Of a stretch of 64,000 bases of DNA, positions 1-64,000 are shown one piece after another; within the stretch, counting starts at the first letter, position 1; the number at the start of each line of letters is the position of its first letter. The DNA is taken from positions 62,001 through 126,000 of the forward strand of contig DUZW01000002.1 of assembly GCA_013349295.1 (NCBI GenBank), given 5' to 3'. Made by a program: the position numbers and the translations under genes. The notes under the pieces are model-generated. The model saw only the letters and a list, made by a program, of their open reading frames with translations, was not told the DNA's origin and did no database searches. The stretch is from Deltaproteobacteria bacterium. Its GTDB lineage: Bacteria; Desulfobacterota; Desulfobulbia; Desulfobulbales; Desulfurivibrionaceae.

Positions 1-5
1 AAAAA

Positions 6-1415
6 TTGGCCAACATGATGGCGAGCGGAACCACCGTATCCCAGATCCTGCAGAATCAGCTCCTCCAGGTGTATCTTGCCTATTTTGACTTGAATCTGAT
101 CTATCAGCCCAGATTTTTGTTGAACATCGCCTTTAACAGCTCTTCCAAATGGGAGGAATTGGCCAAGCCGGACACGGTCTCGGCGGACCGTCACAGCCTC
201 CATCTTGGCCTTGATTGTCTGCGGGTCGGCCAGCACGCCCAGGCCGAGGATCTCTTTGTCGAGGAATGCAGACGACCAAAAGGCAAGCAGTTTTATGCCA
301 CTATCGGTCGCGCATTTGTCGCCCTGGAGCTTGAGCGGGACAACGATCTGGAACATTTTTTGGAACATGCCGCAGTCACAGCAAATTCCGACAAGGAAAA
401 GATATACATCTCCCTGTTGCAGGCTCGATATTATGCCCTGCACGATGATCCCTGGAAGGCGGGACGCGTTCTGGATACTATTTTCAGCCTGCGCCGGGAT
501 CTTGCCGAGGCCCTTTTCCGGCAGGCCCAGCTCATGGTGCAGGGGGATCTGCGAGAGAAAGGCATCCGGCAGCTCCGAGCCTTGATTGCCGACCGCAAAG
601 AGCTGTTTCTTGCCGCGCTCATGGACCCACAGCTGCTTGCCGTTGCCGGGCCGATAGAAGATCTCATCGCCGTCCGATTACAGGTGCAGCGGCAGGAGGC
701 CGAAGAAAACCTGCTTACGGCCCAGTCCGTCTGCCATGATCTACAGTCCTGGTTTCCCGGGGAGGAAGGACCGGCGGCCTCTCTGTTAGCCGATCTTGTG
801 GGCCTTGAAAAGCAGTTTGCCCAAGGCAGTTATTACGACCTCATTGATGTGGCGCACAAGACGCAGGTGTTGTTGCGTGCCTGCTACCGCTTACAGGAAA
901 GCACCCTTGATGCCATGCATGCCGACATCGTTCGGATGGTGGCGAGATGGGAGGGCTTTCGCCGCTACTGGCAGACCTATCCTTACCAGTCCTTCTTCGA
1001 GAATTTTCAGGAAATTCTCAAGGTGTCTCGCGAGAAACTGAGTGAAACAGAAAGACTTGCCAAGCAGAACATGCACGGTCAACTGTACCAGACTGTTCAG
1101 GAGAGGCTGACCCAGATCAAGGAGAATTGCGATACATTGAAACTGCTCTCTGCGAGGATGGCCTGGGTAAAGACCTTCTGTGACGGAGCAAAGGTGTTTG
1201 GCAAGAAATTGCTCATAACCGAGATTGTTCTGCTGGCTGGGGTGGCTTTGCTGTTTCCCGTCCTTGCTTTCTGGCTGGGCGGCAATTCCGGCGGCATGGT
1301 CGAACTGCTTACCAATGCGTGGCTGCAGAAACAGGTACTCCTCGTTGTCACTATCTTTGTCGCGCCGCTCTTCGCCTTGGCCCAGACACTCTGGCAGATG
1401 ATGGACACCGCCTGA
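6..1415 (+). CDS. Hypothetical TPR-like protein with C-terminal membrane anchor (5' partial)
   Basis: I do not recognise a named family. The first ~200 residues are helix-rich with TPR-like alternation of small and aromatic residues. A central part (about 230-390) is also helical and Gln/Glu-rich. Two hydrophobic segments near the C-terminus (about 405-430 and 445-465) suggest a hairpin anchor, so most of the protein would be cytoplasmic or periplasmic. The reading frame has no stop between the window edge and the first possible start (TTG at 6, ATG at 15) and no ribosome-binding site is visible, so the gene probably begins outside the window. It converges on the DUF4149-like gene that follows. 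Confidence 0.6.
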   Translation: MANMMASGTTVSQILQNQLLQVYLAYFDLNLIYQPRFLLNIAFNSSSKWEELAKPDTVSADRHSLHLGLDCLRVGQHAQAEDLFVEECRRPKGKQFYATIGRAFVALELERDNDLEHFLEHAAVTANSDKEKIYISLLQARYYALHDDPWKAGRVLDTIFSLRRDLAEALFRQAQLMVQGDLREKGIRQLRALIADRKELFLAALMDPQLLAVAGPIEDLIAVRLQVQRQEAEENLLTAQSVCHDLQSWFPGEEGPAASLLADLVGLEKQFAQGSYYDLIDVAHKTQVLLRACYRLQESTLDAMHADIVRMVARWEGFRRYWQTYPYQSFFENFQEILKVSREKLSETERLAKQNMHGQLYQTVQERLTQIKENCDTLKLLSARMAWVKTFCDGAKVFGKKLLITEIVLLAGVALLFPVLAFWLGGNSGGMVELLTNAWLQKQVLLVVTIFVAPLFALAQTLWQMMDTA

Positions 1416-1512
1416 TCGCTTGTCGCTAAAGCACGCTTTCAATGCCTTCCGGCCGGTTATCTGTGCAAATAAATGGCCTCCCTGATCATCACCGCGAAAA
1501 ATCCATATTTTC

Positions 1513-1962
1513 TCAGAGTAATATCAGCAAAGCGACACCACCGCCGATAACGGCAAGGTTGCCGGCTGCGGAGATGCCATGGATTTTGCGAAACCTGACA
1601 CGGGCGGGGTGATCCGCAGGGGTGTTTTCAAATGAGGCGATTTCCTTTTTGAGCGCGACTGCCTTCGGCTCAATCACGAAAGCCTGGATTGCGGTAATTG
1701 TCAACATCACTGCAAGGATGATTGCTGAAACAGTGCGGCATCTCCTTTTTGTGATTGCAAGGCAGATGAGTGCTACCAGTCCACATGCCAAGCCCCACCT
1801 GAAATATCCAGGGAAAAGCACACCAACAATCCCACCAGCCAGATCTCTGTTGAAGGACGTGAAAATGGTCGGCGTCAGGACAAAGGTAAAAAGGGATGCT
1901 CCCCCAACCCAGAAAGCAACAGCGAGACGGTACAGGACGGGCGGAATTTCTATACGGTTCAT
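1513..1962 (-). CDS. DUF4149-like (TMEM205-like) four-helix membrane protein
   Basis: A protein of about 149 residues with four hydrophobic segments. It opens with a helix containing the pattern WVGGASLFTFVLTPTIF, typical of DUF4149/TMEM205-like inner-membrane proteins of unknown function. The last segment ends in a run of Gly/Ala/Leu at the C-terminus. I chose the ATG at 1962 because an AAGAGCAG-like purine stretch precedes it and the hydrophobic N-terminus aligns with the family. The upstream in-frame extension is low-complexity and overlaps the tRNA-side region. The gene stands alone between a convergent gene and tRNA-Arg. No function can be inferred. Confidence 0.7.
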   Translation of the reverse strand: MNRIEIPPVLYRLAVAFWVGGASLFTFVLTPTIFTSFNRDLAGGIVGVLFPGYFRWGLACGLVALICLAITKRRCRTVSAIILAVMLTITAIQAFVIEPKAVALKKEIASFENTPADHPARVRFRKIHGISAAGNLAVIGGGVALLILL

Positions 1963-2112
1963 GGTCTGCTCTTTTAAACCGGGAGTGTCTGCGGATTGGG
2001 TTTGTTGTGCTGCCGGTGACGGAAAGCAAAAAAGTTGGACAGGGGGTTGGATAAACTGACAGTTGGACAAAAAACAGTGTTTCGAGATTGGCAAGGAAAC
2101 CCTTGGTATTGC

Positions 2113-2189
2113 TGGTGCGCCCGAGAGGATTCGAACCTCTGACCTACGGCTTAGAAGGCCGGTGCTCTATCCGGCTGAGCTACGGGCGC
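2113..2189 (-). tRNA. tRNA-Arg (anticodon TCT)
   Basis: Read on the minus strand, the acceptor stem GCGCCCG pairs with CGGGCGC. TAGCTCAG marks the D arm, the anticodon loop CTTCTAA carries TCT, and GGTTCGAATCC is the T-loop. A discriminator A and an encoded CCA follow. The arms all fold as a standard cloverleaf. TCT decodes AGA/AGG arginine codons. Confidence 0.95.
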
Positions 2190-2263
2190 CCATGTGGGAC
2201 AGATATTAGAACGATCGGGCCAAGAAAGCAATACCGTTTTCGCCCTGCATTCTGTGTCACCCC

Positions 2264-4621
2264 CTATTCTTTCTTCTCCATCTCTTTCCAGACAGGGCCT
2301 TTGGCCGTATCAAGCACCTCGATCCCTTTTTCCGCCAATTCCTGACGTACCCCGTCCGCTTTTTGCCAATTCTTCTGTTTCCTCGCCTCTTCCCTATCCC
2401 TGATCAGCCGGTCAATCTCCGGCGCAAGGGGGCATTCCTCGAGCCTCATGATTCGCAGGACGGTATTAATCCGGCGCAGTGCTTCCAGGATATAGTCCTT
2501 CTGTTCACGATCAAGGAGACCTTGGCTGAGGATCGGGTTGGTTTTTTTGACAAAATCAAAAAGAGCGGCAAAGGCTCGGGAAACGTTCAGGTCATCGTCC
2601 ATGGCTGAAAAAAACCGGTTCTCCAAATCGGAAAGATAAGCAGCCACCTCCGGATGGGGCAAACCAGGCGGCAGACAGAGCAGCTTGCCGATAAATCCGT
2701 CCAGTCGACGCAGGTTTTTGCGAGCTGCGTCCAAACTGCGAATGGAGAAATTAATCGGTTTCCGGTAATGGGTGCGAATCAGAAAATAGCGCATCTCCCT
2801 GCCGGTGTAGCCCAAGTCTTGGACATCCCGTAAGGTGACGATATTCTGATTGTCTGGAGACATCTTCTTGCCGTCCATAAGCAGTAATTCGCTGTGCAGC
2901 CAGAAATTTGCCAAGGGCTTACCGGTGACTGCCTCGGCAATGGCATTCTCGTTCTCATGGTGGGGGAAAAGCAGATCACGGCCGCTGGTATGGATATCCA
3001 TGGTTTCACCGAGTAAATCAAGGGTCATGGCCGCGCATTCAATGTGCCAGCCGGGCCGCATGTTTCCCCACTCGGTTTGGAAAAAGACCCCGTTTTTCAG
3101 CTCGCTTAAGGTCGAACGCTTGAGCAGGGTGAAATCAACGGGATTCTCCTTTTCGTAGTCATCCAGATCAACGGTTTTTCCGACCTGAATCTTGCTCAAA
3201 TCAACGCCGGAAAGCCTGCCGTATTTTGAGAATTTAGAGATATCAAAATAGATGGAGCCGTGTTTTTCGTACGCATATCCTTTCGTTACAAGCTTCTGGG
3301 CAAGAGAGATCATGGCGGGGACATATTCCGAGGCTCTTGGGTACCCGGTGGCTTCCAACACCCCGAGCGCGGCCATATCCTGCTTGAATTCCTTGATATA
3401 TGTATCGGTGAACCCGGCGAGGCTCTCTTTGCGCCGATCCGCTCCCTGGATTGTATTGTCGTCCAAGTCGGTAAAATTCATATAGAATCTCACCTGATAC
3501 CCCTTCAGCACCAGCACCCGGTGTATGAGATCGGCAACTATAAAACGCCGGCAATGGGCCAGATGGGCCAGTTCATGGGCGGTGGGACCGCAGGCGTAAA
3601 ATGTCACCGAATCCGGAACAATGGGCCGGAATACTTCTTTCTTTCGAGAGAGGGTATTGAAAAAACGCAGTTCAGCCTGTTGGGACTCCTCCGGTTCCTG
3701 CTTGCTGAAAAGCTCGGTGCTGAGATACTTTTCGCCGCCATCCGGAAAGATGACCACGAGCACCCCCTCCTTCATCTGAGCACCACGGGTAAGGGCGGCG
3801 GACATGGCAGCCCCGGAACTCATCCCTGCAAAAATTCCCTCTTTCCGGGCCAGAAGGCGGACAGTGGTAAAAGCCTCTTCGTCCGGAATATTGATGATCT
3901 GAAAGGGAAGTTTTTTGTCGAATATTCCCGGGGTATAGGACTCCTTCATATTCTTGAGTCCTTGCAGCTTATGCCCGAGAAAGGGCTCAACAGCAGTAAT
4001 GCGCACCTCGGGATGGTGCTCGGCAAAATACCTGCACAAACCCATGACGGTACCGGTGGTGCCGAGGGTGGCGACGATATCCGTCACCCGGCCTCCGGTT
4101 TGTTCCCAGATCTCCGGTCCGGTTGTCTTGTAATGGGTCAGCCAATTTGCCGTACTGTTGAACTGATCGGTAAGGAAATAGCGATCCGGATACTGGCGAG
4201 CCAAAGCGTATGCCTGTTCAATGGCTCCATCCGTGCCGCGTTTACCCGGGGTCAAAAGGATCTCGGCGCCAAAAGCCTGCATGATCTTACGCCGTTCGAT
4301 ACTCGCCGATTCCGGCATGATCAGCTGGCATTTATAGCCTTTAACCGCACAGACCATAGCCAGTCCGATGCCGGTGTTGCCGCTGGTGGCCTCAAGCACG
4401 ACCTTGTCCGGGGTCAGCTCACCCTCGGCCTCGGCGGTTTCAATCATGTTCAAGGCAACGCGATCCTTGACTGAGCCTCCAGGGTTGAAGGCCTCAAGTT
4501 TGGCGTAGATGGCCACCTTTTTTAAGGGGTTCAGACGTTTGATCTGCACCAGCGGGGTATTGCCGATTTTGTCAAGAATGGAGGATATTGGCGAGTTACA
4601 GGTAATGTGCGATGGTTTCAT
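2264..4621 (-). CDS. Fused cysteine synthase / cysteinyl-tRNA synthetase
   Basis: The protein has 785 residues. Residues 1-310 are an O-acetylserine sulfhydrylase: PLP lysine K52 in NPGGSVKDR, substrate loop TSGNTG at 79-84, phosphate-binding GTTGT at 187-191. Residues about 320-785 are a class I cysteinyl-tRNA synthetase: YACGPT at 342, HIGH-like HLAH at 353-356, and the zinc ligand set C344, C529 and HHENE (554-558), followed by a helical anticodon-binding end. The fusion would make cysteine and charge tRNA-Cys in one polypeptide in the cytoplasm. The KMSKS loop reads KMSPD (586-590), losing the second lysine, which is unusual for an active synthetase. The C-terminal half is otherwise full length. 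The start ATG has only a weak ribosome-binding site. The gene lies downstream of the dsr terminator and is probably transcribed separately. Confidence 0.93.
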   Translation of the reverse strand: MKPSHITCNSPISSILDKIGNTPLVQIKRLNPLKKVAIYAKLEAFNPGGSVKDRVALNMIETAEAEGELTPDKVVLEATSGNTGIGLAMVCAVKGYKCQLIMPESASIERRKIMQAFGAEILLTPGKRGTDGAIEQAYALARQYPDRYFLTDQFNSTANWLTHYKTTGPEIWEQTGGRVTDIVATLGTTGTVMGLCRYFAEHHPEVRITAVEPFLGHKLQGLKNMKESYTPGIFDKKLPFQIINIPDEEAFTTVRLLARKEGIFAGMSSGAAMSAALTRGAQMKEGVLVVIFPDGGEKYLSTELFSKQEPEESQQAELRFFNTLSRKKEVFRPIVPDSVTFYACGPTAHELAHLAHCRRFIVADLIHRVLVLKGYQVRFYMNFTDLDDNTIQGADRRKESLAGFTDTYIKEFKQDMAALGVLEATGYPRASEYVPAMISLAQKLVTKGYAYEKHGSIYFDISKFSKYGRLSGVDLSKIQVGKTVDLDDYEKENPVDFTLLKRSTLSELKNGVFFQTEWGNMRPGWHIECAAMTLDLLGETMDIHTSGRDLLFPHHENENAIAEAVTGKPLANFWLHSELLLMDGKKMSPDNQNIVTLRDVQDLGYTGREMRYFLIRTHYRKPINFSIRSLDAARKNLRRLDGFIGKLLCLPPGLPHPEVAAYLSDLENRFFSAMDDDLNVSRAFAALFDFVKKTNPILSQGLLDREQKDYILEALRRINTVLRIMRLEECPLAPEIDRLIRDREEARKQKNWQKADGVRQELAEKGIEVLDTAKGPVWKEMEKKE

Positions 4622-4784
4622 GGCAAAGTCAGCTTTTGGTGTCCGGCATCAGGAGTTCCTCCCGAAAAACGGGAAGCAACGGGATCGATTGGCAACAATA
4701 TCGGAAGATATACAGTATAACCTCCTGGCGAACCACCCAAATATTGTCTTCGTGTGGGAATGGTTAAGTCCGCAAGGGTGAGTA

Positions 4785-4827
4785 TAAAAAAAAGGCAAGC
4801 TCACCACGATGGGGTGAAGCTTGCCTT
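4785..4827 (-). terminator. Rho-independent terminator of the dsrMKJOP operon
   Basis: On the minus strand a 14-15 bp GC-rich stem (AAGGCAAGCTTCACC against GGTGAGCTTGCCTT, one bulged base) with a short loop is followed by eight T residues. It lies 36 bp past the dsrP stop codon. Confidence 0.9.
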
Positions 4828-4862
4828 GGTCCAGCTATCTACTTAAGTAATACAGACCAGCT

Positions 4863-6032
4863 TCAGGCGTCCTTCTCAAGCTTGACGCTGATCGCCACCT
4901 TGTAGAGGATGGAGAGAATGAAAAAGCCGGTAGCCCAGATGGCCGCGGTAATGCCAAGCTCCTGGGCGCTGGGGTAGTATTCGGTAACCTGATCCATCAT
5001 GTTCGGAACAAAGCCGCCGAGTACCAAGCCGAGACCCTTGTCGATCCAAAAGGCAAAGAATATGAGGAGACAAGAGACCACCAGCAGGTTGTCGGATTGT
5101 CTTGCCCGAGAGACAAAGATCAAGGCAATGCCCGCCAACCCCATAACCACAGAGGCCCGCATGAAGGGAACCAGGTTGTTGTAAACCTGATCGCCATGGC
5201 CAAGACCCCAGAAGAGGTAATCCAAGGTGTGCATATGACCGGGAATCTGGCTGTAATAGGCGACAAAAAATTCGCAGCCCAGGAAGAAAAAGTTGAGCAT
5301 GGCTGCATAGCCGATGATGGTCACCAGTTTGTCCTGCGCCTCACGGCCCACATCAAATTTGGTGGTTTTCTTGAGGATCATGGCGATGACCATCAGCAGA
5401 GCCGGACCCGCGGCAAAGGCCGAGGCAAGGAAACGAGGAGCCAGAATGGCAGTAAGCCAGAAATGACGCCCCGGCAGACCACAGTACAGAAAAGCGGTAA
5501 CGGTGTGAATGCTGATAGCCCAAGGAATGGAGAGGTAGATAAAAGGCTTAATCCATTTAGGATACTTGATCCCTTTATATTCCGACTGCAACACAACCCA
5601 ACCGCAAAGAATGTTCAGAATCAGATAGCCGTTCAGCACGATCATGTCCCAAAACAACATGGAATGGGGAGTGGGATGGAGCAGTACGTTCATTGCGCGC
5701 ATGGGCTGCCCCAGGTCGGCAATGATAAACATCAGACACATAGCAATGGCCGCAATGGCCATGAATTCGCCAAGGATGACGATGCGGCCGAAGGCTTTGT
5801 AGTTATGGATATAATACGGCAGCACCAGCATCAAGCCACCTGCGGCCACACCGACCAGAAAGGTGAACTGGGAGATATACACGCCCCATGTCACATCACG
5901 GCTCATGCCGGTGATCCCCAGGCCATAGTTAAACTGCTGCACGTAACAAAGGCCGCCTACACCCATTATGGAGAGCAGGAAGAGCATCCATAACCCGTAC
6001 CCTGTGCTTCCTTTTAATGCTTTCTCTATCAT
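4863..6032 (-). CDS. dsrP: DsrP, NrfD-family membrane subunit of the DsrMKJOP complex
   Basis: A 389-residue integral membrane protein with about ten hydrophobic segments and the NrfD/PsrC-type pattern of polar residues between helices. It is expected to exchange electrons between menaquinone and the periplasmic DsrO/DsrJ subunits. It is the last gene of dsrM-K-J-O-P, 10 bp after dsrO, and is followed by a strong terminator. Family length is about 385-415 residues, so it is complete. Functional detail follows from work on DsrMKJOP in sulfate reducers and Allochromatium, not from this sequence alone. Confidence 0.95.
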   Translation of the reverse strand: MIEKALKGSTGYGLWMLFLLSIMGVGGLCYVQQFNYGLGITGMSRDVTWGVYISQFTFLVGVAAGGLMLVLPYYIHNYKAFGRIVILGEFMAIAAIAMCLMFIIADLGQPMRAMNVLLHPTPHSMLFWDMIVLNGYLILNILCGWVVLQSEYKGIKYPKWIKPFIYLSIPWAISIHTVTAFLYCGLPGRHFWLTAILAPRFLASAFAAGPALLMVIAMILKKTTKFDVGREAQDKLVTIIGYAAMLNFFFLGCEFFVAYYSQIPGHMHTLDYLFWGLGHGDQVYNNLVPFMRASVVMGLAGIALIFVSRARQSDNLLVVSCLLIFFAFWIDKGLGLVLGGFVPNMMDQVTEYYPSAQELGITAAIWATGFFILSILYKVAISVKLEKDA

Positions 6033-6042
6033 GGTCTTGTCC

Positions 6043-6858
6043 TCAAATAATATAGAAGAGGGATGGATGTGTCCCTGCAGAGGGTTTCCGCTGGATGGTG
6101 AAGGTTGTCTTCAGTATCTGGCTGATCTCTGAGTTGGGATCATTCAGGTCGCCAAAGACAAGAGCCTTACTTTGGGCTGCTACTTCAACGCAGGCCGGAA
6201 TCTGGCCGATGGCCAACCGTTCGGTGCAAAAATTACATTTTTCCACAACCCCGCGCATCCGGGTAGGATATTTAGGGTTTTCAGCCTTGATAAACGGCTG
6301 ACCGTTTGCATCCTTGCCACGCGGGTCGCGCCAGTTGAAACTCCTCGCTCCATACGGGCAGGCAGCCATGCAGAACCGACAACCGATGCAGCGGTGGTAG
6401 TCCATGCCCACAATGCCGTCCTTGCTCTTGAAGGTTGCCTGGGTAGGGCAGGCACGCACGCAGGGCGGGTTGTCGCAGTGGTTGCACAGGGCCAGGATAG
6501 GCATGGAGTTCAGGGCTTCCGGCTGCTTGTAGTGGCTGCTGTCACCCGGGAAGACATGCTGGAAGGAGTCCACCCATATCCACTTGATCTCATCCTTCTT
6601 GTTCCCGAAATCCGGCACATTATGGATGGTGTGGCAGGTGGAGACACATTTTTCGGCAAGGTCTGGATTCTCGGAGAACTTTTTCACATCAATAACCATA
6701 CCCCAGCGTTTGCCGGTGGGTACAGCGGCTCCGTGTTGTCCGCCGGCGGAGGCAATGGCCTCGCCCTTAAGCAGGGTGTTAAAAGCCGACGGGGCGGCAA
6801 TGCCGGCAATGGCGGTGAGCCCGGCAATCTTCAAAAAATCTCTTCTCTTGCTATTCAT
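6043..6858 (-). CDS. dsrO: DsrO, Tat-exported periplasmic ferredoxin-like subunit
   Basis: The N-terminus holds a twin-arginine signal (SKRRDFLKIAG followed by a hydrophobic stretch), so the protein is exported folded. The mature part has the DMSO-reductase-B-type iron-sulfur arrangement: CNHCDNPPCVRACP, CIGCRFCMAACP and CNFC...C motifs, able to bind several [4Fe-4S] clusters. It should pass electrons between DsrP and the cytochrome DsrJ at the outer face of the membrane. A GAAGGAGG ribosome-binding site lies 9 bases before the ATG and inside the end of dsrJ; the dsrJ stop is one base from this start, so translation may be coupled. Confidence 0.95.
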   Translation of the reverse strand: MNSKRRDFLKIAGLTAIAGIAAPSAFNTLLKGEAIASAGGQHGAAVPTGKRWGMVIDVKKFSENPDLAEKCVSTCHTIHNVPDFGNKKDEIKWIWVDSFQHVFPGDSSHYKQPEALNSMPILALCNHCDNPPCVRACPTQATFKSKDGIVGMDYHRCIGCRFCMAACPYGARSFNWRDPRGKDANGQPFIKAENPKYPTRMRGVVEKCNFCTERLAIGQIPACVEVAAQSKALVFGDLNDPNSEISQILKTTFTIQRKPSAGTHPSLFYII

Positions 6859-6859
6859 G

Positions 6860-7240
6860 TTACATCGCCTCCTTCGGCTGGAGATGACAATCCCAACAAT
6901 ACGGTTTCACGGAGGCATAGTTGTGGCAATCGTCACAGAATTTTTTCTTGTCGCTGTGACATTTCATGCAGCCATTCTGCAGGCTCCGTACATATTCGGT
7001 GCCGTTGGCGGTTTTCCCGATTCGGGGGCCGCCCTCGCGCAGGATGTCGTCGCGCCATTCATTAAGCAAGACCATGTGGGAGGTCCGCATATACTGAGTT
7101 GGCGCCACACACTCCGTGTAGTCTTTTGGTTTTTCAGGTTTAGGCATTTTGCCGGCATCCCCGGACTTATACCACATCGGGGATGTGACGAGGCCTAAAA
7201 ACAGTATCAACGCAGGTATGATTCTTCCTTTCCCGTACAT
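6860..7240 (-). CDS. dsrJ: DsrJ, triheme cytochrome c subunit
   Basis: A 126-residue protein with one N-terminal hydrophobic segment that acts as signal anchor, and exactly three CXXCH heme sites (CMKCH, CDDCH, CWDCH). C44 in TECVAP sits in the place of the conserved cysteine known in DsrJ as an unusual axial heme ligand, and the nearby YMRTSHM stretch is also family-typical. It is periplasmic and partners DsrO. It is packed between dsrK (5 bp gap) and dsrO (1 bp gap). Confidence 0.95.
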   Translation of the reverse strand: MYGKGRIIPALILFLGLVTSPMWYKSGDAGKMPKPEKPKDYTECVAPTQYMRTSHMVLLNEWRDDILREGGPRIGKTANGTEYVRSLQNGCMKCHSDKKKFCDDCHNYASVKPYCWDCHLQPKEAM

Positions 7241-7245
7241 GGCTA

Positions 7246-8892
7246 TCAGCCCTCCATTCCTGCCAGAGGCGCGGAACGAAGATCCGTTTCGCGCTCTTTT
7301 TCACCTTCCATAATGAGGGCGTTGCCCACCAGCTCGGAAACACCGCACACCTCGACATCAGGATTCCAGTACTGATTAAGGGCAAGCAGGGTTGCCCGGT
7401 CAATGGCGCATACACAGGAAAGCATGTTGACCCCGTGCTTGTCGGCCACATGACGGACCGCATTTGCTCTTGGGAACCCACCCCGCATCCGCAGATCCAT
7501 GATTTCCCCGGTGTTGAGTCCGGTTCCGCTGCCGCAGCAGAAGGTATTCTCGCGGATGGTGTTTTCCGGCATTTCGTGAAAATTGTTACAAACACTTTTC
7601 AGAATGTGACGGGGTTCATCAAGAAGACCCATACCCCGCGCCGTGTTGCAGGAATCGTGAAAAGTTACGATCCGGTGGTCATTGCGGCGGGGATCAAGCT
7701 TCAATTTGTTGTGCTTGATCAGGTCGGCGGTAAACTCGCTGATATGGACCATCTTGGTGGAGGCCGTATTATCAAAGCGGGTGCCGGTGATCGGTGAGGT
7801 CGGGACCTCCAGGAAGTCGGCCGGACCGTTCATGGTGTCCATGTACTGGTGAAGCACCCGCCACATGTGACCGCACTCGCCGCCGAGAATCCACTTGACC
7901 TTCAACCGCTTTGCCTCGGCATACATCTTGGCGTTGAGTTTCTTCATCAAGCTGTTGTGGGTGAAGAGGCCGAAGTTACCGCCTTCAGAAGAGTAGGTGC
8001 TGATGGTGTAATCGAGCCCGATATGCTCAAACAGCAGCAGGTAGCCCATGAAGGTGAAAATACCCGGTTCAGCGAACACGTCGGCCGATGGGATGACAAA
8101 GAGAATCTCCGCACCCTTGCGGTTGAAGTTCAGGTTGTTCAGACGAACTCCCGTGGCTTCCTCGATATCGTCCAAAAGGAACTCGGCGTTCTCCTTGAAG
8201 GTGTGGGGCTGCAGCCCCAGATGGTTGCCGGTCCGGTTGGAGTTGGCGGCCGGTTCCAGGATCCAGTTGGTCCCTACCCCCACCAAGTGGAGCATTTCGC
8301 GGGCCATCATGGTGATTTCGGCGGTATCGATGCCGTATGGGCAGAATACCGAACAGCGACGGCACTCGGTACACTGATAGTAGTACATGAACCATTCCTT
8401 CAGCACGCCGAAGGTCATGGGCCGGGCACCGGCCATCTTGCCCAGCAACTTACCGGCCAAGGTGAAATCGTTACGGTACACGGAACGCAGCAGCTCAGCC
8501 CGCAGGACGGGCATATTTTTCGGATCACCGGTACCCAGGAAAAAGTGACACTTGTCGGCGCAGGCACCGCACCGGACACAGCAATCCATGAAGATCTTGA
8601 GGGACCGGAACTTGTCAAGCCTGTCCTTGAGCCCATTAATGATGATCTCTTTCCAGTTTTCCGGCAAAAGCCAATTGTCGCTCTCCGGATCCCATTCACG
8701 GGGCTCACCGAAAACCCCGGGCAAATTTTTGTTGTGGTATTCAACAATACTTTTCTTGGCCGGATAACAGTAATTCCCCGGCTTAAAAACGGCTTCCGTG
8801 TCCCACCAATCCTTTACTGGAACGGCGCCCGTCATCAAGGATGGCCCCTTGACAACTTTCTCCTTCATTTGTGCTACTTTGGTATCTGCCAT
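7246..8892 (-). CDS. dsrK: DsrK, HdrD-like iron-sulfur subunit (cytoplasmic)
   Basis: Two ferredoxin-type clusters in the first third (CVRCGACADKCHF and CTECRRCSVFCPYG) precede two CCG-type regions (GGECGH and later CNTARG...TFCCGSGTG). These resemble the catalytic heterodisulfide reductase subunit HdrD. In sulfate reducers this subunit is thought to reduce the DsrC trisulfide using electrons from DsrM. The start at 8892 (MADTKVAQ, ~548 residues) is preferred to the ATG at 8901: AGAAGGA abuts the outer ATG but stands nine bases from the inner one. It follows dsrM by about 50 bp in the same operon. Confidence 0.95.
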   Translation of the reverse strand: MADTKVAQMKEKVVKGPSLMTGAVPVKDWWDTEAVFKPGNYCYPAKKSIVEYHNKNLPGVFGEPREWDPESDNWLLPENWKEIIINGLKDRLDKFRSLKIFMDCCVRCGACADKCHFFLGTGDPKNMPVLRAELLRSVYRNDFTLAGKLLGKMAGARPMTFGVLKEWFMYYYQCTECRRCSVFCPYGIDTAEITMMAREMLHLVGVGTNWILEPAANSNRTGNHLGLQPHTFKENAEFLLDDIEEATGVRLNNLNFNRKGAEILFVIPSADVFAEPGIFTFMGYLLLFEHIGLDYTISTYSSEGGNFGLFTHNSLMKKLNAKMYAEAKRLKVKWILGGECGHMWRVLHQYMDTMNGPADFLEVPTSPITGTRFDNTASTKMVHISEFTADLIKHNKLKLDPRRNDHRIVTFHDSCNTARGMGLLDEPRHILKSVCNNFHEMPENTIRENTFCCGSGTGLNTGEIMDLRMRGGFPRANAVRHVADKHGVNMLSCVCAIDRATLLALNQYWNPDVEVCGVSELVGNALIMEGEKERETDLRSAPLAGMEG

Positions 8893-8944
8893 TGTCGTCA
8901 TTCCTTCTCAGAGATTTTCAGGCTCACTCGGCCGATTTCGCCGT

Positions 8945-9967
8945 TTATTCCGCGGCTGGCTGAGCGGGCAACTCCTTTTCGACCGGTATATCCGCCCCTA
9001 CCATGAACTCACGGAATTCATCCTCATAGGATGCGTAAGAATGGGGCTTGATGTTGGGATCATTCCACGGATTGATATGCCGGACCATCCGGCTGTTATT
9101 AATCATATTCCGGGTGGGGCTCATGAAAACGCCGGCCATGTGCATCAACTTGCTGAAGGGGAAATAAATCAGCAGAGCACAGACCAGGAAGACATGGATG
9201 AAGAAAATCGGGCTGATTTGCCCGGCAAGGATGGCTGGGGTAAAGGTTGCCAATCCATGGGTCAGTTGCTTGATCGCGACCACATCGGCCCTGAACACAT
9301 AACGCATCAGGATGCCGGTGAGCCCGATGCCGAAGATCAGCAGCAGCGGGAAGTAATCGGCGGGCAGCGAGATGTATCGAATGTTGGGAAGAACCACCCG
9401 GCGGAGAAAGAGAAAAGCGAGGGCGCCGAGGAAGATGGCATCGGTCTGGTAGAAGACCGGCGCGCCGATCTGCATGAAACCGTCGCCGAACTCAAGGGCG
9501 GCGACAAAGCCGGGAACCGGGTCCATGAACAGCCGCATGTGGCGCAGAACAATGACCAGGAAACAGTAGTGGAAGAGCAATGCGAAGAGCCAGAGAAACT
9601 TGCTGGAGCCGTACACCAGCTTGGGGCCTTCGTGTATCTCCGCCTTGGTGTTGCGAAACAGGGAACGGAACAGGAATACCTCCAGGATCATCCTGGCGAT
9701 GACCCCGAGCTTGGTGGAGGGGCAGTCGATCTTGTTCTGCTTGATCCAGGGCAGGGAGTTGGCCTGACCACAGGTGGTCGGAATCCGGAAGGGAACCGGG
9801 GATTTTGCCCAGTGCAACACACGATAGGCAAATCCTCCCAGAAAGAGGGCAAAGGCAAGATAGGGCAAGATTATCCCCACCAGCGCCTGCCCACCCGCCA
9901 CCTGGGCAGCCGCTAGGGCAACCGCGATAAGCGCCAACACTGCGATGAATGGACTCAGGATTCTCAT
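8945..9967 (-). CDS. dsrM: DsrM, NarI-like cytochrome b membrane subunit
   Basis: A 340-residue membrane protein with two N-terminal hydrophobic helices, then a NarI-type bundle with paired histidines (FALLFHYCF, IVLRHMR, KQLTHGL, IFFIHVF) suited to two b hemes. The C-terminal tail is soluble. It should take electrons from menaquinol and pass them to DsrK. It is the first gene of dsrM-K-J-O-P. A 146-bp gap containing an inverted repeat separates it from the RsbRD gene upstream and is the likely operon promoter. Confidence 0.95.
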   Translation of the reverse strand: MRILSPFIAVLALIAVALAAAQVAGGQALVGIILPYLAFALFLGGFAYRVLHWAKSPVPFRIPTTCGQANSLPWIKQNKIDCPSTKLGVIARMILEVFLFRSLFRNTKAEIHEGPKLVYGSSKFLWLFALLFHYCFLVIVLRHMRLFMDPVPGFVAALEFGDGFMQIGAPVFYQTDAIFLGALAFLFLRRVVLPNIRYISLPADYFPLLLIFGIGLTGILMRYVFRADVVAIKQLTHGLATFTPAILAGQISPIFFIHVFLVCALLIYFPFSKLMHMAGVFMSPTRNMINNSRMVRHINPWNDPNIKPHSYASYEDEFREFMVGADIPVEKELPAQPAAE

Positions 9968-10064
9968 TTACTGTTACCTCGCATCAAGTTTAGGATCCGC
10001 AGCGGAACAACCTTCGCCGTTAGCCTTGCAGTGCTTTGGGCATTCCGTTACGCGTCTTTATGCC

Positions 10065-10090
10065 GTTCTTGCCGTGACAACGACAAGAAC
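10065..10090. promoter_or_regulatory. Near-perfect 26-bp inverted repeat upstream of dsrM
   Basis: Arms GTTCTTGCCGT and ACGACAAGAAC are complementary at 10 of 11 positions around a GACA centre. It lies about 100 bp upstream of the dsrM start, in the gap between the RsbRD gene and dsrM. It could be an operator for a dimeric regulator or a hairpin in the leader. A T-run follows only on the plus strand, where no gene ends, so a terminator role is unlikely. Confidence 0.45.
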
Positions 10091-10113
10091 ATTTTTTAGT
10101 TACAAAGGCTAGT

Positions 10114-10659
10114 TTACACAACTATGGGTTTGAGCTCCGCCTTCCGGGCGGTATTTCCGTCCATCAACTTCGAAGGGCAACCCCCATCCGTTATGATGTG
10201 GTTTCCGCTTTTTAACTCCGCCAGCCGAGTCTGGTAAAGCCTTTCCCGGCATGCGGCATACAGATCAAACAGAGTGTAGGCCAGGATATCCACTTTTTCC
10301 TCAAAAACATGCCACCCTTCCAAATCGGCGACCTTCTCCTGCCTGCAAAAATCCTTTACGACACCCTTCAAGATGTATGCCATGGAGACCGCTTCGGAAG
10401 GAATAAATGTCTGCACCGCCCGGATCAGCACCATCTGCTCAAGGGAATCGACGATCCCTTCCGTGGTGTTTTTCTCGAAGAGAAGGGCATAGACTGTCCA
10501 CAGGGTGTTTTTCACCGCACAGCCCACCGGATTGGCAAACTGATTCTTCCCTTTCTTGAAAATCATGGCGGCATCAGGAGGATAGGTGGCCAGAACCTGA
10601 TCGGCCCAGCTGTCCAGAATCTCGCCTTTTCGGTCTATCAGCAGCTCCGCAAGCAACAT
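10114..10659 (-). CDS. RsbRD N-terminal-domain protein linked to dsrMKJOP
   Basis: An all-helical protein of about 181 residues matching the RsbRD (RsbT co-antagonist) N-terminal domain: LIDRKGEILDSWADQVLATYP at the start, then FANPVGCAV, and helices with the conserved VRIRAVQ-like segment (LIRAVQTF). Standalone RsbRD genes are a recurrent neighbour of dsrMKJOP in sulfate reducers, where their role is unproven; a sensory role with redox-active or heme-type ligands has been suggested for the fold. The start at 10659 is chosen because a G-rich purine tract precedes it. The longer frame adds an N-terminus that does not look like the family. Confidence 0.8.
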   Translation of the reverse strand: MLLAELLIDRKGEILDSWADQVLATYPPDAAMIFKKGKNQFANPVGCAVKNTLWTVYALLFEKNTTEGIVDSLEQMVLIRAVQTFIPSEAVSMAYILKGVVKDFCRQEKVADLEGWHVFEEKVDILAYTLFDLYAACRERLYQTRLAELKSGNHIITDGGCPSKLMDGNTARKAELKPIVV

Positions 10660-10793
10660 CCCTTCCCCCCCCAAGCACCTTATTCCGTTAAATAAAAATA
10701 TACATCCTGAATGACCATTCAGAATATGAAAGGCATTGGTAGCATGTTTCAATCCAGATTTCAACAAGAAAAACGTTGAGGGAATGAGGCTGA

Positions 10794-11216
10794 TCAGGAG
10801 ATGGTGTCGAGCAGAATACCTGCTTCCTGCTGGAGGTTTTTGAGGAGAACCGGCAGGTCGTTGAGGTCAATTACCACGTCGCCGATAATGGAGCATTGAT
10901 CGCTGCCGGTACAATCATAAACATCAAGGGAATAGCCGTGCTCATCTTTGATGAGCACCAGATGGATGAGGATTTTTTGGTTTTCAAGGTGGGTGTTTAC
11001 CTGTTCCACCAGATGCCGCACCTCGGCTTCTTCGGCCGAGGGGAAAGGTGATTGTTTATGTTCTTGGCGTGTATCTTTGTCCCGTTGCCATTCGCGTTTG
11101 AAGGCGCCGATCCGAGCCACCGGAGCGAGACCGTCAATGGGATCGACTTTTTTTTCCGAGCGATAGGGGTCGATTCGTATTGGTCTTGGAAACTTGATCT
11201 CATCGGAAATAACCAT
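10794..11216 (-). CDS. Small protein with FlaG-like C-terminal half (hypothetical)
   Basis: 140 residues. The first ~60 are charged and probably unstructured. The rest (VEQVNTHLENQKILIHLVLI, then a short beta-like segment and LLKNLQQEAG) resembles the FlaG fold, in which a helix is followed by a small beta-sheet. The similarity is by eye and weak. GGGGGAGACA before the ATG supports translation. FlaG-like proteins influence flagellar filament length; a link to motility is only a guess here. It could equally be an unrelated small regulator. Confidence 0.6.
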   Translation of the reverse strand: MVISDEIKFPRPIRIDPYRSEKKVDPIDGLAPVARIGAFKREWQRDKDTRQEHKQSPFPSAEEAEVRHLVEQVNTHLENQKILIHLVLIKDEHGYSLDVYDCTGSDQCSIIGDVVIDLNDLPVLLKNLQQEAGILLDTIS

Positions 11217-11334
11217 TGTCTCCCCCCGTGGCTGTTTCCTTATCCAACGTTAATGCTTCTCCTTAATATTCCGTTACAATACCCATCGACATTATGAACG
11301 CCGAACAATAGTATTTTCGCTTTTGCCTTTTGTC

Positions 11335-12258
11335 CTAAATTTCTCTTTCCACTCCTTCCCTGGCAAAAAAAATCTCCGTACTGCCTTCCCCTGGCCGGAC
11401 GCAATATTGTTCAGACAAGGCGTCGATCTGGTCATCGGTGCGCATGGGATCGTGATGAAACAGGGCCAGGGCTTTTACCCCGGCCCGTTTGGCCGCGGCA
11501 ACGGCATGCTCATACGAAGAATGCCCCCAGCCCACGAATTTGGCGATGTACTCCTCATGGGTGTACTGGGTGTCATGCACCAAAAGATCCACCCCGGAAA
11601 AAAACTGTTCCAAAACTCCATTCTGTTCCTGGGCCACCAGTTCGCCCTCGGTGGCCATGCCCTGGTCATAGGAGGGGTCTTCCGGGTCCGTGCAGAAAAG
11701 GTTGCGGAACGGCTCGGTATCATAGGCCGTGCATACCGTTTTTCCTTGCCAGGCAAATCGGTAGCCGAGGCAGAGGATGGGATGATTTAAATATTTTGCG
11801 GTCACGGTTATCCCGTCACCAAGATCGAACTCCCCTTCCTTAAGATCAAGATATTCGATCTTTGCGGCCAGTTCTGCCTGGCGAACCGGGAAATATCGGT
11901 ATGTCAACTGGCCACCAACAATCTTTTCCAGGGTGTCGCCTTCAAAACTGACCGGGCCATGGACCCTGATGGTACTGCCCGGCACATAGATAGGGGTGAA
12001 GAAGGGAAATCCCATGATATGATCCCAGTGGGTATGGGTCAAAAAAATATCTGTGGTGATAGGCCCCTTCTTAAAATCGTTGGCCATCATAAAGTTGCCC
12101 AGTTCCCGAATGCCGGAACCGGCATCAATGATGATGAGACGATTGATTTCCGGGAAACGCAGCTCAATGCAGGCGGTGTTCCCGCCATACTTCATGGTTT
12201 TTGCCCCGGGACAGGGAATCGAACCCCGGACCCCCCAGAATTTGATCCGCATGCTCAT
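11335..12258 (-). CDS. Metallo-beta-lactamase-fold hydrolase
   Basis: About 307 residues. The motif THTHWDH (H75, H77, D79, H80) supplies the first zinc site, and later histidines (LNHPILCLGYRF, HDTQYTHEEY, LFHHDP) supply the rest, as in the Lactamase_B_2-type hydrolases that open with FWGVRGSIP. The start at 12258 overlaps the stop of the HDOD gene by four bases (ATGA), and a G-rich tract precedes it, so the two are translationally coupled. The family often sits beside two-component or HDOD genes. Its substrate is unknown; a cyclic nucleotide or phosphodiester is possible but unsupported. Confidence 0.85.
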   Translation of the reverse strand: MSMRIKFWGVRGSIPCPGAKTMKYGGNTACIELRFPEINRLIIIDAGSGIRELGNFMMANDFKKGPITTDIFLTHTHWDHIMGFPFFTPIYVPGSTIRVHGPVSFEGDTLEKIVGGQLTYRYFPVRQAELAAKIEYLDLKEGEFDLGDGITVTAKYLNHPILCLGYRFAWQGKTVCTAYDTEPFRNLFCTDPEDPSYDQGMATEGELVAQEQNGVLEQFFSGVDLLVHDTQYTHEEYIAKFVGWGHSSYEHAVAAAKRAGVKALALFHHDPMRTDDQIDALSEQYCVRPGEGSTEIFFAREGVEREI

Positions 12259-13151
12259 TGTGCCCCCCTGGCGACCTGGAGAAAAATCTGAGCCTTTTCG
12301 ATTTCCTGTTGCACCACCATGTGCAGACTTGAAAGATCGCGCCATTTAAGGCCGACCAGGCTAAGTAGTTCGTTGACTCTGGACATGTCCGGATAGCGAT
12401 CTCCGGCCGAGCCCACGTCGAAAAGATTGGCGTAAGTGTTTGCCAGGGCCACCACAGCAATGAGCTGCCGGTTATCTGCCGCGGCCTTTTCCGGTGCGTG
12501 GTGAAAGCGGAGCAGTTCGGTGAGAGTCTGGTTGAGCTGCCATTTTTCGGCGATCATCTTCCCTGCCAGACCGTGATCAAAGCCCAACAGTATCTCCTCG
12601 GCTCTCGGCAATGGCCCCTGCTCAATTCCGGACAATTCCAAGGCCTGTCGGTATTCCTCGGCAAAACAATTGTTCAGCGGGATTTTTCCCAGATCATGGA
12701 GCAGCCCGGCAACAAAGAATTCCTCCTGCATCATGCCGGGGATTTTCTTCACCCCGGCCAAGGCCTTGGCCATGACCCCGACACAGAGGGAGTGGGTCCA
12801 GAACTCATCCATGGACAGCGAGCGAAAGGAGTCTTCCCGCCCCATGCTGCCCAGGACCGCGGTACTCAAGGCCAGGTTTTTCACGGTGTTAATCCCGAGC
12901 ATGATGATCGCCCGGGTGAGGGAACTGATCTGATTGGGCAGGGAATAATAGGCTGAATTGATGAGCTTAAGCACCTGTCCGGTCAGGACCGGGTCCAGGG
13001 CAATGACCCGGTTCAGGTCGTTGGCCGAGGTGCTGGGGCGATTACAGACCTCCAGAACCTTTGTCACCGTGGTGGACAGGCTCGGCATCCGCTCGATATA
13101 TTTCCGGATCAGCGCGAAGCGCTGTTCGTTTGTCAGGGGAACCCCGGGCAT
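12255..13151 (-). CDS. HDOD-domain signalling protein
   Basis: 298 residues made almost entirely of one HDOD domain: PVLTGQVLKLINSAYYSLP, SLTRAIIMLG, then AGLLHDLGKIPLN and FDHGLAG, which keep parts of the HD signature. HDOD proteins usually lack phosphodiesterase activity and act as output or scaffold modules in motility and stress signalling. It overlaps the metallo-beta-lactamase gene by four bases. A second, shorter HDOD gene lies at 45493-46323 and overlaps a GspE-like ATPase. Confidence 0.9.
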   Translation of the reverse strand: MPGVPLTNEQRFALIRKYIERMPSLSTTVTKVLEVCNRPSTSANDLNRVIALDPVLTGQVLKLINSAYYSLPNQISSLTRAIIMLGINTVKNLALSTAVLGSMGREDSFRSLSMDEFWTHSLCVGVMAKALAGVKKIPGMMQEEFFVAGLLHDLGKIPLNNCFAEEYRQALELSGIEQGPLPRAEEILLGFDHGLAGKMIAEKWQLNQTLTELLRFHHAPEKAAADNRQLIAVVALANTYANLFDVGSAGDRYPDMSRVNELLSLVGLKWRDLSSLHMVVQQEIEKAQIFLQVARGAQ

Positions 13152-13352
13152 CAGCAGAACCTATTGGTATAGTTGAGCAACCATTGCGAACTTATCTCTT
13201 ATTCCGTGACCGTCGCCATTGTCAATGTTTCGCCATGACTCCTCGCGCGGTTAACACTGGTGCCGTTTTGGTCAGCCAAGAAAAAAGAGAGCTGGTTGCC
13301 ACGGCTTGGTTCATAGTAGCTGAGGCTGACCGTGCGGTCAAGGAGGGGTCGA

Positions 13353-13556
13353 TTAACAATTGTGCTTAACCAAAAAATCACGCACCATTTCGTTCATGAT
13401 CTCGATTCTGGACCTGCCGGTTTCATGGACAATAATCCAGACGCAGCGTTGAAAGGCGCGAAAAAGATCCTGGTCCACCTGAAGGGTCAACCGTTGGGTT
13501 TCTCCTGCGGCATCCGTATTCTGGTGCGGTTCGTCATCCAGACCCAAGGTCAGCAT
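13353..13556 (-). CDS. Small ribbon-helix-helix-like protein
   Basis: 67 residues. The segment RLTLQVDQDLFRAFQRCV, followed by a turn and SRIEIMNEMVRDFLVKH, fits a beta strand plus two helices as in MetJ/Arc-type regulators. AGGAAGG directly precedes the ATG, and the gene overlaps the hisA stop by seven bases, so it is probably co-translated with hisA. No toxin partner lies next to it. Assignment as a DNA-binding protein is inference from pattern only. Confidence 0.6.
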   Translation of the reverse strand: MLTLGLDDEPHQNTDAAGETQRLTLQVDQDLFRAFQRCVWIIVHETGRSRIEIMNEMVRDFLVKHNC

Positions 13557-14320
13557 CCTTCCTGTCTATTAAAGGCAACCGCCTCGGCATAGGTGACACC
13601 GCTGCCACCGAAGATATCGAGAGCGCTGCCGATGGTGGCGTCCAAGCGATTATGCCCCAGTTCCTTGACCCGGTAAAGATCGGCAAGGCTTTTTACCCCG
13701 CCCGCATAGGTGGTGGGAATAGGGCTAAAACGGCCGAGCAGCGCGGTCAGCTCTTCCTCAATCCCGGCGCATTTGCCTTCAACGTCAACGGCGTGGATCA
13801 AAAACTCATGACAATGGCCGGCAAAATACCCGAGGGACTGCTCGGAAACCGTCACCTGGGTGAACTTCTGCCACCGGTCGGTGACGATATAGTAGGCATC
13901 ACCTTTCTTTCGGCAGCTCAGATCAAGGACCAACCGTTCCTTGCCCACGGCCCGGACCAGCTCGGCAAGCCGGTCCTCATGCACCATCCCGTCCTTGAAC
14001 ACCGCCGAGGTGACGATAACCGCGCTTGCCCCCTGATCCAACCAATGGGCGGCATTGTCCGCCGTAATCCCGCCGCCCACCTGCAATCCTCCGGGGAAGG
14101 CCTGCAAGGCATCGGTCGCCGCTGCTTCGTTGCCCGGGCCCAACATGATCACATGGCCGCCGAACAGCCCATCATGCTTATACATGGCGGCATAATGGGA
14201 GGCCGGCTGGTCCGAGGCAAAATTGGTGGTCAGGCGCTCCTGCTGACCGTCGGAGAGGCTGGAGCCGACAATCTGCTTTACCCTCCCCTGGTGGAGGTCA
14301 ATACACGGTCTGAATTTCAT
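13550..14320 (-). CDS. hisA: Eukaryote-type HisA (ProFAR isomerase)
   Basis: A 256-residue (beta/alpha)8-barrel isomerase of histidine biosynthesis that converts ProFAR to PRFAR. The catalytic aspartates are D8 (PCIDLHQGRVKQIVG) and D133 (LVLDLSCRK). Phosphate-binding loops appear as LQVGGGI, TYAGGVKS and TIGSALDIFGG. The pattern, notably KQIVGSSL, HVIMLGPGN, DLSCRK and FLIHAVDVEG, matches fungal and plant HIS6 rather than ordinary bacterial HisA. No other his gene is nearby. The downstream small gene overlaps its stop. Confidence 0.9.
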   Translation of the reverse strand: MKFRPCIDLHQGRVKQIVGSSLSDGQQERLTTNFASDQPASHYAAMYKHDGLFGGHVIMLGPGNEAAATDALQAFPGGLQVGGGITADNAAHWLDQGASAVIVTSAVFKDGMVHEDRLAELVRAVGKERLVLDLSCRKKGDAYYIVTDRWQKFTQVTVSEQSLGYFAGHCHEFLIHAVDVEGKCAGIEEELTALLGRFSPIPTTYAGGVKSLADLYRVKELGHNRLDATIGSALDIFGGSGVTYAEAVAFNRQEGC

Positions 14321-14400
14321 AGGGTCTCATTTGTCTTGGAATAACTGGTTATTTTTTTCGGAAAGAGTAGCCTTTTCTCCGGAAAAAGGTCAATAAAAAT

Positions 14401-14433
14401 GGACTTGCAAAAAAGGAAAAAGGTCGCAAGTCC
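14401..14433 (-). terminator. Hairpin with U-rich tail upstream of hisA (possible second terminator)
   Basis: A perfect 8-bp stem GGACTTGC/GCAAGTCC with a 17-base loop is followed on the minus strand by ATTTTTATT. It lies about 80 bp upstream of the hisA start and downstream of the better terminator at 14501. The long loop makes it a weak terminator; it may instead act in the hisA leader. Confidence 0.4.
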
Positions 14434-14500
14434 GTAAACAAAATCAAAGAGTTGCAACCTGATAACCACAGTGATCGCCGCTTGTTACGATTGCACCAAT

Positions 14501-14532
14501 AAAAAAGGTGGGCAGCTTGCGCCGTCCACCTT
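14501..14532 (-). terminator. Rho-independent terminator after the P-loop ATPase gene
   Basis: On the minus strand an imperfect stem AAGGTGGACGGC with GCTGCCCACCTT around GCAA is followed by six T residues. It is located 33 bp past the ATPase stop. Confidence 0.8.
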
Positions 14533-14564
14533 CTGTGAATCCATCTGTTACTCCGGGGAAACGA

Positions 14565-15278
14565 TTAGTTGCAATCTTCCCTGATCATAAAGGTCCTGGA
14601 ATCAAGCTTGAGAAGCTTGCCGCATTTGCTGACCGCAGCAGACCCCTTGACAATTTTCAGGTCGATGCAGTCGCTTTTCGGAACCGGGTGGAAAAGAACA
14701 ATAGTATTGAAAAGATCTTCCACGGCGTTACAGGGAGCCGGCACTCCGGCTGGGCTCAGAACTTCACTTGTCTCGTCGCGCACAGCGGAAAACCAGATCT
14801 GCAGATCCATGCTCTTAGCCAGTTCCCGCATTCCTTCCAGCACCGTGCGGTCGGTATGGCCAAAGTCAAGGCCGTCAACCACCATGCAGCTGGGCTTGAT
14901 GACGTTCTGCTGCACAAGATCATGCAACCGCTCTTCCAGTTTGGCCAAGCTGAACCTGGACTCGTTGAAAGTGATGATCATCCGGTTATGCATGATCGAG
15001 TCATGGATTTCCCCGGCGTTATCGAGCTTGCAGCACTCGGCAATATCCTTGAACATGTCGTCGTACCAGAGCTTGGTCTTGTCCAGGCTCTGACCGACAC
15101 TGACATGGACAACCTGCTTGTCCTGCAAAAGGCTGTCCAGGGCGATCTGCACCAGCAGGGCAGTTTTGCCCACACCGGCTCGCGCCATGACCAACCCCAT
15201 CCGGCTTGATTCCTTGGCATCGCTTTCACCCTTCAGGTGGCGGATGGGATTCTTTTCAATCAGGTCTTGTTTCTGCAT
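14565..15278 (-). CDS. Orphan RecA/KaiC-like P-loop ATPase (hypothetical)
   Basis: 237 residues. Walker A is MARAGVGKTALL near residue 31-42, and a Walker B-like strand CMVVDGLD lies near residue 130-137. The arrangement resembles RecA/RadA/DnaB-type ATPases, but no zinc finger, Lon-like or DNA-binding domain is attached. The N-terminal 25 residues are charged. An AGGATACCGCC stretch precedes the ATG. It is flanked by fusA upstream and its own terminator. Similar stand-alone proteins occur in delta-type sulfate and metal reducers, to my recollection. Function is unknown. Confidence 0.7.
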   Translation of the reverse strand: MQKQDLIEKNPIRHLKGESDAKESSRMGLVMARAGVGKTALLVQIALDSLLQDKQVVHVSVGQSLDKTKLWYDDMFKDIAECCKLDNAGEIHDSIMHNRMIITFNESRFSLAKLEERLHDLVQQNVIKPSCMVVDGLDFGHTDRTVLEGMRELAKSMDLQIWFSAVRDETSEVLSPAGVPAPCNAVEDLFNTIVLFHPVPKSDCIDLKIVKGSAAVSKCGKLLKLDSRTFMIREDCN

Positions 15279-15315
15279 GGCGGTATCCTATTTTTGTAGT
15301 AACTACTCGGTCAGC

Positions 15316-15350
15316 TAGACTGAAGTGTACTCAAATCAACCTTCAGTCTA
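15316..15350. other. Ten-bp inverted repeat just after fusA
   Basis: TAGACTGAAG and CTTCAGTCTA form a perfect 10-bp stem around a 15-base loop. It starts 14 bp beyond the fusA stop and 38 bp before the P-loop ATPase start. No T-run follows on the minus strand, so it is not a classical terminator. It may be an operator for the downstream gene or an mRNA-end stabiliser. Confidence 0.45.
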
Positions 15351-15363
15351 TCCACCTGGGTCG

Positions 15364-17442
15364 TTAAGATTTTTTGTTTTTCTGGGCCTTGACGATCAAC
15401 TCTTCGGCAACGCTCTTGGGCACCTGTCTGTAGGTGGCAAATTCCATGGTGAATTCCGCCTTACCCTGGGTCAGGGAACGAAGATCGGTTGAATAGCCGA
15501 ACATCTCGGAAAGCGGAACCTCGGCCTCGATGACCGTGTAGGCATCTTCCTCGTTAGTGCCTATAATCATGCCGCGCCGCTGGTTCAGGCTGCCCATGAT
15601 CGAGCCCTGGAATTCGGAAGGACCTTCAACCGCGACCTTCATGATGGGCTCCATGATTACCGGCTTGGCCTTCATGTATGCCTCTTTGAAACCGCCCATG
15701 GCGGCCAACTGGAAGGCGATATCCGAGGAGTCCACGGCATGGGAGGCGCCGTCGTTGATGGCGCAGCGGACGCCGGTGACATGGGCGCCGACGAGAGCAC
15801 CCTTGTCCAGGCATTTCTGGAAGCCCTTGTCGCAAGAGGGGATGTATTCACGGGGCACGGAACCGCCGACGATCTGATCGACGAATTCGTATTCACCCTC
15901 TTCCATGGGCTCGATGTAACCGGCAACCCGACCGAACTGTCCGGAACCACCAGTCTGCTTCTTGTGGGTGTAGTTGAACTCGGCCCGCTGGGTGATGGTT
16001 TCGCGGTAGGCAACCTGGGGCGCGCCCACGGTGACCTCGGCCTTGTATTCGCGCTTCATCCGCTCGACGTATACGTCAAGATGCAGCTCGCCCATGCCGG
16101 AGATGATGGTTTCCAGGGTTTCCTGATCCACATAGGTCTTGAAGGTGGGGTCTTCCTTGGTAAAACGGTTCAGAGCCTTGGACATGTTGTCTTGGGCCTT
16201 GTTGTCGACCGGGGTGATGGAGAGCGAAATAACCGGGGCAGGCACATGCATGGAGGTCATGGAAAAGTTATAATCGCTGCCGCTGGTGAAGGTGTCGCCG
16301 GAAGCGCAGTCGATGCCGAACAGGGCGACGATATCGCCGGCCCCTGCCTCATCAATCTCTTCCATATCGTCGGAATGCATCCGCACCAGACGGCCGACCT
16401 TGGCCTTCTTGCCGGTACGGACATTGACGATGGAATCACCTTTTTTCAGGGTGCCCTGGTAAGTCCGCACATAGGTGAGCTGTCCGTACCGGCCATCCTC
16501 AAGTTTGAAGGCCAGGGCCAGCAAGGGATCGCTTGAGATGTTGGTCACCTTGACCTCGGCTTCGTCATGATCCAGATCCAGGGCGAAGTTTTCAACATCG
16601 GTGGGGCAGGGCAGATAGGAAACTACCGCATCCAGCAGGAGCTGTACTCCTTTGTTTTTGTAGGCAGTACCCATCATTACCGGGGTAAAGGCAAGGTCCA
16701 GCGTTCCCTTGCGGATCGCGGCCATGATCATTTCCTCGGTGGGGGTGCCTTCAAGCACCGCCTCCATCAATTCATCGGAAAACATGGAGACCGCGTCCAG
16801 CATCTCTTCCCGTTTGATATCGCACTCTTCCTGGTACTGGGCGGGAATCTCCTCTTCGCGGATCTTGTCGCCGTTTTCCCCGTCAAAATAGACGGCTTTC
16901 ATCCGGACCAGATCGATGAGTCCCTGCATGTCGCCTTCGAGGCCCATGGGAACCTGGATGGGTACGGCGTTAAGGCCCAGTTTGTCACGCAACTGTTTGA
17001 TAACTTTATCCGGATTGGCGCCGGTCCGGTCGCATTTATTGATAAAGGCCACCCGGGGAACCCGATAACGGGTCATCTGCCGGTTAACCGTGATGGACTG
17101 GGACTGTACGCCGCCTACGGAGCAGAGGATCAGTACCGCGCCGTCGAGAACCCGCAGGGCCCGCTCAACCTCGATGGTGAAATCCACATGGCCGGGGGTA
17201 TCGATGATGTTGATGGCATGGTTCTTCCAGTCGCAATAGGTCGCGGCGGAACAGATGGTGATGCCGCGCTCCCGCTCCAGTTCCATGGAGTCCATTTTGG
17301 CGCCGACGCCGTCCTTGCCGCGCACTTCATGAATCGCATGAATACGCTGGGTATAAAAAAGAATGCGCTCGGTCAGGGTGGTTTTCCCCGAGTCGATATG
17401 GGCGCTGATTCCAATATTGCGGACTTTCGTAATGTCTCTCAT
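15364..17442 (-). CDS. fusA: Elongation factor G, mitochondrial-EFG1-like (spdEFG) type
   Basis: 692 residues with all EF-G domains. G1 is AHIDSGKTT (14-22), switch II is DTPGHVDF and the base-specificity motif is NKCD. Domain IV carries the loop [10 protein letters not shown]-like segment and [14 protein letters not shown], and domain V closes the protein. It catalyses ribosome translocation with GTP hydrolysis. HIDSGKTT in place of HIDAGKTT, and [12 protein letters not shown], are marks of the spirochaete/planctomycete/delta EF-G subfamily related to mitochondrial EFG1; such genomes often split translocation and recycling between two EF-Gs. The gene is alone, not in a str operon, which fits that subfamily. 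The Shine-Dalgarno is weak and distant. Confidence 0.92.
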
Positions 17443-17919
17443 GGTAAATTTTCCACTCCATTCGTGCAGTTGCGCGGTTACGCCTGGCGCCGGTCAAGGC
17501 ACCATACCTTGGCAAACCGGCATTAAGCCGTCGTTAACAAATAACTTGCTCATCATCTGCCCGCAAGCGGCATAACTCGCCGTAACGAAGGCCAAGAAAG
17601 TACAGGTTATTTTTGTAACGGCTACTAAAAAACAGCCCGTGTCCGGGGCCGCATGGACAGTCTTTTTCAGAACCGGCACTTTTACCCTTAAGCCCTTCCG
17701 CTGTCAAGGGAAAAATTCGGCGCATTCGCACGCAGTTACTCGTAACGACAAGGGAGAAATCCAGGGACGATGGGTAAAGGAAATGCAAGCAAGTAAAGGC
17801 AGGGTTCTTCTCGTCGGAGCAGCGGATTATTCACCGGTTAACAGTCCATCAGCTTGAATCGGAAATCCCACGACCTTTTCCTGCGGGAGATCAAGCTTGC
17901 TCAAGTTTTCCCGGCCCGA
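17443..17919. other. Intergenic region upstream of fusA, no gene seen
   Basis: About 477 bp between the fusA start and the end of the diguanylate cyclase gene. Short open frames in it lack ribosome-binding sites and any recognisable protein pattern. It should contain the fusA promoter and leader. I see no clear terminator or riboswitch. Confidence 0.5.
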
Positions 17920-19314
17920 TCAATCGGCAACGACCCGGTTGCGGCCCTGATTCTTGGCTTGGTAAAGAGCTGTGTCCGCCCTTTTGATCAAAATTTCCTG
18001 GTCATCCCCGTCTCGGTAGGAGGTTACCCCGAGACTGACGGTGATGGAAACCTCCTCTTGCACAGCCAGGCGAATTCTTTCCGCTACCTCATGGGCCTCG
18101 GGGAGTCCCGTTTCCGGCAGGAGCACAAGAAATTCTTCCCCGCCGAACCGCACCTTGAGATCGATATCGCGGAGTGTGCTTGCCGCAATCTTGGTAGTTT
18201 CGACCAAGATTTCATCACCGGCGTCATGGCCGTGGGTGTCGTTGAATTTTTTAAAATGATCAATGTCGAACATGATGACGGAAAAAACCGTTCCGGAGCG
18301 TTTTGCCCTGGAAAGATTGTCATGCATGATGATTTCCATATGGCGCCGGTTTGCCAGACCGGTGAGCGGGTCACGCAGGGACAGGGCGCGGGTCTCTTCA
18401 TACAGGCTGGCGTTGTCGATGGCGATGCCGATCTGGTTGCCGAGGGCAATCAACAGCTCCATTTTATCTTTCTCCACCTCCGTGTTGACCGGCAGATAGA
18501 GACAGAGGACGCCGGCCAGGCGATTTTTCGCCTTCAGGGGAATAACGATATGTCCATGGGCTGGAATTTCCGGGTACTGCAGGGTGTGGCGTTTGTCCGT
18601 TTCCGAATTGAGTGAAACAACAATCTCCCCGCTCCGGGCCGCCAGACCGCACAGACAGGTGTCGAAGCCGCAAGTGCGGTGATCATCAAGAAACCTGGGC
18701 ACCACCTCCTGGCCATGCCCCACTTCATGAGCCAAGACAAGCTGTTCATCCTTGAGCAGAAAAAGAGCGCCCCTCTTCTCCAGGCTCAGCATCTCGATGC
18801 AGGTGATCGCTTCCAGGACTTCGGCCAGAGTTTCATCCAGATTCAGGGATTGATTGATTGTTTGGGAAACTTGATACAAAATAGCCAGATCCGCATTTTT
18901 ACGGCGCAGCTCCTCCTGCTCTTTCTTACGCTGGATGGCATAAGTCATGGCACGAACCAGGATTTCCCGCTCGACCTCTCCCTTGATCAGATAGTCCTGT
19001 GCTCCCCGCGTAACCGCTTCCATGCCGATCCCCTCGTCGGCCAGGCCGGTGAGTACGACAATGGGCGTATTTGGTGCATTCTGCAGCAAAGCGGTAACGG
19101 TTTCAAGCCCCTGGCTGTCCGGCAGGCCAAGGTCGGAGAGCACTACATCGACCTGCTGCTCCCGGATATATTCCAGGCCGGCGCTCAACCGATTGGCATG
19201 GGCCAGTTCGAAGCAATAGAGCAGGCCGCAGACAGACTCGATCATATCCCGGATGAGGAACACATCATCCGGGTCGTCCTCAATGAGGAGCACTTTGATA
19301 AGCGGATTTTTCAT
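17920..19314 (-). CDS. Receiver-GAF-GGDEF diguanylate cyclase
   Basis: 464 residues. Receiver domain 1-125 with phospho-acceptor D61 (VVLSDLGLPDS), GAF domain about 150-300 and GGDEF domain about 310-464. The cyclase keeps the active site as FGGEEF and an upstream DIDHFKKFNDTHGHDAGD substrate loop, so it should make c-di-GMP. No RxxD inhibitory site is apparent before the GGEEF. The start MKNPLIKV is chosen because GAGGAG stands about ten bases upstream. It is the last gene of a minus-strand signalling operon, eight bases after the receiver gene, so a phosphate signal from the large kinase upstream is likely. Confidence 0.92.
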   Translation of the reverse strand: MKNPLIKVLLIEDDPDDVFLIRDMIESVCGLLYCFELAHANRLSAGLEYIREQQVDVVLSDLGLPDSQGLETVTALLQNAPNTPIVVLTGLADEGIGMEAVTRGAQDYLIKGEVEREILVRAMTYAIQRKKEQEELRRKNADLAILYQVSQTINQSLNLDETLAEVLEAITCIEMLSLEKRGALFLLKDEQLVLAHEVGHGQEVVPRFLDDHRTCGFDTCLCGLAARSGEIVVSLNSETDKRHTLQYPEIPAHGHIVIPLKAKNRLAGVLCLYLPVNTEVEKDKMELLIALGNQIGIAIDNASLYEETRALSLRDPLTGLANRRHMEIIMHDNLSRAKRSGTVFSVIMFDIDHFKKFNDTHGHDAGDEILVETTKIAASTLRDIDLKVRFGGEEFLVLLPETGLPEAHEVAERIRLAVQEEVSITVSLGVTSYRDGDDQEILIKRADTALYQAKNQGRNRVVAD

Positions 19315-19321
19315 TGCTTGC

Positions 19322-19774
19322 TTACTCCTCTGTCGGCAGGGCAACGATTTCCAGCCAATACTCCTTGAGAGTCCGGATGGTTTTTAAAAATTCTTCAAAG
19401 GAAACGGGCTTGCGGATAAAGGAGTTAACCCCGAGTTCGTAGGTTTTGGCGATGTCTTCTTCCGCGTCCGAGGTGGTGAGCACCACCACCGGGATTCGGC
19501 GCAGGTTCGGAAGGGATTTGATCTGCTTGAGCGCCTCCCTCCCATCCATCTTCGGCATATTGAGATCAAGCAGGATCAAGGTCGGCCGAGGCGATTTTTC
19601 CGGTTCCGCGTAAGGCCCTTTCCGCTGAAGATAGTCGAGAAGTTCCTCTCCGTTTTTGACCCGGTATATGGCATTCCGCAAGTGGTATTCTTCGAAAGCC
19701 TCCTGGGTCAGAAGGAAATCATCATCGTCATCCTCGGCAATGAGAATGACCGCCGGTTTCTCAGGACAGTTCAT
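19322..19774 (-). CDS. Single-domain response regulator (Rcp1-like CheY family)
   Basis: 150 residues, one receiver domain only. The acidic pocket is EDDDDD (14-19), the acceptor is D70 (LILLDLNMPKMDG), and the T/S and K of the active site appear in VVLTTSDAEED and FIRKPVSFEEF. The insert KGPYAEPEKSPRP is typical of Rcp1-type receivers paired with bacteriophytochrome-like or HisKA-only kinases. AAGGAAG precedes the ATG. It overlaps the end of the large kinase gene by 14 bases, so it is the likely phosphate acceptor of that kinase. Confidence 0.92.
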   Translation of the reverse strand: MNCPEKPAVILIAEDDDDDFLLTQEAFEEYHLRNAIYRVKNGEELLDYLQRKGPYAEPEKSPRPTLILLDLNMPKMDGREALKQIKSLPNLRRIPVVVLTTSDAEEDIAKTYELGVNSFIRKPVSFEEFLKTIRTLKEYWLEIVALPTEE

Positions 19775-22700
19775 GGCTTGCTTCCTTTTCCTGATGTTGT
19801 AGCGGCAGACGGATAATAAAGGTGGCGCCCTGCCCGACACTGCTGCGCGCCGTTATAGCGCCGCCGTGCCGTTTGACGATCTTTTCACATATGGCAAGGC
19901 CCATGCCGGTTCCCTCGTATTCATCCCGGGCGTGCAACCGCTGGAAGGGCACAAAGATTCTCTCCAGATACTTTTCGTCAAAGCCGATGCCGTTATCAGA
20001 TACCATAATCTCACACCAGCCGTCGACTGTTTCTGTTCCGGAAACGATCACCTTGGGAACCTCGTCCGGCGCCTGATACTTGAGGCTGTTGCTGAGCAGA
20101 TTCTGAAAGAGCTGGCGCATCTGCAGCCGGTCTCCGCATATCCGCGGCAGGCTTCCCACCTCTACCTGGCCATTGCTCAGGGCCAGAAGTTGCTCCAGGT
20201 CGGAGAGAACCTCCCGGACAATCTCCTGGAGATCAATGATCTCAAAGGGTTTCCCTTTTGTGGTTACCCGGGAAAAGAGAAGAAGCCCGTCGATGAGATT
20301 GCGCATCCGACCCGCAGCATTCTGCATCCGTTCCAGATAGTCGAGGCTGCGCTCATCCAGAGCCGGCCCGCCATGTTTTTTGAGGCGATCACCAAAGGCC
20401 ATGACCTTGCGCAGGGGTTCCTGAAGATCATGGGAGGCCACATAGGCAAACTGCTGGAGCTCCTCGTTGCTTCGCTCCAGCTCCCGGGTGAAACGGTTGA
20501 GCTTCTCCTCCGCCTCTTTGCGGGCCCGGATGTCCCTGGCCACGCTGAGCACCATTTTTCTGCCACCCACCTCGATGAGTTTGGCATTGACCTCAAGAGG
20601 AATCCTTGTTCCATCCTTGCAGACATGGGCCACCTCAAACTTGGCATGGCCGTATTCCATCATTTCCCGGGAGCGGTTCGGAAACTTTTCGGCAAACTCA
20701 GGAGCATCGAGATCCTTGATATTGAGAGTCAGAAATTCATCTTTTCCGTAACCGCGCAGCCGGTAGGCCACCTCGTTGGCCTCGATGATGTTGCCCTCCA
20801 GATCGTGGAGAATAATGGTATCGTTGGCCGCGTCAATGAGCTGGGCCTTGAGCCTGATCTCCTCCTCGGCCCGTTTCAGAAGGGTGACGTCGCGGAAAAT
20901 AGTGAGAAAAACATCCCGGCCGCCAAGTTTGATCCTCTTGACCGTAACCACAATGTTTCGCAGCTCGCCATCCTTGCGACGGTGCAAGGTTTCAAAATAA
21001 TCCTGGCCATGTTTAAGAAGGCGCGCGATACGGCTTTGGGTTTCTTCCGGTCTTTCCTTGGCCTCATACTCGGAAACATGCAAACCGGCGAACTCCTCGC
21101 GGCTGTATCCCAGCTGCCGATGCGCGACCTCGTTGAAGGCCATGGGCAAGGCGGTTTCCGGGTCGATAAGACAGATCCCGTCCGGAGATTGTTCAAACAG
21201 GGTGCGGTAACGATTTTCCGCGTCCTTGAGCAAGGATTCCGCCTGTTTGCGTTCGCTGATATCCTCGTAGGTGCCGAGCACGCCATATACATGTCCGGCC
21301 TTGTCCTGTAATGGTATTTTATTGGTCAGAGCCCACAACTGCACCCCGGCGGTTTTGCGTTGCTGCTCCTCAATATTGAGTTGAGGGGTGGCGGATTCCA
21401 TGACCGCCTGATCGACTGCGCGATACTGCTCGGCCTTTTCCCGCCAGGGCATGTCAAAATCACTCTTGCCGACGATCTCCTCCATTGAGGTGAAGCCGGC
21501 GTCCCGCAGGAAGATTCTGTTTCCGCCAAGATAGTTGTCCTGCCGATCCTTCCAGAAAACCCGTTGCGGGATGTTATCGAGAACCGCCTGCAGCATCTGC
21601 CGGGAATAGAACAATTCGCTCTCAACCCTTCTTCTCTTTAAGATCTGCCACATGGAGTTCATATAGAGGGTGAGCTGCCGTATATCCTGGTCGCCGTACG
21701 GCCCCTCCTTGTTCCCCACCCCGATAACCGCGACCACCGTATCCTTATCAAAAACAGGGATGCTCATGTGCCGCCTGATGGGGAAATGCCCTTCCGGTAC
21801 GCCTTTTTTCTCGGCTAATCCGGGATAATCGTTATGGAGAACCGGTTTTTTCGTTCGGACACTGTCTGCCCATACCCCTGCGGAACCGATGGGGTAATGG
21901 GGGGTCTTGGAGGCGTTGCATTTTTCCTGGACGTTTTGAGACCAGGCATGGAGGGCAATAGTGTTGTTTCCCGGGTTGATAAAATGGAGGTAGCCAACCT
22001 CACTTTCGGTAAGTCGGACCGCCTCTTCCAGGGCAAAGCGGGTAAGATCTTCCTCCGATGCCCAGCTCCTCTGGCTCAAATTGAGCAGAGACGACAGACG
22101 CTCTTCGTCCTGTTTGAGCAGCATCTCTATCTTCTTGCGTTCGGTAATGTCTTCGGCAATGGAAAACAGGCGCCGGATGCCGCCGATGGTGATCAACTCC
22201 CCGGCGTAAGAGCAGAACATCACTTCGCCATTCTTCTTCCGGAACCGAAGCTCTTTGCTGGCCAAATATCCCTTGGCCTCGATTTCCCGGCGCATCGGCT
22301 CCCGATACTCTTTGGAATAACAGCCAAGCTCGATGGGGGAACGGCCGATCATCTCCTCCCGGCTGAAGCCCGTGCTCTCCGCAAAGCAATCGTTGATCTC
22401 CAGCAAGGTGCCATCCATGAGATCGCTGATGGCCATCATGATCGGTGCGTTTTTAAAGGCCTTGGCAAACTTTTCTTCGCTCTCCCGCAGGGTGCGTTCC
22501 GCCTCTTTTCGCTCAGTGATATCGAGCACCGTGCCCACCATCCGCATGGGGGCTCCCGCACTATCCACCAGGAGCTCGCCCTGTTCAAGCACATACCGTT
22601 CCCGGCCATCGGGCAGGACAATCCGGTGCTCAATAGCGTAGGGCTTGTGATTGGCCAAGGTGTCCGCCACCGCCTGTTCCACGAGTTTCCGGTCTTGCGG

Positions 22701-24008
22701 ATGGACCGTCTCCAGAAACTTTTCGTAACTGGCAGTAAACGACTGGGGGTCCAGGCCGAATATCCGATAAATTTCATCCGACCACCAGAGAAAGTTACCG
22801 GCGATATCCCAGTCCCAGTTGCCGAGATGGGCGATTTCCTGGGCTTTATCCAGACGTTCCTTGGCTGTTTGCAGCTCCCTGGTCCGTTCAAGAATTTTTT
22901 CTTCCAGATCCTCATAGGCGGCTTGCAACGATTCTTCCGCCTTTCGACGCTGAAAAACCTCAAGCTGCAGCAGCTCGTTATTTTGGTGCAACTCTTTCTG
23001 GGCCTGCAGGAGCTGCATGGTTCGATCATCAAAGGCCCGGGCCAATTCCTCCAGTTCGTCGTTGGTGCCGACCGGACTGCAGGGAACGGCTTTTTGACCG
23101 GCACCGGACTCGCGCACCTTGTCGCACAAACGGAGAATCGGCTGGGCCAGCTGCCCCCCCAGGCGAGAAGCAACCAAGATCGCCGCAACGACAAAAAGAG
23201 CGCCCAGCCCCATCAGGCGCATGACCGCAGTGCGCACCGGTTGGAGAAATTCCTTTTTGGGCACCCCGATTTCAAAGGTCAAGCCTAACTTTTCGACATA
23301 GCTCCCCTCCCCCTCCGTATCGTGCCGATGGAGATGAGTAACGTATTCGAGCCCAGGCCGTTCGTTGGCGGAAAAGAGCAGGGCTTTTCCTTGGTAGAGT
23401 CTGTACAGTCGCGGAGGCTGCGGAGGGAGTATTTCTTTTAGGAGGGCCGCCAGATCGACAAGGATGACAACCGCCCCCTGGGTGGTTTGATAATAATGGA
23501 TGGGCTGCATGATCACGAGCTTCATCTCTTTTTCAATAAGATACGAAGTTTGTGTACCCACAGCCAGGGTTGTCCGCAGATTGGGATGCTGCAAATACCT
23601 GGGCGTTTCCCCGGAGCTTGCATAAATAATATCGCCGGCGAAATCGACCACCGTGGTTTCGACAACAAAAGGGGTCCTGTTGAATTCTTTAACAAAATCA
23701 GGAAGATACAGCGCCCTCCCCTGGGGATCAACAAGACTGTTGGTCACAAATCGGTTCTTGCTGAGCTGCGCAATGTTTTGGCCCAGAAAGGAAAGACGCA
23801 GATCGAGATCACGCAGATAGGCGTGCGCCAAAGCATCAAGCGAGCCCATCTCTTTTGTGGTGATCGCCTGCTGCAGCATAAAAGAGGTGGTGGCGATACC
23901 GACCGCCATGACCAGAACCACAAAAGTGGTGATCTGGCGGATCAATCTTCTCCGCAGCCCCTTGGGAACCATTTGTTTCTGTTTTCTGAATAATGCGGTT
24001 ATGTTCAT
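19761..24008 (-). CDS. Large membrane sensor histidine kinase (extracytoplasmic domain-HAMP-PAS-PAS-GAF-PAS-PAS-PAS-HisKA)
   Basis: 1415 residues. A transmembrane helix (about 25-47), an extracytoplasmic sensor of about 225 residues (Cache-like), a second helix (about 277-298) and a HAMP region are followed by a coiled coil. Then come two PAS domains, a GAF domain, three more PAS domains, HisKA (FAYVASHDLQEPLRKV, phospho-His) and HATPase_c (NLLSNSLKY, DNGIGF, GTGMGLAI). No C-terminal receiver is attached; the next gene supplies one. The start MNITALFR is preferred because AGGAAGGCA precedes it. It directly follows the dual solute-binding protein, which may feed its periplasmic sensor. Confidence 0.93.
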   Translation of the reverse strand: MNITALFRKQKQMVPKGLRRRLIRQITTFVVLVMAVGIATTSFMLQQAITTKEMGSLDALAHAYLRDLDLRLSFLGQNIAQLSKNRFVTNSLVDPQGRALYLPDFVKEFNRTPFVVETTVVDFAGDIIYASSGETPRYLQHPNLRTTLAVGTQTSYLIEKEMKLVIMQPIHYYQTTQGAVVILVDLAALLKEILPPQPPRLYRLYQGKALLFSANERPGLEYVTHLHRHDTEGEGSYVEKLGLTFEIGVPKKEFLQPVRTAVMRLMGLGALFVVAAILVASRLGGQLAQPILRLCDKVRESGAGQKAVPCSPVGTNDELEELARAFDDRTMQLLQAQKELHQNNELLQLEVFQRRKAEESLQAAYEDLEEKILERTRELQTAKERLDKAQEIAHLGNWDWDIAGNFLWWSDEIYRIFGLDPQSFTASYEKFLETVHPQDRKLVEQAVADTLANHKPYAIEHRIVLPDGRERYVLEQGELLVDSAGAPMRMVGTVLDITERKEAERTLRESEEKFAKAFKNAPIMMAISDLMDGTLLEINDCFAESTGFSREEMIGRSPIELGCYSKEYREPMRREIEAKGYLASKELRFRKKNGEVMFCSYAGELITIGGIRRLFSIAEDITERKKIEMLLKQDEERLSSLLNLSQRSWASEEDLTRFALEEAVRLTESEVGYLHFINPGNNTIALHAWSQNVQEKCNASKTPHYPIGSAGVWADSVRTKKPVLHNDYPGLAEKKGVPEGHFPIRRHMSIPVFDKDTVVAVIGVGNKEGPYGDQDIRQLTLYMNSMWQILKRRRVESELFYSRQMLQAVLDNIPQRVFWKDRQDNYLGGNRIFLRDAGFTSMEEIVGKSDFDMPWREKAEQYRAVDQAVMESATPQLNIEEQQRKTAGVQLWALTNKIPLQDKAGHVYGVLGTYEDISERKQAESLLKDAENRYRTLFEQSPDGICLIDPETALPMAFNEVAHRQLGYSREEFAGLHVSEYEAKERPEETQSRIARLLKHGQDYFETLHRRKDGELRNIVVTVKRIKLGGRDVFLTIFRDVTLLKRAEEEIRLKAQLIDAANDTIILHDLEGNIIEANEVAYRLRGYGKDEFLTLNIKDLDAPEFAEKFPNRSREMMEYGHAKFEVAHVCKDGTRIPLEVNAKLIEVGGRKMVLSVARDIRARKEAEEKLNRFTRELERSNEELQQFAYVASHDLQEPLRKVMAFGDRLKKHGGPALDERSLDYLERMQNAAGRMRNLIDGLLLFSRVTTKGKPFEIIDLQEIVREVLSDLEQLLALSNGQVEVGSLPRICGDRLQMRQLFQNLLSNSLKYQAPDEVPKVIVSGTETVDGWCEIMVSDNGIGFDEKYLERIFVPFQRLHARDEYEGTGMGLAICEKIVKRHGGAITARSSVGQGATFIIRLPLQHQEKEASHELS

Positions 24009-24055
24009 TGCCTTCCTATAATGACGGCGCCATTGCAGCATGTGCGTCGACAGGT

Positions 24056-26176
24056 CTATTGCTTGAAAAGCGTTACCCCTAGATCCTCTTCGCTCAAGGC
24101 TTCATGGCGCTGTTCGGTAAATGGCGGCGAGTACAGCTTCACCACCCCTTCATGACGAGGAATACGTTCCAAAGCCCGCACAATCGACTCGGGGGCAAGA
24201 TTCTCACTGTTTTTCACCCCCGTGGCCAGAAGGCAAATGAGATCATAGGAGTGGGCCGCGGCATCGACCATGGCATCGTGTTTTAACAAAGTCGCATGAT
24301 AGCGGCTCTGGTAGCGCTCCATGAACTCCTTCTTTTTTTTGCTCATATTCACGGCGGCGGAAAATGTTTGCACATAGCGCACATCCATCGGCGCACCGTT
24401 TTGGCCCCACCTTTTTTCAAGATCAGCGCCGATATTTCCACCAAGGAGCAAAAGTGATACTCTGCTGGAAAGCTTTGCCAGATCCCGGGCAACGGTGGAT
24501 ACTTCCTGGTTTTCCGCAGCCAAGACAATGACCCTGGCTCCGGCTTGCACCATGCGTTGCAGTTGCGGCAGCATGGTATCCTGCTCCTTGTCAAAGGACT
24601 CAACGGCGCAGGGTTTCATGCCCCTTGCGGCAAGAAACGCGCTTAACTCCTTGCGAACGCTTCCCCCCCAGGCAGTATTCTCAAGCAGAAAGCCGATGTG
24701 AGGGGAAATCGCCAAGCCATTTTTCAGCAGAACCGGGCCTGCAATCTCATCCTGCGCTGCGATGCGGAAGAGATAATTCGGTCGGTGATCGTTTTTCACA
24801 ATCTCCGAGGCAGATGCCCAGGGCACAAGATAGACCATCTTCTGTTCATGGATCAGAGCAAGATTGGCCAGCATAACCGGGCTTCGTTGCCCGCCCACAA
24901 CCGCCAGCAGATTCGGGATGGCGCCAAACTTTTTGATGTTTTGCCGAGCCCTGGCGGCAATACCGGCGTGGTCCATGGCCAGGATGCGCACCGGCTTGCC
25001 GAAAATTCCCCCCGCCAGATTGATCTCTTCCACCGCCATCTCCATGCCGCGCTTGATGGCAAGGCCTGTTTGCGATGAGGCAAGGCTCAGGTCGGCATTG
25101 AGACCGACGATGAACCCCTCCTGTTTTCGTTGAGGGTGTTGTTCGTTGAGATACTGTTCCGTCTTGGCGAGAATATCCTCACCGATAACATCCCGGTATT
25201 TTTCGCTGATATGGGCAGTAGCCTCCCTAAACCGCGCGATCTCCGCCTCGGAGAGGGTGATAATCTCTGTGCCGGATTTTTGGATGTTTTCAAGAAATGT
25301 TTTTTCCCTGGCCTGGGTTTCAGTCCGCTCAAAAGCGGTCAGCTCCCGCGCGGTGGAGAATAAGATCCCCTGCAGATCCTGGGGCAGCTGCTCATACACC
25401 TTTTTGCTGAAGGAAAGCACATAGCACAGGTAAGCATGATTGCTTAAGATCAGGTGCGACTGCACCTCATGAAAACGCATGTTGTGAATGGCCACCAGGG
25501 GATTTTCCTGGCCATCCACCACCCCGTCTTTCAAAGCCTGATGGGTCTGGTGAAAATCGATGGGAACGGGATTGGCGCCAAAGGCCTTGAACTGATCGAG
25601 AATCATCTGGCTTTGCATGACCCGGATATTCAGACCGGTAAAGTCTTCCGGGCCGTGGATGGGCCTGTTGGCGGTAAATTGCTTGAAGCCGTTTTCCCAG
25701 AAGGTCGCCCCTATCAGGCCGTGGGCGGGAAGCTGGGCCAGCAGCAAGGAGCCCACCTCGCCGTCGAGCAGGGCATAGGCGTCGTCACGATCCGGAAAGA
25801 GAAACGGCAGATCGGCATACTGCATGGCCGGCGCCAGGGTGCTCAGCTTAGCTGTGGGAGTCAGGACGATATCCAGCTCCCCGGCCCGTGCCATCTCCAC
25901 CATCTGGTTGTCATTGCCCAGAGCCTGATTGGGGAAAATTTCAACCATCAACCGGCCGCTGGATCTTTCCTGGACCAGGGAGGCAAATTTCACGGCAGCA
26001 AGATGCATGGCGCTGTCTTCCGTGATATTGTGACCGAAGCGCAGTGTGTACACCCCTTTTTTTTCCGGTTGGAATCCTGCCTCGTTACGATTTTTTTGAA
26101 ACGAGACGAGGAGAAGAACGGCTGTTACCGCCACGATAACCGCCCCTGCAATCCCGACCTTCAAATTTTTACCCAT
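24056..26176 (-). CDS. Fusion of TRAP-type (DctP) and ABC LIV-type solute-binding domains
   Basis: 706 residues. An N-terminal membrane anchor or signal (residues 5-25) leads to a DctP-type domain (about 41-345): YTLRFGHN at the start, the conserved substrate-carboxylate arginine R185 in GLNIRVMQS, and the DGVVDGQENPL motif. A second domain (about 354-700) is a periplasmic binding protein of the Leu/Ile/Val type, with FIVGLNADLSLASSQTG and INLAGGIFGKPV. No TRAP or ABC permease gene lies in the window. It is followed by a large membrane kinase, which suggests sensing rather than uptake. The start at 26176 is chosen because GAGAGG precedes it; an ATG at 26200 would add eight residues. Confidence 0.88.
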   Translation of the reverse strand: MGKNLKVGIAGAVIVAVTAVLLLVSFQKNRNEAGFQPEKKGVYTLRFGHNITEDSAMHLAAVKFASLVQERSSGRLMVEIFPNQALGNDNQMVEMARAGELDIVLTPTAKLSTLAPAMQYADLPFLFPDRDDAYALLDGEVGSLLLAQLPAHGLIGATFWENGFKQFTANRPIHGPEDFTGLNIRVMQSQMILDQFKAFGANPVPIDFHQTHQALKDGVVDGQENPLVAIHNMRFHEVQSHLILSNHAYLCYVLSFSKKVYEQLPQDLQGILFSTARELTAFERTETQAREKTFLENIQKSGTEIITLSEAEIARFREATAHISEKYRDVIGEDILAKTEQYLNEQHPQRKQEGFIVGLNADLSLASSQTGLAIKRGMEMAVEEINLAGGIFGKPVRILAMDHAGIAARARQNIKKFGAIPNLLAVVGGQRSPVMLANLALIHEQKMVYLVPWASASEIVKNDHRPNYLFRIAAQDEIAGPVLLKNGLAISPHIGFLLENTAWGGSVRKELSAFLAARGMKPCAVESFDKEQDTMLPQLQRMVQAGARVIVLAAENQEVSTVARDLAKLSSRVSLLLLGGNIGADLEKRWGQNGAPMDVRYVQTFSAAVNMSKKKKEFMERYQSRYHATLLKHDAMVDAAAHSYDLICLLATGVKNSENLAPESIVRALERIPRHEGVVKLYSPPFTEQRHEALSEEDLGVTLFKQ

Positions 26177-26499
26177 ATTTTGCCTCTCATTTTTCCGCAA
26201 GCAGACCCTACAGAAAAAAATCGCCTTTACCCTTCAAGCTCCGCTGGCAAGGTAATCTCATTTTGATAATATTGCCCCAGACTCAAAGGTTATTCAAGCA
26301 GATCTCTTCTTTTCTCGAAGGGAACGGGATCTTGGCTTCATGCTTGAGACAACTAACATGCGGGGGACAAAAGGATTGCGGAGGTGAGCCTGCGGGGATA
26401 GGATTGCCTCCCCGACCATGGGTGGCAAGCTGTCTGGCCGACTGCGTGCGGGGTGTCAACGGCAAGGGAAGATTGACTCCGCTGCATCCGAGGTTTTGT
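26177..26499. other. Intergenic gap, no gene seen
   Basis: About 323 bp between the LuxR-type regulator stop and the dual solute-binding protein start. Two opposing short open frames overlap across most of it and neither has a ribosome-binding site or protein-like composition. A promoter for the downstream genes could lie here. No clear hairpin terminator is visible. Confidence 0.45.
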
Positions 26500-27183
26500 T
26501 CAACACTCTGTCCGTGACCAGAGTTCCGGATCGACAACCCCGATCTTCACGGCATAGCGCACCAGGGCCATGGGCTCATGGATATCGAGTTTTTTGACGA
26601 TATTGGAGCGATGTTTTTCCACGGTTCTTGGGCTCAGATAGAGCATCGTGGCTATCTCCTTTGTCGGATGCCCTTCGACCACCATGCGGAAAATCTGCTG
26701 TTCCCGCTCGGACAAACTGTCATAGCCGGTTACTGCGGGATCTTCGACAGGCGTCGGGAACAGGTATCTGCGGATCACGGCGGTATTGAGTTTGGGGCTC
26801 AAATAATAGTGACCGGTTGCGGCCCTTAAAATGGCCGCAATAACCTCATCCCCCGAATCGGTCTTCAAGACAAAGCCGACGGCGCCCGAGGCCAGCGCCT
26901 GATGGACATAGGCATCTTTATCGTACATGGAAAAAATTACCACCTTGCTGTCCGGCACCGCCTCCTTGAGCAAGGGCACCACTTCAAGACCGTTTAACCG
27001 GGGCATGGAAATATCCAGCAGAATGACATCGGGCAGGAGCTTTTTTGCCTTGGGTACAACCTCCCCGCCATCCGCCGCCTCGCCAACCACCTCCATCCCG
27101 GGATGATTTGCAATAAGCTGCCGCATGCCGTGGCGTACCACGGCATGGTCATCCGCCAGCAAGATCTTCAGCTTACCTTTCAT
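26500..27183 (-). CDS. NarL/FixJ-type response regulator
   Basis: 227 residues. Receiver domain with DD at 11-12, acceptor D57 (VILLDISMPRLNG) and K in FVLKTDS. The C-terminus has a LuxR-type helix-turn-helix (YDSLSEREQQIFRMVVEG, TKEIATMLYLSPRTVEKHRS). It should bind DNA as a dimer when phosphorylated. The ATG at 27183 has GGAG nearby and overlaps the end of the upstream kinase by 11 bases, so the two form a NarX/NarL-like pair. Confidence 0.93.
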   Translation of the reverse strand: MKGKLKILLADDHAVVRHGMRQLIANHPGMEVVGEAADGGEVVPKAKKLLPDVILLDISMPRLNGLEVVPLLKEAVPDSKVVIFSMYDKDAYVHQALASGAVGFVLKTDSGDEVIAAILRAATGHYYLSPKLNTAVIRRYLFPTPVEDPAVTGYDSLSEREQQIFRMVVEGHPTKEIATMLYLSPRTVEKHRSNIVKKLDIHEPMALVRYAVKIGVVDPELWSRTEC

Positions 27184-29419
27184 GCTGCAACTCCGCATAC
27201 GCGCCATCCTTGATCATGAAAATGGAAGAGTCCTCTTGTCCCCGTTCCAGCCACCTCACCTCCGCCCGGATGGTTGTCCCCTCTCCCGGACGTGAACGTA
27301 TGGAAAGAGTTCCGCCAATCGCCAGCATTCTTTCATGCATGCCGCGCAAGCCGATGCCGCCATGGGCGCCCGAAGGGAGATCGGACAGGCATGCCGGGTC
27401 AAAGCCAAGGCCATCATCGGTTACGGTCACGATGAGGGAGGGGTAGCTGAAGATCAAGCGAACCGCGACGTTTTTCGCCCGGGCATGTTTGCCGATATTG
27501 GTCAATCCTTCCTGAACCACCCGATACAGGGCGATTTCATATTCAGGCAGTATTTTTCTCGGGGCGCCTGATATTTCCATGGAGGTTTGTATGGTCGGGA
27601 GGCGACCGGCGAAATCGTGCAGGCCCCATTCCAGAGCCGGCACAAAGCCGAGGGTGTCCAGCAGATCCGGCCTGAGTCTGTTTGTGGCGCCGCGAATAGC
27701 GGCGCCTATCTTATCGATAAATGCAACGACTTGAGTGAACTCCGGGGAATTTCCTCCACCCAGGGAGGTGACTTTTTTCTGGAGCGCATCAACCTGATGG
27801 CGGAGAGAAGGCAGAATCTGACCGAATTCATCATGCAGATCCCCGGCGATTCGTTTTTGTTCTTCTTCCGCCGATTTAATGATCCGCCGGGAAAGATGCC
27901 GGATTTTTTCTTCCGCAAGCTTTACCTGGGTTATATCGCGGTGCACACAGTGCATGAATTCCAGCTCCTTGAAGGAGAGTCGGTTTCCCCGGCATTCGAT
28001 AAAATTTCTTTGACCGTCCGGACGCACCCAGGAATACATCCCCTCGCATCGCTCCTTGGGCTCAACGCTGTAAAGAGGGCAAAGCGTCGAACGGCCCGCT
28101 GTTTCCCCCCTGGCTTCCTTGCGGATTCTGATATCGGAAAGAGAGAGAAGCTCGGCCTTGGATCTCCCCGCCATCCCGAGATAGCTCGTGTTACAATTGA
28201 CAATTCGTATCTCTTCTTTCTTTTTGGACAATTCGTAGATGCTGATCCCATCCGTGCTGCTCTCAAAAATCATGCGATAACGGGATTCCGATTCCTGCAA
28301 CCTGTCGAGGACTTCCATGTAATGGGTGATGTCCTCGGCAATACCGACCTCGCGGTATTCCTTGCCGCTCTGGTCGCACAGAACAAATATCTTGGCGCGA
28401 ATCCAGCGGATAACTCCGTCCGCCCGGATTATCCGGAACTCCAGGACGCGCTCTCGAGAATTCGGATAAAAATGATTTGTCCGCAGCCGGTCGAGATCCT
28501 CGGGATGGACCCCATCCCGCCAGGAATCATGGTTCAGATAGAGACTTTTACAGCTTCTTCCCCAGATTGTCTCGTAGGCCGGGCTGATGTAAAGCATCTG
28601 CCCGGCAGGCAGGCCGCGGAGCCAGAAAACGCTGGTGAGATTCTCTGCTATCTGCCGGAACCGTTCCTCGCTTTCGCGAAGTTCCGCTTCCGTTTCCTTT
28701 TGTTTTTCAATGGCATCGACCAATTCGGCAACCTTCTCCTCCAACTCCCTGGTCTGCTCGGCAATCTGCCGTTCCTGCTCTTCGTTGGCCTGCCACAATG
28801 CCTCCTGTGCATTGTGCAACGCTGTCATGTCGCGGGCAATACCGTTGATGTGAAGGAGCGTGCCGTTTACGTCGTAATGAAAATTGCAGGTCCAGTGGAG
28901 AAAATGGGTTTTACCGTTTCGGCCCAGCTGCCGGTTTCCCCAGACGACAACTTCACGGCGCTCCTTCAGCCAGTCTTGAAAAGCCATTTGCGTTTCCGAG
29001 CGGTCTTCCGGATGGACAAAGTCGAAGGCCGAGAGTCCGATAGCTTCTTCCGGCGTAAGACCGAAGATTTTTTGCGCGGCGTGATTGACAAAGAGAATTT
29101 TTCCCTGGGAATCCACCTGGGCGACAAGGTCTTCGGTTCCCTCGACAAACTCACGATATCTTTTTTCACTTACGGATAATTCTTCTTCAAGTTGCAGGCG
29201 GCGGCCCATCTCGCTCGACAGCATGGCATTGGTTGTTTGCAGGTCAAGAGTCCGCTCGGCAATCAACTTTTCCAATCCGGCCTGGTATTTCGCCAACACC
29301 CTGGAGAAGAAACCGACATCCGGAACAAGGGAATCCACCTTTGCGGCGAACAAGGAACAACGTTCCTCCAATTCCCGCACCCGTTGTTCCAATTCGGCAT
29401 AGGTCGGCTTTTCGGCCAT
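27173..29419 (-). CDS. Cytosolic PAS-domain histidine kinase, NarX/HisKA_3 type
   Basis: About 748 residues with no transmembrane segment. An N-terminal coiled coil leads to three PAS domains (first near EGTEDLVAQVDSQGK, second near ENLTSVFWLRGLP, third near FESSTDGISIYELS), a HisKA_3 dimerisation region (RIAGDLHDEFGQ, with phospho-His) and an HATPase_c (VVQEGLTNIGKHA, VTDDGLGFD, GGIGLRGM). It should phosphorylate the LuxR-type regulator encoded next. The ATG at 29419 is preferred over 29425 because CAGGG stands six bases from it. Confidence 0.92.
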   Translation of the reverse strand: MAEKPTYAELEQRVRELEERCSLFAAKVDSLVPDVGFFSRVLAKYQAGLEKLIAERTLDLQTTNAMLSSEMGRRLQLEEELSVSEKRYREFVEGTEDLVAQVDSQGKILFVNHAAQKIFGLTPEEAIGLSAFDFVHPEDRSETQMAFQDWLKERREVVVWGNRQLGRNGKTHFLHWTCNFHYDVNGTLLHINGIARDMTALHNAQEALWQANEEQERQIAEQTRELEEKVAELVDAIEKQKETEAELRESEERFRQIAENLTSVFWLRGLPAGQMLYISPAYETIWGRSCKSLYLNHDSWRDGVHPEDLDRLRTNHFYPNSRERVLEFRIIRADGVIRWIRAKIFVLCDQSGKEYREVGIAEDITHYMEVLDRLQESESRYRMIFESSTDGISIYELSKKKEEIRIVNCNTSYLGMAGRSKAELLSLSDIRIRKEARGETAGRSTLCPLYSVEPKERCEGMYSWVRPDGQRNFIECRGNRLSFKELEFMHCVHRDITQVKLAEEKIRHLSRRIIKSAEEEQKRIAGDLHDEFGQILPSLRHQVDALQKKVTSLGGGNSPEFTQVVAFIDKIGAAIRGATNRLRPDLLDTLGFVPALEWGLHDFAGRLPTIQTSMEISGAPRKILPEYEIALYRVVQEGLTNIGKHARAKNVAVRLIFSYPSLIVTVTDDGLGFDPACLSDLPSGAHGGIGLRGMHERMLAIGGTLSIRSRPGEGTTIRAEVRWLERGQEDSSIFMIKDGAYAELQHER

Positions 29420-30010
29420 GAGCATCCCTGCATGTCGGAGATGGAAACCGGGGCGACAGTTTTGTTAATGACTATCAGTCTTCCCGGTTGAAAAATTACA
29501 GAAGGCAAAAAAATCCCCTCTCCCCATGCGGGATAGGGGGAGGGGGAACGTGCCGGCCATGATGCCATCGGCTGCTTCACCCACCCCCCGCAAGGGAGAA
29601 AGAGCCTCATGCAAAAAGCAAATCAAACATTACTGAGTAACTATTAAGCCATCGTCAAAAATCACATGGTCGTTCTAGGTAGGGCCAGATGGCATAAGGA
29701 GCCGTACAGTAAGGCAACATAACCGGCCATGTCGTTTCTGAACGGCTCCTAAATATTGTGGATGAGAAAAATTATTCAGTCAAGGGGGGGGTGAGTAATA
29801 AAATTGCTGAGAAGCCAAAGAGTTAAAAAAACGACCGGTCTCAACCGTCACCATTCATGCGTAATCTCCCCTGCGGGAATACGTAGCTCCTCTTATATAT
29901 TTTTGCTCACGTCTTTCTCTACAATCAAATCAGAATCGATCCCGGCTCCCGAATATTCACCCAAAAATCCACAATAATCTGCCGGAATCACTGACGGGGA
30001 GGAAAAACCA
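29420..30010. other. Intergenic region with divergent promoters and a degenerate G/C-rich repeat
   Basis: About 590 bp between divergent genes. Positions about 29514-29605 hold C-rich then G-rich tracts and TTCACCCACCCCCC, which resemble the repeat at 34779-34820. No coding pattern is visible in the remainder. Confidence 0.5.
29514..29605. repeat. Degenerate copy of a C-rich/G-rich dispersed repeat
   Basis: The left part runs CCCCTCTCCCC, short centre, GGGGGAGGGGG. Further on TTCACCCACCCCCC matches the flank of the copy near 34780. It is less regular than the two identical 28-base copies at 34793 and 38943. Confidence 0.4.
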
Positions 30011-30331
30011 ATGCATTCCAATAACCAGCAGTATCTGCTTACCATGCGTCTTTTCGGGTTGTTTCTCAAATGCCCATTCCGCGAGGCAACCGAAGATTGC
30101 CCCTTTGTCGATATCCGTACCCTAAGCAATCTGGAGGTGAAATTTAAACTGGCCGAGCAGATGGCCACCCACCCCAGCTGCAATGAGAATGTCCGCAATA
30201 CCCATGAGGCGTGTTACCGGCAGCGTATGCAACAGGTAGTTGATGCTTGCCGGGGGAAATCCGCCCCCGCACCGGTAACACAAAGGGCCCGGCCCCCTGT
30301 GCGCCATCAGGCGGCCATGGGCCGACTCTGA
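30011..30331 (+). CDS. Small cysteine-containing protein of unknown function
   Basis: 106 residues with five cysteines (near 21, 30, 57, 68 and 79) and no recognised domain. The N-terminal half (LTMRLFGLFLKCPFREATEDCPF) is mildly hydrophobic, and the tail is proline- and arginine-rich. GGGGAGGA precedes the ATG at good spacing, so expression is plausible. It opens the plus-strand run that continues with the CheR-like gene about 130 bp later. The spaced cysteines could bind metal; nothing more can be said. Confidence 0.6.
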   Translation: MHSNNQQYLLTMRLFGLFLKCPFREATEDCPFVDIRTLSNLEVKFKLAEQMATHPSCNENVRNTHEACYRQRMQQVVDACRGKSAPAPVTQRARPPVRHQAAMGRL

Positions 30332-30463
30332 TTCCGATTTGCAATCAAAACGACCTTCCCCGGCAGGAGCGAATTAGCCGCAACCCCGCAATAAATCGCG
30401 GCTAATTTGCTTTCACGGCATCTTGACTTCATTCTTAAAATAGACCCGGCATACGGAGAAAAC

Positions 30464-31072
30464 ATGGCCTTTTCCTTTTTCATGCGCGATCAGCCCACCC
30501 TTGAACACGCGGCGGACCAGATGATCCCCTATTCCAGCGGAAGAAGCAGGATCAGGGTCTGGGACGCGGGGTGCGCCCTTGGCCAGGAGACCTATACCCT
30601 GGCCATGATCCTGGCCGAAAAAATGAACCGGTTCGCCTTCAAGAACGTGCAGATCGACGCCACCGACCACGACAGCGCCAACCGCTTCGGCGATGTGGTC
30701 AGCGAGGCGGTCTATCACGGCGATGAGTTGAAACGCACGCCCAAGGATCTGCTGAGCAAGTATTTCGAGCCGGCCCCAAACCACGGCTATACCCGAGTGA
30801 AGTATGAGCTGCGCAGCCGGGTACGCTTCCAATACCACGACCTGCTTTCCCTGAACCCGCCGGGCACCGACTACTGCCTGGTGGTCTGCAAGAATGTGCT
30901 CCTCCATTTCCAGCCCAGGGAACGGGTTGAGGTGTTCAAGATGTTTCACCGGGCCTTGGCGCCGGGCGGCTATCTGGCCAACGAAAACACCCAGAAACTG
31001 CCCCACGAGGTGGCCCATCTCTTCTCCCAGGTGGTGCCGGACGCCCAAGTCTACAAAAAAACAGGAAACTGA
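30464..31072 (+). CDS. Short CheR-type chemotaxis methyltransferase
   Basis: About 202 residues with the SAM-dependent domain of CheR: VWDAGCALGQETYTLAM (SAM loop), IDATDHDS, and CKNVLLHFQPRER with LAPGGYLANENTQKLP. It should methylate glutamates in chemoreceptors. Usual CheR length is about 270-290; the N-terminal helical domain is missing, so it is a short form. The start at 30464 is preferred because CGGAGAA stands just upstream. A metallo-beta-lactamase gene follows four bases after the stop, and an MCP lies 750 bp downstream. Confidence 0.82.
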   Translation: MAFSFFMRDQPTLEHAADQMIPYSSGRSRIRVWDAGCALGQETYTLAMILAEKMNRFAFKNVQIDATDHDSANRFGDVVSEAVYHGDELKRTPKDLLSKYFEPAPNHGYTRVKYELRSRVRFQYHDLLSLNPPGTDYCLVVCKNVLLHFQPRERVEVFKMFHRALAPGGYLANENTQKLPHEVAHLFSQVVPDAQVYKKTGN

Positions 31073-31076
31073 ACAA

Positions 31077-31673
31077 ATGAAGGTCGTGCAACTCGCCAGG
31101 AACCTCGATATCTATACCTGCAATTCCTACCTGCTCCTGGGCGACTGGAATCGGCTGGAGGATCTTAACACCCTGATCGATCCGGGCGCCGATGGAAGCG
31201 TCATCCGACAGATCGAGCGCCTTTCCACCGGCTGCGGCAAGAGGGGTGTGGAACAGGTGATCCTCACCCACGAACATTTCGACCATGCCGACGGGGCAGC
31301 CGAGGTCAAAAAAAAATATGACTGCCCCATCTTCGCCTTCAAACCCGGTAAGGGGGTTGACGAGGTGTTGCAAAACGGCCAAAAGCTGCTCGCGGCAGAC
31401 CGAACCCTGGAGGTGATACATGCCCCAATTCACTCAAACGATTCTATCTGCCTGTACTGCGCGGAAGAGGGGTTGCTCTTTTCCGGAGACACCCCGCTCA
31501 AAATCATGCGAGGCGGGGGCTCCTATTCCCAAGCCTTTTCCGATCTTTTAGCCAGGTTTTCCCAGCTGCGGATCGAGGCGGTCTATTCCGGCCATGACGA
31601 ACCGCTTACCACGGAAGCGGCCCAGGTTGTCCGGAGAAGTCATATGCACGTGCTGACAAGTACATGCACATAA
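31077..31673 (+). CDS. Metallo-beta-lactamase-fold protein next to CheR
   Basis: About 198 residues. HEHFDH (65-70) gives the first metal site; a further His and Asp appear in LFSGDTPLK and YSGHDEP. Glyoxalase II-like hydrolases share this pattern. The usual GHTPG element is replaced by APIHSND, so the second metal site may differ. AGGAAACTG lies upstream of the ATG. It overlaps in transcription with the CheR-like gene (four-base gap). Substrate is unknown; a signalling or thioester hydrolase role would be a guess. Confidence 0.8.
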   Translation: MKVVQLARNLDIYTCNSYLLLGDWNRLEDLNTLIDPGADGSVIRQIERLSTGCGKRGVEQVILTHEHFDHADGAAEVKKKYDCPIFAFKPGKGVDEVLQNGQKLLAADRTLEVIHAPIHSNDSICLYCAEEGLLFSGDTPLKIMRGGGSYSQAFSDLLARFSQLRIEAVYSGHDEPLTTEAAQVVRRSHMHVLTSTCT

Positions 31674-31822
31674 CTAAATAGTCTGGAGAAATAACTAACG
31701 GAGTCCCGCTTGAGATAATCATTCAGCGAAAACACAGCAGAAAGAGATGTGGCCCGAGGCATTGTTCGGCGAGTTCGCATGTTTCACAGTCCATACGTAA
31801 CTAACAAGGGAGGGTCCGCACT

Positions 31823-34093
31823 ATGTTTAAGAATATGAAGATAGGCATGAAGCTCGGTTTGGGGTTTGGTGTGGTACTGACTCTAATGCTGATTGTGGGA
31901 GGGATATCTTTCGGCAAGCTTCAGGAGCTGGGAAATGACAGCGAGAAACTGGCTGAAGATATGTGGCCAAAGGCCCAGATGGCCTATGCAATTCAGGGGG
32001 ATCTCAACCTGGTGGCCCGCGCGGTGCGAAACATCCTGCTCAATACGGATGAGGCAATTCAACAAAAAGAGCTGACCAGGATCTCGGAGGCGGATAAGGA
32101 TATAGAAAAAAACCTTGAAGAACTGCACAAGGTAGTCCGCAGTGATGATGGCAAGGCTGCTCTGAAAGCCGTTGACGACACCAACAAAGCGTACGACACA
32201 GAGCTGAAGAACATGCTGGCCCTTGAGGAAGCACACAAGAGGGACGCGGCAATAGCTCTGCTTTTCGGCAAGTTTCGCGAGGCACAGACTGCATACTTGG
32301 GGGCGGTTGAAAAGCTGGTCGAGCATCACGCCGAAGAGATGCATAAGGTCGGCAGCGAAGCAGTGGCCACGGCAGCAATGGCGGAAAAAATCGTCATGAG
32401 CATCAGCATCGTTGCCTTACTGCTCGGCGGCATAATCGCCTTTGCGGTAACCCGCAGCATCACCAAGCCGGTCAGCGCCTGCACCGAGGCGGCCAACAAG
32501 ATTGCCGCCGGCAACACCGATGTAACCCTGGACACCAGCGGCCATGATGAAACCGGTATGCTCCAGGTGGCCATGCACAAGATGGTTGTGGCGATCAACG
32601 CTCTGGTGGCCGATGCCAAGATGCTCGGAGTTGCCGCGGTGGAAGGCAAGCTGGCCACCCGGGCCGATGCCTCCAAGCATCAAGGCGAATTCAAAACGAT
32701 CATCGAAGGGGTCAACAATACCCTGGACGCAGTGATCGGCCCCTTGAACGTGGCCGCTGAATACGTGGACCGGATCAGCAAGGGCGACATCCCGCCCAAG
32801 ATCACCGATGCATACTGCGGCGACTTCAACGAGATCAAAAACAACCTCAACGGCTGTATCGAGGCGGTCAACGGCCTGGTCATCGATACCAAGATGCTCT
32901 CCCAGACCGCAGTGGCGGGCGAACTGGCCACCCGGGCCGACGCCGGCAAGCACCTGGGCGATTTCCGCAAGGTGGTGGAAGGGATCAACAATACCCTGGA
33001 CGCGGTGATCGGCCCCTTGAACGTGGCTGCCGAATATGTGGACCGCATTGCCAAGGGCGACATCCCGCCCAAGATCACCGACAACTACAACGGCGATTTT
33101 AACGAGATCAAGAACAACCTGAATTCCATGGTTGATAACCTCACCAATTTCGCGGTCCATTGCCAGGAGGCGGCGGAGCAGGTTGCCGCGGGCAGCGATC
33201 AGATCAGCGCTTCCGCCTCGGATATGAGCCAGGGCGGAACCCAGGCTGCCGCATCCATTGAAGAGATCTCCAGCGCCATGGAGGAGATGAGCAGCACGGT
33301 GGCGCATACCGCCGACAATGCCCGGCAGACCGCCTCCATCGCAACCAAGGTGGCCGTCGATGCCAAGGAGGGCGGCGAGGCCATGGTGGAAACCGTTGCC
33401 GCCATGCGGAATATCGCGGAAAACATCCTGATTATCGAAGAAATTTCCCGGCAGACCAACATGCTGGCCCTGAATGCCGCCATCGAGGCGGCCCGAGCCG
33501 GGGAACACGGCAAGGGCTTTGCCGTGGTTGCCGCCGAGGTACGCAAACTCGCGGAAAGAAGCCAGAACGCGGCCAAGGATATCGGCAGCATGGCGGGATC
33601 GAGCGTCCAGATCGCGGAAAAAGCCGGAACCCTTATCGCAAAAATGGTGCCGGAGATCCAGAAAACAGCGGATCTGGTCTCGGAAATCAATGCCTCGGCC
33701 AGTGAACAGGCCCAGGGCATCGCGCAAAACGCCAAGGCAATCGAGCAGCTCGATCAGGTGATCCAGCAGAATGCCGCGGCCAGCGAGGAGATGGCAGCCA
33801 CCAGTGAAGAATTGTCCAGCCAGGGGGCGCAGCTCATGGAAACGGCCTCTTTCTTCAAAATAGAACGCAATGCGGGCAAGGCAAAAAGCGCCGCCCGGCC
33901 GCAGCAGGGCAGCAGGCCCGCAGCCCGCTTGAAAGTGGTGGGAAAAGGGCTGCCCAAGCTCCAAGAAACTGGGGCGGTGCTCTTGAACCGACAGGTTGTG
34001 GACGAAGACAAGGGGAAGGCCACGGCGGGTTTTCAAGTGGCCCTGGAGGAAACGGTGCCTGATACCGAATTCGCCAGATATCAAACCAGTTGA
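31823..34093 (+). CDS. Methyl-accepting chemotaxis protein with tandem HAMP-like repeats
   Basis: 756 residues. One N-terminal transmembrane helix, an extracytoplasmic four-helix bundle (about 35-190), a second helix (about 195-215) and HAMP, then two 91-residue HAMP-like units (residues about 257-438) and a methyl-accepting domain with the hairpin [33 protein letters not shown]. The long C-terminal tail is Ala/Arg-rich and ends in FARYQTS without a clear CheR tether. AGGGAGG precedes the ATG. It is followed by CheW, so it is part of a chemosensory array. Confidence 0.93.
32591..33136 (+). repeat. Two tandem 273-bp in-frame repeats in the MCP gene
   Basis: Units 32591-32863 and 32864-33136 encode 91-residue copies. 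Both include [16 protein letters not shown] and [10 protein letters not shown] in the same order with long identical DNA stretches. They are poly-HAMP-like units inside the MCP. Confidence 0.85.
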
Positions 34094-34143
34094 GCGGGGC
34101 ACATAAACGGAGCGTTGCTTGCTTACCTGCAAAGGAGATTATC

Positions 34144-34689
34144 ATGACAGCATTAAAATCCGAGGAAAGCATGAGTAATCAATATCTGACCTTTACCCTG
34201 CGCGACGAGGATTTTGCCATCGATATCGGCAAGGTCCGCGAGGTGCTGGATATGACCACCATGACCAAGATCCCCCAGATGCCTGCTTATATCAGCGGGG
34301 TGATCAACCTGCGCGGCAATGTCGTGCCGGTGCTGGATTTGGGCTACCGGCTGGGCATGAAGCCCGTCGTGCCGGGGGTAAACACCTGTGTGATGATCGT
34401 GGAAACGGAAATCGATGGCGCCACCGTGTCCATGGGCGCCATGTCGGATTCGGTGCAGATGGTTCTGGACATCCAGGCCACGGACATCGAGGCGGTACCG
34501 CGCATGGGATCTAATATCAGCACCGATTTCATTGCCGGCATGGGTCGGCATGATGACAAGTTTCTCATCATCCTGAATATCGACAAGGTCCTGGCCCAGG
34601 ACGGGGAAGACCTCTCCCTTCTCCTCGACCTGGACACCGCCTTGGCTTCGGAGCCGGCAACTCAGGCGGCGGAAGGTGCGGCTGCATGA
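34144..34689 (+). CDS. cheW: CheW chemotaxis coupling protein
   Basis: 181 residues. YLTFTLRDEDFAIDIGKVREVLD and VINLRGNVVPVLDL are the CheW signature, with an SH3-like double barrel expected. It couples MCPs to CheA. AAGGAG stands seven bases before the ATG at 34144. The C-terminal tail of about 20 residues is Ala-rich. It lies 50 bp after the MCP; no cheA is present in the window, so the partner kinase must be encoded elsewhere. Confidence 0.93.
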   Translation: MTALKSEESMSNQYLTFTLRDEDFAIDIGKVREVLDMTTMTKIPQMPAYISGVINLRGNVVPVLDLGYRLGMKPVVPGVNTCVMIVETEIDGATVSMGAMSDSVQMVLDIQATDIEAVPRMGSNISTDFIAGMGRHDDKFLIILNIDKVLAQDGEDLSLLLDLDTALASEPATQAAEGAAA

Positions 34690-34993
34690 TCGTTTCCGGG
34701 AAAATCGGGGCAGGCATGCCCCCCTGCGGGGAGAATCATGGCGGGGTGGATTGCCTCTGAAAAGTCGCCGGGTTGAGTTTCACCCACCCCCCAGCCCCCT
34801 CCCGTCAAGGGAGGGGGAGCTTGTTTCGCCGGACGAGGGAGAAACGTAATGTTTACTCTAGAAATGGAATGAATCACACGGAATCATATCAGCAAAGATA
34901 TTCGCTCATCCCAAGACTTGTCGAAGGAACATATCCATACCCTCTTGATTGCAAGACGGAATTCCATACCTTTTATGAAGGTGAACAGGTGAG
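34690..34993. other. Intergenic region carrying a REP-like repeat
   Basis: About 304 bp between cheW and the first receiver gene. It contains the repeat at 34793-34820 and G-rich/C-rich tracts around it; no gene is seen. A receiver-gene promoter may lie in the AT-richer part near 34880-34980. Confidence 0.5.
34793..34820. repeat. REP-like palindromic repeat, copy A
   Basis: Arms CCCCCTCCC and GGGAGGGGG form a perfect 9-bp hairpin around GTCAA. Identical over 28 bases to copy B at 38943-38970. Confidence 0.75.
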
Positions 34994-35497
34994 ATGATGA
35001 AAAAGCACATACTGGTGGCTGACGACGACACCCTGCTGGCGGACATGATCAGCCGTTGCCTTACGGCAAACGGCTATACGGTGACCACGGCCAACAGCGG
35101 GGAAGAGGCCTTCTCGTTTCTGGAGGTTCACAGTTTTGATCTGGTTCTCTGCGATATCCACATGGATGGACTGGACGGTTTCGCCGTTCTCGCAGCCTGC
35201 AAGACCATGCACTCCCAAACCAAGGTAATCCTCTGTTCCGGTGACGTGGCTTACGAAGCTGTCAGCAAGGCGTTTCAATGCGGAGCGGACAGCTTTTTGG
35301 CCAAGCCGTTCCTGGCAAGCGAGCTGAAGCATCAGGTCAACCGATATATCGGCCGGGAACAGCCTGCAATCCCTGAAAAAAGAACCTTACCGACCCCACC
35401 GGCACAGTTTGTCAGCCCGGGACGATTCAGTCAACTGATACACCGGCAATGCACAAGCGGAGGAGTCCAGCATGAAACCAAGTATCCTGGTGGTTGA
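34994..35497 (+). CDS. Receiver-domain response regulator
   Basis: 167 residues. Receiver domain with DDD at 10-12, acceptor D54 (LVLCDIHMDGLDG), and Thr/Lys residues in VILCSGDVA and LAKPFLA. The last 40 residues are a proline-rich tail with no output domain. CAGGTGAG precedes the ATG. Its end overlaps the next receiver gene by 26 bases, so the two are co-translated. It probably relays phosphate from the hybrid kinase that follows. Confidence 0.9.
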   Translation: MMKKHILVADDDTLLADMISRCLTANGYTVTTANSGEEAFSFLEVHSFDLVLCDIHMDGLDGFAVLAACKTMHSQTKVILCSGDVAYEAVSKAFQCGADSFLAKPFLASELKHQVNRYIGREQPAIPEKRTLPTPPAQFVSPGRFSQLIHRQCTSGGVQHETKYPGG

Positions 35498-36167
35498 CGA
35501 TGAGGAAATGGTGCGGCGCTTTATCTGCGAGGAGCTTGCCACGGCCGATTATGCGGTCTCCGAGGCGACGGATGCCCTTTCGGCCATTGCCTTGCTGCAG
35601 CAGGAGAGCTTCCAGGTCGTTGTGACCGATAAAAACATGCCGGGCACCCAGAATGCGAACGAGGGCGGGTTTGATGTGTTGCGCTTTGCCAAGAAAATCA
35701 ACCCCGCCTGCGGGGTCATAATGATGACCGGTTACGCCTCGGTGGAGTCGGCCATAGAGGCCATGCGGCTTGGCGCCTTTGACTATGTCGGAAAGCCCAT
35801 CAAGTTCGGCGAATTGAAGGAGAAGATCGCCCGGGTGATTTTTTATCAAAGAGCCCTGAATCCTGCCGCCAATCTCACCGCCTATGAAAGTTTTTGGCGT
35901 GATTACATGGAGATAGTGGAAGAAAACAAGGATATCAAGCGGTGCCTGTGCCGAGGGCAAAACGTTAACCTTTTCAAGAGCATGCAACGCAATCTGGATA
36001 TGTTCTTCCAGGAGAGAAATGTGCGGGAACATTTTATCCTGGAGGAGCGTGATGCCTTGCTCAAGATCGTTTCCCTGGCCTCTCAACTCAAGGAGATGCT
36101 TGGAGCCGATTCAGCGGAAAGTGCCCTGGTTGACTTGATTATAGAAGAAACCGAACGCCGACTTTAA
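35472..36167 (+). CDS. Receiver-domain response regulator with helical output
   Basis: 231 residues. Receiver with DDEE (9-12), acceptor D53 (VVVTDKNMPGT) and KPIKFGEL. The C-terminal ~100 residues are predicted helices (YESFWRDYMEIVEENKDIKR onwards) of no recognised family. GGAGGAG precedes the ATG. It is the third gene in a row of overlapping receiver genes before the hybrid kinase. Confidence 0.88.
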   Translation: MKPSILVVDDEEMVRRFICEELATADYAVSEATDALSAIALLQQESFQVVVTDKNMPGTQNANEGGFDVLRFAKKINPACGVIMMTGYASVESAIEAMRLGAFDYVGKPIKFGELKEKIARVIFYQRALNPAANLTAYESFWRDYMEIVEENKDIKRCLCRGQNVNLFKSMQRNLDMFFQERNVREHFILEERDALLKIVSLASQLKEMLGADSAESALVDLIIEETERRL

Positions 36168-36282
36168 GGGCCGCGAGGGATAGGGTGGAGATTTTCGAAA
36201 AAAGCTCTTGTGGTTCAGAAATGGCTCACGCACTGCTGTTTGGCAGGATATCGGCCGGCAAGTACGACAGGAGGGCGGTCCA

Positions 36283-38868
36283 ATGACAGACCGGAAAAAC
36301 GAAACGGGATTTATCCTTGCGCGTGATGACCATCGGCAAAGGGAACTGCGCTACCAAAAACTCCTGGATGCGACAACGGATTACACCTACACCGTGCAGT
36401 ATGGGCAAGGAGAGCCCGTTGAAACCCTGCACTCTCCCAGAAGCTATGCCATAACCGGCTATACCCCGGAAGAATACGAAAAAGCCCCCTCCCTCTGGTA
36501 TGAGATGATCCACGAAAAAGACCGGACGAGGGTACTGGCGGAACTTAACAAGCTCCTGACCGGCGCTGCAATCCCGCCCTTCGAACACCGGATCATTCAT
36601 AAGGACGGCTCGGTTCGCTGGGTCAGAAACACAACCGTCCCCTGCTTTGCCGAAGGTGGCAGCCTTCTGGGCTATGATGCCCTGGTTACCGATATTACCG
36701 AAAAAAAAATCGCCGGGGAAAAAATAGCCAAGGCCAACCGCGCCTACAAAACCCTCAGCCTTTGCAATCAAGCCCTTGTGCGGTCGAAAACGGAACAGGG
36801 GCTTTTGGAAAATATCTGTCATATCCTTGTGGCGCATGGCGGTTATGCTCTGGCCTGGGTAGGGTATGCCAGGCAGGACGAAGAAAAATCCGTTCGGGTC
36901 GCAGCCAAGGACGGGAACGGACTGCAATTCCTGCGCGCGCTGAAGATCAGCTGGGCGGCCACGGAAGAGGACGGGCAACGACCGGCGGGGGAGGCCATCC
37001 GCTCCGGACATATCGTTATCAACAATAACACCGGAACTTCCCCATACGGCAAGAAATGGAAAGAGGCCGCCCTCCACCACGGCTATCTCTCCTCCATCGC
37101 GCTGCCGCTTTTTTCAGAAGGAAACGTTTTTGGAACCCTCAACATCTACGCGGAAGAAATCGAGGCGTTCACCGTCGATGAGGTGCAGCTTCTTTCCGAG
37201 CTCTCCCTTGACCTTTCCTATGGAATTATGGCGCTGCGCACGAAGAAAAAACATGAAAAATCTGCAAAAGCCCTGGCCGCCAGTGAAACGCGGTTGCAAT
37301 GCATCTTTGATACGGTGCAGACCGGCATACTCCTCATCGACCAGGAGACTCAAAAAATCCTGGATGTCAACCTTGCCGCAGCCGGATTGATCGGCATTCC
37401 TCCCAAAAAAATTATCGGCCGCTCCTGCCATGAGTTTTGTCCGGCGGAAAAAGAACGTTACCCGATCCTGGATATGGGGCAGCAGATCGACAACTCCGAA
37501 AGAATTCTCCTCAATGCAAACGGCGAAGAGATCCCGATCCTGAAATCCGAGGTGCAGCTCGAACTCAACGGACGCAAGTGTCTTTTGGCAAGTTTTCTTG
37601 ATATCTCCAAGCGGGTACGGGACGAGAAAGAACGGATCGCCTTGCAGGGGCAGCTCCGCCAAGCACAGAAGATGGAGGCCATCGGCACATTGGCCGGAGG
37701 TATTGCCCATGATTTCAACAACATACTTCAGGCAATCCTCGGTTACGGGGGAATGCTTCTCCATACACTGCCCAAGGAAAGCGAGCCGTACGAATTTGCC
37801 CTGGCGATTACCGGGGCGGCAAAATCGGCGGCGGAGCTGGTGCGGCAAATTTTAACCTTCAGCAGACAGACAGAGGTGGAAAGAATCCCGTTGAAACTGC
37901 AGTACCTGACCAAGGAGGTATTGAAGCTGCTGCGGAGAACCTTGCCCAGCACCATTTCGTTGCAGGAAAACATCGATCTTTCCTGCACTCCGATCCTGGC
38001 CGATTCCAGTCATATCCACCAGATTATCATGAATCTGGGAACCAATGCCTATCATGCCTTGCCGGACCAAGGCGGAATCATTGCCGTGAAACTGGACGAG
38101 GTGGAGGTGGACGGGGAACTCATCGCCGAATTGCCGGAATTAAGCCCGGGCAAACATGTTCGCCTTACGTTCAGCGACAACGGCTGCGGCATGGACCGCG
38201 TAACCCGGCAACGGTTGTTCGAGCCCTATTTCACCACCAAGGAAAAAGAAGAAGGCACCGGCCTGGGGCTTGCCATAGTGCATGGCATTATAACCGGTTA
38301 TAACGGGGCGATCCGCGTAGAAAGCAGCTTGGGGGAAGGAACTTCCTTCACCCTGTTTTTCCCGGCCCTGGAGGAGTATGCTCCCCTGGAAGAGCGGAAA
38401 ATGGATCTTGTCCTGCCCAAGATGCGCGGCCGGGTGCTTTTTGTGGATGATGTGAAATTCAATGTGGAGCTGGGCAAGCATATCCTGAAACGGGTCGGCT
38501 GCGAGGTTTTCGCCTTCACCGACTCCAGGGAGGCCCTGGATCATTTTTGCGCGGACCCGGAAAAATTCGATCTGGTGATCACGGACCAGACCATGCCCTT
38601 TATCACAGGTTTTGAACTTGCCAAGAAGATGCTCGCGATTCGCCCGAATCTGCCGATCATCATGGTGACGGGGCATAGCGAAATCGTGAATGAGGAAATG
38701 GCAAAGGCCGCAGGCATACGGAAATTTCTTATGAAACCCATGGATATCGGCACGATTGCAAAAGCCATGGAGGAATTTCTCCGCCCCGTTGCAGCGTCTT
38801 CGGGGCTGGAAAACGAGGGGAAGAAAGCACCGCAGATTTTCAAAATCCGCATTGAGGCGGAAGCATGA
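36283..38868 (+). CDS. Hybrid histidine kinase (PAS-GAF-PAS-HisKA-HATPase-REC)
   Basis: 861 residues with no transmembrane helix. PAS (about 20-130), GAF (about 150-315), PAS (about 330-440), HisKA-type H-box ([19 protein letters not shown]), HATPase_c ([34 protein letters not shown]) and a C-terminal receiver ([27 protein letters not shown]). The cytoplasmic location is inferred. AGGAGGG stands before the ATG chosen. It follows two receiver genes in the same direction and should pass phosphate to them. Confidence 0.92.
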
Positions 38869-38942
38869 CCAGGGAATGGCCGAAATGAAAAAAGGGGATA
38901 TGCTTCACCGTTGTCCGGCTAGAACATTGCAGAATGCAAAGA

Positions 38943-38970
38943 AGCCCCCTCCCGTCAAGGGAGGGGGAGC
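38943..38970. repeat. REP-like palindromic repeat, copy B
   Basis: Identical over 28 bases to copy A. It lies between the plus-strand hybrid kinase end (38868) and the minus-strand hybrid kinase stop (38975), where its hairpin could also act as a convergent terminator. Confidence 0.75.
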
Positions 38971-38974
38971 CGAC

Positions 38975-41900
38975 TCAGCAATCCTCTCCGCCGAGCAACC
39001 CGGCAAGCCCGGCCTGCAATTGCGCGATGAGCCCTGAGTAGTCCACCGTCGGATCGCCATCCTTGGCGCCGAGTTCAATGGTGCGCGCCAGCTCCCCCCA
39101 TTGCTCCAATCCCAGTTGCAGCAGCTCTCCCTTGATGGTGTGACTGATTTTGATCAAGGCCGCGAAATCCCCCTGCCCTGCCGCCTGTGCCAGCTGGCCG
39201 AGATACTCGGCCAGGGTCATCCGGGCGATCTGGCAGAGATGGTTTATATTGGCCTCGGGCAGCAGGTATTTTTCCCGCAGGTGCCGCTTTACCGACTCGG
39301 GCGAAACCGCCCCTTCCTCTGCCCGGACCGGCCTCGGCGGTCTTTCGCCTTGGCGGACATCATTATGACCGTTGTTGTCTTTGTCCCGGGAGAGGCCGGT
39401 GAGAATCCCCAGCAGCTGCTCCGGTTGAAAGGGCTTGGTCACATATTGGTCCATCCCGGCGGCCAGACACTCATCCTTGTCGCCGGACATGGCGTGGGCG
39501 GTCATGGCGATGATGGGCGTTCGACTGCCCCTGATCTTGGCCCGTACCCCTTCGGCAAGCTGTAAGTATTCCGGTTGGTCGGGAAGGATTCCCGCCTCGC
39601 ATTTCCGGATGATCCTGGTGGCGAGCAGGCCATCCATATCCGGCATCTGGATGTCCATGAAGATGACGTCGAAGGCGGTCTGGCTGAGCAACAGCAAGGC
39701 TTCCCTCCCGCTGACAGCCGTGGCCACCCTGTGGCCCGCCTGCTCGATGATTAACTGGGCCAGCTCCAGGTTTACCCTGTTATCTTCCACCAGCAGAATA
39801 TAAAGCTGTGTGGTGGGCTGCTCCATGGATAAAAACGGCGCGGCAGGCTCATCTTCCCTGGGCATCGGGCAGATAGGGACATCGCCCAATATCGAGTCCA
39901 GACACTGTTTCAACGCCGAGGAGAGAAATGGCTTCCGGAGCAGACAGCAGAAGGCATCCTTTTTCAATCCAAGCTCATCCACGTCAACTGCCGCGCCGAA
40001 CAGCGCCAGCGGGATCGCAGCATGGCGTGGATCCTCGGACAGACGATGCAAAAGGGTGCGATTTCTTGCGGCCCCGCCCCTGACGTGCACAACAATGAGA
40101 TTGTATCGTGGTTCCGTCTCATCCCCGCCGGCAGGGTCCGCCTCGGCCAAAGAGTTCAGGGCGGTAACCGACAGGCCCCATCCCGCAAGCTGCTCCGCCA
40201 GTATGACCCGACTCACCTCCTGTGGGTCAAGCAAGAGAACCCGCCCCGGCGTTCCTTCCCGCTTAGGCGCCACATACGGGGCCGGCTGCTGCTCCGCCTT
40301 GCGGAATCGCGTTGAAACATAAAAGGTGCTGCCCTTGCCCTTCTCGCTCTCCAGCCAGATCTCCCCATCCATCATCTTGGCCAACTGGCAGCAGATGGAC
40401 AAACCAAGACCGCTGCCGCCGTATCGCCTGGAGATGGAGTTGTCCGCCTGGCTAAAGGTGTAGAAAATGCTCTCCTGCTTATCCTTGGCCACCCCGATGC
40501 CGGTATCTTGAACGCTGAAAACCAGAACGACAAAATCTTTCTCCTGCTGGTGCAGACTCACCTTCACCACGATGTGGCCATGCTCGGTGAACTTGATCGC
40601 GTTGCCCACCAAATTGACCAGGATCTGCCTCAATCGCATGGCATCGCCGATCAGGGCCACCGGTACTTCGGCCTTCAGGCGGTGAAGCAGTTCGATCTTT
40701 TTTTCCTGCGCCTTGATCACAAACGGGGACAAGGTTTTTTCGAGCAACTCCTCAAGATCAAAAAGGTGTTCATCCAGTGTGAGCTGGCCGGCCTCGAGCT
40801 TGGAAAAATCAAGGATGTCGTTGATGATGGAGAGCAGGGACATGGCCGAATCGTTGACCACGGAGAGGTAATGGCGTTGCTCCGTCGTGAGTTTGGTGGC
40901 CAGGGCGAGATTGGTCATGCCCATGATCCCGTTCATCGGCGTCCTGATCTCGTGGCTCATGTTGGCAAGGAAGGTGCTTTTGGCCTGATTCGCCGACTGG
41001 GCTGCCTCCAGAGCCTCTTGAAGCTGTTGATCTTTTTGATACCGCTCGCTTATATCCCTGACCACCCCGACCATATATTCTTTTCCCTGGGGAAGAGTGA
41101 TGAAGGAGACAAAAACCTCCACAGGAAAGGAGCTGCCGTCCTCCCGGATGTTGACGCTTTCAAACCGTGCCGCGCCGACACTGCGCATCTGGGCGACGTG
41201 GCCATCCCAGGCCGCCTTGTCCGGGATAGTCCCATCCATCTCATAGACATGCATGCCGATAAGCTTTTCTCTCGGGTAGCCCAATGACCGGCACGCTTTT
41301 TCATTCACATCCAGAAACTCTCCACTTGCCGGATTCACGACATAGATGCCGTCCTCAACCCGGTCGAGCAGCTCCCTAAACAGGGAAAGCCCCTGCTGCA
41401 TCGTGATGAGATCGTGGATGTCCAAACCGACCGCCTGCACACTCACCGGCTTTCCCGCTTGATCGGAAATAAGAGTGGCCGTCCAGCGATACCAGCGGCA
41501 GACCCCGTCCCCGCCCTGCATCTCAAAATTTTCGCGGATCATTTGCTGCCCTTGGGAAAAGGATGCCATGCACTGTCGGACCAGGGGCAGGTTTTCAGGC
41601 AGCAGCAGGGATAAAATGGAAAGACCGAGCAGCTCATCCTCTGTTTTGCCAAGAAAGCGGCAGAAGGCTCCATTGACAAAGGTCAGGGTCCCGTCCAGGC
41701 TGAAGCGGAGCACCATCTCGCTCTGCGACTCGACCACGGCCTGGTACTCAGCCTCCCTTTCGTATAACGCAGCCTGCGCAAGCTTAAGGCGAGTAACATC
41801 CTGATAGCTCTCAATGATGCCGGCCAATTTCCCTGTCGCATCCAGAAAGGGCGAGGCAACAAACCAGCAGTGGACGGGGTTGTCTGCCGCATCGGCAAGC

Positions 41901-43003
41901 ATCTTCTCTTCGTGCAGCTGTTTTGCCCCGTTTTGAATCTTCCTCAGGCAGCATTCAGGGGTATGGCAGGCAAAGACCGGGGAAACCTCATGGCATTTTT
42001 TTCCTTCCACCTCCTGTCGATCAAAGCCGAACATGGAAAGATAGGCCTTGTTGGCGTGTCTGATGGTGAAGTTCTCGTCAATGATACGGATGCCCGCCGG
42101 GGCGGCGTTGAAGATCTGAGCCAGATCCGAATCGACCTCCCTGACACGGTTTTCGGCCTCCACCGTGGCCGTGATATCGGTGAAGACCACGATAAAGAAG
42201 GCTTCCTTTTCTTCTTTCAGGGCAACGACTTTCACCTCAAGAATCCGATCGTTGTGTCGGATGACAAAGCTTTCCCTCTTGCTTGTGTCGCAACTGCCAT
42301 CGGATCGAGAGGGAAACTCCAAGGCCTGCAGAAAATCACGCTGGGTGTCTGGATCGAAATGAGCGATCAGCTCGCTGCCGAGCAGCTCGTTTTCGTTTTC
42401 TCCCAGCAGTTTGCAGGTGATGGGGGAGAGGGAAACGATCCTGTAATTATCGCTGAGACTCGCCATGCCGGTGTTGACGGAAAGCTCAAAAACACCGTCC
42501 GAGATGTTGTCCCATATCTGTTCGTAGTGGCTCTTGATCCGCAGCAGTTCCCTGGTGGCCTGCCTGGAATAGACATCTTCCAGGCCGAGAATCTCCTCGC
42601 AGACCGGCAACCCATCGGGCCCTGCCCCTTGCAGCAGTTCCAGGATGATGGCAAAAACCTTGCCCAGTGGACCCTTGGCGATACAGGCATTGGCGCCGAA
42701 CCCGCGAAAATCGATATTGCTTTCCGCGGCTACCCCTGAAAGTATGATGATACAGGTTTGATCATATTCCTTTCTGCCGCGGAGAAGGCGGCAGAGCTGC
42801 TCACCGGAGATCTTGGGCATGAGCAGATCGAGGATGATCACTTCGGGACGAAACTTTTCCAGAACCTCCAAGGCCGCAAGGCCGTTTTCAGCCGTTTGGA
42901 TCTCGGCAACACCTTCCTTGGCAAAAAGATGCTGTAGACCACGCGCAATGACCGGATTGTCATCGACAAGAAGCAGCTTTTGGGGCAGCTTCGCTACGGA
43001 CAT
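38975..43003 (-). CDS. Giant hybrid kinase (REC-PASx4-HisKA-HATPase-REC-REC-Hpt)
   Basis: 1342 residues, cytosolic. N-terminal receiver (D59 in VIILDLLMPKISG), about four PAS domains, HisKA (FLANMSHEIRTPMNGI), HATPase_c (NLVGNAIKF, DTGIGV, GSGLGLSI), then two receivers and an Hpt (HTIKGELLQLGL). The first of the C-terminal receivers (about 940-1065) is degenerate: RVLLLDPQEVS lacks the DD pair and the acceptor strand reads VVHVRGG. The next one (about 1080-1210) is intact (LVEDNRVN, FMDIQMPDMDG, VTKPFQPE). GGAGGAG precedes the ATG. A full phosphorelay within one protein is expected. Confidence 0.93.
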   Translation of the reverse strand: MSVAKLPQKLLLVDDNPVIARGLQHLFAKEGVAEIQTAENGLAALEVLEKFRPEVIILDLLMPKISGEQLCRLLRGRKEYDQTCIIILSGVAAESNIDFRGFGANACIAKGPLGKVFAIILELLQGAGPDGLPVCEEILGLEDVYSRQATRELLRIKSHYEQIWDNISDGVFELSVNTGMASLSDNYRIVSLSPITCKLLGENENELLGSELIAHFDPDTQRDFLQALEFPSRSDGSCDTSKRESFVIRHNDRILEVKVVALKEEKEAFFIVVFTDITATVEAENRVREVDSDLAQIFNAAPAGIRIIDENFTIRHANKAYLSMFGFDRQEVEGKKCHEVSPVFACHTPECCLRKIQNGAKQLHEEKMLADAADNPVHCWFVASPFLDATGKLAGIIESYQDVTRLKLAQAALYEREAEYQAVVESQSEMVLRFSLDGTLTFVNGAFCRFLGKTEDELLGLSILSLLLPENLPLVRQCMASFSQGQQMIRENFEMQGGDGVCRWYRWTATLISDQAGKPVSVQAVGLDIHDLITMQQGLSLFRELLDRVEDGIYVVNPASGEFLDVNEKACRSLGYPREKLIGMHVYEMDGTIPDKAAWDGHVAQMRSVGAARFESVNIREDGSSFPVEVFVSFITLPQGKEYMVGVVRDISERYQKDQQLQEALEAAQSANQAKSTFLANMSHEIRTPMNGIMGMTNLALATKLTTEQRHYLSVVNDSAMSLLSIINDILDFSKLEAGQLTLDEHLFDLEELLEKTLSPFVIKAQEKKIELLHRLKAEVPVALIGDAMRLRQILVNLVGNAIKFTEHGHIVVKVSLHQQEKDFVVLVFSVQDTGIGVAKDKQESIFYTFSQADNSISRRYGGSGLGLSICCQLAKMMDGEIWLESEKGKGSTFYVSTRFRKAEQQPAPYVAPKREGTPGRVLLLDPQEVSRVILAEQLAGWGLSVTALNSLAEADPAGGDETEPRYNLIVVHVRGGAARNRTLLHRLSEDPRHAAIPLALFGAAVDVDELGLKKDAFCCLLRKPFLSSALKQCLDSILGDVPICPMPREDEPAAPFLSMEQPTTQLYILLVEDNRVNLELAQLIIEQAGHRVATAVSGREALLLLSQTAFDVIFMDIQMPDMDGLLATRIIRKCEAGILPDQPEYLQLAEGVRAKIRGSRTPIIAMTAHAMSGDKDECLAAGMDQYVTKPFQPEQLLGILTGLSRDKDNNGHNDVRQGERPPRPVRAEEGAVSPESVKRHLREKYLLPEANINHLCQIARMTLAEYLGQLAQAAGQGDFAALIKISHTIKGELLQLGLEQWGELARTIELGAKDGDPTVDYSGLIAQLQAGLAGLLGGEDC

Positions 43004-43216
43004 CTGGACTCCTCCGGTAACATTTTTGTCTGGATAGTGAATGGCTACTCATATTGTATGCAGACCTTTCTCTCCATGTCCAGCAGGAAAACGATAAATT
43101 GTCGCAGAGCGCAAGCGGCAAATTCATCGGAAAGTCAGGGAGATTGAAGGCTGATTCAACAGTGATCCGACACAGCTCGCTTTAGGTTGCATGCCCTGCG
43201 GTCCAAAGGGGGTGAT

Positions 43217-43299
43217 GTAGTGCCAAAATGAGCCCTGATCATAAGAAACAAAGCCACGAAGGATTTTAAGTCCCTTGTGGCTGATCATCACAGCACTAC
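43217..43299. repeat. Nested inverted repeat, 83 bp
   Basis: Outer arms GTAGTGC and GCACTAC, middle palindromic TGATCA at 43236 and 43282, and an inner stem AGCCACGAAGG against CCCTTGTGGCT. The three elements nest symmetrically, which suggests one folded RNA or a cruciform. Confidence 0.55.
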
Positions 43300-43351
43300 A
43301 GCTTTAGGGGATTCTATCATATCTCATTCCTCACAAGCCGGTCCGGTCCAT

Positions 43352-43384
43352 AAAAAAACCGCCTCCCTCAAAAGGAAAGCGGTC
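43352..43384 (-). terminator. Rho-independent terminator for the CZB-like MCP gene
   Basis: On the minus strand ACCGC...GCGGT with additional TTTCC/GGGAG pairing encloses a short loop and is followed by seven T residues. It lies about 150 bp past the MCP stop. Confidence 0.65.
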
Positions 43385-43531
43385 TCTGTGCGTCCGTCGG
43401 TCGTAACCTTGGCGGCTTCACCGTTTTATGCTGACCGAAAATAATGACGCCGACCGGACAGAAAACAAATGCCATGTCTCCGGCGAGTTATACAACACGT
43501 AACGTCGAGAAGCTCTAACAACGGGGTCCGC

Positions 43532-45121
43532 TTAAAAATCCTCAAAGTTATCGCCCAGGGAAGGAGGAGCGGTTTGTTTTTTCAGCGCTGGGGGCAAAGC
43601 CTTTCCGACCGGGGCTGTGATTTTTTTGGCGCCGGCGTGTGCCAAAGCGGGGGGGCGCTTCAAGGTTTTGCTCCCTGAACGCGCAGTTGCCGAGCCTTCC
43701 AAGCCGCCTACCATTTCCAACAGATGGCCCACCGAAACCTTCATCCTTTCCGCCTGGGCATTCAGCTCTTCGGAAAAAGAGGCGGATTCTTCCGCGACCG
43801 CCGCGTTATTCTGGGTTACAGTGTCGATCTCGTGGATAGCCTGGTTGACCTCTCGGATGGCATTTTCCTGCTGGTTTAACGCCCCGGCCATCTCGGTGAT
43901 TATTGTCCCGATCCGGGCAGTGGCCTGGGAGGCAACGCAAAAAGAACCGCTGGTTTCGCTCACCAGGGCATTGCCGGAGGTGATCTTTTGCACCGTGCCC
44001 TCGATGAGTTCGGAGGTGTTTTTCGCAGCCTCCGCTGCTCGCATGGCCAGATTACGGACCTCATCGGCAACCACCGCAAATCCTGCCCCGGCTTCACCAG
44101 CCCGAGCCGCCTCTACTGCGGCGTTTAAGGCCAGCAGATTGGTCTGAAACGCAATTTCGTCGATGGTTTTTACGATTTTCTGGGTTTGATTGCTGGCCGC
44201 GGAAATCTCATCCATGGATACGGTGAGTTTTTTCATGGATTCATCGGCGCTCCGGATAACCTGGCTTGCTTCCTTCATGAGTTCGTCCGCCTGCCGGGCA
44301 TTGTCCGCATCCTGCTTGACCATGGCACCGAGTTCTTCCAGGGAGGCGGAGGTTTCTTCCACCGCCGTAGCCTGTTGGGACGCACCTTCCGCCAGGGAAT
44401 TGCTGGAGGAGGAAACCTCGCCCGCGGCAGCGGTCACCTGCTCTGCCCCCTCGTTCAGGCTCTGACTGACCTGCTTGAGAGTCGCGGAAATCCCGCGGAC
44501 AATAAAAAAAGCCACCCCCAACCCCAAGGCCAAGGCCACAACAGCAATCACCCCGGAAAATAACCGGGTCTTTACCGCCGCATCCAACATGCCCTGATCG
44601 GTGAGCAACCGGCCGCGTGCTTCTTCCCTGATCTTGTTCAGCAGGCTCTGCACCGACTGCAATGCAGGGAGGGTCTGGGCGGTGTAAACCGCCAATGCTT
44701 CCCCGGGGCCGCCACTGGCAAGGCTCCCCTTGATGGCCACTGCGGATTCATGGAGTTTTTTGTGCGGCTCCTCAATCTCGGCAATAAGAGGCTTGAGCGA
44801 AGGAAGCAGCTTCTCGGCATGTTCGCGGCCCTCCCCATAATACCATTTCCCAAAGCCGCATTTATGGGGATCGGTCTCCACGCTCAACTCTGTCCCGCCG
44901 TTGACCAAGACGCCGGTCACCTTACCCGCCCAGTTGAGATGGTCCACCTCCCGCTGTGCCAGCTCGGCGTTGAGACGCCCCCCTTCGATAACTTCCTTGG
45001 CGTTGCCTACGATCTTGCCGACCCCAATAAAACTGTTCAAGGAAAGGAGCACGAGCATGATCAAGACCAGCCCAAAACCGCCGCCGATTTTTTTGCTTAT
45101 CGTTGCCTGTTGGCCGGACAT
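43532..45121 (-). CDS. Methyl-accepting chemotaxis protein with CZB-like zinc site
   Basis: 529 residues. One transmembrane helix (about 12-35), an extracytoplasmic domain with HLNW, CGFGKWY and PHKKLHE elements that match the chemoreceptor zinc-binding (CZB) histidine/cysteine pattern, a second helix (about 180-200), then the methyl-accepting signalling hairpin ([30 protein letters not shown]). The C-terminus ends NFEDF, which fits the aromatic-x-x-aromatic CheR-tether consensus. The start [11 protein letters not shown] is chosen because GGAGG stands five bases upstream. CZB domains are usually cytosolic; here the site falls between the two helices. Confidence 0.88.
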
Positions 45122-45492
45122 TTTTTCCTCCATACAGCAGATTGATTATGACAAAAAGTTTACATTACTCAGCTACTTTCCATTACCTGTCAATACGGAA
45201 AAAATACTAAACAACAGAATCATAGGAATTAACCATGGTGCATTTTAAGCTATTCAGGCAACGAAACGGTCCCCATTGATCAGTACCCGCAGCGAAAAAG
45301 GCCATTGGCCGACACATGTTGCGCACCTATTTTTTATTTTTATAATGAAAAATTAGCATACGTTCTAAACCTACTACACTAGTATCAGAGGTTCCGGCAA
45401 CGCTTCTCCGGAAAAATATCGGGAATATTTAATCGCCTTTTTGACATGAAAAACGTCAGACCAACAACTTGTTGTCGCGCACCTGGGGTTGG
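45122..45492. other. Intergenic region, AT-rich, no gene seen
   Basis: About 371 bp, clearly more AT-rich than its surroundings. It should hold the promoter of the CZB-like MCP gene. I found no coding signal and no strong terminator. Confidence 0.5.
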
Positions 45493-46323
45493 TCAGGCCA
45501 ACAGGGCATCCTCCAGCATCACCTCCAGCTCGGCCAATAGCACATCGCCGACATTAAGCAACTGCGCTTCCGGGGTGACCGGCAACTCCAGTGAGGCATC
45601 GGCATGGATGCCTATGCCAAGCTTGATGCAGGCCTGATTGCTCAGCCTGACAATGGCCAGCAGAACGTTACTCTGATCGAATTCCTCCACATGGTGATCC
45701 CGCACCACAAGGCAATAATTCTCCGGCAGGCTCCATTTACGGGCCAGCAGGTATCCCTGCTCGGCATGCATGGACTCCAGGACTTGAAGAACCAGGGCTG
45801 CAGGAAGATGGAGATCCTTCTCTTTCTTGAGGGCATCCAGCACCTTGAGAATGGCAAGCATGCCGATATCGTGAATGAGGCCGGCAACAAACGACTCGCT
45901 GAGAATTTCGGTATAGCCAAGCTTCTTGGCGAGCCACTGCGCGGCCATGGCCGTGCCCATGGCGTGCCGCCAGAGTTCACGCATCAGACGATTGACCTCG
46001 TTGTCCGCTGCCGCATACCGCTGCCCTTCGGCGGCGAGCATGATCAGACTTGCAAGTTGTTGGCCTCCCAGCCTGACTCCTGCGGCCTGCACCGTGGATA
46101 CCGGCGCGAGCCCGCCATAGAAGGAAGAATTGGCCGCCCGCAACACGTCACTCACCAACGTTTGGTCGCTGCGGATCAGTCGCTCAAGATCCTTGACTGC
46201 ATAGTCGTCGGTAGCAAGCAGTCTCAGCACCTGGGCGGCAACCCTCGAAAAAACCGGTAGCTCAAGCCCCGGATCGTTGATGGCCGTGACGATCTGTTCT
46301 TTCAGTGAAGTTGTCGAACTCAC
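45493..46323 (-). CDS. HDOD-domain signalling protein
   Basis: 276 residues. HDOD core with SDQTLVSDVLRAANSSFYGG, VRLGGQQLASLIML, AGLIHDIGMLAIL and VVRDHHVEEFD. The start ATGA overlaps the end of the GspE-like gene by four bases, so it is translationally coupled. This pairing with a PilB/GspE-type ATPase hints at control of a pilus or secretion machine. Catalysis is not expected for HDOD domains. Confidence 0.9.
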   Translation of the reverse strand: MSSTTSLKEQIVTAINDPGLELPVFSRVAAQVLRLLATDDYAVKDLERLIRSDQTLVSDVLRAANSSFYGGLAPVSTVQAAGVRLGGQQLASLIMLAAEGQRYAAADNEVNRLMRELWRHAMGTAMAAQWLAKKLGYTEILSESFVAGLIHDIGMLAILKVLDALKKEKDLHLPAALVLQVLESMHAEQGYLLARKWSLPENYCLVVRDHHVEEFDQSNVLLAIVRLSNQACIKLGIGIHADASLELPVTPEAQLLNVGDVLLAELEVMLEDALLA

Positions 46324-48215
46324 CCTACCACCCCCTGTACGCGCCGCAGCTCAGACAGCGGCCTGGGCTTGCTCAACCGCGGCAGTTGCCGCATGATTTC
46401 CTCGAAACTGGTTTGCCCCTGCACTGCCTTCAAAATACCGTCTTCCAACAGGGTGACCAGACCGGCGGTTTCGGCACTGATTCTGCGGATCTCGTAAGAA
46501 GTCTTTCGGCCGATCAGCGCGTCCTTGACCAGCTCATTCAATACCAGCAGCTCGAAAACCGGCACCCGTCCTTTATGGCCGGAAAAACGGCACTGCCGGC
46601 ACCCTTTACCACGCATGAAGGATACCCCATGCATGTCTTCCACCTTGTAACCCAGCCGCCGGATCTCATGAGGTGTCAGGCGGTGCTCTTCCGCACAGTG
46701 GGGGCATACCCGCCGCAGCAGGCGTTGAGCCAGGACACTGACCACAGTGGATGAAATCAGGAAGGCCTCGATGTTCATGTCCAGCAGCCGGATTAACCCG
46801 CCGATGCTGTCTTCGGTATGGAAGGTGGTCAGCACCTTGTGACCGGTGAGTGCCGCCTGAATAGCGGTTTCGGCGGAAAAACGATCACGGATCTCACCGA
46901 TGACGATGACATCGGGGTCCTGGCGGACGATATGACGCAGGGTTTCCTCGTAGGTGAGGCTGATCTTAGGGTTGAGGGAGCACTGGGAGATGCCGTCGAT
47001 GACATACTCCACCGGATCCTCGGCAGTGGTAATGCTGACGTTGATGTTGTCCAGATAGTTGACGGCGCTGTACAGGGTGGTGGTTTTACCTGATCCGGTG
47101 GGGCCGGTCACCAGGATGACACCGCTGGCCGCATCCAGGGCCTCCTCGCGGAAGAGCTGCAACATCCGCGGGAACATGCCGATCTCGTTGATGTCGAGGA
47201 GTAGCGACTGCTTGTTGAGCAACCGCAGAACGATCTTTTCTCCGCTCACCGTGGCGTAAAACGAAACCCGCATATCAAGTGTGCTGTCATCCAGCTCGAA
47301 GACGATCCGACCGTCCTGATGGCGGCGCTTCTCGGTGATGTCGGCTCCGGCCATGATCTTGATGCGGCTGGTCATGGCCGGCACCATCTCCAGGAGAAAC
47401 TCCTTGTAAGGGATCATAATGCCGTCTACCCGGAAGCGGACCCGGAACGCCGATTTCAACGGCTCCAAGTGGATGTCGCTGGCCTTTTCCTGGATGGCGG
47501 CGCGGATGATCTCATTGACCGCTTCGACGATCACATTCTCGCTTTGAAGGGTAGCGGCAGCCCCTTGGCGTTGCAGCTCCAACCTTCGCAAGGCCTGCTG
47601 GATTGCTTTACTGCTGGTAATGCAGGGGGTGACCTCAACACCAAACACACTCTTCGCCCGTTGGACCTGGGCGGGGTGGAACATCTCGCTGAAAGCAACC
47701 AGCAATGCTTTGCCCTGCCTGCGGAGGGGAAGGAAGTTCTGCGCCTGCAACTCCTTGAGCGAAGCAAGCTCCAGCACCTCCGGCGCCGGCTCCTCCTCGG
47801 CCAGATCGACGGCCGGAAGCCCATACTGATGGGCGAGGATTTCAAGAAGCTTTTCCTCGTCAATAAAGTGGTGGTCAATCAGGATCTCGCCGATCTTTTT
47901 GCTTCCATCCTCCTCCTGAATGGCAAGTGCCTTGCTCAAGTCAACCCTGCTGAGATAACCGAGCTCCACCAGCAGTTCGCCAAAGGGGCCCTCCACCGGT
48001 CTGCCGTGCAATGCTTCTCGGAGCTGTTCCTCGGAGATATAACGTAACTCCCGAAGAACACCAAGGAGCGTCTTGGTGGCCGGCAACTTGACAAGCAGCC
48101 TCCTGGCATACGCCACCTGCTCTTCGGTCAGATAGCCGGTTTCAATCAACACGCCGGCGATCTTATCCCTCACATCCAGGGGGGGATCTTGCCGTTCCGT
48201 TTTCTTTGTGGTCAT
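46320..48215 (-). CDS. GspE/PilB-type secretion or pilus ATPase with MshEN-like N-terminus
   Basis: 631 residues. Two MshEN-like elements (77-88 FGELLVELGYL and 106-118 KKIGEILIDHHFI) are followed by the ATPase core: Walker A GPTGSGKTT (371-379), Asp box SDIHLEP, Walker B DVIVIGEIRD (435-444) and a tetracysteine zinc site (CPHC, CRQC). Known members hydrolyse ATP to drive type IV pilus extension or type II secretion; MshEN domains in the family bind c-di-GMP. No pil/gsp genes adjoin it here. The companion HDOD gene overlaps its stop. Confidence 0.9.
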   Translation of the reverse strand: MTTKKTERQDPPLDVRDKIAGVLIETGYLTEEQVAYARRLLVKLPATKTLLGVLRELRYISEEQLREALHGRPVEGPFGELLVELGYLSRVDLSKALAIQEEDGSKKIGEILIDHHFIDEEKLLEILAHQYGLPAVDLAEEEPAPEVLELASLKELQAQNFLPLRRQGKALLVAFSEMFHPAQVQRAKSVFGVEVTPCITSSKAIQQALRRLELQRQGAAATLQSENVIVEAVNEIIRAAIQEKASDIHLEPLKSAFRVRFRVDGIMIPYKEFLLEMVPAMTSRIKIMAGADITEKRRHQDGRIVFELDDSTLDMRVSFYATVSGEKIVLRLLNKQSLLLDINEIGMFPRMLQLFREEALDAASGVILVTGPTGSGKTTTLYSAVNYLDNINVSITTAEDPVEYVIDGISQCSLNPKISLTYEETLRHIVRQDPDVIVIGEIRDRFSAETAIQAALTGHKVLTTFHTEDSIGGLIRLLDMNIEAFLISSTVVSVLAQRLLRRVCPHCAEEHRLTPHEIRRLGYKVEDMHGVSFMRGKGCRQCRFSGHKGRVPVFELLVLNELVKDALIGRKTSYEIRRISAETAGLVTLLEDGILKAVQGQTSFEEIMRQLPRLSKPRPLSELRRVQGVVG

Positions 48216-48711
48216 TGAGAAAACATCCTTTCTGAGCGGATGAACAATGGTTCGTCACCAGCAACTGTCCCGTTCAGAACCACACATCATGGTCCATGCC
48301 TTTCCCAAGGCAAGAGGGTAAAGGGGCCTAGCAAAACTCAGCTTCCTAGAAGGAACATTATAGGAGGGGCCTCTCCTTTGCAATGTCTTTTTCCCCGGAA
48401 AAATGCGGAACTGGAGACCAGCGTCTATTTCCACCTACCACCAGGCGGGCCTGATGCGATAGGGGTAAACACAAGAAGCCGGCCCTCGCCATTGTGCTAC
48501 TTTTCGGAGAGTGAGCGGAATAAGTGGAGTATTCCGTTTGGCTTTGAGGGGTCTGTTCTCATCCTGCGGATTCCACCGCCCAACGATGGGGACCCTTGCC
48601 TTAGGCTAACCGTTTCCCCCAAGCCGGTGGAGGACTCCCAAGTCATCGACCCGTCACCACACCAAGCCGAACCGCGCCGGTCACGGCGCTACGCGCCATG
48701 CCTGGCGCAGC
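48216..48711. other. Intergenic region without recognisable gene
   Basis: About 496 bp upstream of the ATPase start. A hairpin (CGGAATA/TATTCCG, 48516-48536) is present. A long plus-strand frame spans this region and runs through tRNA-Phe into the RDD gene, so it is spurious. The sequence has the feel of a decayed mobile element, but I cannot name one. Confidence 0.4.
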
Positions 48712-48751
48712 AAAAAAAAGGGGGTTTACAGCTAAAAAGCTGTAAACCCCC
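48712..48751 (-). terminator. Rho-independent terminator of tRNA-Phe
   Basis: A perfect 14-bp stem (48720-48733 with 48738-48751) around a four-base loop is followed on the minus strand by eight T residues. It starts 11 bp after the tRNA 3' end. Confidence 0.95.
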
Positions 48752-48761
48752 TCTAATTTAC

Positions 48762-48837
48762 TGGTGCCGGGACCAGGATTCGAACCAGGGACACTCGGAT
48801 TTTCAGTCCGATGCTCTACCGACTGAGCTATCCCGGC
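48762..48837 (-). tRNA. tRNA-Phe (anticodon GAA)
   Basis: Minus-strand cloverleaf: acceptor GCCGGGA pairs TCCCGGC, D arm TAGCTCAGTC, anticodon loop CTGAAAA giving GAA, T-loop GGTTCGAATCC, discriminator A and encoded CCA. A strong terminator follows at once. Confidence 0.96.
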
Positions 48838-48898
48838 AAAAAAGTAGCTATCATATATTGAAATATGCCCCGCTTGTCAACTTATTTCACGAAGACAA

Positions 48899-49381
48899 TT
48901 ATTTCATAATCACCCGGGTAGCGGCTATGTGGTCGTGCCAGGCGCATTTTTCCCGGTCGAGAATACTCCAGAAAAATCCTATCCCCAAGGGCAAAATCGA
49001 AAGGCCATAGCCGATAAAGCGCAGAAAGGCGAGGCCAGGTGTCACCTCCCCGCCGTCGGCCCGCACCACTCTGAGGCCCATGAACATCTTGCCGAGGGTC
49101 TGTCCCTGCCAGCCATGCAGCGTCATAAAATACACCGCGATGAACAGGGGAAAGGAGAGCAGGAACAGGAGAAGACAAAAAATGATAGAAGAAAGCAGGA
49201 CGAGCCAGTGGGGGGAATAGGCCCACAGGGCTGTGGCCGCAGCACACAGGCAGCAGAAATAAAGAAGGTGGATCAGGAGGATATCGAGACCAAAGGCCAG
49301 CCCTCGCGCCATAAAACCGGCGTATTGGGGCTGGGGAGCTATGTCCCCAGCCATGGGCGGGTCGAACTCCCTACTGGTCAT
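48899..49381 (-). CDS. RDD-family membrane protein
   Basis: 160 residues. Several hydrophobic segments; RDD motif elements are present (ARGLAFGLDILLI, GQTLGKMFMGLRVVRADG, AFLRFIGYG, KCAWHDHIAATRVI). RDD proteins are small membrane proteins of uncertain, possibly transport-related function. It overlaps the acidic zinc-ribbon gene by 11 bases and is cotranscribed with it. Confidence 0.88.
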   Translation of the reverse strand: MTSREFDPPMAGDIAPQPQYAGFMARGLAFGLDILLIHLLYFCCLCAAATALWAYSPHWLVLLSSIIFCLLLFLLSFPLFIAVYFMTLHGWQGQTLGKMFMGLRVVRADGGEVTPGLAFLRFIGYGLSILPLGIGFFWSILDREKCAWHDHIAATRVIMK

Positions 49382-50279
49382 CGTTTTCCAGGGTCAGACC
49401 GAGATCCGGGATATCGGCCGCAGTGCTTGCCGGCTTTTTGGGCACATCGGCTGGGGCCGTCTCGTCATCTTCAAGATCCAAGTGCAAATCGTCAGGCTCA
49501 TCCTCAAGGGAAAGCTCAAAAATATCCTGGTGTTCTTCCTGGCCGGTCGGCTTCTCCGGCGTTTCGTCAAAACTCATCAGGGAAGAGAGGTCGATAATCT
49601 CCTCGTCCTCCGGGCTCTCAGAAGGCTCCGGCGCTTCGTGGTCAAAGCCTCCTCCCACAAGACTCTCTTTCTCGTCAAGGCCCATGAGATCCTCGTGCTC
49701 AAGGCTGGGCATCTCGATTCCCATGAGCGAATCCTCCTCATCCTGGGCCTGAGCCGGGAGCATTTCTTCTTGCTCCTCTCCCAATGAGAGCATCGGCTCT
49801 TCTGCTTCATCCCGTGGCGGGATAAGGTCTGAAACATCGATATTTTCGAGCCCAAGAGATGGCAGAGACTGCTCTTCCAGGTCGTCCGCATCCAACGGCG
49901 CCCCTGCAAAATCGAGCGCCTCCTCGTCCAACGGCGCCCCGGCGAGATCCAGCTCCTCCTGGTCCAGCGGCGCTCCGGCGAGATCAAGCTCTTCCTGGTC
50001 CAGCGGCGCCCCGGCGAGATCGAACTCCTCCTCGTCCGCCGGCGGAGTTTCCGACTCCAACTCATCCAGGGCAAGGGTCTCTTCTTCCTCATAGAGAGCC
50101 GGACCGGAGGCTGCCTCGGCTTGTTTCTGTTTCCCGAGGATCGCGCCAAGAAAAAAAGGGGCGGCAGCTTTACTCACCGTACCTTTGAGCTGTTCGGCCA
50201 CGGCGGTTAAGTCATTGCTGCACTTGCCGCAGGATCTTTGCCGGTCAAACGAGATATAGCCGCATTTTGGGCAACGCAT
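49371..50279 (-). CDS. Acidic zinc-ribbon protein with tandem 12-residue repeats
   Basis: 302 residues. The N-terminus forms a treble-clef-like ribbon C3-x2-C6 ... C17-x2-C20. Then a short hydrophobic patch (PFFLGAILGK) and an almost entirely acidic, low-complexity body. Residues 84-131 are four tandem 12-residue units of the form EE[FL]DLAGAPLDQ. The protein is probably disordered and could act as a scaffold or adaptor; no family is recognised. AGGGAGATCC precedes the ATG. Downstream RDD gene overlaps it. Confidence 0.7.
   Translation of the reverse strand: MRCPKCGYISFDRQRSCGKCSNDLTAVAEQLKGTVSKAAAPFFLGAILGKQKQAEAASGPALYEEEETLALDELESETPPADEEEFDLAGAPLDQEELDLAGAPLDQEELDLAGAPLDEEALDFAGAPLDADDLEEQSLPSLGLENIDVSDLIPPRDEAEEPMLSLGEEQEEMLPAQAQDEEDSLMGIEMPSLEHEDLMGLDEKESLVGGGFDHEAPEPSESPEDEEIIDLSSLMSFDETPEKPTGQEEHQDIFELSLEDEPDDLHLDLEDDETAPADVPKKPASTAADIPDLGLTLENDDQ
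49887..50030 (-). repeat. Four tandem 36-bp repeats in the acidic protein gene
   Basis: Coding for residues 84-131 of the acidic protein, with copies EEFDLAGAPLDQ, EELDLAGAPLDQ, EELDLAGAPLDE and EALDFAGAPLDA. Copy number may vary between strains. Confidence 0.85.
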
Positions 50280-50632
50280 GGTGGATCTCCCTTGTCACAG
50301 TGAGGCCGACGCTCAAACAGCTGGCGGGTTCGCCAAGAAAAAAAGTATGGATAACGCTACAACTTTATTATATATCTTCACTTATGGTCAAGACATTCTC
50401 CTGTATCCGTAGCAAAAAAGCAACTGTAGTTTGCCTAACCGGAAAAAAGCCGATGCGCGCTTCCTTGCAAAATACGATGAATAGCGGTAACTATCCGGCA
50501 GCACCACATCTGCTAACCAGTTATATTTCGTGGTTTTTGTCCAATTCCGACATTAAGCTGGATAGTTATGAATAGCGCTACCCTTCCCTGCTCGTGCCTG
50601 CGCGCCAACCCCTTTTCTCGGAGGAGAAAAAA
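50280..50632. other. Divergent promoter region
   Basis: About 353 bp between the minus-strand zinc-ribbon gene and the plus-strand lipoprotein gene. An AT-rich stretch around 50360-50400 may hold promoter elements. No gene is seen. Confidence 0.45.
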
Positions 50633-51025
50633 ATGAGATTTGCCTTCCCCCCGCGTTTTGTTGTCTGCCTGTGCCTGCTGGGTTTTGTCGGCTCAGGCTG
50701 TTTTTACCGTGAACCGGTGCGCCATCTATCTTCGGATATCTGCCTGATAACCCCCAATCTCACCCAAAAGGAGGTTATTGCCACTCTAGGTTCTCCGGAT
50801 CTAAAACAGAAGGGAGAGCAGGGCGAGGTCTGGATATATCGCGAGGTGAAAAAAAGTTTCCTGCGAAAAACCCCTTATATCGGGGAAAAGCTGGGGTCGG
50901 AAAATTATGATGTGGTGACCATAACCTTTGTCGGGGACACTGTTTCCACCTGCCTCTATCGTGCCTATAACGAAGAGGAGATCAAGAAAACCGGTATTGC
51001 GATCAGTGAGCCGCGTGCGGATTAA
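50633..51025 (+). CDS. SmpA/OmlA-like outer-membrane lipoprotein
   Basis: 130 residues. A signal peptide ends in a lipobox (GFVGSGC, C23). The mature part has LTQKEVIATLGSPD and WIYREVKK, typical of the SmpA/OmlA (BamE-like) beta-alpha fold. GGAGGAG stands before the ATG. The gene overlaps pcm by 11 bases. BamE-like proteins stabilise the outer-membrane assembly machine; here the similarity is to the fold, not proven to Bam. Confidence 0.75.
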   Translation: MRFAFPPRFVVCLCLLGFVGSGCFYREPVRHLSSDICLITPNLTQKEVIATLGSPDLKQKGEQGEVWIYREVKKSFLRKTPYIGEKLGSENYDVVTITFVGDTVSTCLYRAYNEEEIKKTGIAISEPRAD

Positions 51026-51668
51026 CAAGTACGAAAAATTCCGGACCCGCATGGTTGAGGAGCAGCTGCTTCCCAGAGGCATCGACGACCCGGCTGTGCT
51101 CCACGCCATGGCGATGATCCCCCGCCATCTCTTTGTCGCCGATGCCCTGCACGCCCAGGCCTATGGCGATTTCCCCTTGCCCATCGGCCATGGTCAGACC
51201 ATCTCCCAGCCCTATGTGGTGGCCCTCATGACCCAACTGCTTCAGCTCACCGGACAGGAAAAGGTGCTGGAGATCGGCACCGGTTGCGGCTATCAGTCCG
51301 CCATTCTTGCCGCGCTCTGCGAACGGGTATACACGGTTGAACGGCTCAAGCCCCTCCTGGCCCGCGCCCGGCGGACCTTCGACCAACTTCAGATTTACAA
51401 CATCATGAGCAAGGTCGCGGACGGCACCGAAGGCTGGCCGGACAATGCCCCTTTCCCGGCGATCATCGTTACCGCCTCCGGACCACGGATTCCACAGCCG
51501 TTGGTGGACCAGCTGGCAGACCCGGGCATCATGGTTTTGCCGGTGGGTGATCAGGAAGAACAGACCCTCACGGTTGTCAAAAAGGAGGGGGGGGAGGTCA
51601 CCATCACTTCCGTGGAAAGCGTCCGTTTTGTCAAACTGGTCGGCACCCACGGCTGGAAGGCAGCCTAA
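51015..51668 (+). CDS. pcm: Protein-L-isoaspartate O-methyltransferase
   Basis: About 217 residues. MVEEQLLPRGI, GQTISQPYVVALM and the SAM-binding strand VLEIGTGCGYQSAIL are family hallmarks. It repairs isoaspartyl residues in aged proteins. The GTG start at 51015 gives the N-terminus VRINKYEKFRTRMVEEQ expected for the family; the ATG at 51051 would be too short by 12 residues. It overlaps the lipoprotein stop by 11 bases. Confidence 0.9.
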   Translation: MRINKYEKFRTRMVEEQLLPRGIDDPAVLHAMAMIPRHLFVADALHAQAYGDFPLPIGHGQTISQPYVVALMTQLLQLTGQEKVLEIGTGCGYQSAILAALCERVYTVERLKPLLARARRTFDQLQIYNIMSKVADGTEGWPDNAPFPAIIVTASGPRIPQPLVDQLADPGIMVLPVGDQEEQTLTVVKKEGGEVTITSVESVRFVKLVGTHGWKAA

Positions 51669-51672
51669 ACCT

Positions 51673-51780
51673 GTAATCGGTCACAGGGCACCGCATCTGC
51701 TTTGTCATCGGCCTGCTCGTGTGCAACAGCACACTTCACGGGCCTCTTTCGCGCATCTGCGGCACCCTGTGACCGATTAC
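51673..51780. repeat. 108-bp inverted-repeat element
   Basis: Arms of 23 bases (51673-51695 and 51758-51780) are complementary at all but two central positions. An inner hairpin GTGTGC-AACA-GCACAC sits at 51719-51734. It lies between the convergent ends of pcm and the amidohydrolase gene. It is either a structured terminator or a miniature mobile element. Confidence 0.75.
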
Positions 51781-51847
51781 TCTGGGGTTGCCCTCTCAAG
51801 CGATCGGAGTCTGTTCCTGATTTTTTGTTTTACGTCACTCGCCTCTT

Positions 51848-53185
51848 TCACTTCTCTGCCCTCACCCGCCCAGCCAACCGTCGCACCTCGCTCATGGTTT
51901 CTTCCAGATCAAAAGAAACAATCCGCCGATCCTGCATGACAACCCTGCCGTCAATGATCGCGGTGGAGACATCGCCGCCCCTTCCCGCATAGACCAGGGT
52001 TTCAGAATTATGAAAAGGGGTCAGGTGAGGCTGTCTGGTGTCGATGATGATGCAGTCTGCCCGCAGGCCCTCGGCCAGGCGGCCGGTCTGTCCACCCAGG
52101 CCCAGAACCCCGGCGCCCGCCCCCGTGGCCATGCCCAGCACAGTTGCGGCGGGCAGCCGGGTTGGCGTCAGGTTGGCAACCTTGTGCAGTCTGGCGCAAC
52201 TCCCCATCTCCTGAAACAGGTCCAGATCGTTATTGCCGGCGCAGCCGTCCGTGCCCAAGCCCACCGGAACCCCGGCCCCGATCAGTTCGGCCAGGGGAGC
52301 GATGCCCGAGCCCAGCTTCATGTTGCTCTCCGGACAGGTTACCACCTTGGCCCCGGTCTCCCGCAAAAGCCCGATATCCCCCTCTTCCAGCCAGACACAG
52401 TGGACACAGACCGTTTTTTCATCCAACAGACCAAGGCGATGGAGCAGATCCACAGGGGTACAGCCGTGTTGTTCCTTGATCTGTGCAATCTCCCCTTGGG
52501 TTTCGGCAAGATGGATGAACAAAAGGCTTCCGGCCTCGCGGGCCAAGGCCTTGGCCCGTTGCAAGGTGTCCGGGCTGCAGGTATAAGGGGAATGGCAGAA
52601 CAGGGCCGGAGTGAGCAGGGAGTTTTTTCCCTGCCAGGAAACAAGATAATCCGCAGCCGAGGCAATGTTTTGTGCGGGGTCGGGCACGCCGGGCGCAGGG
52701 AAATCGATGATGCCCTGGGCCGCTATCGTACGCATCCCTGCCTCGCAAAAGGCGCTGGCCGCCGCATCTTCATGAAAATAGGCGTCAGCCACCGTGGTGG
52801 TGCCGCCCATGAGCATCTCGGCGGCGGCGAGCTTGCTGCACCAGTAAACCATTTCCGCATCGACCAGTCGCGCCTCGGCCGGGAAGATATGCTCGGTAAG
52901 CCAGGTCATAAGCGGCAGATCATCGGCCAATCCCCTGAAGAGGGTCATGGCGCCATGGCAGTGACAGTTAATCAGACCGGGCAGGACCAGATCGTCCGCG
53001 GCGTCAATGATCCGATCCGCCACAGGCCGCGCGGGCAGATCGGCCATTTCGCCGATCGCGACAATGGTGCCGTCCACCACGGCGACATAGGCCCCATCCT
53101 GCAGGTGGCCGTCTGCCGGATTCGCCAGGAGCGTGGCATTTGTAATGAGCAGATCATGGTGCGGCACGGAGGTGAATTCTCGCAA
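51848..53185 (-). CDS. Amidohydrolase, MTA/SAH deaminase-like
   Basis: 445 residues of the TRZ/ATZ amidohydrolase group. Metal ligands appear as NCHCHGAMTLFRG, IHLAET, CVHCVWL and the acidic GLGTDGCAGNNDLDLFQEM. This matches 5-methylthioadenosine/S-adenosylhomocysteine deaminase (MtaD). It should act on methylthioadenosine or SAH in the cytoplasm. The start is uncertain: the frame begins with TTG at 53185 and no ribosome-binding site is seen; a GTG lies a few codons inside. pcm, a SAM-dependent enzyme releasing SAH, is the convergent neighbour. Confidence 0.85.
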   Translation of the reverse strand: MREFTSVPHHDLLITNATLLANPADGHLQDGAYVAVVDGTIVAIGEMADLPARPVADRIIDAADDLVLPGLINCHCHGAMTLFRGLADDLPLMTWLTEHIFPAEARLVDAEMVYWCSKLAAAEMLMGGTTTVADAYFHEDAAASAFCEAGMRTIAAQGIIDFPAPGVPDPAQNIASAADYLVSWQGKNSLLTPALFCHSPYTCSPDTLQRAKALAREAGSLLFIHLAETQGEIAQIKEQHGCTPVDLLHRLGLLDEKTVCVHCVWLEEGDIGLLRETGAKVVTCPESNMKLGSGIAPLAELIGAGVPVGLGTDGCAGNNDLDLFQEMGSCARLHKVANLTPTRLPAATVLGMATGAGAGVLGLGGQTGRLAEGLRADCIIIDTRQPHLTPFHNSETLVYAGRGGDVSTAIIDGRVVMQDRRIVSFDLEETMSEVRRLAGRVRAEK

Positions 53186-53269
53186 TGGTCAAAGAGGTGA
53201 GGGGAAATGGTTCGAGTAATTCGGGGGTAAAAAGGTCACCACGAAAAGGTCTCGGCTTATGGGAACAGA

Positions 53270-53773
53270 CTACGGCATCAGGTAAAAGCCCAGAGCCTTG
53301 TCGGTGGTGGCCGGCTCGTCAAAACGCATCCCAATGTATGAGCCCTCGACAAGTTGCACCACCCCGGTTTTTTCGATCCAGGTTTTGTGTGGGTTATCAA
53401 GGGTAAAAGCCAGGATGAGGCGGCCATTTTTCTCGATCCTGTGTCGGCCCAGGGTCGAGAACCCGGCGCCATGCATGGAGATGTTTTCAATCCGGCAGTT
53501 TGTTGTTTTTTTTGCCTGGGAGAAGTCGGGAATATCCCTCCCATCGAACAGCACATGGTAGGTTCCCTCAAGATTGGTGGCCTTACGGTAAAACTTACGG
53601 TACTCGAACCGTACTAGAAAAACAGCGGTGCAGACGCATCGAACCTTGATCTCCGGCGAGATCTTGGCAGCATCCTGCAAGCGCACCGTCTTGATAAGCC
53701 CGCATGTATAACATCGTATTTTCGCGCAATTATCTTCTTTTACGAAGACCTTTTGCACCTTCTTCTCAGCCAT
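53270..53773 (-). CDS. PilZ-domain protein with Cys-rich N-terminal region
   Basis: 167 residues. An N-terminal segment holds CxxC (21-24) and CxC (46-48) motifs. Residues 59-63 (RKFYR) and N97/S99/G102 (NISMHGAGF) match the PilZ c-di-GMP-binding elements RxxxR and [D/N]xSxxG. c-di-GMP binding is thus plausible. The cysteine part may bind zinc or be redox-sensitive. GGCGGAAGC precedes the ATG. It may respond to c-di-GMP made by the GGDEF protein in the window. Confidence 0.8.
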   Translation of the reverse strand: MAEKKVQKVFVKEDNCAKIRCYTCGLIKTVRLQDAAKISPEIKVRCVCTAVFLVRFEYRKFYRKATNLEGTYHVLFDGRDIPDFSQAKKTTNCRIENISMHGAGFSTLGRHRIEKNGRLILAFTLDNPHKTWIEKTGVVQLVEGSYIGMRFDEPATTDKALGFYLMP

Positions 53774-54213
53774 GCTTCCGCCTTTGGCTTACCTCTGCCA
53801 ACCGGCAGATCAGTGTTGCAATCACGTGAATTCCCTCACATTATTAAAAACAGTAGCACTTCTTCACGCGATTGAAAATAAAGATATCCATGTAGTTATC
53901 TGAAAAAATACGATTTTTTTCTGCCCTCCCCCCCCTTTGACTGGCTTTTTCAGCCGAACCCGACCCACCTGACACAGGTAACATATTGATGTTTAAGCTA
54001 TTTTCATGTATTTCCACGCCGGATTCAATGTCCCACGGGGGCCGATCCTTGCTGCTTGCGCACCCTGCCCTTGGAAAATATTTTGTCGCAAAGCGGATTA
54101 CAGGGGTTGTTCGTGGATGAATATCGCCGGGTAACGGTGATGCCGACCCCGGTAAAAATGGCGAAAACAGCTTGGCGCTTCAACCGGAATTATCCCAAGG
54201 TCCGCAGGCCAAG
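53774..54213. other. Intergenic region before the nap terminator, no gene seen
   Basis: About 440 bp. AT-rich near 53820-53920. It should hold the PilZ gene promoter. No convincing coding frame is present. Confidence 0.45.
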
Positions 54214-54246
54214 AAAAAGCCTGCGCACCTTGGGTGGCAGGCTTTT
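54214..54246 (-). terminator. Terminator of the nap operon, overlapping a second hairpin
   Basis: Minus strand: AAAAGCCTGCCACC pairs with GGTGCGCAGGCTTTTT, ending in TTTTTC, with one bulge. The right arm can instead pair with a downstream segment (54194-54210), forming a competing 16-bp stem, so the two structures are mutually exclusive. Confidence 0.7.
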
Positions 54247-54325
54247 ATAAAATACGGAACGGTTACGGCTGGTTCGACCACCTACCCGCCTGATGCACCA
54301 GACGAGGGCAGGGTTGGATTTTATC

Positions 54326-54796
54326 CTACTTTTTCCCGTCCTTGGGTCGCTTGGGTGCGGGAACAGCGCGGAAGGTATTTCCCACCAGGGGCTTGGCATC
54401 GCTCTGCGTCACATGACACAAGACGCAGAAGTAATGGCTGGAAGCCAGGGTTGCCATCTCCTTTCCTTCGCTGTCCAGGAAATGGGTGGGGCTGATTCTG
54501 GTCGCTCCCGCTGAGGTCTCCTTGGTTTTACCATGGCAGTCCAGGCATTGGTTGGTGTTTTTATCAATTTTGTATTCATCGATGGTGTGCGGAATGAGCG
54601 GCAGTTGCTCGGCAAACTCGCGTTTGATCGGTTTTGAGGAGGGCGCGGCCTTTTCCGGTTGCGGATAGGGAGAGGGAGCGTTGATCTCCGTGGCGCCGCG
54701 CAGGGATTTTACCGTTTCCCCCGCCGAGGCGGGCTGGGGCAAGATGGCCAGACAGCCGACGATGCTCATCAGGATGAAGGGGGTCTGTTTTTTCAT
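54326..54796 (-). CDS. napB: NapB, periplasmic diheme cytochrome c
   Basis: 156 residues with an N-terminal signal peptide (to about QPASA), two CXXCH sites (C84-H88, C124-H128) and the family elements LIPHTIDEY, NQCLDCHGK and ISPTHF. It is the electron-transfer subunit of periplasmic nitrate reductase and hands electrons to NapA. It is the last gene of napD-A-G-H-B, 56 bp after napH. Confidence 0.93.
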   Translation of the reverse strand: MKKQTPFILMSIVGCLAILPQPASAGETVKSLRGATEINAPSPYPQPEKAAPSSKPIKREFAEQLPLIPHTIDEYKIDKNTNQCLDCHGKTKETSAGATRISPTHFLDSEGKEMATLASSHYFCVLCHVTQSDAKPLVGNTFRAVPAPKRPKDGKK

Positions 54797-54852
54797 GATA
54801 TCAACTCCTTGTTCAGGGTTAATTTTCTACCAGAAGCTTCTCAGTGTCCTGG

Positions 54853-55698
54853 TCAAAAACGGCTGCCGAAGGAGAAAACCCCCTCGGCGCAGACATCAAT
54901 ACATCTGCCACAGTTGGTGCAGTTTGCTTCGGTTATCACCGGACCTCTCCCATCTTTTCCCTTGAGAGCAGGAGAAATGACTTGGGGTTCCGGGCAGACG
55001 GCATAGCAGTCCAGGCAGTTGCTGCATCGGTCTCGTCCCTCGGCGCGAACGCGGATAAGGCTTACGAGGCCAAGCAGGCTGTAAAATCCGCCCACCGGGC
55101 ACAGATGACCGCACCAGCCACGCTTGCTCATAAAAAGATCAAAACAAAAGATGGCCACGGGGATGGTCCAGGCCAATCCCAACCCGAAAAACAACCCCCG
55201 GTGCAGCAGGGTGACGGGGTTGATCAGTTCCCAGGCCAGAATCCCGGTAATGGCCGTGACAACCAAGACCAGCACCATGCCCCAGTACCGGAGGGTGCGA
55301 TCCAGTTGCAACCCCTCCCGGATATCAAGGCGAAGCCGCAGCCATGCCGCCCCATCGGTGAGAATATTCACCGGACAGACCCAGGAACAATAGGCGCGTC
55401 CACCGACCAACATATAAAAACCGGCGATGATCAGCGCCCCGATGATGGCGGTACTTGCCGCAATGGTGCCGGTGGCAAGACTTTGCAGCAGAATAAATGG
55501 ATCGGCCAGCGGCACGGTGTCGAACAAACGGCTGGCCGCCAGATTTCCTTTAATAATCCAAAAACCGGTAAGCGGCCCGCAGGCGAACAGGGCAAGAGTG
55601 AGCGCCTGACAGCTTCGCCGCAGTAACAGCCAGCGGTTTGCCCCCAGCCGGCCCTTCTTTTTTTTAGACAACACGCCGGGATGTTTTGGAGTACTCAT
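54853..55698 (-). CDS. napH: NapH, menaquinol-oxidising membrane ferredoxin
   Basis: About 281 residues. Four hydrophobic segments, [10 protein letters not shown] at the cytosolic face and two C-terminal [4Fe-4S] motifs ([24 protein letters not shown]). It oxidises menaquinol together with NapG. The start MSTPKHPG at 55698 overlaps the napG stop by four bases (ATGA), so translation is coupled. Confidence 0.93.
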
Positions 55699-56483
55699 GG
55701 CTTCCACTCCGGCGTAATGGTTGAAGTGAATTCAGGCATCCTGTCCGGCAGGTCCATCTGCTCCGGAATCAGGCTATGCCCGGCCTTGGTTTTTTCTTCC
55801 CAGCCCAAGCGGTAGTGTTTCCCAAGCTCGCCCTTGGCCAGATCCAGGGGGAGCACCTTGATGGCGGCCTTGTCCAGAACGCAGGCCTTTTCGCACTTGC
55901 CGCAGCCCGTGCAGAATTTGGAGTGCACCTCCGGCTGGAAGATGGTGTGCTTACCGCTGCGTTGGTTGTGCAGGGTGGCAAGGGTGATTGCCTTGTCGAT
56001 CAGCGGGCAGCTGCGGTAGCAGACATCGCAGCGCAACCCGAGAAAGTTCAGGCAGTTTTCCCGGTCAATGAGTACCGCCAACCCCATGCGGGCCTTGTAA
56101 ATATCGGTGAGCAGAGGGTCCAGGGCGCCGGTGGGGCAAGCGCGGATGCAGGGCCTCTTCTCACAGAGTTCGCAGGGGATCCGGCGGGGAATAAAATAGG
56201 GGGTTCCGGTGGCCACCTCCTCTTCCGGTTTGGCAAGACGCAGGGCCTTGTATGGACAAGCCCGTACGCACTGACCACAGCGGACACAGGCGGCCAGGAA
56301 CTTTTTGTCGGGCAAGGCTCCCGGCGGTCGCGTGGTGTAAACCGGTCGCGCCACCGCCTGTCGGTTGGCATACAGCCCAAGGCCAAGACCGACCAAGGCC
56401 GCCCCGCAGGTAGTGCGCGCTGTGTTCAGCAAAAACCTGCGCCGCTCGGCATCAGGTCCGGCTGTCTCCGGTTTTTCTTTCAT
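55695..56483 (-). CDS. napG: NapG, Tat-exported periplasmic ferredoxin
   Basis: About 262 residues. A twin-arginine signal ([20 protein letters not shown]) is followed by four [4Fe-4S] motifs: [35 protein letters not shown] and [12 protein letters not shown]. It passes electrons from NapH to NapB/NapA. The start MKEKPETAG at 56483 is chosen; the napA stop lies 12 bases upstream. Confidence 0.93.
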
Positions 56484-56494
56484 AGCCTGGAATC

Positions 56495-59005
56495 CTAAGC
56501 CTTGGTTACCTTGACCGCGCACTTTTTGAAGTCAGTCTCCTTGGAGATGGGACAGGTGGCGTCCAGGATCAGTTTGTTGACCAGGCGGCGCTCGTCGAAG
56601 AATGGGACAAAGATCGACCCTTCCGGCATCTTGTTGCGCCCCCTGGTTTCTATGGTGGCCAGGATTTCTCCGCGCCTGGAGATTACTTTTGCCGCCATGC
56701 CGCGGCTGAGACCCCGTTTTTCCGCGTCTTTTTGGTTCATGAAGACCACGGCATTGGGCACGGCCCGGTACAGCTCCGGCACCCGCTGGGTCATGGAACC
56801 GGAGTGCCAGTGTTCGAGCACCCTGCCGGTGCAGAGCCAGAGGTCGTACTCTTTGTCCGGGGATTCGGCCGGCGGTTCGTAGGGCAGGGCGAAAATATTG
56901 GCCTTGCCGTCCGGGTTGCCGTAGAAGACCACCCCCTCGCCGGGTTTGACATGGGGATCATAGCCCTCGCGGTAGCGCCACAAGGTCTCCTTGCCGCCGA
57001 TTACCGGCCAGCGCAGGCCGCGGGACTTGTGATACTGGTCGAACTCGCCCAGCTCATGGCCTTTCTTGGGGCCTTCCAGACTGAAGCGTCTGTACTCCTC
57101 GAAAAGCCCCTTCTGCAGGTAAAAACCGAAATGCTCCATCTCGGAATTGGCATAGGTCTTTCCGGCCAGATCCTTGATCGGCTGCTTGGGGATTGTGTTC
57201 ACCTGGCCGTTGGCAAAGAGCACGTCGTAGAGGGTCTTGCCCTTGTATGACGGATTTTTATCCAGCAGCTCTGCGGGCCACACCTCCTCCACCTTGAACC
57301 GCTTGGAAAACTCGACCAGCTGCCAGAGATCGGACTTGGATTCGCCCGGCGCCTTGATCTGCTGCCGCCAGAACTGGGTGCGTCGTTCGGCATTTCCGTA
57401 TGCCCCTTCCTTTTCCACCCACATGGCGGTGGGCAGGATCAGGTCGGCGGCCATGGTGGAGACGGTGGGGTAAGGGTCGGAAACCACGATAAAATTTTCC
57501 GGATCACGCCAGCCCGGGTACATCTCGTCGTTGATGTTGGGTCCGGCCTGCATATTGTTGTTGCACAACTGCCAGTAGCAGTTCATTTCCTTGTCGCGCA
57601 GCTTGCGCTGCATCAGGACGGCGTGGAAGCCGACCTTGTCCGGCAGGGTGCCTTCCGGCAATTTCCAGATCTTTTCGGTAACGGCGCGATGTTCGGGTTT
57701 GTTAACCACCATGTCCGCCGGCAAGCGGTGGGCAAAGGTGCCCACCTCACGGGCCGTGCCGCAGGCCGAGGGCTGGCCGGTGAGGGAGAAGGGGCCGTTG
57801 CCCGGCTCGGAGATCTTGCCGGTGAGCAGATGGATGTTGTAGACGAGGTTGTTGGCCCAGGTGCCGCGGGTGTGCTGGTTGAAACCCATGGTCCAGTAGG
57901 AGACCACCTTGATCTTCGGGTCCGCGTAGATGTTGGCCAGAGCCTCAAGTTGTTCCTTGGGCACCCCGGAGATCTCGTGGGCTTTATCCAGAGTGTACTC
58001 GGCCACAAAGGCCTTGTACTCATCAAAGCTCATGGGCTCGGCGTCGTTTGCCTTGGCTGCGTTCTTGGCGTTTTTCTCCCGAGGATCGTTGGGCCTGAGG
58101 CCATAGCCGATGTCGGTGGCGCCACGCTTGAAGTTGACCGATTTCTTGACAAATGCCTCGTTGACCTTACCGCTCTGGATGATGTGGTTGGCGATGTAGT
58201 TGAGGATGGCCAGATCGGACTGCGGACGCATGACCAGCTTCAGGTCGGCCAGCTCGAAACAGCGATTTTCAAAGGTGGAAAGCACCGCCACCTTGACATT
58301 GGCCGCGGTAAGCCTGCGATCGGTGAGCCGGGACCAGAGGATGGGGTGTGCCTCCGCCATGTTGGAGCCCCAAAGAACAAAGGCGTCGGCATGTTCGAGA
58401 TCGTTGTAGCAACCCATGGGCTCGTCGGAGCCGAAGGTGCGCATGAAGCCGGCCACGGCGGAGGCCATGCAGTGGCGGGCATTGGGATCGATGTTGTTGG
58501 AGCGGAAACCGGCCTTGTACAGCTTGGCAGCGGCATAACCCTCCCAGATGGTCCACTGGCCCGAGCCGAACATGCCCACCCCGCTGGGACCCTTCTTTTT
58601 CATGGCCTCTTTCCATTTCGTGGCCATGATGTCAAAGGCCTGGTCCCAGCTTATCGGGCTGAACTGGCCGCTCTTGTCGAACTTGCCGTTCTTCATGCGG
58701 AGCATGGGGCGGGTGAGGCGATCCTTGCCGTACATGATCTTGGAGAGGAAGTAGCCCTTGATGCAGTTCAGCCCCTTGTTGACCGGAGCGTCCGGGTCGC
58801 CTTGGGTGGCCACGACCCGGCCGTCCTTGGTGCCCACCAGCACACTGCAGCCTGTGCCGCAAAAGCGACAGGGCGCCTTGTCCCAGCGGATGCTCGGATC
58901 TTCGGTTGCGGCCAGGGCCTCGGTCTCCGGCAGCGAAATCCCGGCGGCCAGGGCGGTGGCCGCTATGGCGTTGGCTTTGATAAAATTACGTCTGGTCAGT
59001 TTCAT
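56495..59005 (-). CDS. napA: NapA, catalytic subunit of periplasmic nitrate reductase
   Basis: 836 residues, the usual NapA length. Twin-arginine signal ([12 protein letters not shown]), one [4Fe-4S] site (CRFCGTGC...C) and the molybdopterin fold with the Mo-ligand cysteine in [10 protein letters not shown]. It reduces nitrate to nitrite in the periplasm. GGAGGAAGAG stands before the ATG. It follows napD by 84 bp. A longer frame adds an N-terminus with no ribosome-binding site and no signal peptide. Confidence 0.95.
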
Positions 59006-59089
59006 GTCTCTTCCTCCTTCTACGCTTGCTCTTGGGTAATTTTTCCGTATGGCCGCGCACAACAAACCGGCGGCCGAACAAAAAAAGCG

Positions 59090-59353
59090 TCAGGCCGGGT
59101 AATCGATCGTGGCGGTGTTTTCTTCGGGTTCGGCGTGCTGGTAGACCATGGCCGCGGACAACACGCCATCAACGGTGTGCAGCTTGAGCAGGGTCTCGGA
59201 GATGACGGAATTCTCTTGCTCTTCGATGGTTACCACAAAACGGTGGTCTTCGGTGCGGGCATGGATTTCAAGCCCAGGCATCCGGCCCAGCGAGGCGGCA
59301 ACCTGCTCACTGGAGTCTGCTCTGGCATGGACAAGAACGCCGGCGATATTCAT
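59090..59353 (-). CDS. napD: NapD, NapA-specific Tat chaperone
   Basis: 87 residues. MNIAGVLVHARAD... with the ferredoxin-like fold expected for NapD, which binds the NapA signal peptide. GGAGG stands five bases before the ATG. It is the first gene of the napDAGHB run. Confidence 0.9.
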   Translation of the reverse strand: MNIAGVLVHARADSSEQVAASLGRMPGLEIHARTEDHRFVVTIEEQENSVISETLLKLHTVDGVLSAAMVYQHAEPEENTATIDYPA

Positions 59354-59516
59354 TTTTTCCTCCTCTTGAAGCGTTTCAATTTCGAGTTCGACATCTGTCG
59401 GGCGGAAAAGCCCATGCGGACATGTTTTCAAGGTATTTTAATTAGTATAGCAACAGGCATGCCAAGAAAGTCAAGCCTTGAATTTACGTGATAATTCAGG
59501 TTTTAAAATATGGAGT

Positions 59517-59560
59517 GTTACCGATGGATTACACTTGGACGGGTGGATTTGTTACCGATA
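59517..59560. promoter_or_regulatory. Direct repeats upstream of napD
   Basis: GTTACCGAT occurs at 59517-59525 and again at 59551-59559, 34 bp apart (about three helical turns). They lie in the 258-bp gap between napF and napD and could be paired binding sites for an activator of the napDAGHB genes. The rest of the gap holds a short poly-G run near 59579 and no gene. Confidence 0.35.
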
Positions 59561-59611
59561 GGTGACGTTGCGTTTCCGGGGGGGGGGCTGCCTTGGAAAT
59601 AGAAAAAGACT

Positions 59612-60088
59612 TCAGGCAAGCATACTGACGGCCTGGACAGGGCACACCGCCTGGCAGGCGCCGCAGCCGTTGCACTCGGCCGCAACCAGTTGGGGCAGGA
59701 TGCGGCCGCCGGGGGAAGGCTGGAAGATGATGGCGCTGCTGTCGCATTGCTCACCGCAGGTGCGGCATGGGATGCCTTGGCCGTTCAGGCAGGCTTCGGA
59801 AAAAACCGCCTTGTGTTGCCATGGCGGAACGCCGCTCTGCATGACCAGCGCCTGCTCGGAACATTCTTGAACGCAGGCGCCGCAGAAAGTGCACCCCCCC
59901 TTGCCGAAGTTCACCATCGGGTAGCCAAGCCAATCGGAATCGAGAATCCGCTGGGGGCAATGGGCAAGACACGCGCCGCACCGGTTGCAGCGCTTGAGAA
60001 AGTCGTTTTCCTCCACGGCCCAAGGCGGTCTAATGGGCAGGGGTTTTCCTCCTCGCAGGAAGAGGCGGCGGTTCGGATTCATGATCAT
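59612..60088 (-). CDS. napF: NapF, cytoplasmic [4Fe-4S] protein of nitrate reduction
   Basis: 158 residues with three canonical and one modified [4Fe-4S] motifs (CNRCGACLAHCP, CTFCGACVQECS, CRTCGEQC, CNGCGACQAVCP). NapF helps mature NapA in the cytoplasm. It is separated from napDAGHB by 258 bp, so it may have its own transcript. GGAAATTGCC precedes the ATG. The upstream gap carries a perfect palindrome. Confidence 0.9.
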   Translation of the reverse strand: MIMNPNRRLFLRGGKPLPIRPPWAVEENDFLKRCNRCGACLAHCPQRILDSDWLGYPMVNFGKGGCTFCGACVQECSEQALVMQSGVPPWQHKAVFSEACLNGQGIPCRTCGEQCDSSAIIFQPSPGGRILPQLVAAECNGCGACQAVCPVQAVSMLA

Positions 60089-60131
60089 GGCAATTTCCGT
60101 GCTCGGTCTTGGGCGGCAACTGTTTTTGGTC

Positions 60132-60147
60132 GGGATATATATATCCC
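60132..60147. promoter_or_regulatory. Perfect 16-bp AT-centred palindrome upstream of napF
   Basis: GGGATATATATATCCC, 44 bp before the napF start. GTATATAC, another palindrome, follows at 60151-60158. Good candidates for operator or promoter elements of napF; the motif does not match FNR or NarL sites that I know. Confidence 0.5.
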
Positions 60148-60280
60148 CGAGTATATACCTTTATAACCTAATTCTTCGTCCATTTCCAAATCAGAGGAGC
60201 CTCTTGCGAAAACACCTGTAAATTCCCTCCCCACCCCACAAGATGACGGGATCAGTTGCAGAGAACACATGGAGCTTGGC

Positions 60281-61210
60281 TCAGCGCACAGGGAAGAGCT
60301 CGGGATTGTCCTTGAGACCGCGCTGATCGATGATGATCTCCACCCGCCGGTTTTTTTCCCGGTTGTCTTGGGTGGTATTGGGTACTCGCGGCTGGGTATC
60401 GCCGCATCCTTTCAGGACGAACCGCTCGTTGGGCAAGACGTTGTCTTGAAGCAACTCATGCATCAAGGAAAAGGCCCTGGCGCTGGAAAGCTCCCAGTTG
60501 GAGCGAAATTTGCCGCCACTCATCGGCTGATTGTCCGAGTGACCGGCCACCGTGATATCGCCGGGTACATCGACCAAGGCATCGCGGATCTTCCTGGCGG
60601 TGGGCAAAAAGTTCGGATTGAGGGTGGAGCTGCCGGTCTCGAAGGAGCCGTTTTGCAGAATCAGGATGGTAATCAGCTGGTCGGAGACCTCGATATCAAG
60701 CTGCCGCTGTTGGATTTCCGGGGCCAGGACAGTGCGGAGCTGATTGGCATATCCCAAGGTGCGCCGGAGCCGCCCGGTCATGTCGCTTTCTTCCTTGCGG
60801 GCTATCTTGGGGATATCTTCCGCCGAAACGGGAACATAGATCACCGATTTGCCGCCCAGGGCGCCGGACATGGATTGAGCGATGAGACGGAATTTTTCCA
60901 AATCGAGTCTGGAGCTGGCAAAGAGCAGGATGAAAGCGCAGAGCAACAGGGTCATGAGATCGGCGAAGCTGATGATCCATCCACCTTTTTTTGCGTTCAT
61001 TTCGTTCGAAAATGGAAAGGGGTGTTCGTCCTGATCGAAGGCGAAGAGGATGTATTCCTCCTCTTTCCCCGCCTGGGGCGGGGCCAATGCCTCCTCCGGC
61101 CGAGAGGCCGGAGAATCATGCCGGGCAGCGGTGGACGCAGGTTGATCGCCTGGTCTTTCGACCGGGCCGGACTCCTGCCCTTTGGTGGGGGACGGTTTCT
61201 CCGGAATCAT
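60281..61210 (-). CDS. motB: MotB-like flagellar stator protein
   Basis: 309 residues. A Pro/Glu-rich N-terminal extension (about 70 residues) precedes the usual MotB start (NAKKGGWIISFADLMTLLL, with proton-binding D84), the membrane helix, and the OmpA-like peptidoglycan-binding domain (GHSDNQPMSGG). The start at 61210 overlaps the motA stop by four bases (ATGA), which supports it; the shorter start at 61000 lacks a ribosome-binding site. Confidence 0.88.
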   Translation of the reverse strand: MIPEKPSPTKGQESGPVERPGDQPASTAARHDSPASRPEEALAPPQAGKEEEYILFAFDQDEHPFPFSNEMNAKKGGWIISFADLMTLLLCAFILLFASSRLDLEKFRLIAQSMSGALGGKSVIYVPVSAEDIPKIARKEESDMTGRLRRTLGYANQLRTVLAPEIQQRQLDIEVSDQLITILILQNGSFETGSSTLNPNFLPTARKIRDALVDVPGDITVAGHSDNQPMSGGKFRSNWELSSARAFSLMHELLQDNVLPNERFVLKGCGDTQPRVPNTTQDNREKNRRVEIIIDQRGLKDNPELFPVR

Positions 61211-62109
61211 GGCCGCGGTTCCTCGGGATGAATAAACGGCGCCAGCGGACTCGGCTCGGAATGCTTCTTCTCCTCCGGATAAACAACCGGGATGGCGCTC
61301 AACGACGAGTAACGAACCTCCCTTGCCTTCCATCTGCCTCCCGAGCGCTGGGAGCCCGGCAGATAGGTAAGCAGGATCTCTTCCAGCACATAGGGATGCA
61401 AAGCCTGCTGGATGCCCAGCACCCCGTCGGCGATCAAGAGCTGCAGCATATATTCCTCCTGACTGCGCAGCTGGAGTTTGTCGGCGATGGGACTGGCGAT
61501 CACATAGGCCATCAACGCGCCATACAGGGTGGTGAGCAGGGCCACCGCCATGGCCGGGCCGATCCCCTTGGGATCATCCATGCCGGCCATCATCTGCACC
61601 AGACCGATGAGGGTGCCCACCATGCCCATGGCCGGACTGACTTCGGCCAGGGCCCGGAAGACCCTGGCGCCGCTCTGGTGGCGCTCGAAGGTGTGGCTGA
61701 TCTCCTTGTGCAGGGTGTTCTTGATAATGCCGGGGCTGATGTTGTCCACCACGTATTTGATCCCCTGCCTCAAAAATGGGTGCTCGATGGGTTCGTCTTC
61801 CAGGGCCAGCAGGCCGTGGATGCGGGCCTTCTTGTGCAGGGTCATGATGACGTCGATGAGTTCCCGCAGGGTGTCGGTGGGGACGAAAAACGCGCGAAAA
61901 GCTATACCCATGGCCTTGGCGAACTGATACACATTGAATTTGATCAGCACGATGAAGGCGCTGCCCACCACCACCAGCAAAAAAGAGGGCAGGTTCAGGT
62001 AGATGTGGACGGTGTGGCTCATGGAGATTACCCACCCCACCATGGTAATGGCGCCGAACAGGCCAAGGATGGTGGCATAATCAACGTTTTTTTTCATCCG
62101 TGCTTTCAT
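61207..62109 (-). CDS. motA: MotA-like flagellar stator protein
   Basis: 300 residues. Four membrane helices, the cytosolic charged loop with the usual FRAFFVPTDTLRELIDVI and the AEVSPAMGMVGTLIGLV segment. The C-terminal extension (~45 residues) is Pro/Ser-rich and longer than in most MotA. It should form the proton channel with MotB. AAGG precedes the ATG at proper distance. Confidence 0.9.
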   Translation of the reverse strand: MKARMKKNVDYATILGLFGAITMVGWVISMSHTVHIYLNLPSFLLVVVGSAFIVLIKFNVYQFAKAMGIAFRAFFVPTDTLRELIDVIMTLHKKARIHGLLALEDEPIEHPFLRQGIKYVVDNISPGIIKNTLHKEISHTFERHQSGARVFRALAEVSPAMGMVGTLIGLVQMMAGMDDPKGIGPAMAVALLTTLYGALMAYVIASPIADKLQLRSQEEYMLQLLIADGVLGIQQALHPYVLEEILLTYLPGSQRSGGRWKAREVRYSSLSAIPVVYPEEKKHSEPSPLAPFIHPEEPRP

Positions 62110-62258
62110 GGGCGAGCCTTCGCTTTGTGTTGTGCGTCATTTCGGGCAGGGCTGGTAATGGGCAAGGTTTTTTTCTTTCCTTATCGTTGGCGGCCCGGAG
62201 TTCATTTTCCTTATTGTGCGCCCTGGCGGTTAAACCGCACCAACCGTGGCGGACCGCC

Positions 62259-64000
62259 CTACCCCAGCCAGGAGGATAAACCCTTTCGCAACTCTGCAAA
62301 CTGCGCAAGGAGTACCTCCCCTTTGTTGTCAGCGCTCCTGGTCTGCTGCTTCTCGATCCGCTCGGCCAGGCCGGCCAGCTCCTTGAGCCCCAGTGCGCCC
62401 AGCGACCCCTTAATGCTGTGGCCCACCCGGCTCAACCCCTCCAAGTCGTTGCCGGCCAAGGCCTTCGCACCCTGGACGAACTGCTCCAGCAACGTTTTCT
62501 GGGCACCCTCCAGCATAAGCGTTCTTTTTTCCGGATCGAAACCGTACACCTTTTCCAGATGCACATGGATAGCAGCCACAAGATCGTCCTGGGCCCGGCA
62601 TTTTTCCACCTCCGGCCCGGGCTCCCGTTTTTCCGTGGCCTCCCCGCCCACATACCGGGTCAGCATGGCAAAGACCTCTTCCGGCTCAAACGGTTTGGCC
62701 ACGTAGTTGTCCATTCCGGCGGCCAGGCATATTTCCCTGTCGCCGCTCATGGCGTGGGCGGTCATGGCAATGATGGGAAGCTTGGCAAAACGCGGCTGTT
62801 GCCGGATTGCCCGGGTCGCCTCGTAGCCGTCCATCTCAGGCATCTGGATATCCATGAGCACCGCCGCCACGTCGTCGTCCAGCATGGCCAGCGCCTCCTT
62901 GCCGTTGTTGGCCACCGTCACGATGATCCCCACATTGGCCAGAACCTCCTGGGCAACCATCTGGTTGAACAGGTTGTCCTCCACCAGCAGGATCTTCTTG
63001 CCTCGCAAAATCGTGGTGGCCTCTTTCTCGTCCACCCGAGTGCATGCCGCCGGTTCCTTCATGCTTTCCCCTAATATATCATTGATGCAGCTTAAAAGCA
63101 GGGTCCGGCTCACCGGCTTGCGCAGAAACCCGTTCACCCCCGCCTGCTTGGCCCGCTGCTCTTCCAAATCGCTGCCCATGCCGGTGAGGATGATGATCGG
63201 TATATCCCGCAACCGGGTATCGCCCCGGATGGCCCTGGCGGTGATGATCCCGTCCTGCTCCGGCAGCATCAGATCGAGCAGAATCAGGTCGAACCGGGTC
63301 GTCGGAATCGTTTCTTCCTGAAGGATGCGCAGGGCCTCGCTGGGCCTGGTCGCGCTGACCACGGTAAATCCGTGGGACTCAAGGATTGCATGCAGGAGTC
63401 GCACCAGATACTCTTCGTCATCGACCACCAGGATCCGCTTGCCGCTAAAATCCAAGATCTCGGGAGCACTGACCTGCCGGGCCGCCGGGAGGCGCAGCGG
63501 CAGCGCAAAAGAGAAGGCGCTCCCCACCCCGGGCGTACTTTCCACCCTGATCTCGCCTCCCATCAGATGCACCAGTTTCTTGCAGATGGTCAGGCCAAGG
63601 CCGGTTCCGCCATACTTACGGGTGGTGGATCCATCCGCCTGGGCAAAGGCAGCGAAGATGGAGGCGATCTTTTCCGTTGGGATGCCGATGCCGCTGTCGA
63701 GCACCTGAAATTCCAGACGAACGCTTTCCTCCGACCTTTCCAGACAATGGATGCTCACCGTGATCTCGCCCTGATTGGTAAACTTGATGGCGTTGCCGAC
63801 CAGATTCATCAGCACCTGCCCCACCCGGAGGGGATCGCCGATCACCAGATCCGGCACATCGTTTGCCACGTCGATATTGAGATCAAGCCCCTTGTCCCGC
63901 CCGCTCTCCCGGAACATCTCCAGCAGGTTGATCAGGATATCCTGCACGCTGAACTCGATGCTCTCGATGGAGAGCTTGCCCGACTCGATCTTGGAGAAGT
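62259..64000 (-). CDS. Hybrid histidine kinase with two receivers and Hpt (partial, runs off right edge)
   Basis: The frame continues past the window edge: FSKIESGKL at the right end is the second half of a HisKA domain, so the N-terminus lies outside. Then HATPase_c (NLVGNAIKF, DSGIGI, GTGLGLTI), a receiver (VVDDEEY, ILLDLMLPEQDG), a second receiver (LVEDNLFN, LMDIQMPEMDG) and Hpt (GHSIKGSLGALGL). It is downstream of nothing seen here and upstream of motA. Confidence 0.9.
   Translation of the reverse strand, partial: FSKIESGKLSIESIEFSVQDILINLLEMFRESGRDKGLDLNIDVANDVPDLVIGDPLRVGQVLMNLVGNAIKFTNQGEITVSIHCLERSEESVRLEFQVLDSGIGIPTEKIASIFAAFAQADGSTTRKYGGTGLGLTICKKLVHLMGGEIRVESTPGVGSAFSFALPLRLPAARQVSAPEILDFSGKRILVVDDEEYLVRLLHAILESHGFTVVSATRPSEALRILQEETIPTTRFDLILLDLMLPEQDGIITARAIRGDTRLRDIPIIILTGMGSDLEEQRAKQAGVNGFLRKPVSRTLLLSCINDILGESMKEPAACTRVDEKEATTILRGKKILLVEDNLFNQMVAQEVLANVGIIVTVANNGKEALAMLDDDVAAVLMDIQMPEMDGYEATRAIRQQPRFAKLPIIAMTAHAMSGDREICLAAGMDNYVAKPFEPEEVFAMLTRYVGGEATEKREPGPEVEKCRAQDDLVAAIHVHLEKVYGFDPEKRTLMLEGAQKTLLEQFVQGAKALAGNDLEGLSRVGHSIKGSLGALGLKELAGLAERIEKQQTRSADNKGEVLLAQFAELRKGLSSWLG

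Follow-up and report, generated by a model that had tools for sequence, protein, structure and literature searches.

A DctP and LIV-type binding-protein fusion as a probable membrane-tethered co-receptor of a neighbouring dCache-type sensor

The gene at 24056..26176 on the minus strand of the window, by which we mean the whole stretch of 64,000 nucleotides that was analysed, encodes a 706-residue polypeptide joining a TRAP-type DctP domain to a LIV-type (Peripla_BP_6) binding domain. This fusion would be the membrane-tethered, ligand-binding co-receptor of a dCache-type sensor encoded next to it, a reading to which we give a probability of about 0.85. Sequence comparison strongly supports this role as the external portion of a signalling receptor, as opposed to a transporter component, and bears on its domains, the gene order, the conserved partner, the near-absence of permeases, the pocket residues and the anchor pattern.

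The fusion ORF is uninterrupted and starts with an ATG at 26176. Pfam places the DctP domain at residues 47-327 (25196..26038, minus strand; E 9.5e-88) and Peripla_BP_6, the domain of the LIV-type (HAAT) family, at residues 357-678 (24143..25108, minus strand; E 8.3e-24), both far above the curated cut-offs and both in agreement with a sequence-only reading of the window, which had proposed this fusion and had pointed to R185 and to a DGVVDGQEN motif, each of which is found in the translated DctP half. NCBIfam also supports the DctP assignment; none of its LIV models reaches its cut-off on the other half. An AlphaFold2 model computed from the 64-row fusion alignment (mean pLDDT 91.1, pTM 0.85) consists of a first helix (residues 2-31) followed by two clam-shell domains, and is less certain at residues 31-40 and in parts of 580-640. 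The top fold matches of the model are TRAP binding proteins (4ovs, E 1.8e-30), and the best 60 PDB sequence matches of the fusion are TRAP DctP binding proteins, 4ovs, 7bbr and 9dsy being of this kind; by sequence, the closest solved relatives of the LIV half are the LIV-type proteins 4mpt and 4q6w (E 2e-21). No promoter or terminator emerged when 26100-26560 was scanned for them.

Relatives were collected from species-representative genomes by a scan with peptide patterns of the DctP half, which returned at least 543 sequences, of which the best 80 were kept; 65 of these, including some truncated at a contig end, match both halves, and the other 15 are standalone DctP proteins. Adding the window itself plus L032 and L033, and treating L034 as identical to L045, brings the number of distinct fusion loci to at least 68; L045 (the contig of L034) and L163/G250 (the contig of L042) were left out as duplicates, and the 64-row fusion alignment omits L089, L094, L101, L104 and L045. 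The listed carriers belong to Desulfobulbales, Magnetococcales, SAR324, Campylobacterota, beta- and gammaproteobacteria, one Nitrospinaceae and others, and many are metagenome-assembled genomes (MAGs), with Dechloromonas denitrificans, Zoogloea oleivorans and Oceanospirillum beijerinckii among the cultured ones. In the groups to which the window belongs, four full fusions, that of the window included, were found in 193 genomes of its order, five in 257 genomes of its class, and in 395 genomes of its phylum, searched at E 1e-90, the only full fusion is that of the window, the other four matches being single halves. No full fusion came up in the order-level search among the 16 further members of the genus of the window, and the nearest fusion relatives sit in another family of the order. 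Transfer or repeated loss is likely.

The partner is a membrane histidine kinase of 1426 residues (19761..24041, minus strand) with a dCache-like input region, PAS, GAF, HisKA and HATPase domains, separated from the fusion by 14 bases and lying downstream on the same strand; the large membrane kinase announced by the sequence-only reading as the next gene is thus indeed there. The same gene order recurs in G056 (L032) and in Desulfobulbaceae UBA2276 (L042), whose fusions are 77% and 76% identical to that of the window, respectively. Among the matches listed, the next same-strand gene encodes a membrane sensor in all 63 loci with downstream DNA, the five without it being L059, L076, L090, L094 and L101. 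Since the scan was keyed on peptides of the DctP half only, this partner was not selected for. In 59 loci of the scan the two genes overlap or touch in 35 cases, are 1-50 bases apart in 21 and lie further apart in three. By Pfam, and among the matches listed, the 63 partners comprise 42 histidine kinases and 21 GGDEF or GGDEF-EAL proteins, the latter including L033 (GGDEF-EAL); the tally sums one set of 28 rows (18 kinases, 10 GGDEF proteins) and another of 35 (25 kinases, 10 GGDEF proteins), minus a duplicate and plus L064, whose partner is split into two ORFs and was counted as GGDEF-EAL.

What the partners have in common is their N-terminal region, which matches dCache_1 at E 0.01 or better in 51/62 of them. 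The match of the window kinase is weak and under the curated cut-off (E 0.00034), but its residues 1-400 are modelled as a dCache-type fold (pLDDT 90.1) resembling periplasmic domains, including those of DctB and sporulation kinase D. The arrangement thus has both features of the LuxPQ and NspS-MbaA kind of receptor, a binding-protein gene beside a membrane sensor gene and a periplasmic domain of the dCache type in the sensor. Upstream of the fusion gene and 323 bases from it, a second kinase and a LuxR-type response regulator form a pair on the same strand (26500-29425), and at 31823-35497 on the plus strand a chemotaxis-type region with receptor-like and CheW-like ORFs and receiver proteins was recognised by eye.

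The N-terminal helix of the fusion (residues 2-31 approximately; 26084..26173, minus strand) is a probable membrane anchor, as judged from the model helix and from a hydrophobic stretch followed by no A-x-A motif. A strong N-terminal hydrophobic stretch is present in 62/62 fusions with enough N-terminus, and a strict A-x-A after it in 14 of these 62 versus 19/19 readable standalone DctP controls, in a crude pattern test for which 62 of the 64 fusions, but only 19 of 33 control loci, were readable. A lipobox is present in a single fusion, L059. With the hydrophobic stretch kept and the cleavage motif mostly absent by this crude pattern, the data suggest that the protein is tethered, as opposed to shuttling freely; the 14 fusions with an A-x-A speak against this. 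The sequence-only reading had spoken of a two-input periplasmic sensor. Its sensor part is well supported by the sensor neighbour in every locus with downstream DNA and the scarcity of permeases, and "periplasmic" is better replaced by membrane-anchored and periplasm-facing on the strength of the anchor test, while two inputs are compatible with the observations and no more.

Our working model is as follows. The fusion would be held in the inner membrane by its N-terminal helix, with both clam-shell domains facing the periplasm; the DctP domain would bind a carboxylate and the LIV-type domain would provide a second putative ligand site. Through one or both domains the fusion would dock on the dCache-like region of the adjacent kinase, and ligand-driven closing would alter the kinase, whose phosphate could then pass to the products of two genes following on the minus strand. 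The first is a receiver-only response regulator (19322..19840; its start codon is uncertain and the long form overlaps the kinase gene), the second a response regulator with receiver, GAF and GGDEF (diguanylate cyclase) domains (17920..19344), in which a GGEEF motif and an RxxD five residues earlier were read by eye. The physical contact, the ligands, the sign of the signal and c-di-GMP as the end of the pathway are elements that we infer.

At the other loci the output varies. Besides the partners that are themselves GGDEF or GGDEF-EAL proteins, we inspected the products of 23 genes, selected from 35, that follow a kinase-type partner; 22 of them carry a receiver, nine HD_5 and two GGDEF. With a third of the partners of the GGDEF or GGDEF-EAL type and few GGDEF proteins behind kinases, c-di-GMP turnover is a frequent output of the module, not a universal one. 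In the Magnetococcales loci L047, L078, L082 and L086, the hybrid kinase precedes a run of at least one further receiver-bearing gene, and kinase or HD domains occur in some of these.

The pocket residues of the DctP half are strongly conserved. W160, K165, R185, E224 and H247 are identical in 64/64 aligned fusions and N225 in 62/64, and all six are also present in the aligned sequence of 4ovs; the half thus carries the DctP domain with its conserved arginine. The domain very probably binds a carboxylate, the ligand most likely being a small dicarboxylate. In the LIV half, W453 and W503 are each kept in 61/64 aligned fusions and a serine or threonine at position 432 in 58/64, three positions that would lie near the pocket by comparison with LivJ. 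The LivJ glutamate that holds the amino group appears to have no clear counterpart here, and a canonical amino acid is therefore a doubtful ligand for this half. An aromatic acid, as in 4q6w, which we take to be a complex with such a compound, was considered and set aside, 4q6w being too distant for the ligand to be transferred. The sequence-only reading had suggested an amino acid or amide, a choice that cannot be read from the sequence.

Both halves have a fold of good confidence and are conserved, and it is plausible that both bind ligands and that their signals are integrated. More specifically, the DctP half might read one carboxylate in all fusions and the LIV half a lineage-specific compound, the dCache sensor integrating the two and the output having been swapped at least three times; we hold this two-ligand gate tentatively, at somewhat below even odds. 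A competing account in which a single half senses, the DctP half binding the ligand and the LIV half serving as a docking piece derived from an older LIV-type protein that already worked with the same family of sensors, or the reverse, we likewise regard as possible, though falling short of an even chance. It gains from the rates and from the covariation of the parts: of the two, the DctP half has evolved more slowly (mean tree distance 1.25, as compared with 2.05 in the LIV half) and is the one that tracks the sensor better, the tree-distance correlation being r 0.74 for DctP and sensor, 0.67 for DctP and LIV and 0.49 for LIV and sensor (each permutation p 0.001, n=59), values that partly reflect shared descent. 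A slower DctP half and a faster LIV half fit the two-ligand gate too. Against a single sensing half, the LIV half keeps a complete fold in the AlphaFold2 model, and W453, W503 and the serine or threonine at 432 are conserved, which a pure docking piece need not retain.

The history of the parts also bears on this choice and, like the correlation of the DctP half with the sensor, is in favour of the co-receptor reading. In trees, the DctP halves of the 64 fusions fall on one side of a branch with SH-aLRT 100 against 34 standalone rows, a limited sample of standalone proteins, and the LIV halves fall on one side against six LIV-only relatives. In 7/7 Desulfobacterota loci read (L035-L040 and L159), a LIV-only gene is followed by a sensor homologous to those of the fusions, matching the model of the fusion partners at E 1e-17 to 1e-44. 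Docking by the LIV half would accordingly be old, as the single-sensor account supposes, and an older pair of LIV-type protein and dCache sensor is likely to have later gained the DctP domain and the anchor. These loci look like a simpler version of the fusion-sensor system; near one of the pairs, at L040:12625-16041, lies an ORF of 1138 residues whose start resembles a secreted or anchored binding domain.

A search of 257 class genomes with the sensor model at E 1e-20 gave 19 matches: five beside fusions and one beside a shortened DctP start, all six below 1e-88, a further five beside LIV-only genes, and eight that cover only the part after the second membrane helix. The one with the shortened start is a GGDEF-type sensor (L158:3936-7243, in G074) before which a DctP-type fusion is cut short after some 90 residues, which may be a remnant or an assembly effect. 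This locus counts against the co-receptor reading, in that the sensor may manage by itself, unless its fusion gene is undergoing decay. On the fusion tree, with 61/64 rows labelled and L033 and L064 counted as GGDEF, the output type switched three times, and three switches are forced by well-supported branches. The output domain has thus changed at least three times, by this sequence-based reconstruction, with the input module kept.

The sequence-only reading had stated that no TRAP or ABC permease lies in the window, and this is borne out for the TRAP and LIV types: the DctM model gave no match there, and BPD_transp_2, the LIV-type permease, gave none in the whole assembly, which is 88% complete. 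The only DctM match of this assembly is on another contig, beside its own DctP-like gene, which is 18% identical to the fusion. Among the matches listed, DctM occurs in 2/68 fusion loci versus 39/42 loci of standalone DctP (23/24 and 16/18), or 30/33 without the nine control loci that seeded the DctM model and hence match it by construction. The flanks were about 1.5 kb in the order-level control loci and up to 10 kb in many fusion loci, and the shorter control flanks work against the contrast. A DctM permease is therefore not encoded alongside the fusion as it is for a TRAP binding protein, nor did we find for the fusion of the window the LIV-type permease, in genome or operon, that goes with a LIV-type binding protein.

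In the two exceptions, L099 and L100, DctM lies about 3.8 kb upstream, comes after another binding-protein gene (TAXI-looking by eye) and is separated from the fusion by a gene on the opposite strand; the genomes hold 29 and 28 DctM matches, respectively. The flanks of 64 scan loci (796 kb) contain 655 ORFs, of which 44 encode proteins with many membrane helices. Scanned singly, 40 of these gave two DctM matches, no BPD_transp_2 and one BPD_transp_1, another ABC permease family, at L116 about 5.6 kb upstream; the remaining four, of approximately 1020-1030 residues, fit five RND-type matches. The sequence-only reading had asked whether homologues always neighbour kinases and never permeases, and had held that homologues usually beside permeases would speak against a sensor: a sensor is there in all 63 loci with downstream DNA, a third of the sensors are not kinases, permeases are nearly and not wholly absent, and the contrary pattern was looked for and not found.

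Permeases encoded elsewhere have to be weighed too. Whole-genome searches covered 50 fusion genomes from the 65 scan loci: DctM is present in 44 and BPD_transp_2 in 39; six lack DctM, 11 lack BPD_transp_2 and three lack both, absences that are soft because many fusion genomes are MAGs. Service to a distant permease is accordingly conceivable for the genomes that have one. TRAP binding proteins touch their permeases, and the anchored DctP half might in principle report on the state of a TRAP permease, so that the kinase would read uptake and not ligand; with a DctM gene somewhere in most fusion genomes this is conceivable, but six of the 50 have no match (mostly MAGs, hence soft) and no permease gene travels with the module, and we consider it improbable. 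Still more improbable is a double transport binding protein feeding TRAP and LIV-type ABC permeases encoded elsewhere. Both domains do come from transport families, both permease types are found somewhere in most fusion genomes, and the genome of the closest named relative among the matches listed (G257) has two BPD_transp_2 matches; nevertheless, the two DctM genes at fusion loci stand beside another binding-protein gene and are cut off by an opposite-strand gene, the assembly of the window has no BPD_transp_2, the sensor neighbour is conserved and the anchor is uncleaved in most fusions. With permeases near-absent at the loci and none of the LIV type in the window's own assembly, we rejected a transport role. 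A chance or decaying, functionless fusion, of which the short DctP start at L158 and the fusion split into two ORFs at L089 might be signs, can be dismissed, given 36-77% identity to the window fusion across 63 aligned relatives, invariant pocket residues and a single clade.

The co-receptor reading has precedents with one binding protein each. LuxP-LuxQ, the AI-2 receptor of Vibrio, likewise relies on a periplasmic-binding-protein fold and on a hybrid kinase, encoded nearby, whose periplasmic domain is of the PAS/dCache type, but LuxP is single, free and of another Pfam family, whereas the fusion has two transporter-class domains and an anchor in one chain. NspS-MbaA, the polyamine receptor of Vibrio cholerae, pairs a binding protein with a membrane GGDEF-EAL protein, as do fusion loci of the GGDEF group; NspS is a single spermidine-type protein and the fusion has two binding domains.

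The Bordetella protein BctC, which binds substrate for a secondary carboxylate transporter, is reported to influence the adjacent sensor BctE and resembles the fusion in this; unlike the fusion, it is TctC-type, unfused and also serves a transporter encoded close by (PMC5812351).

TRAP DctP proteins such as 4ovs, 7bbr and 9dsy share fold and pocket residues with the DctP half, but are standalone, with a cleavable signal and, at nearly all control loci sampled, an adjoining DctQM permease. 4mpt, 4q6w and the LIV-only proteins of L035-L040 and L159 match the LIV half, and the LIV-only genes, like the fusion, precede a homologous sensor; they have no DctP half, and the starts of L035 and L036 look cleavable by eye. 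A search of full-text literature, a weak test with subscription journals mostly outside its coverage, found no report of a sensor architecture joining DctP and Peripla_BP_6. The binding-protein co-receptors known so far have one binding protein each. A conserved, membrane-tied single chain in which the binding protein of a secondary transporter is fused to that of a primary one, and which is coupled to exchangeable outputs, would offer a clean system for asking whether two nutrient signals are computed together by a single bacterial receptor.
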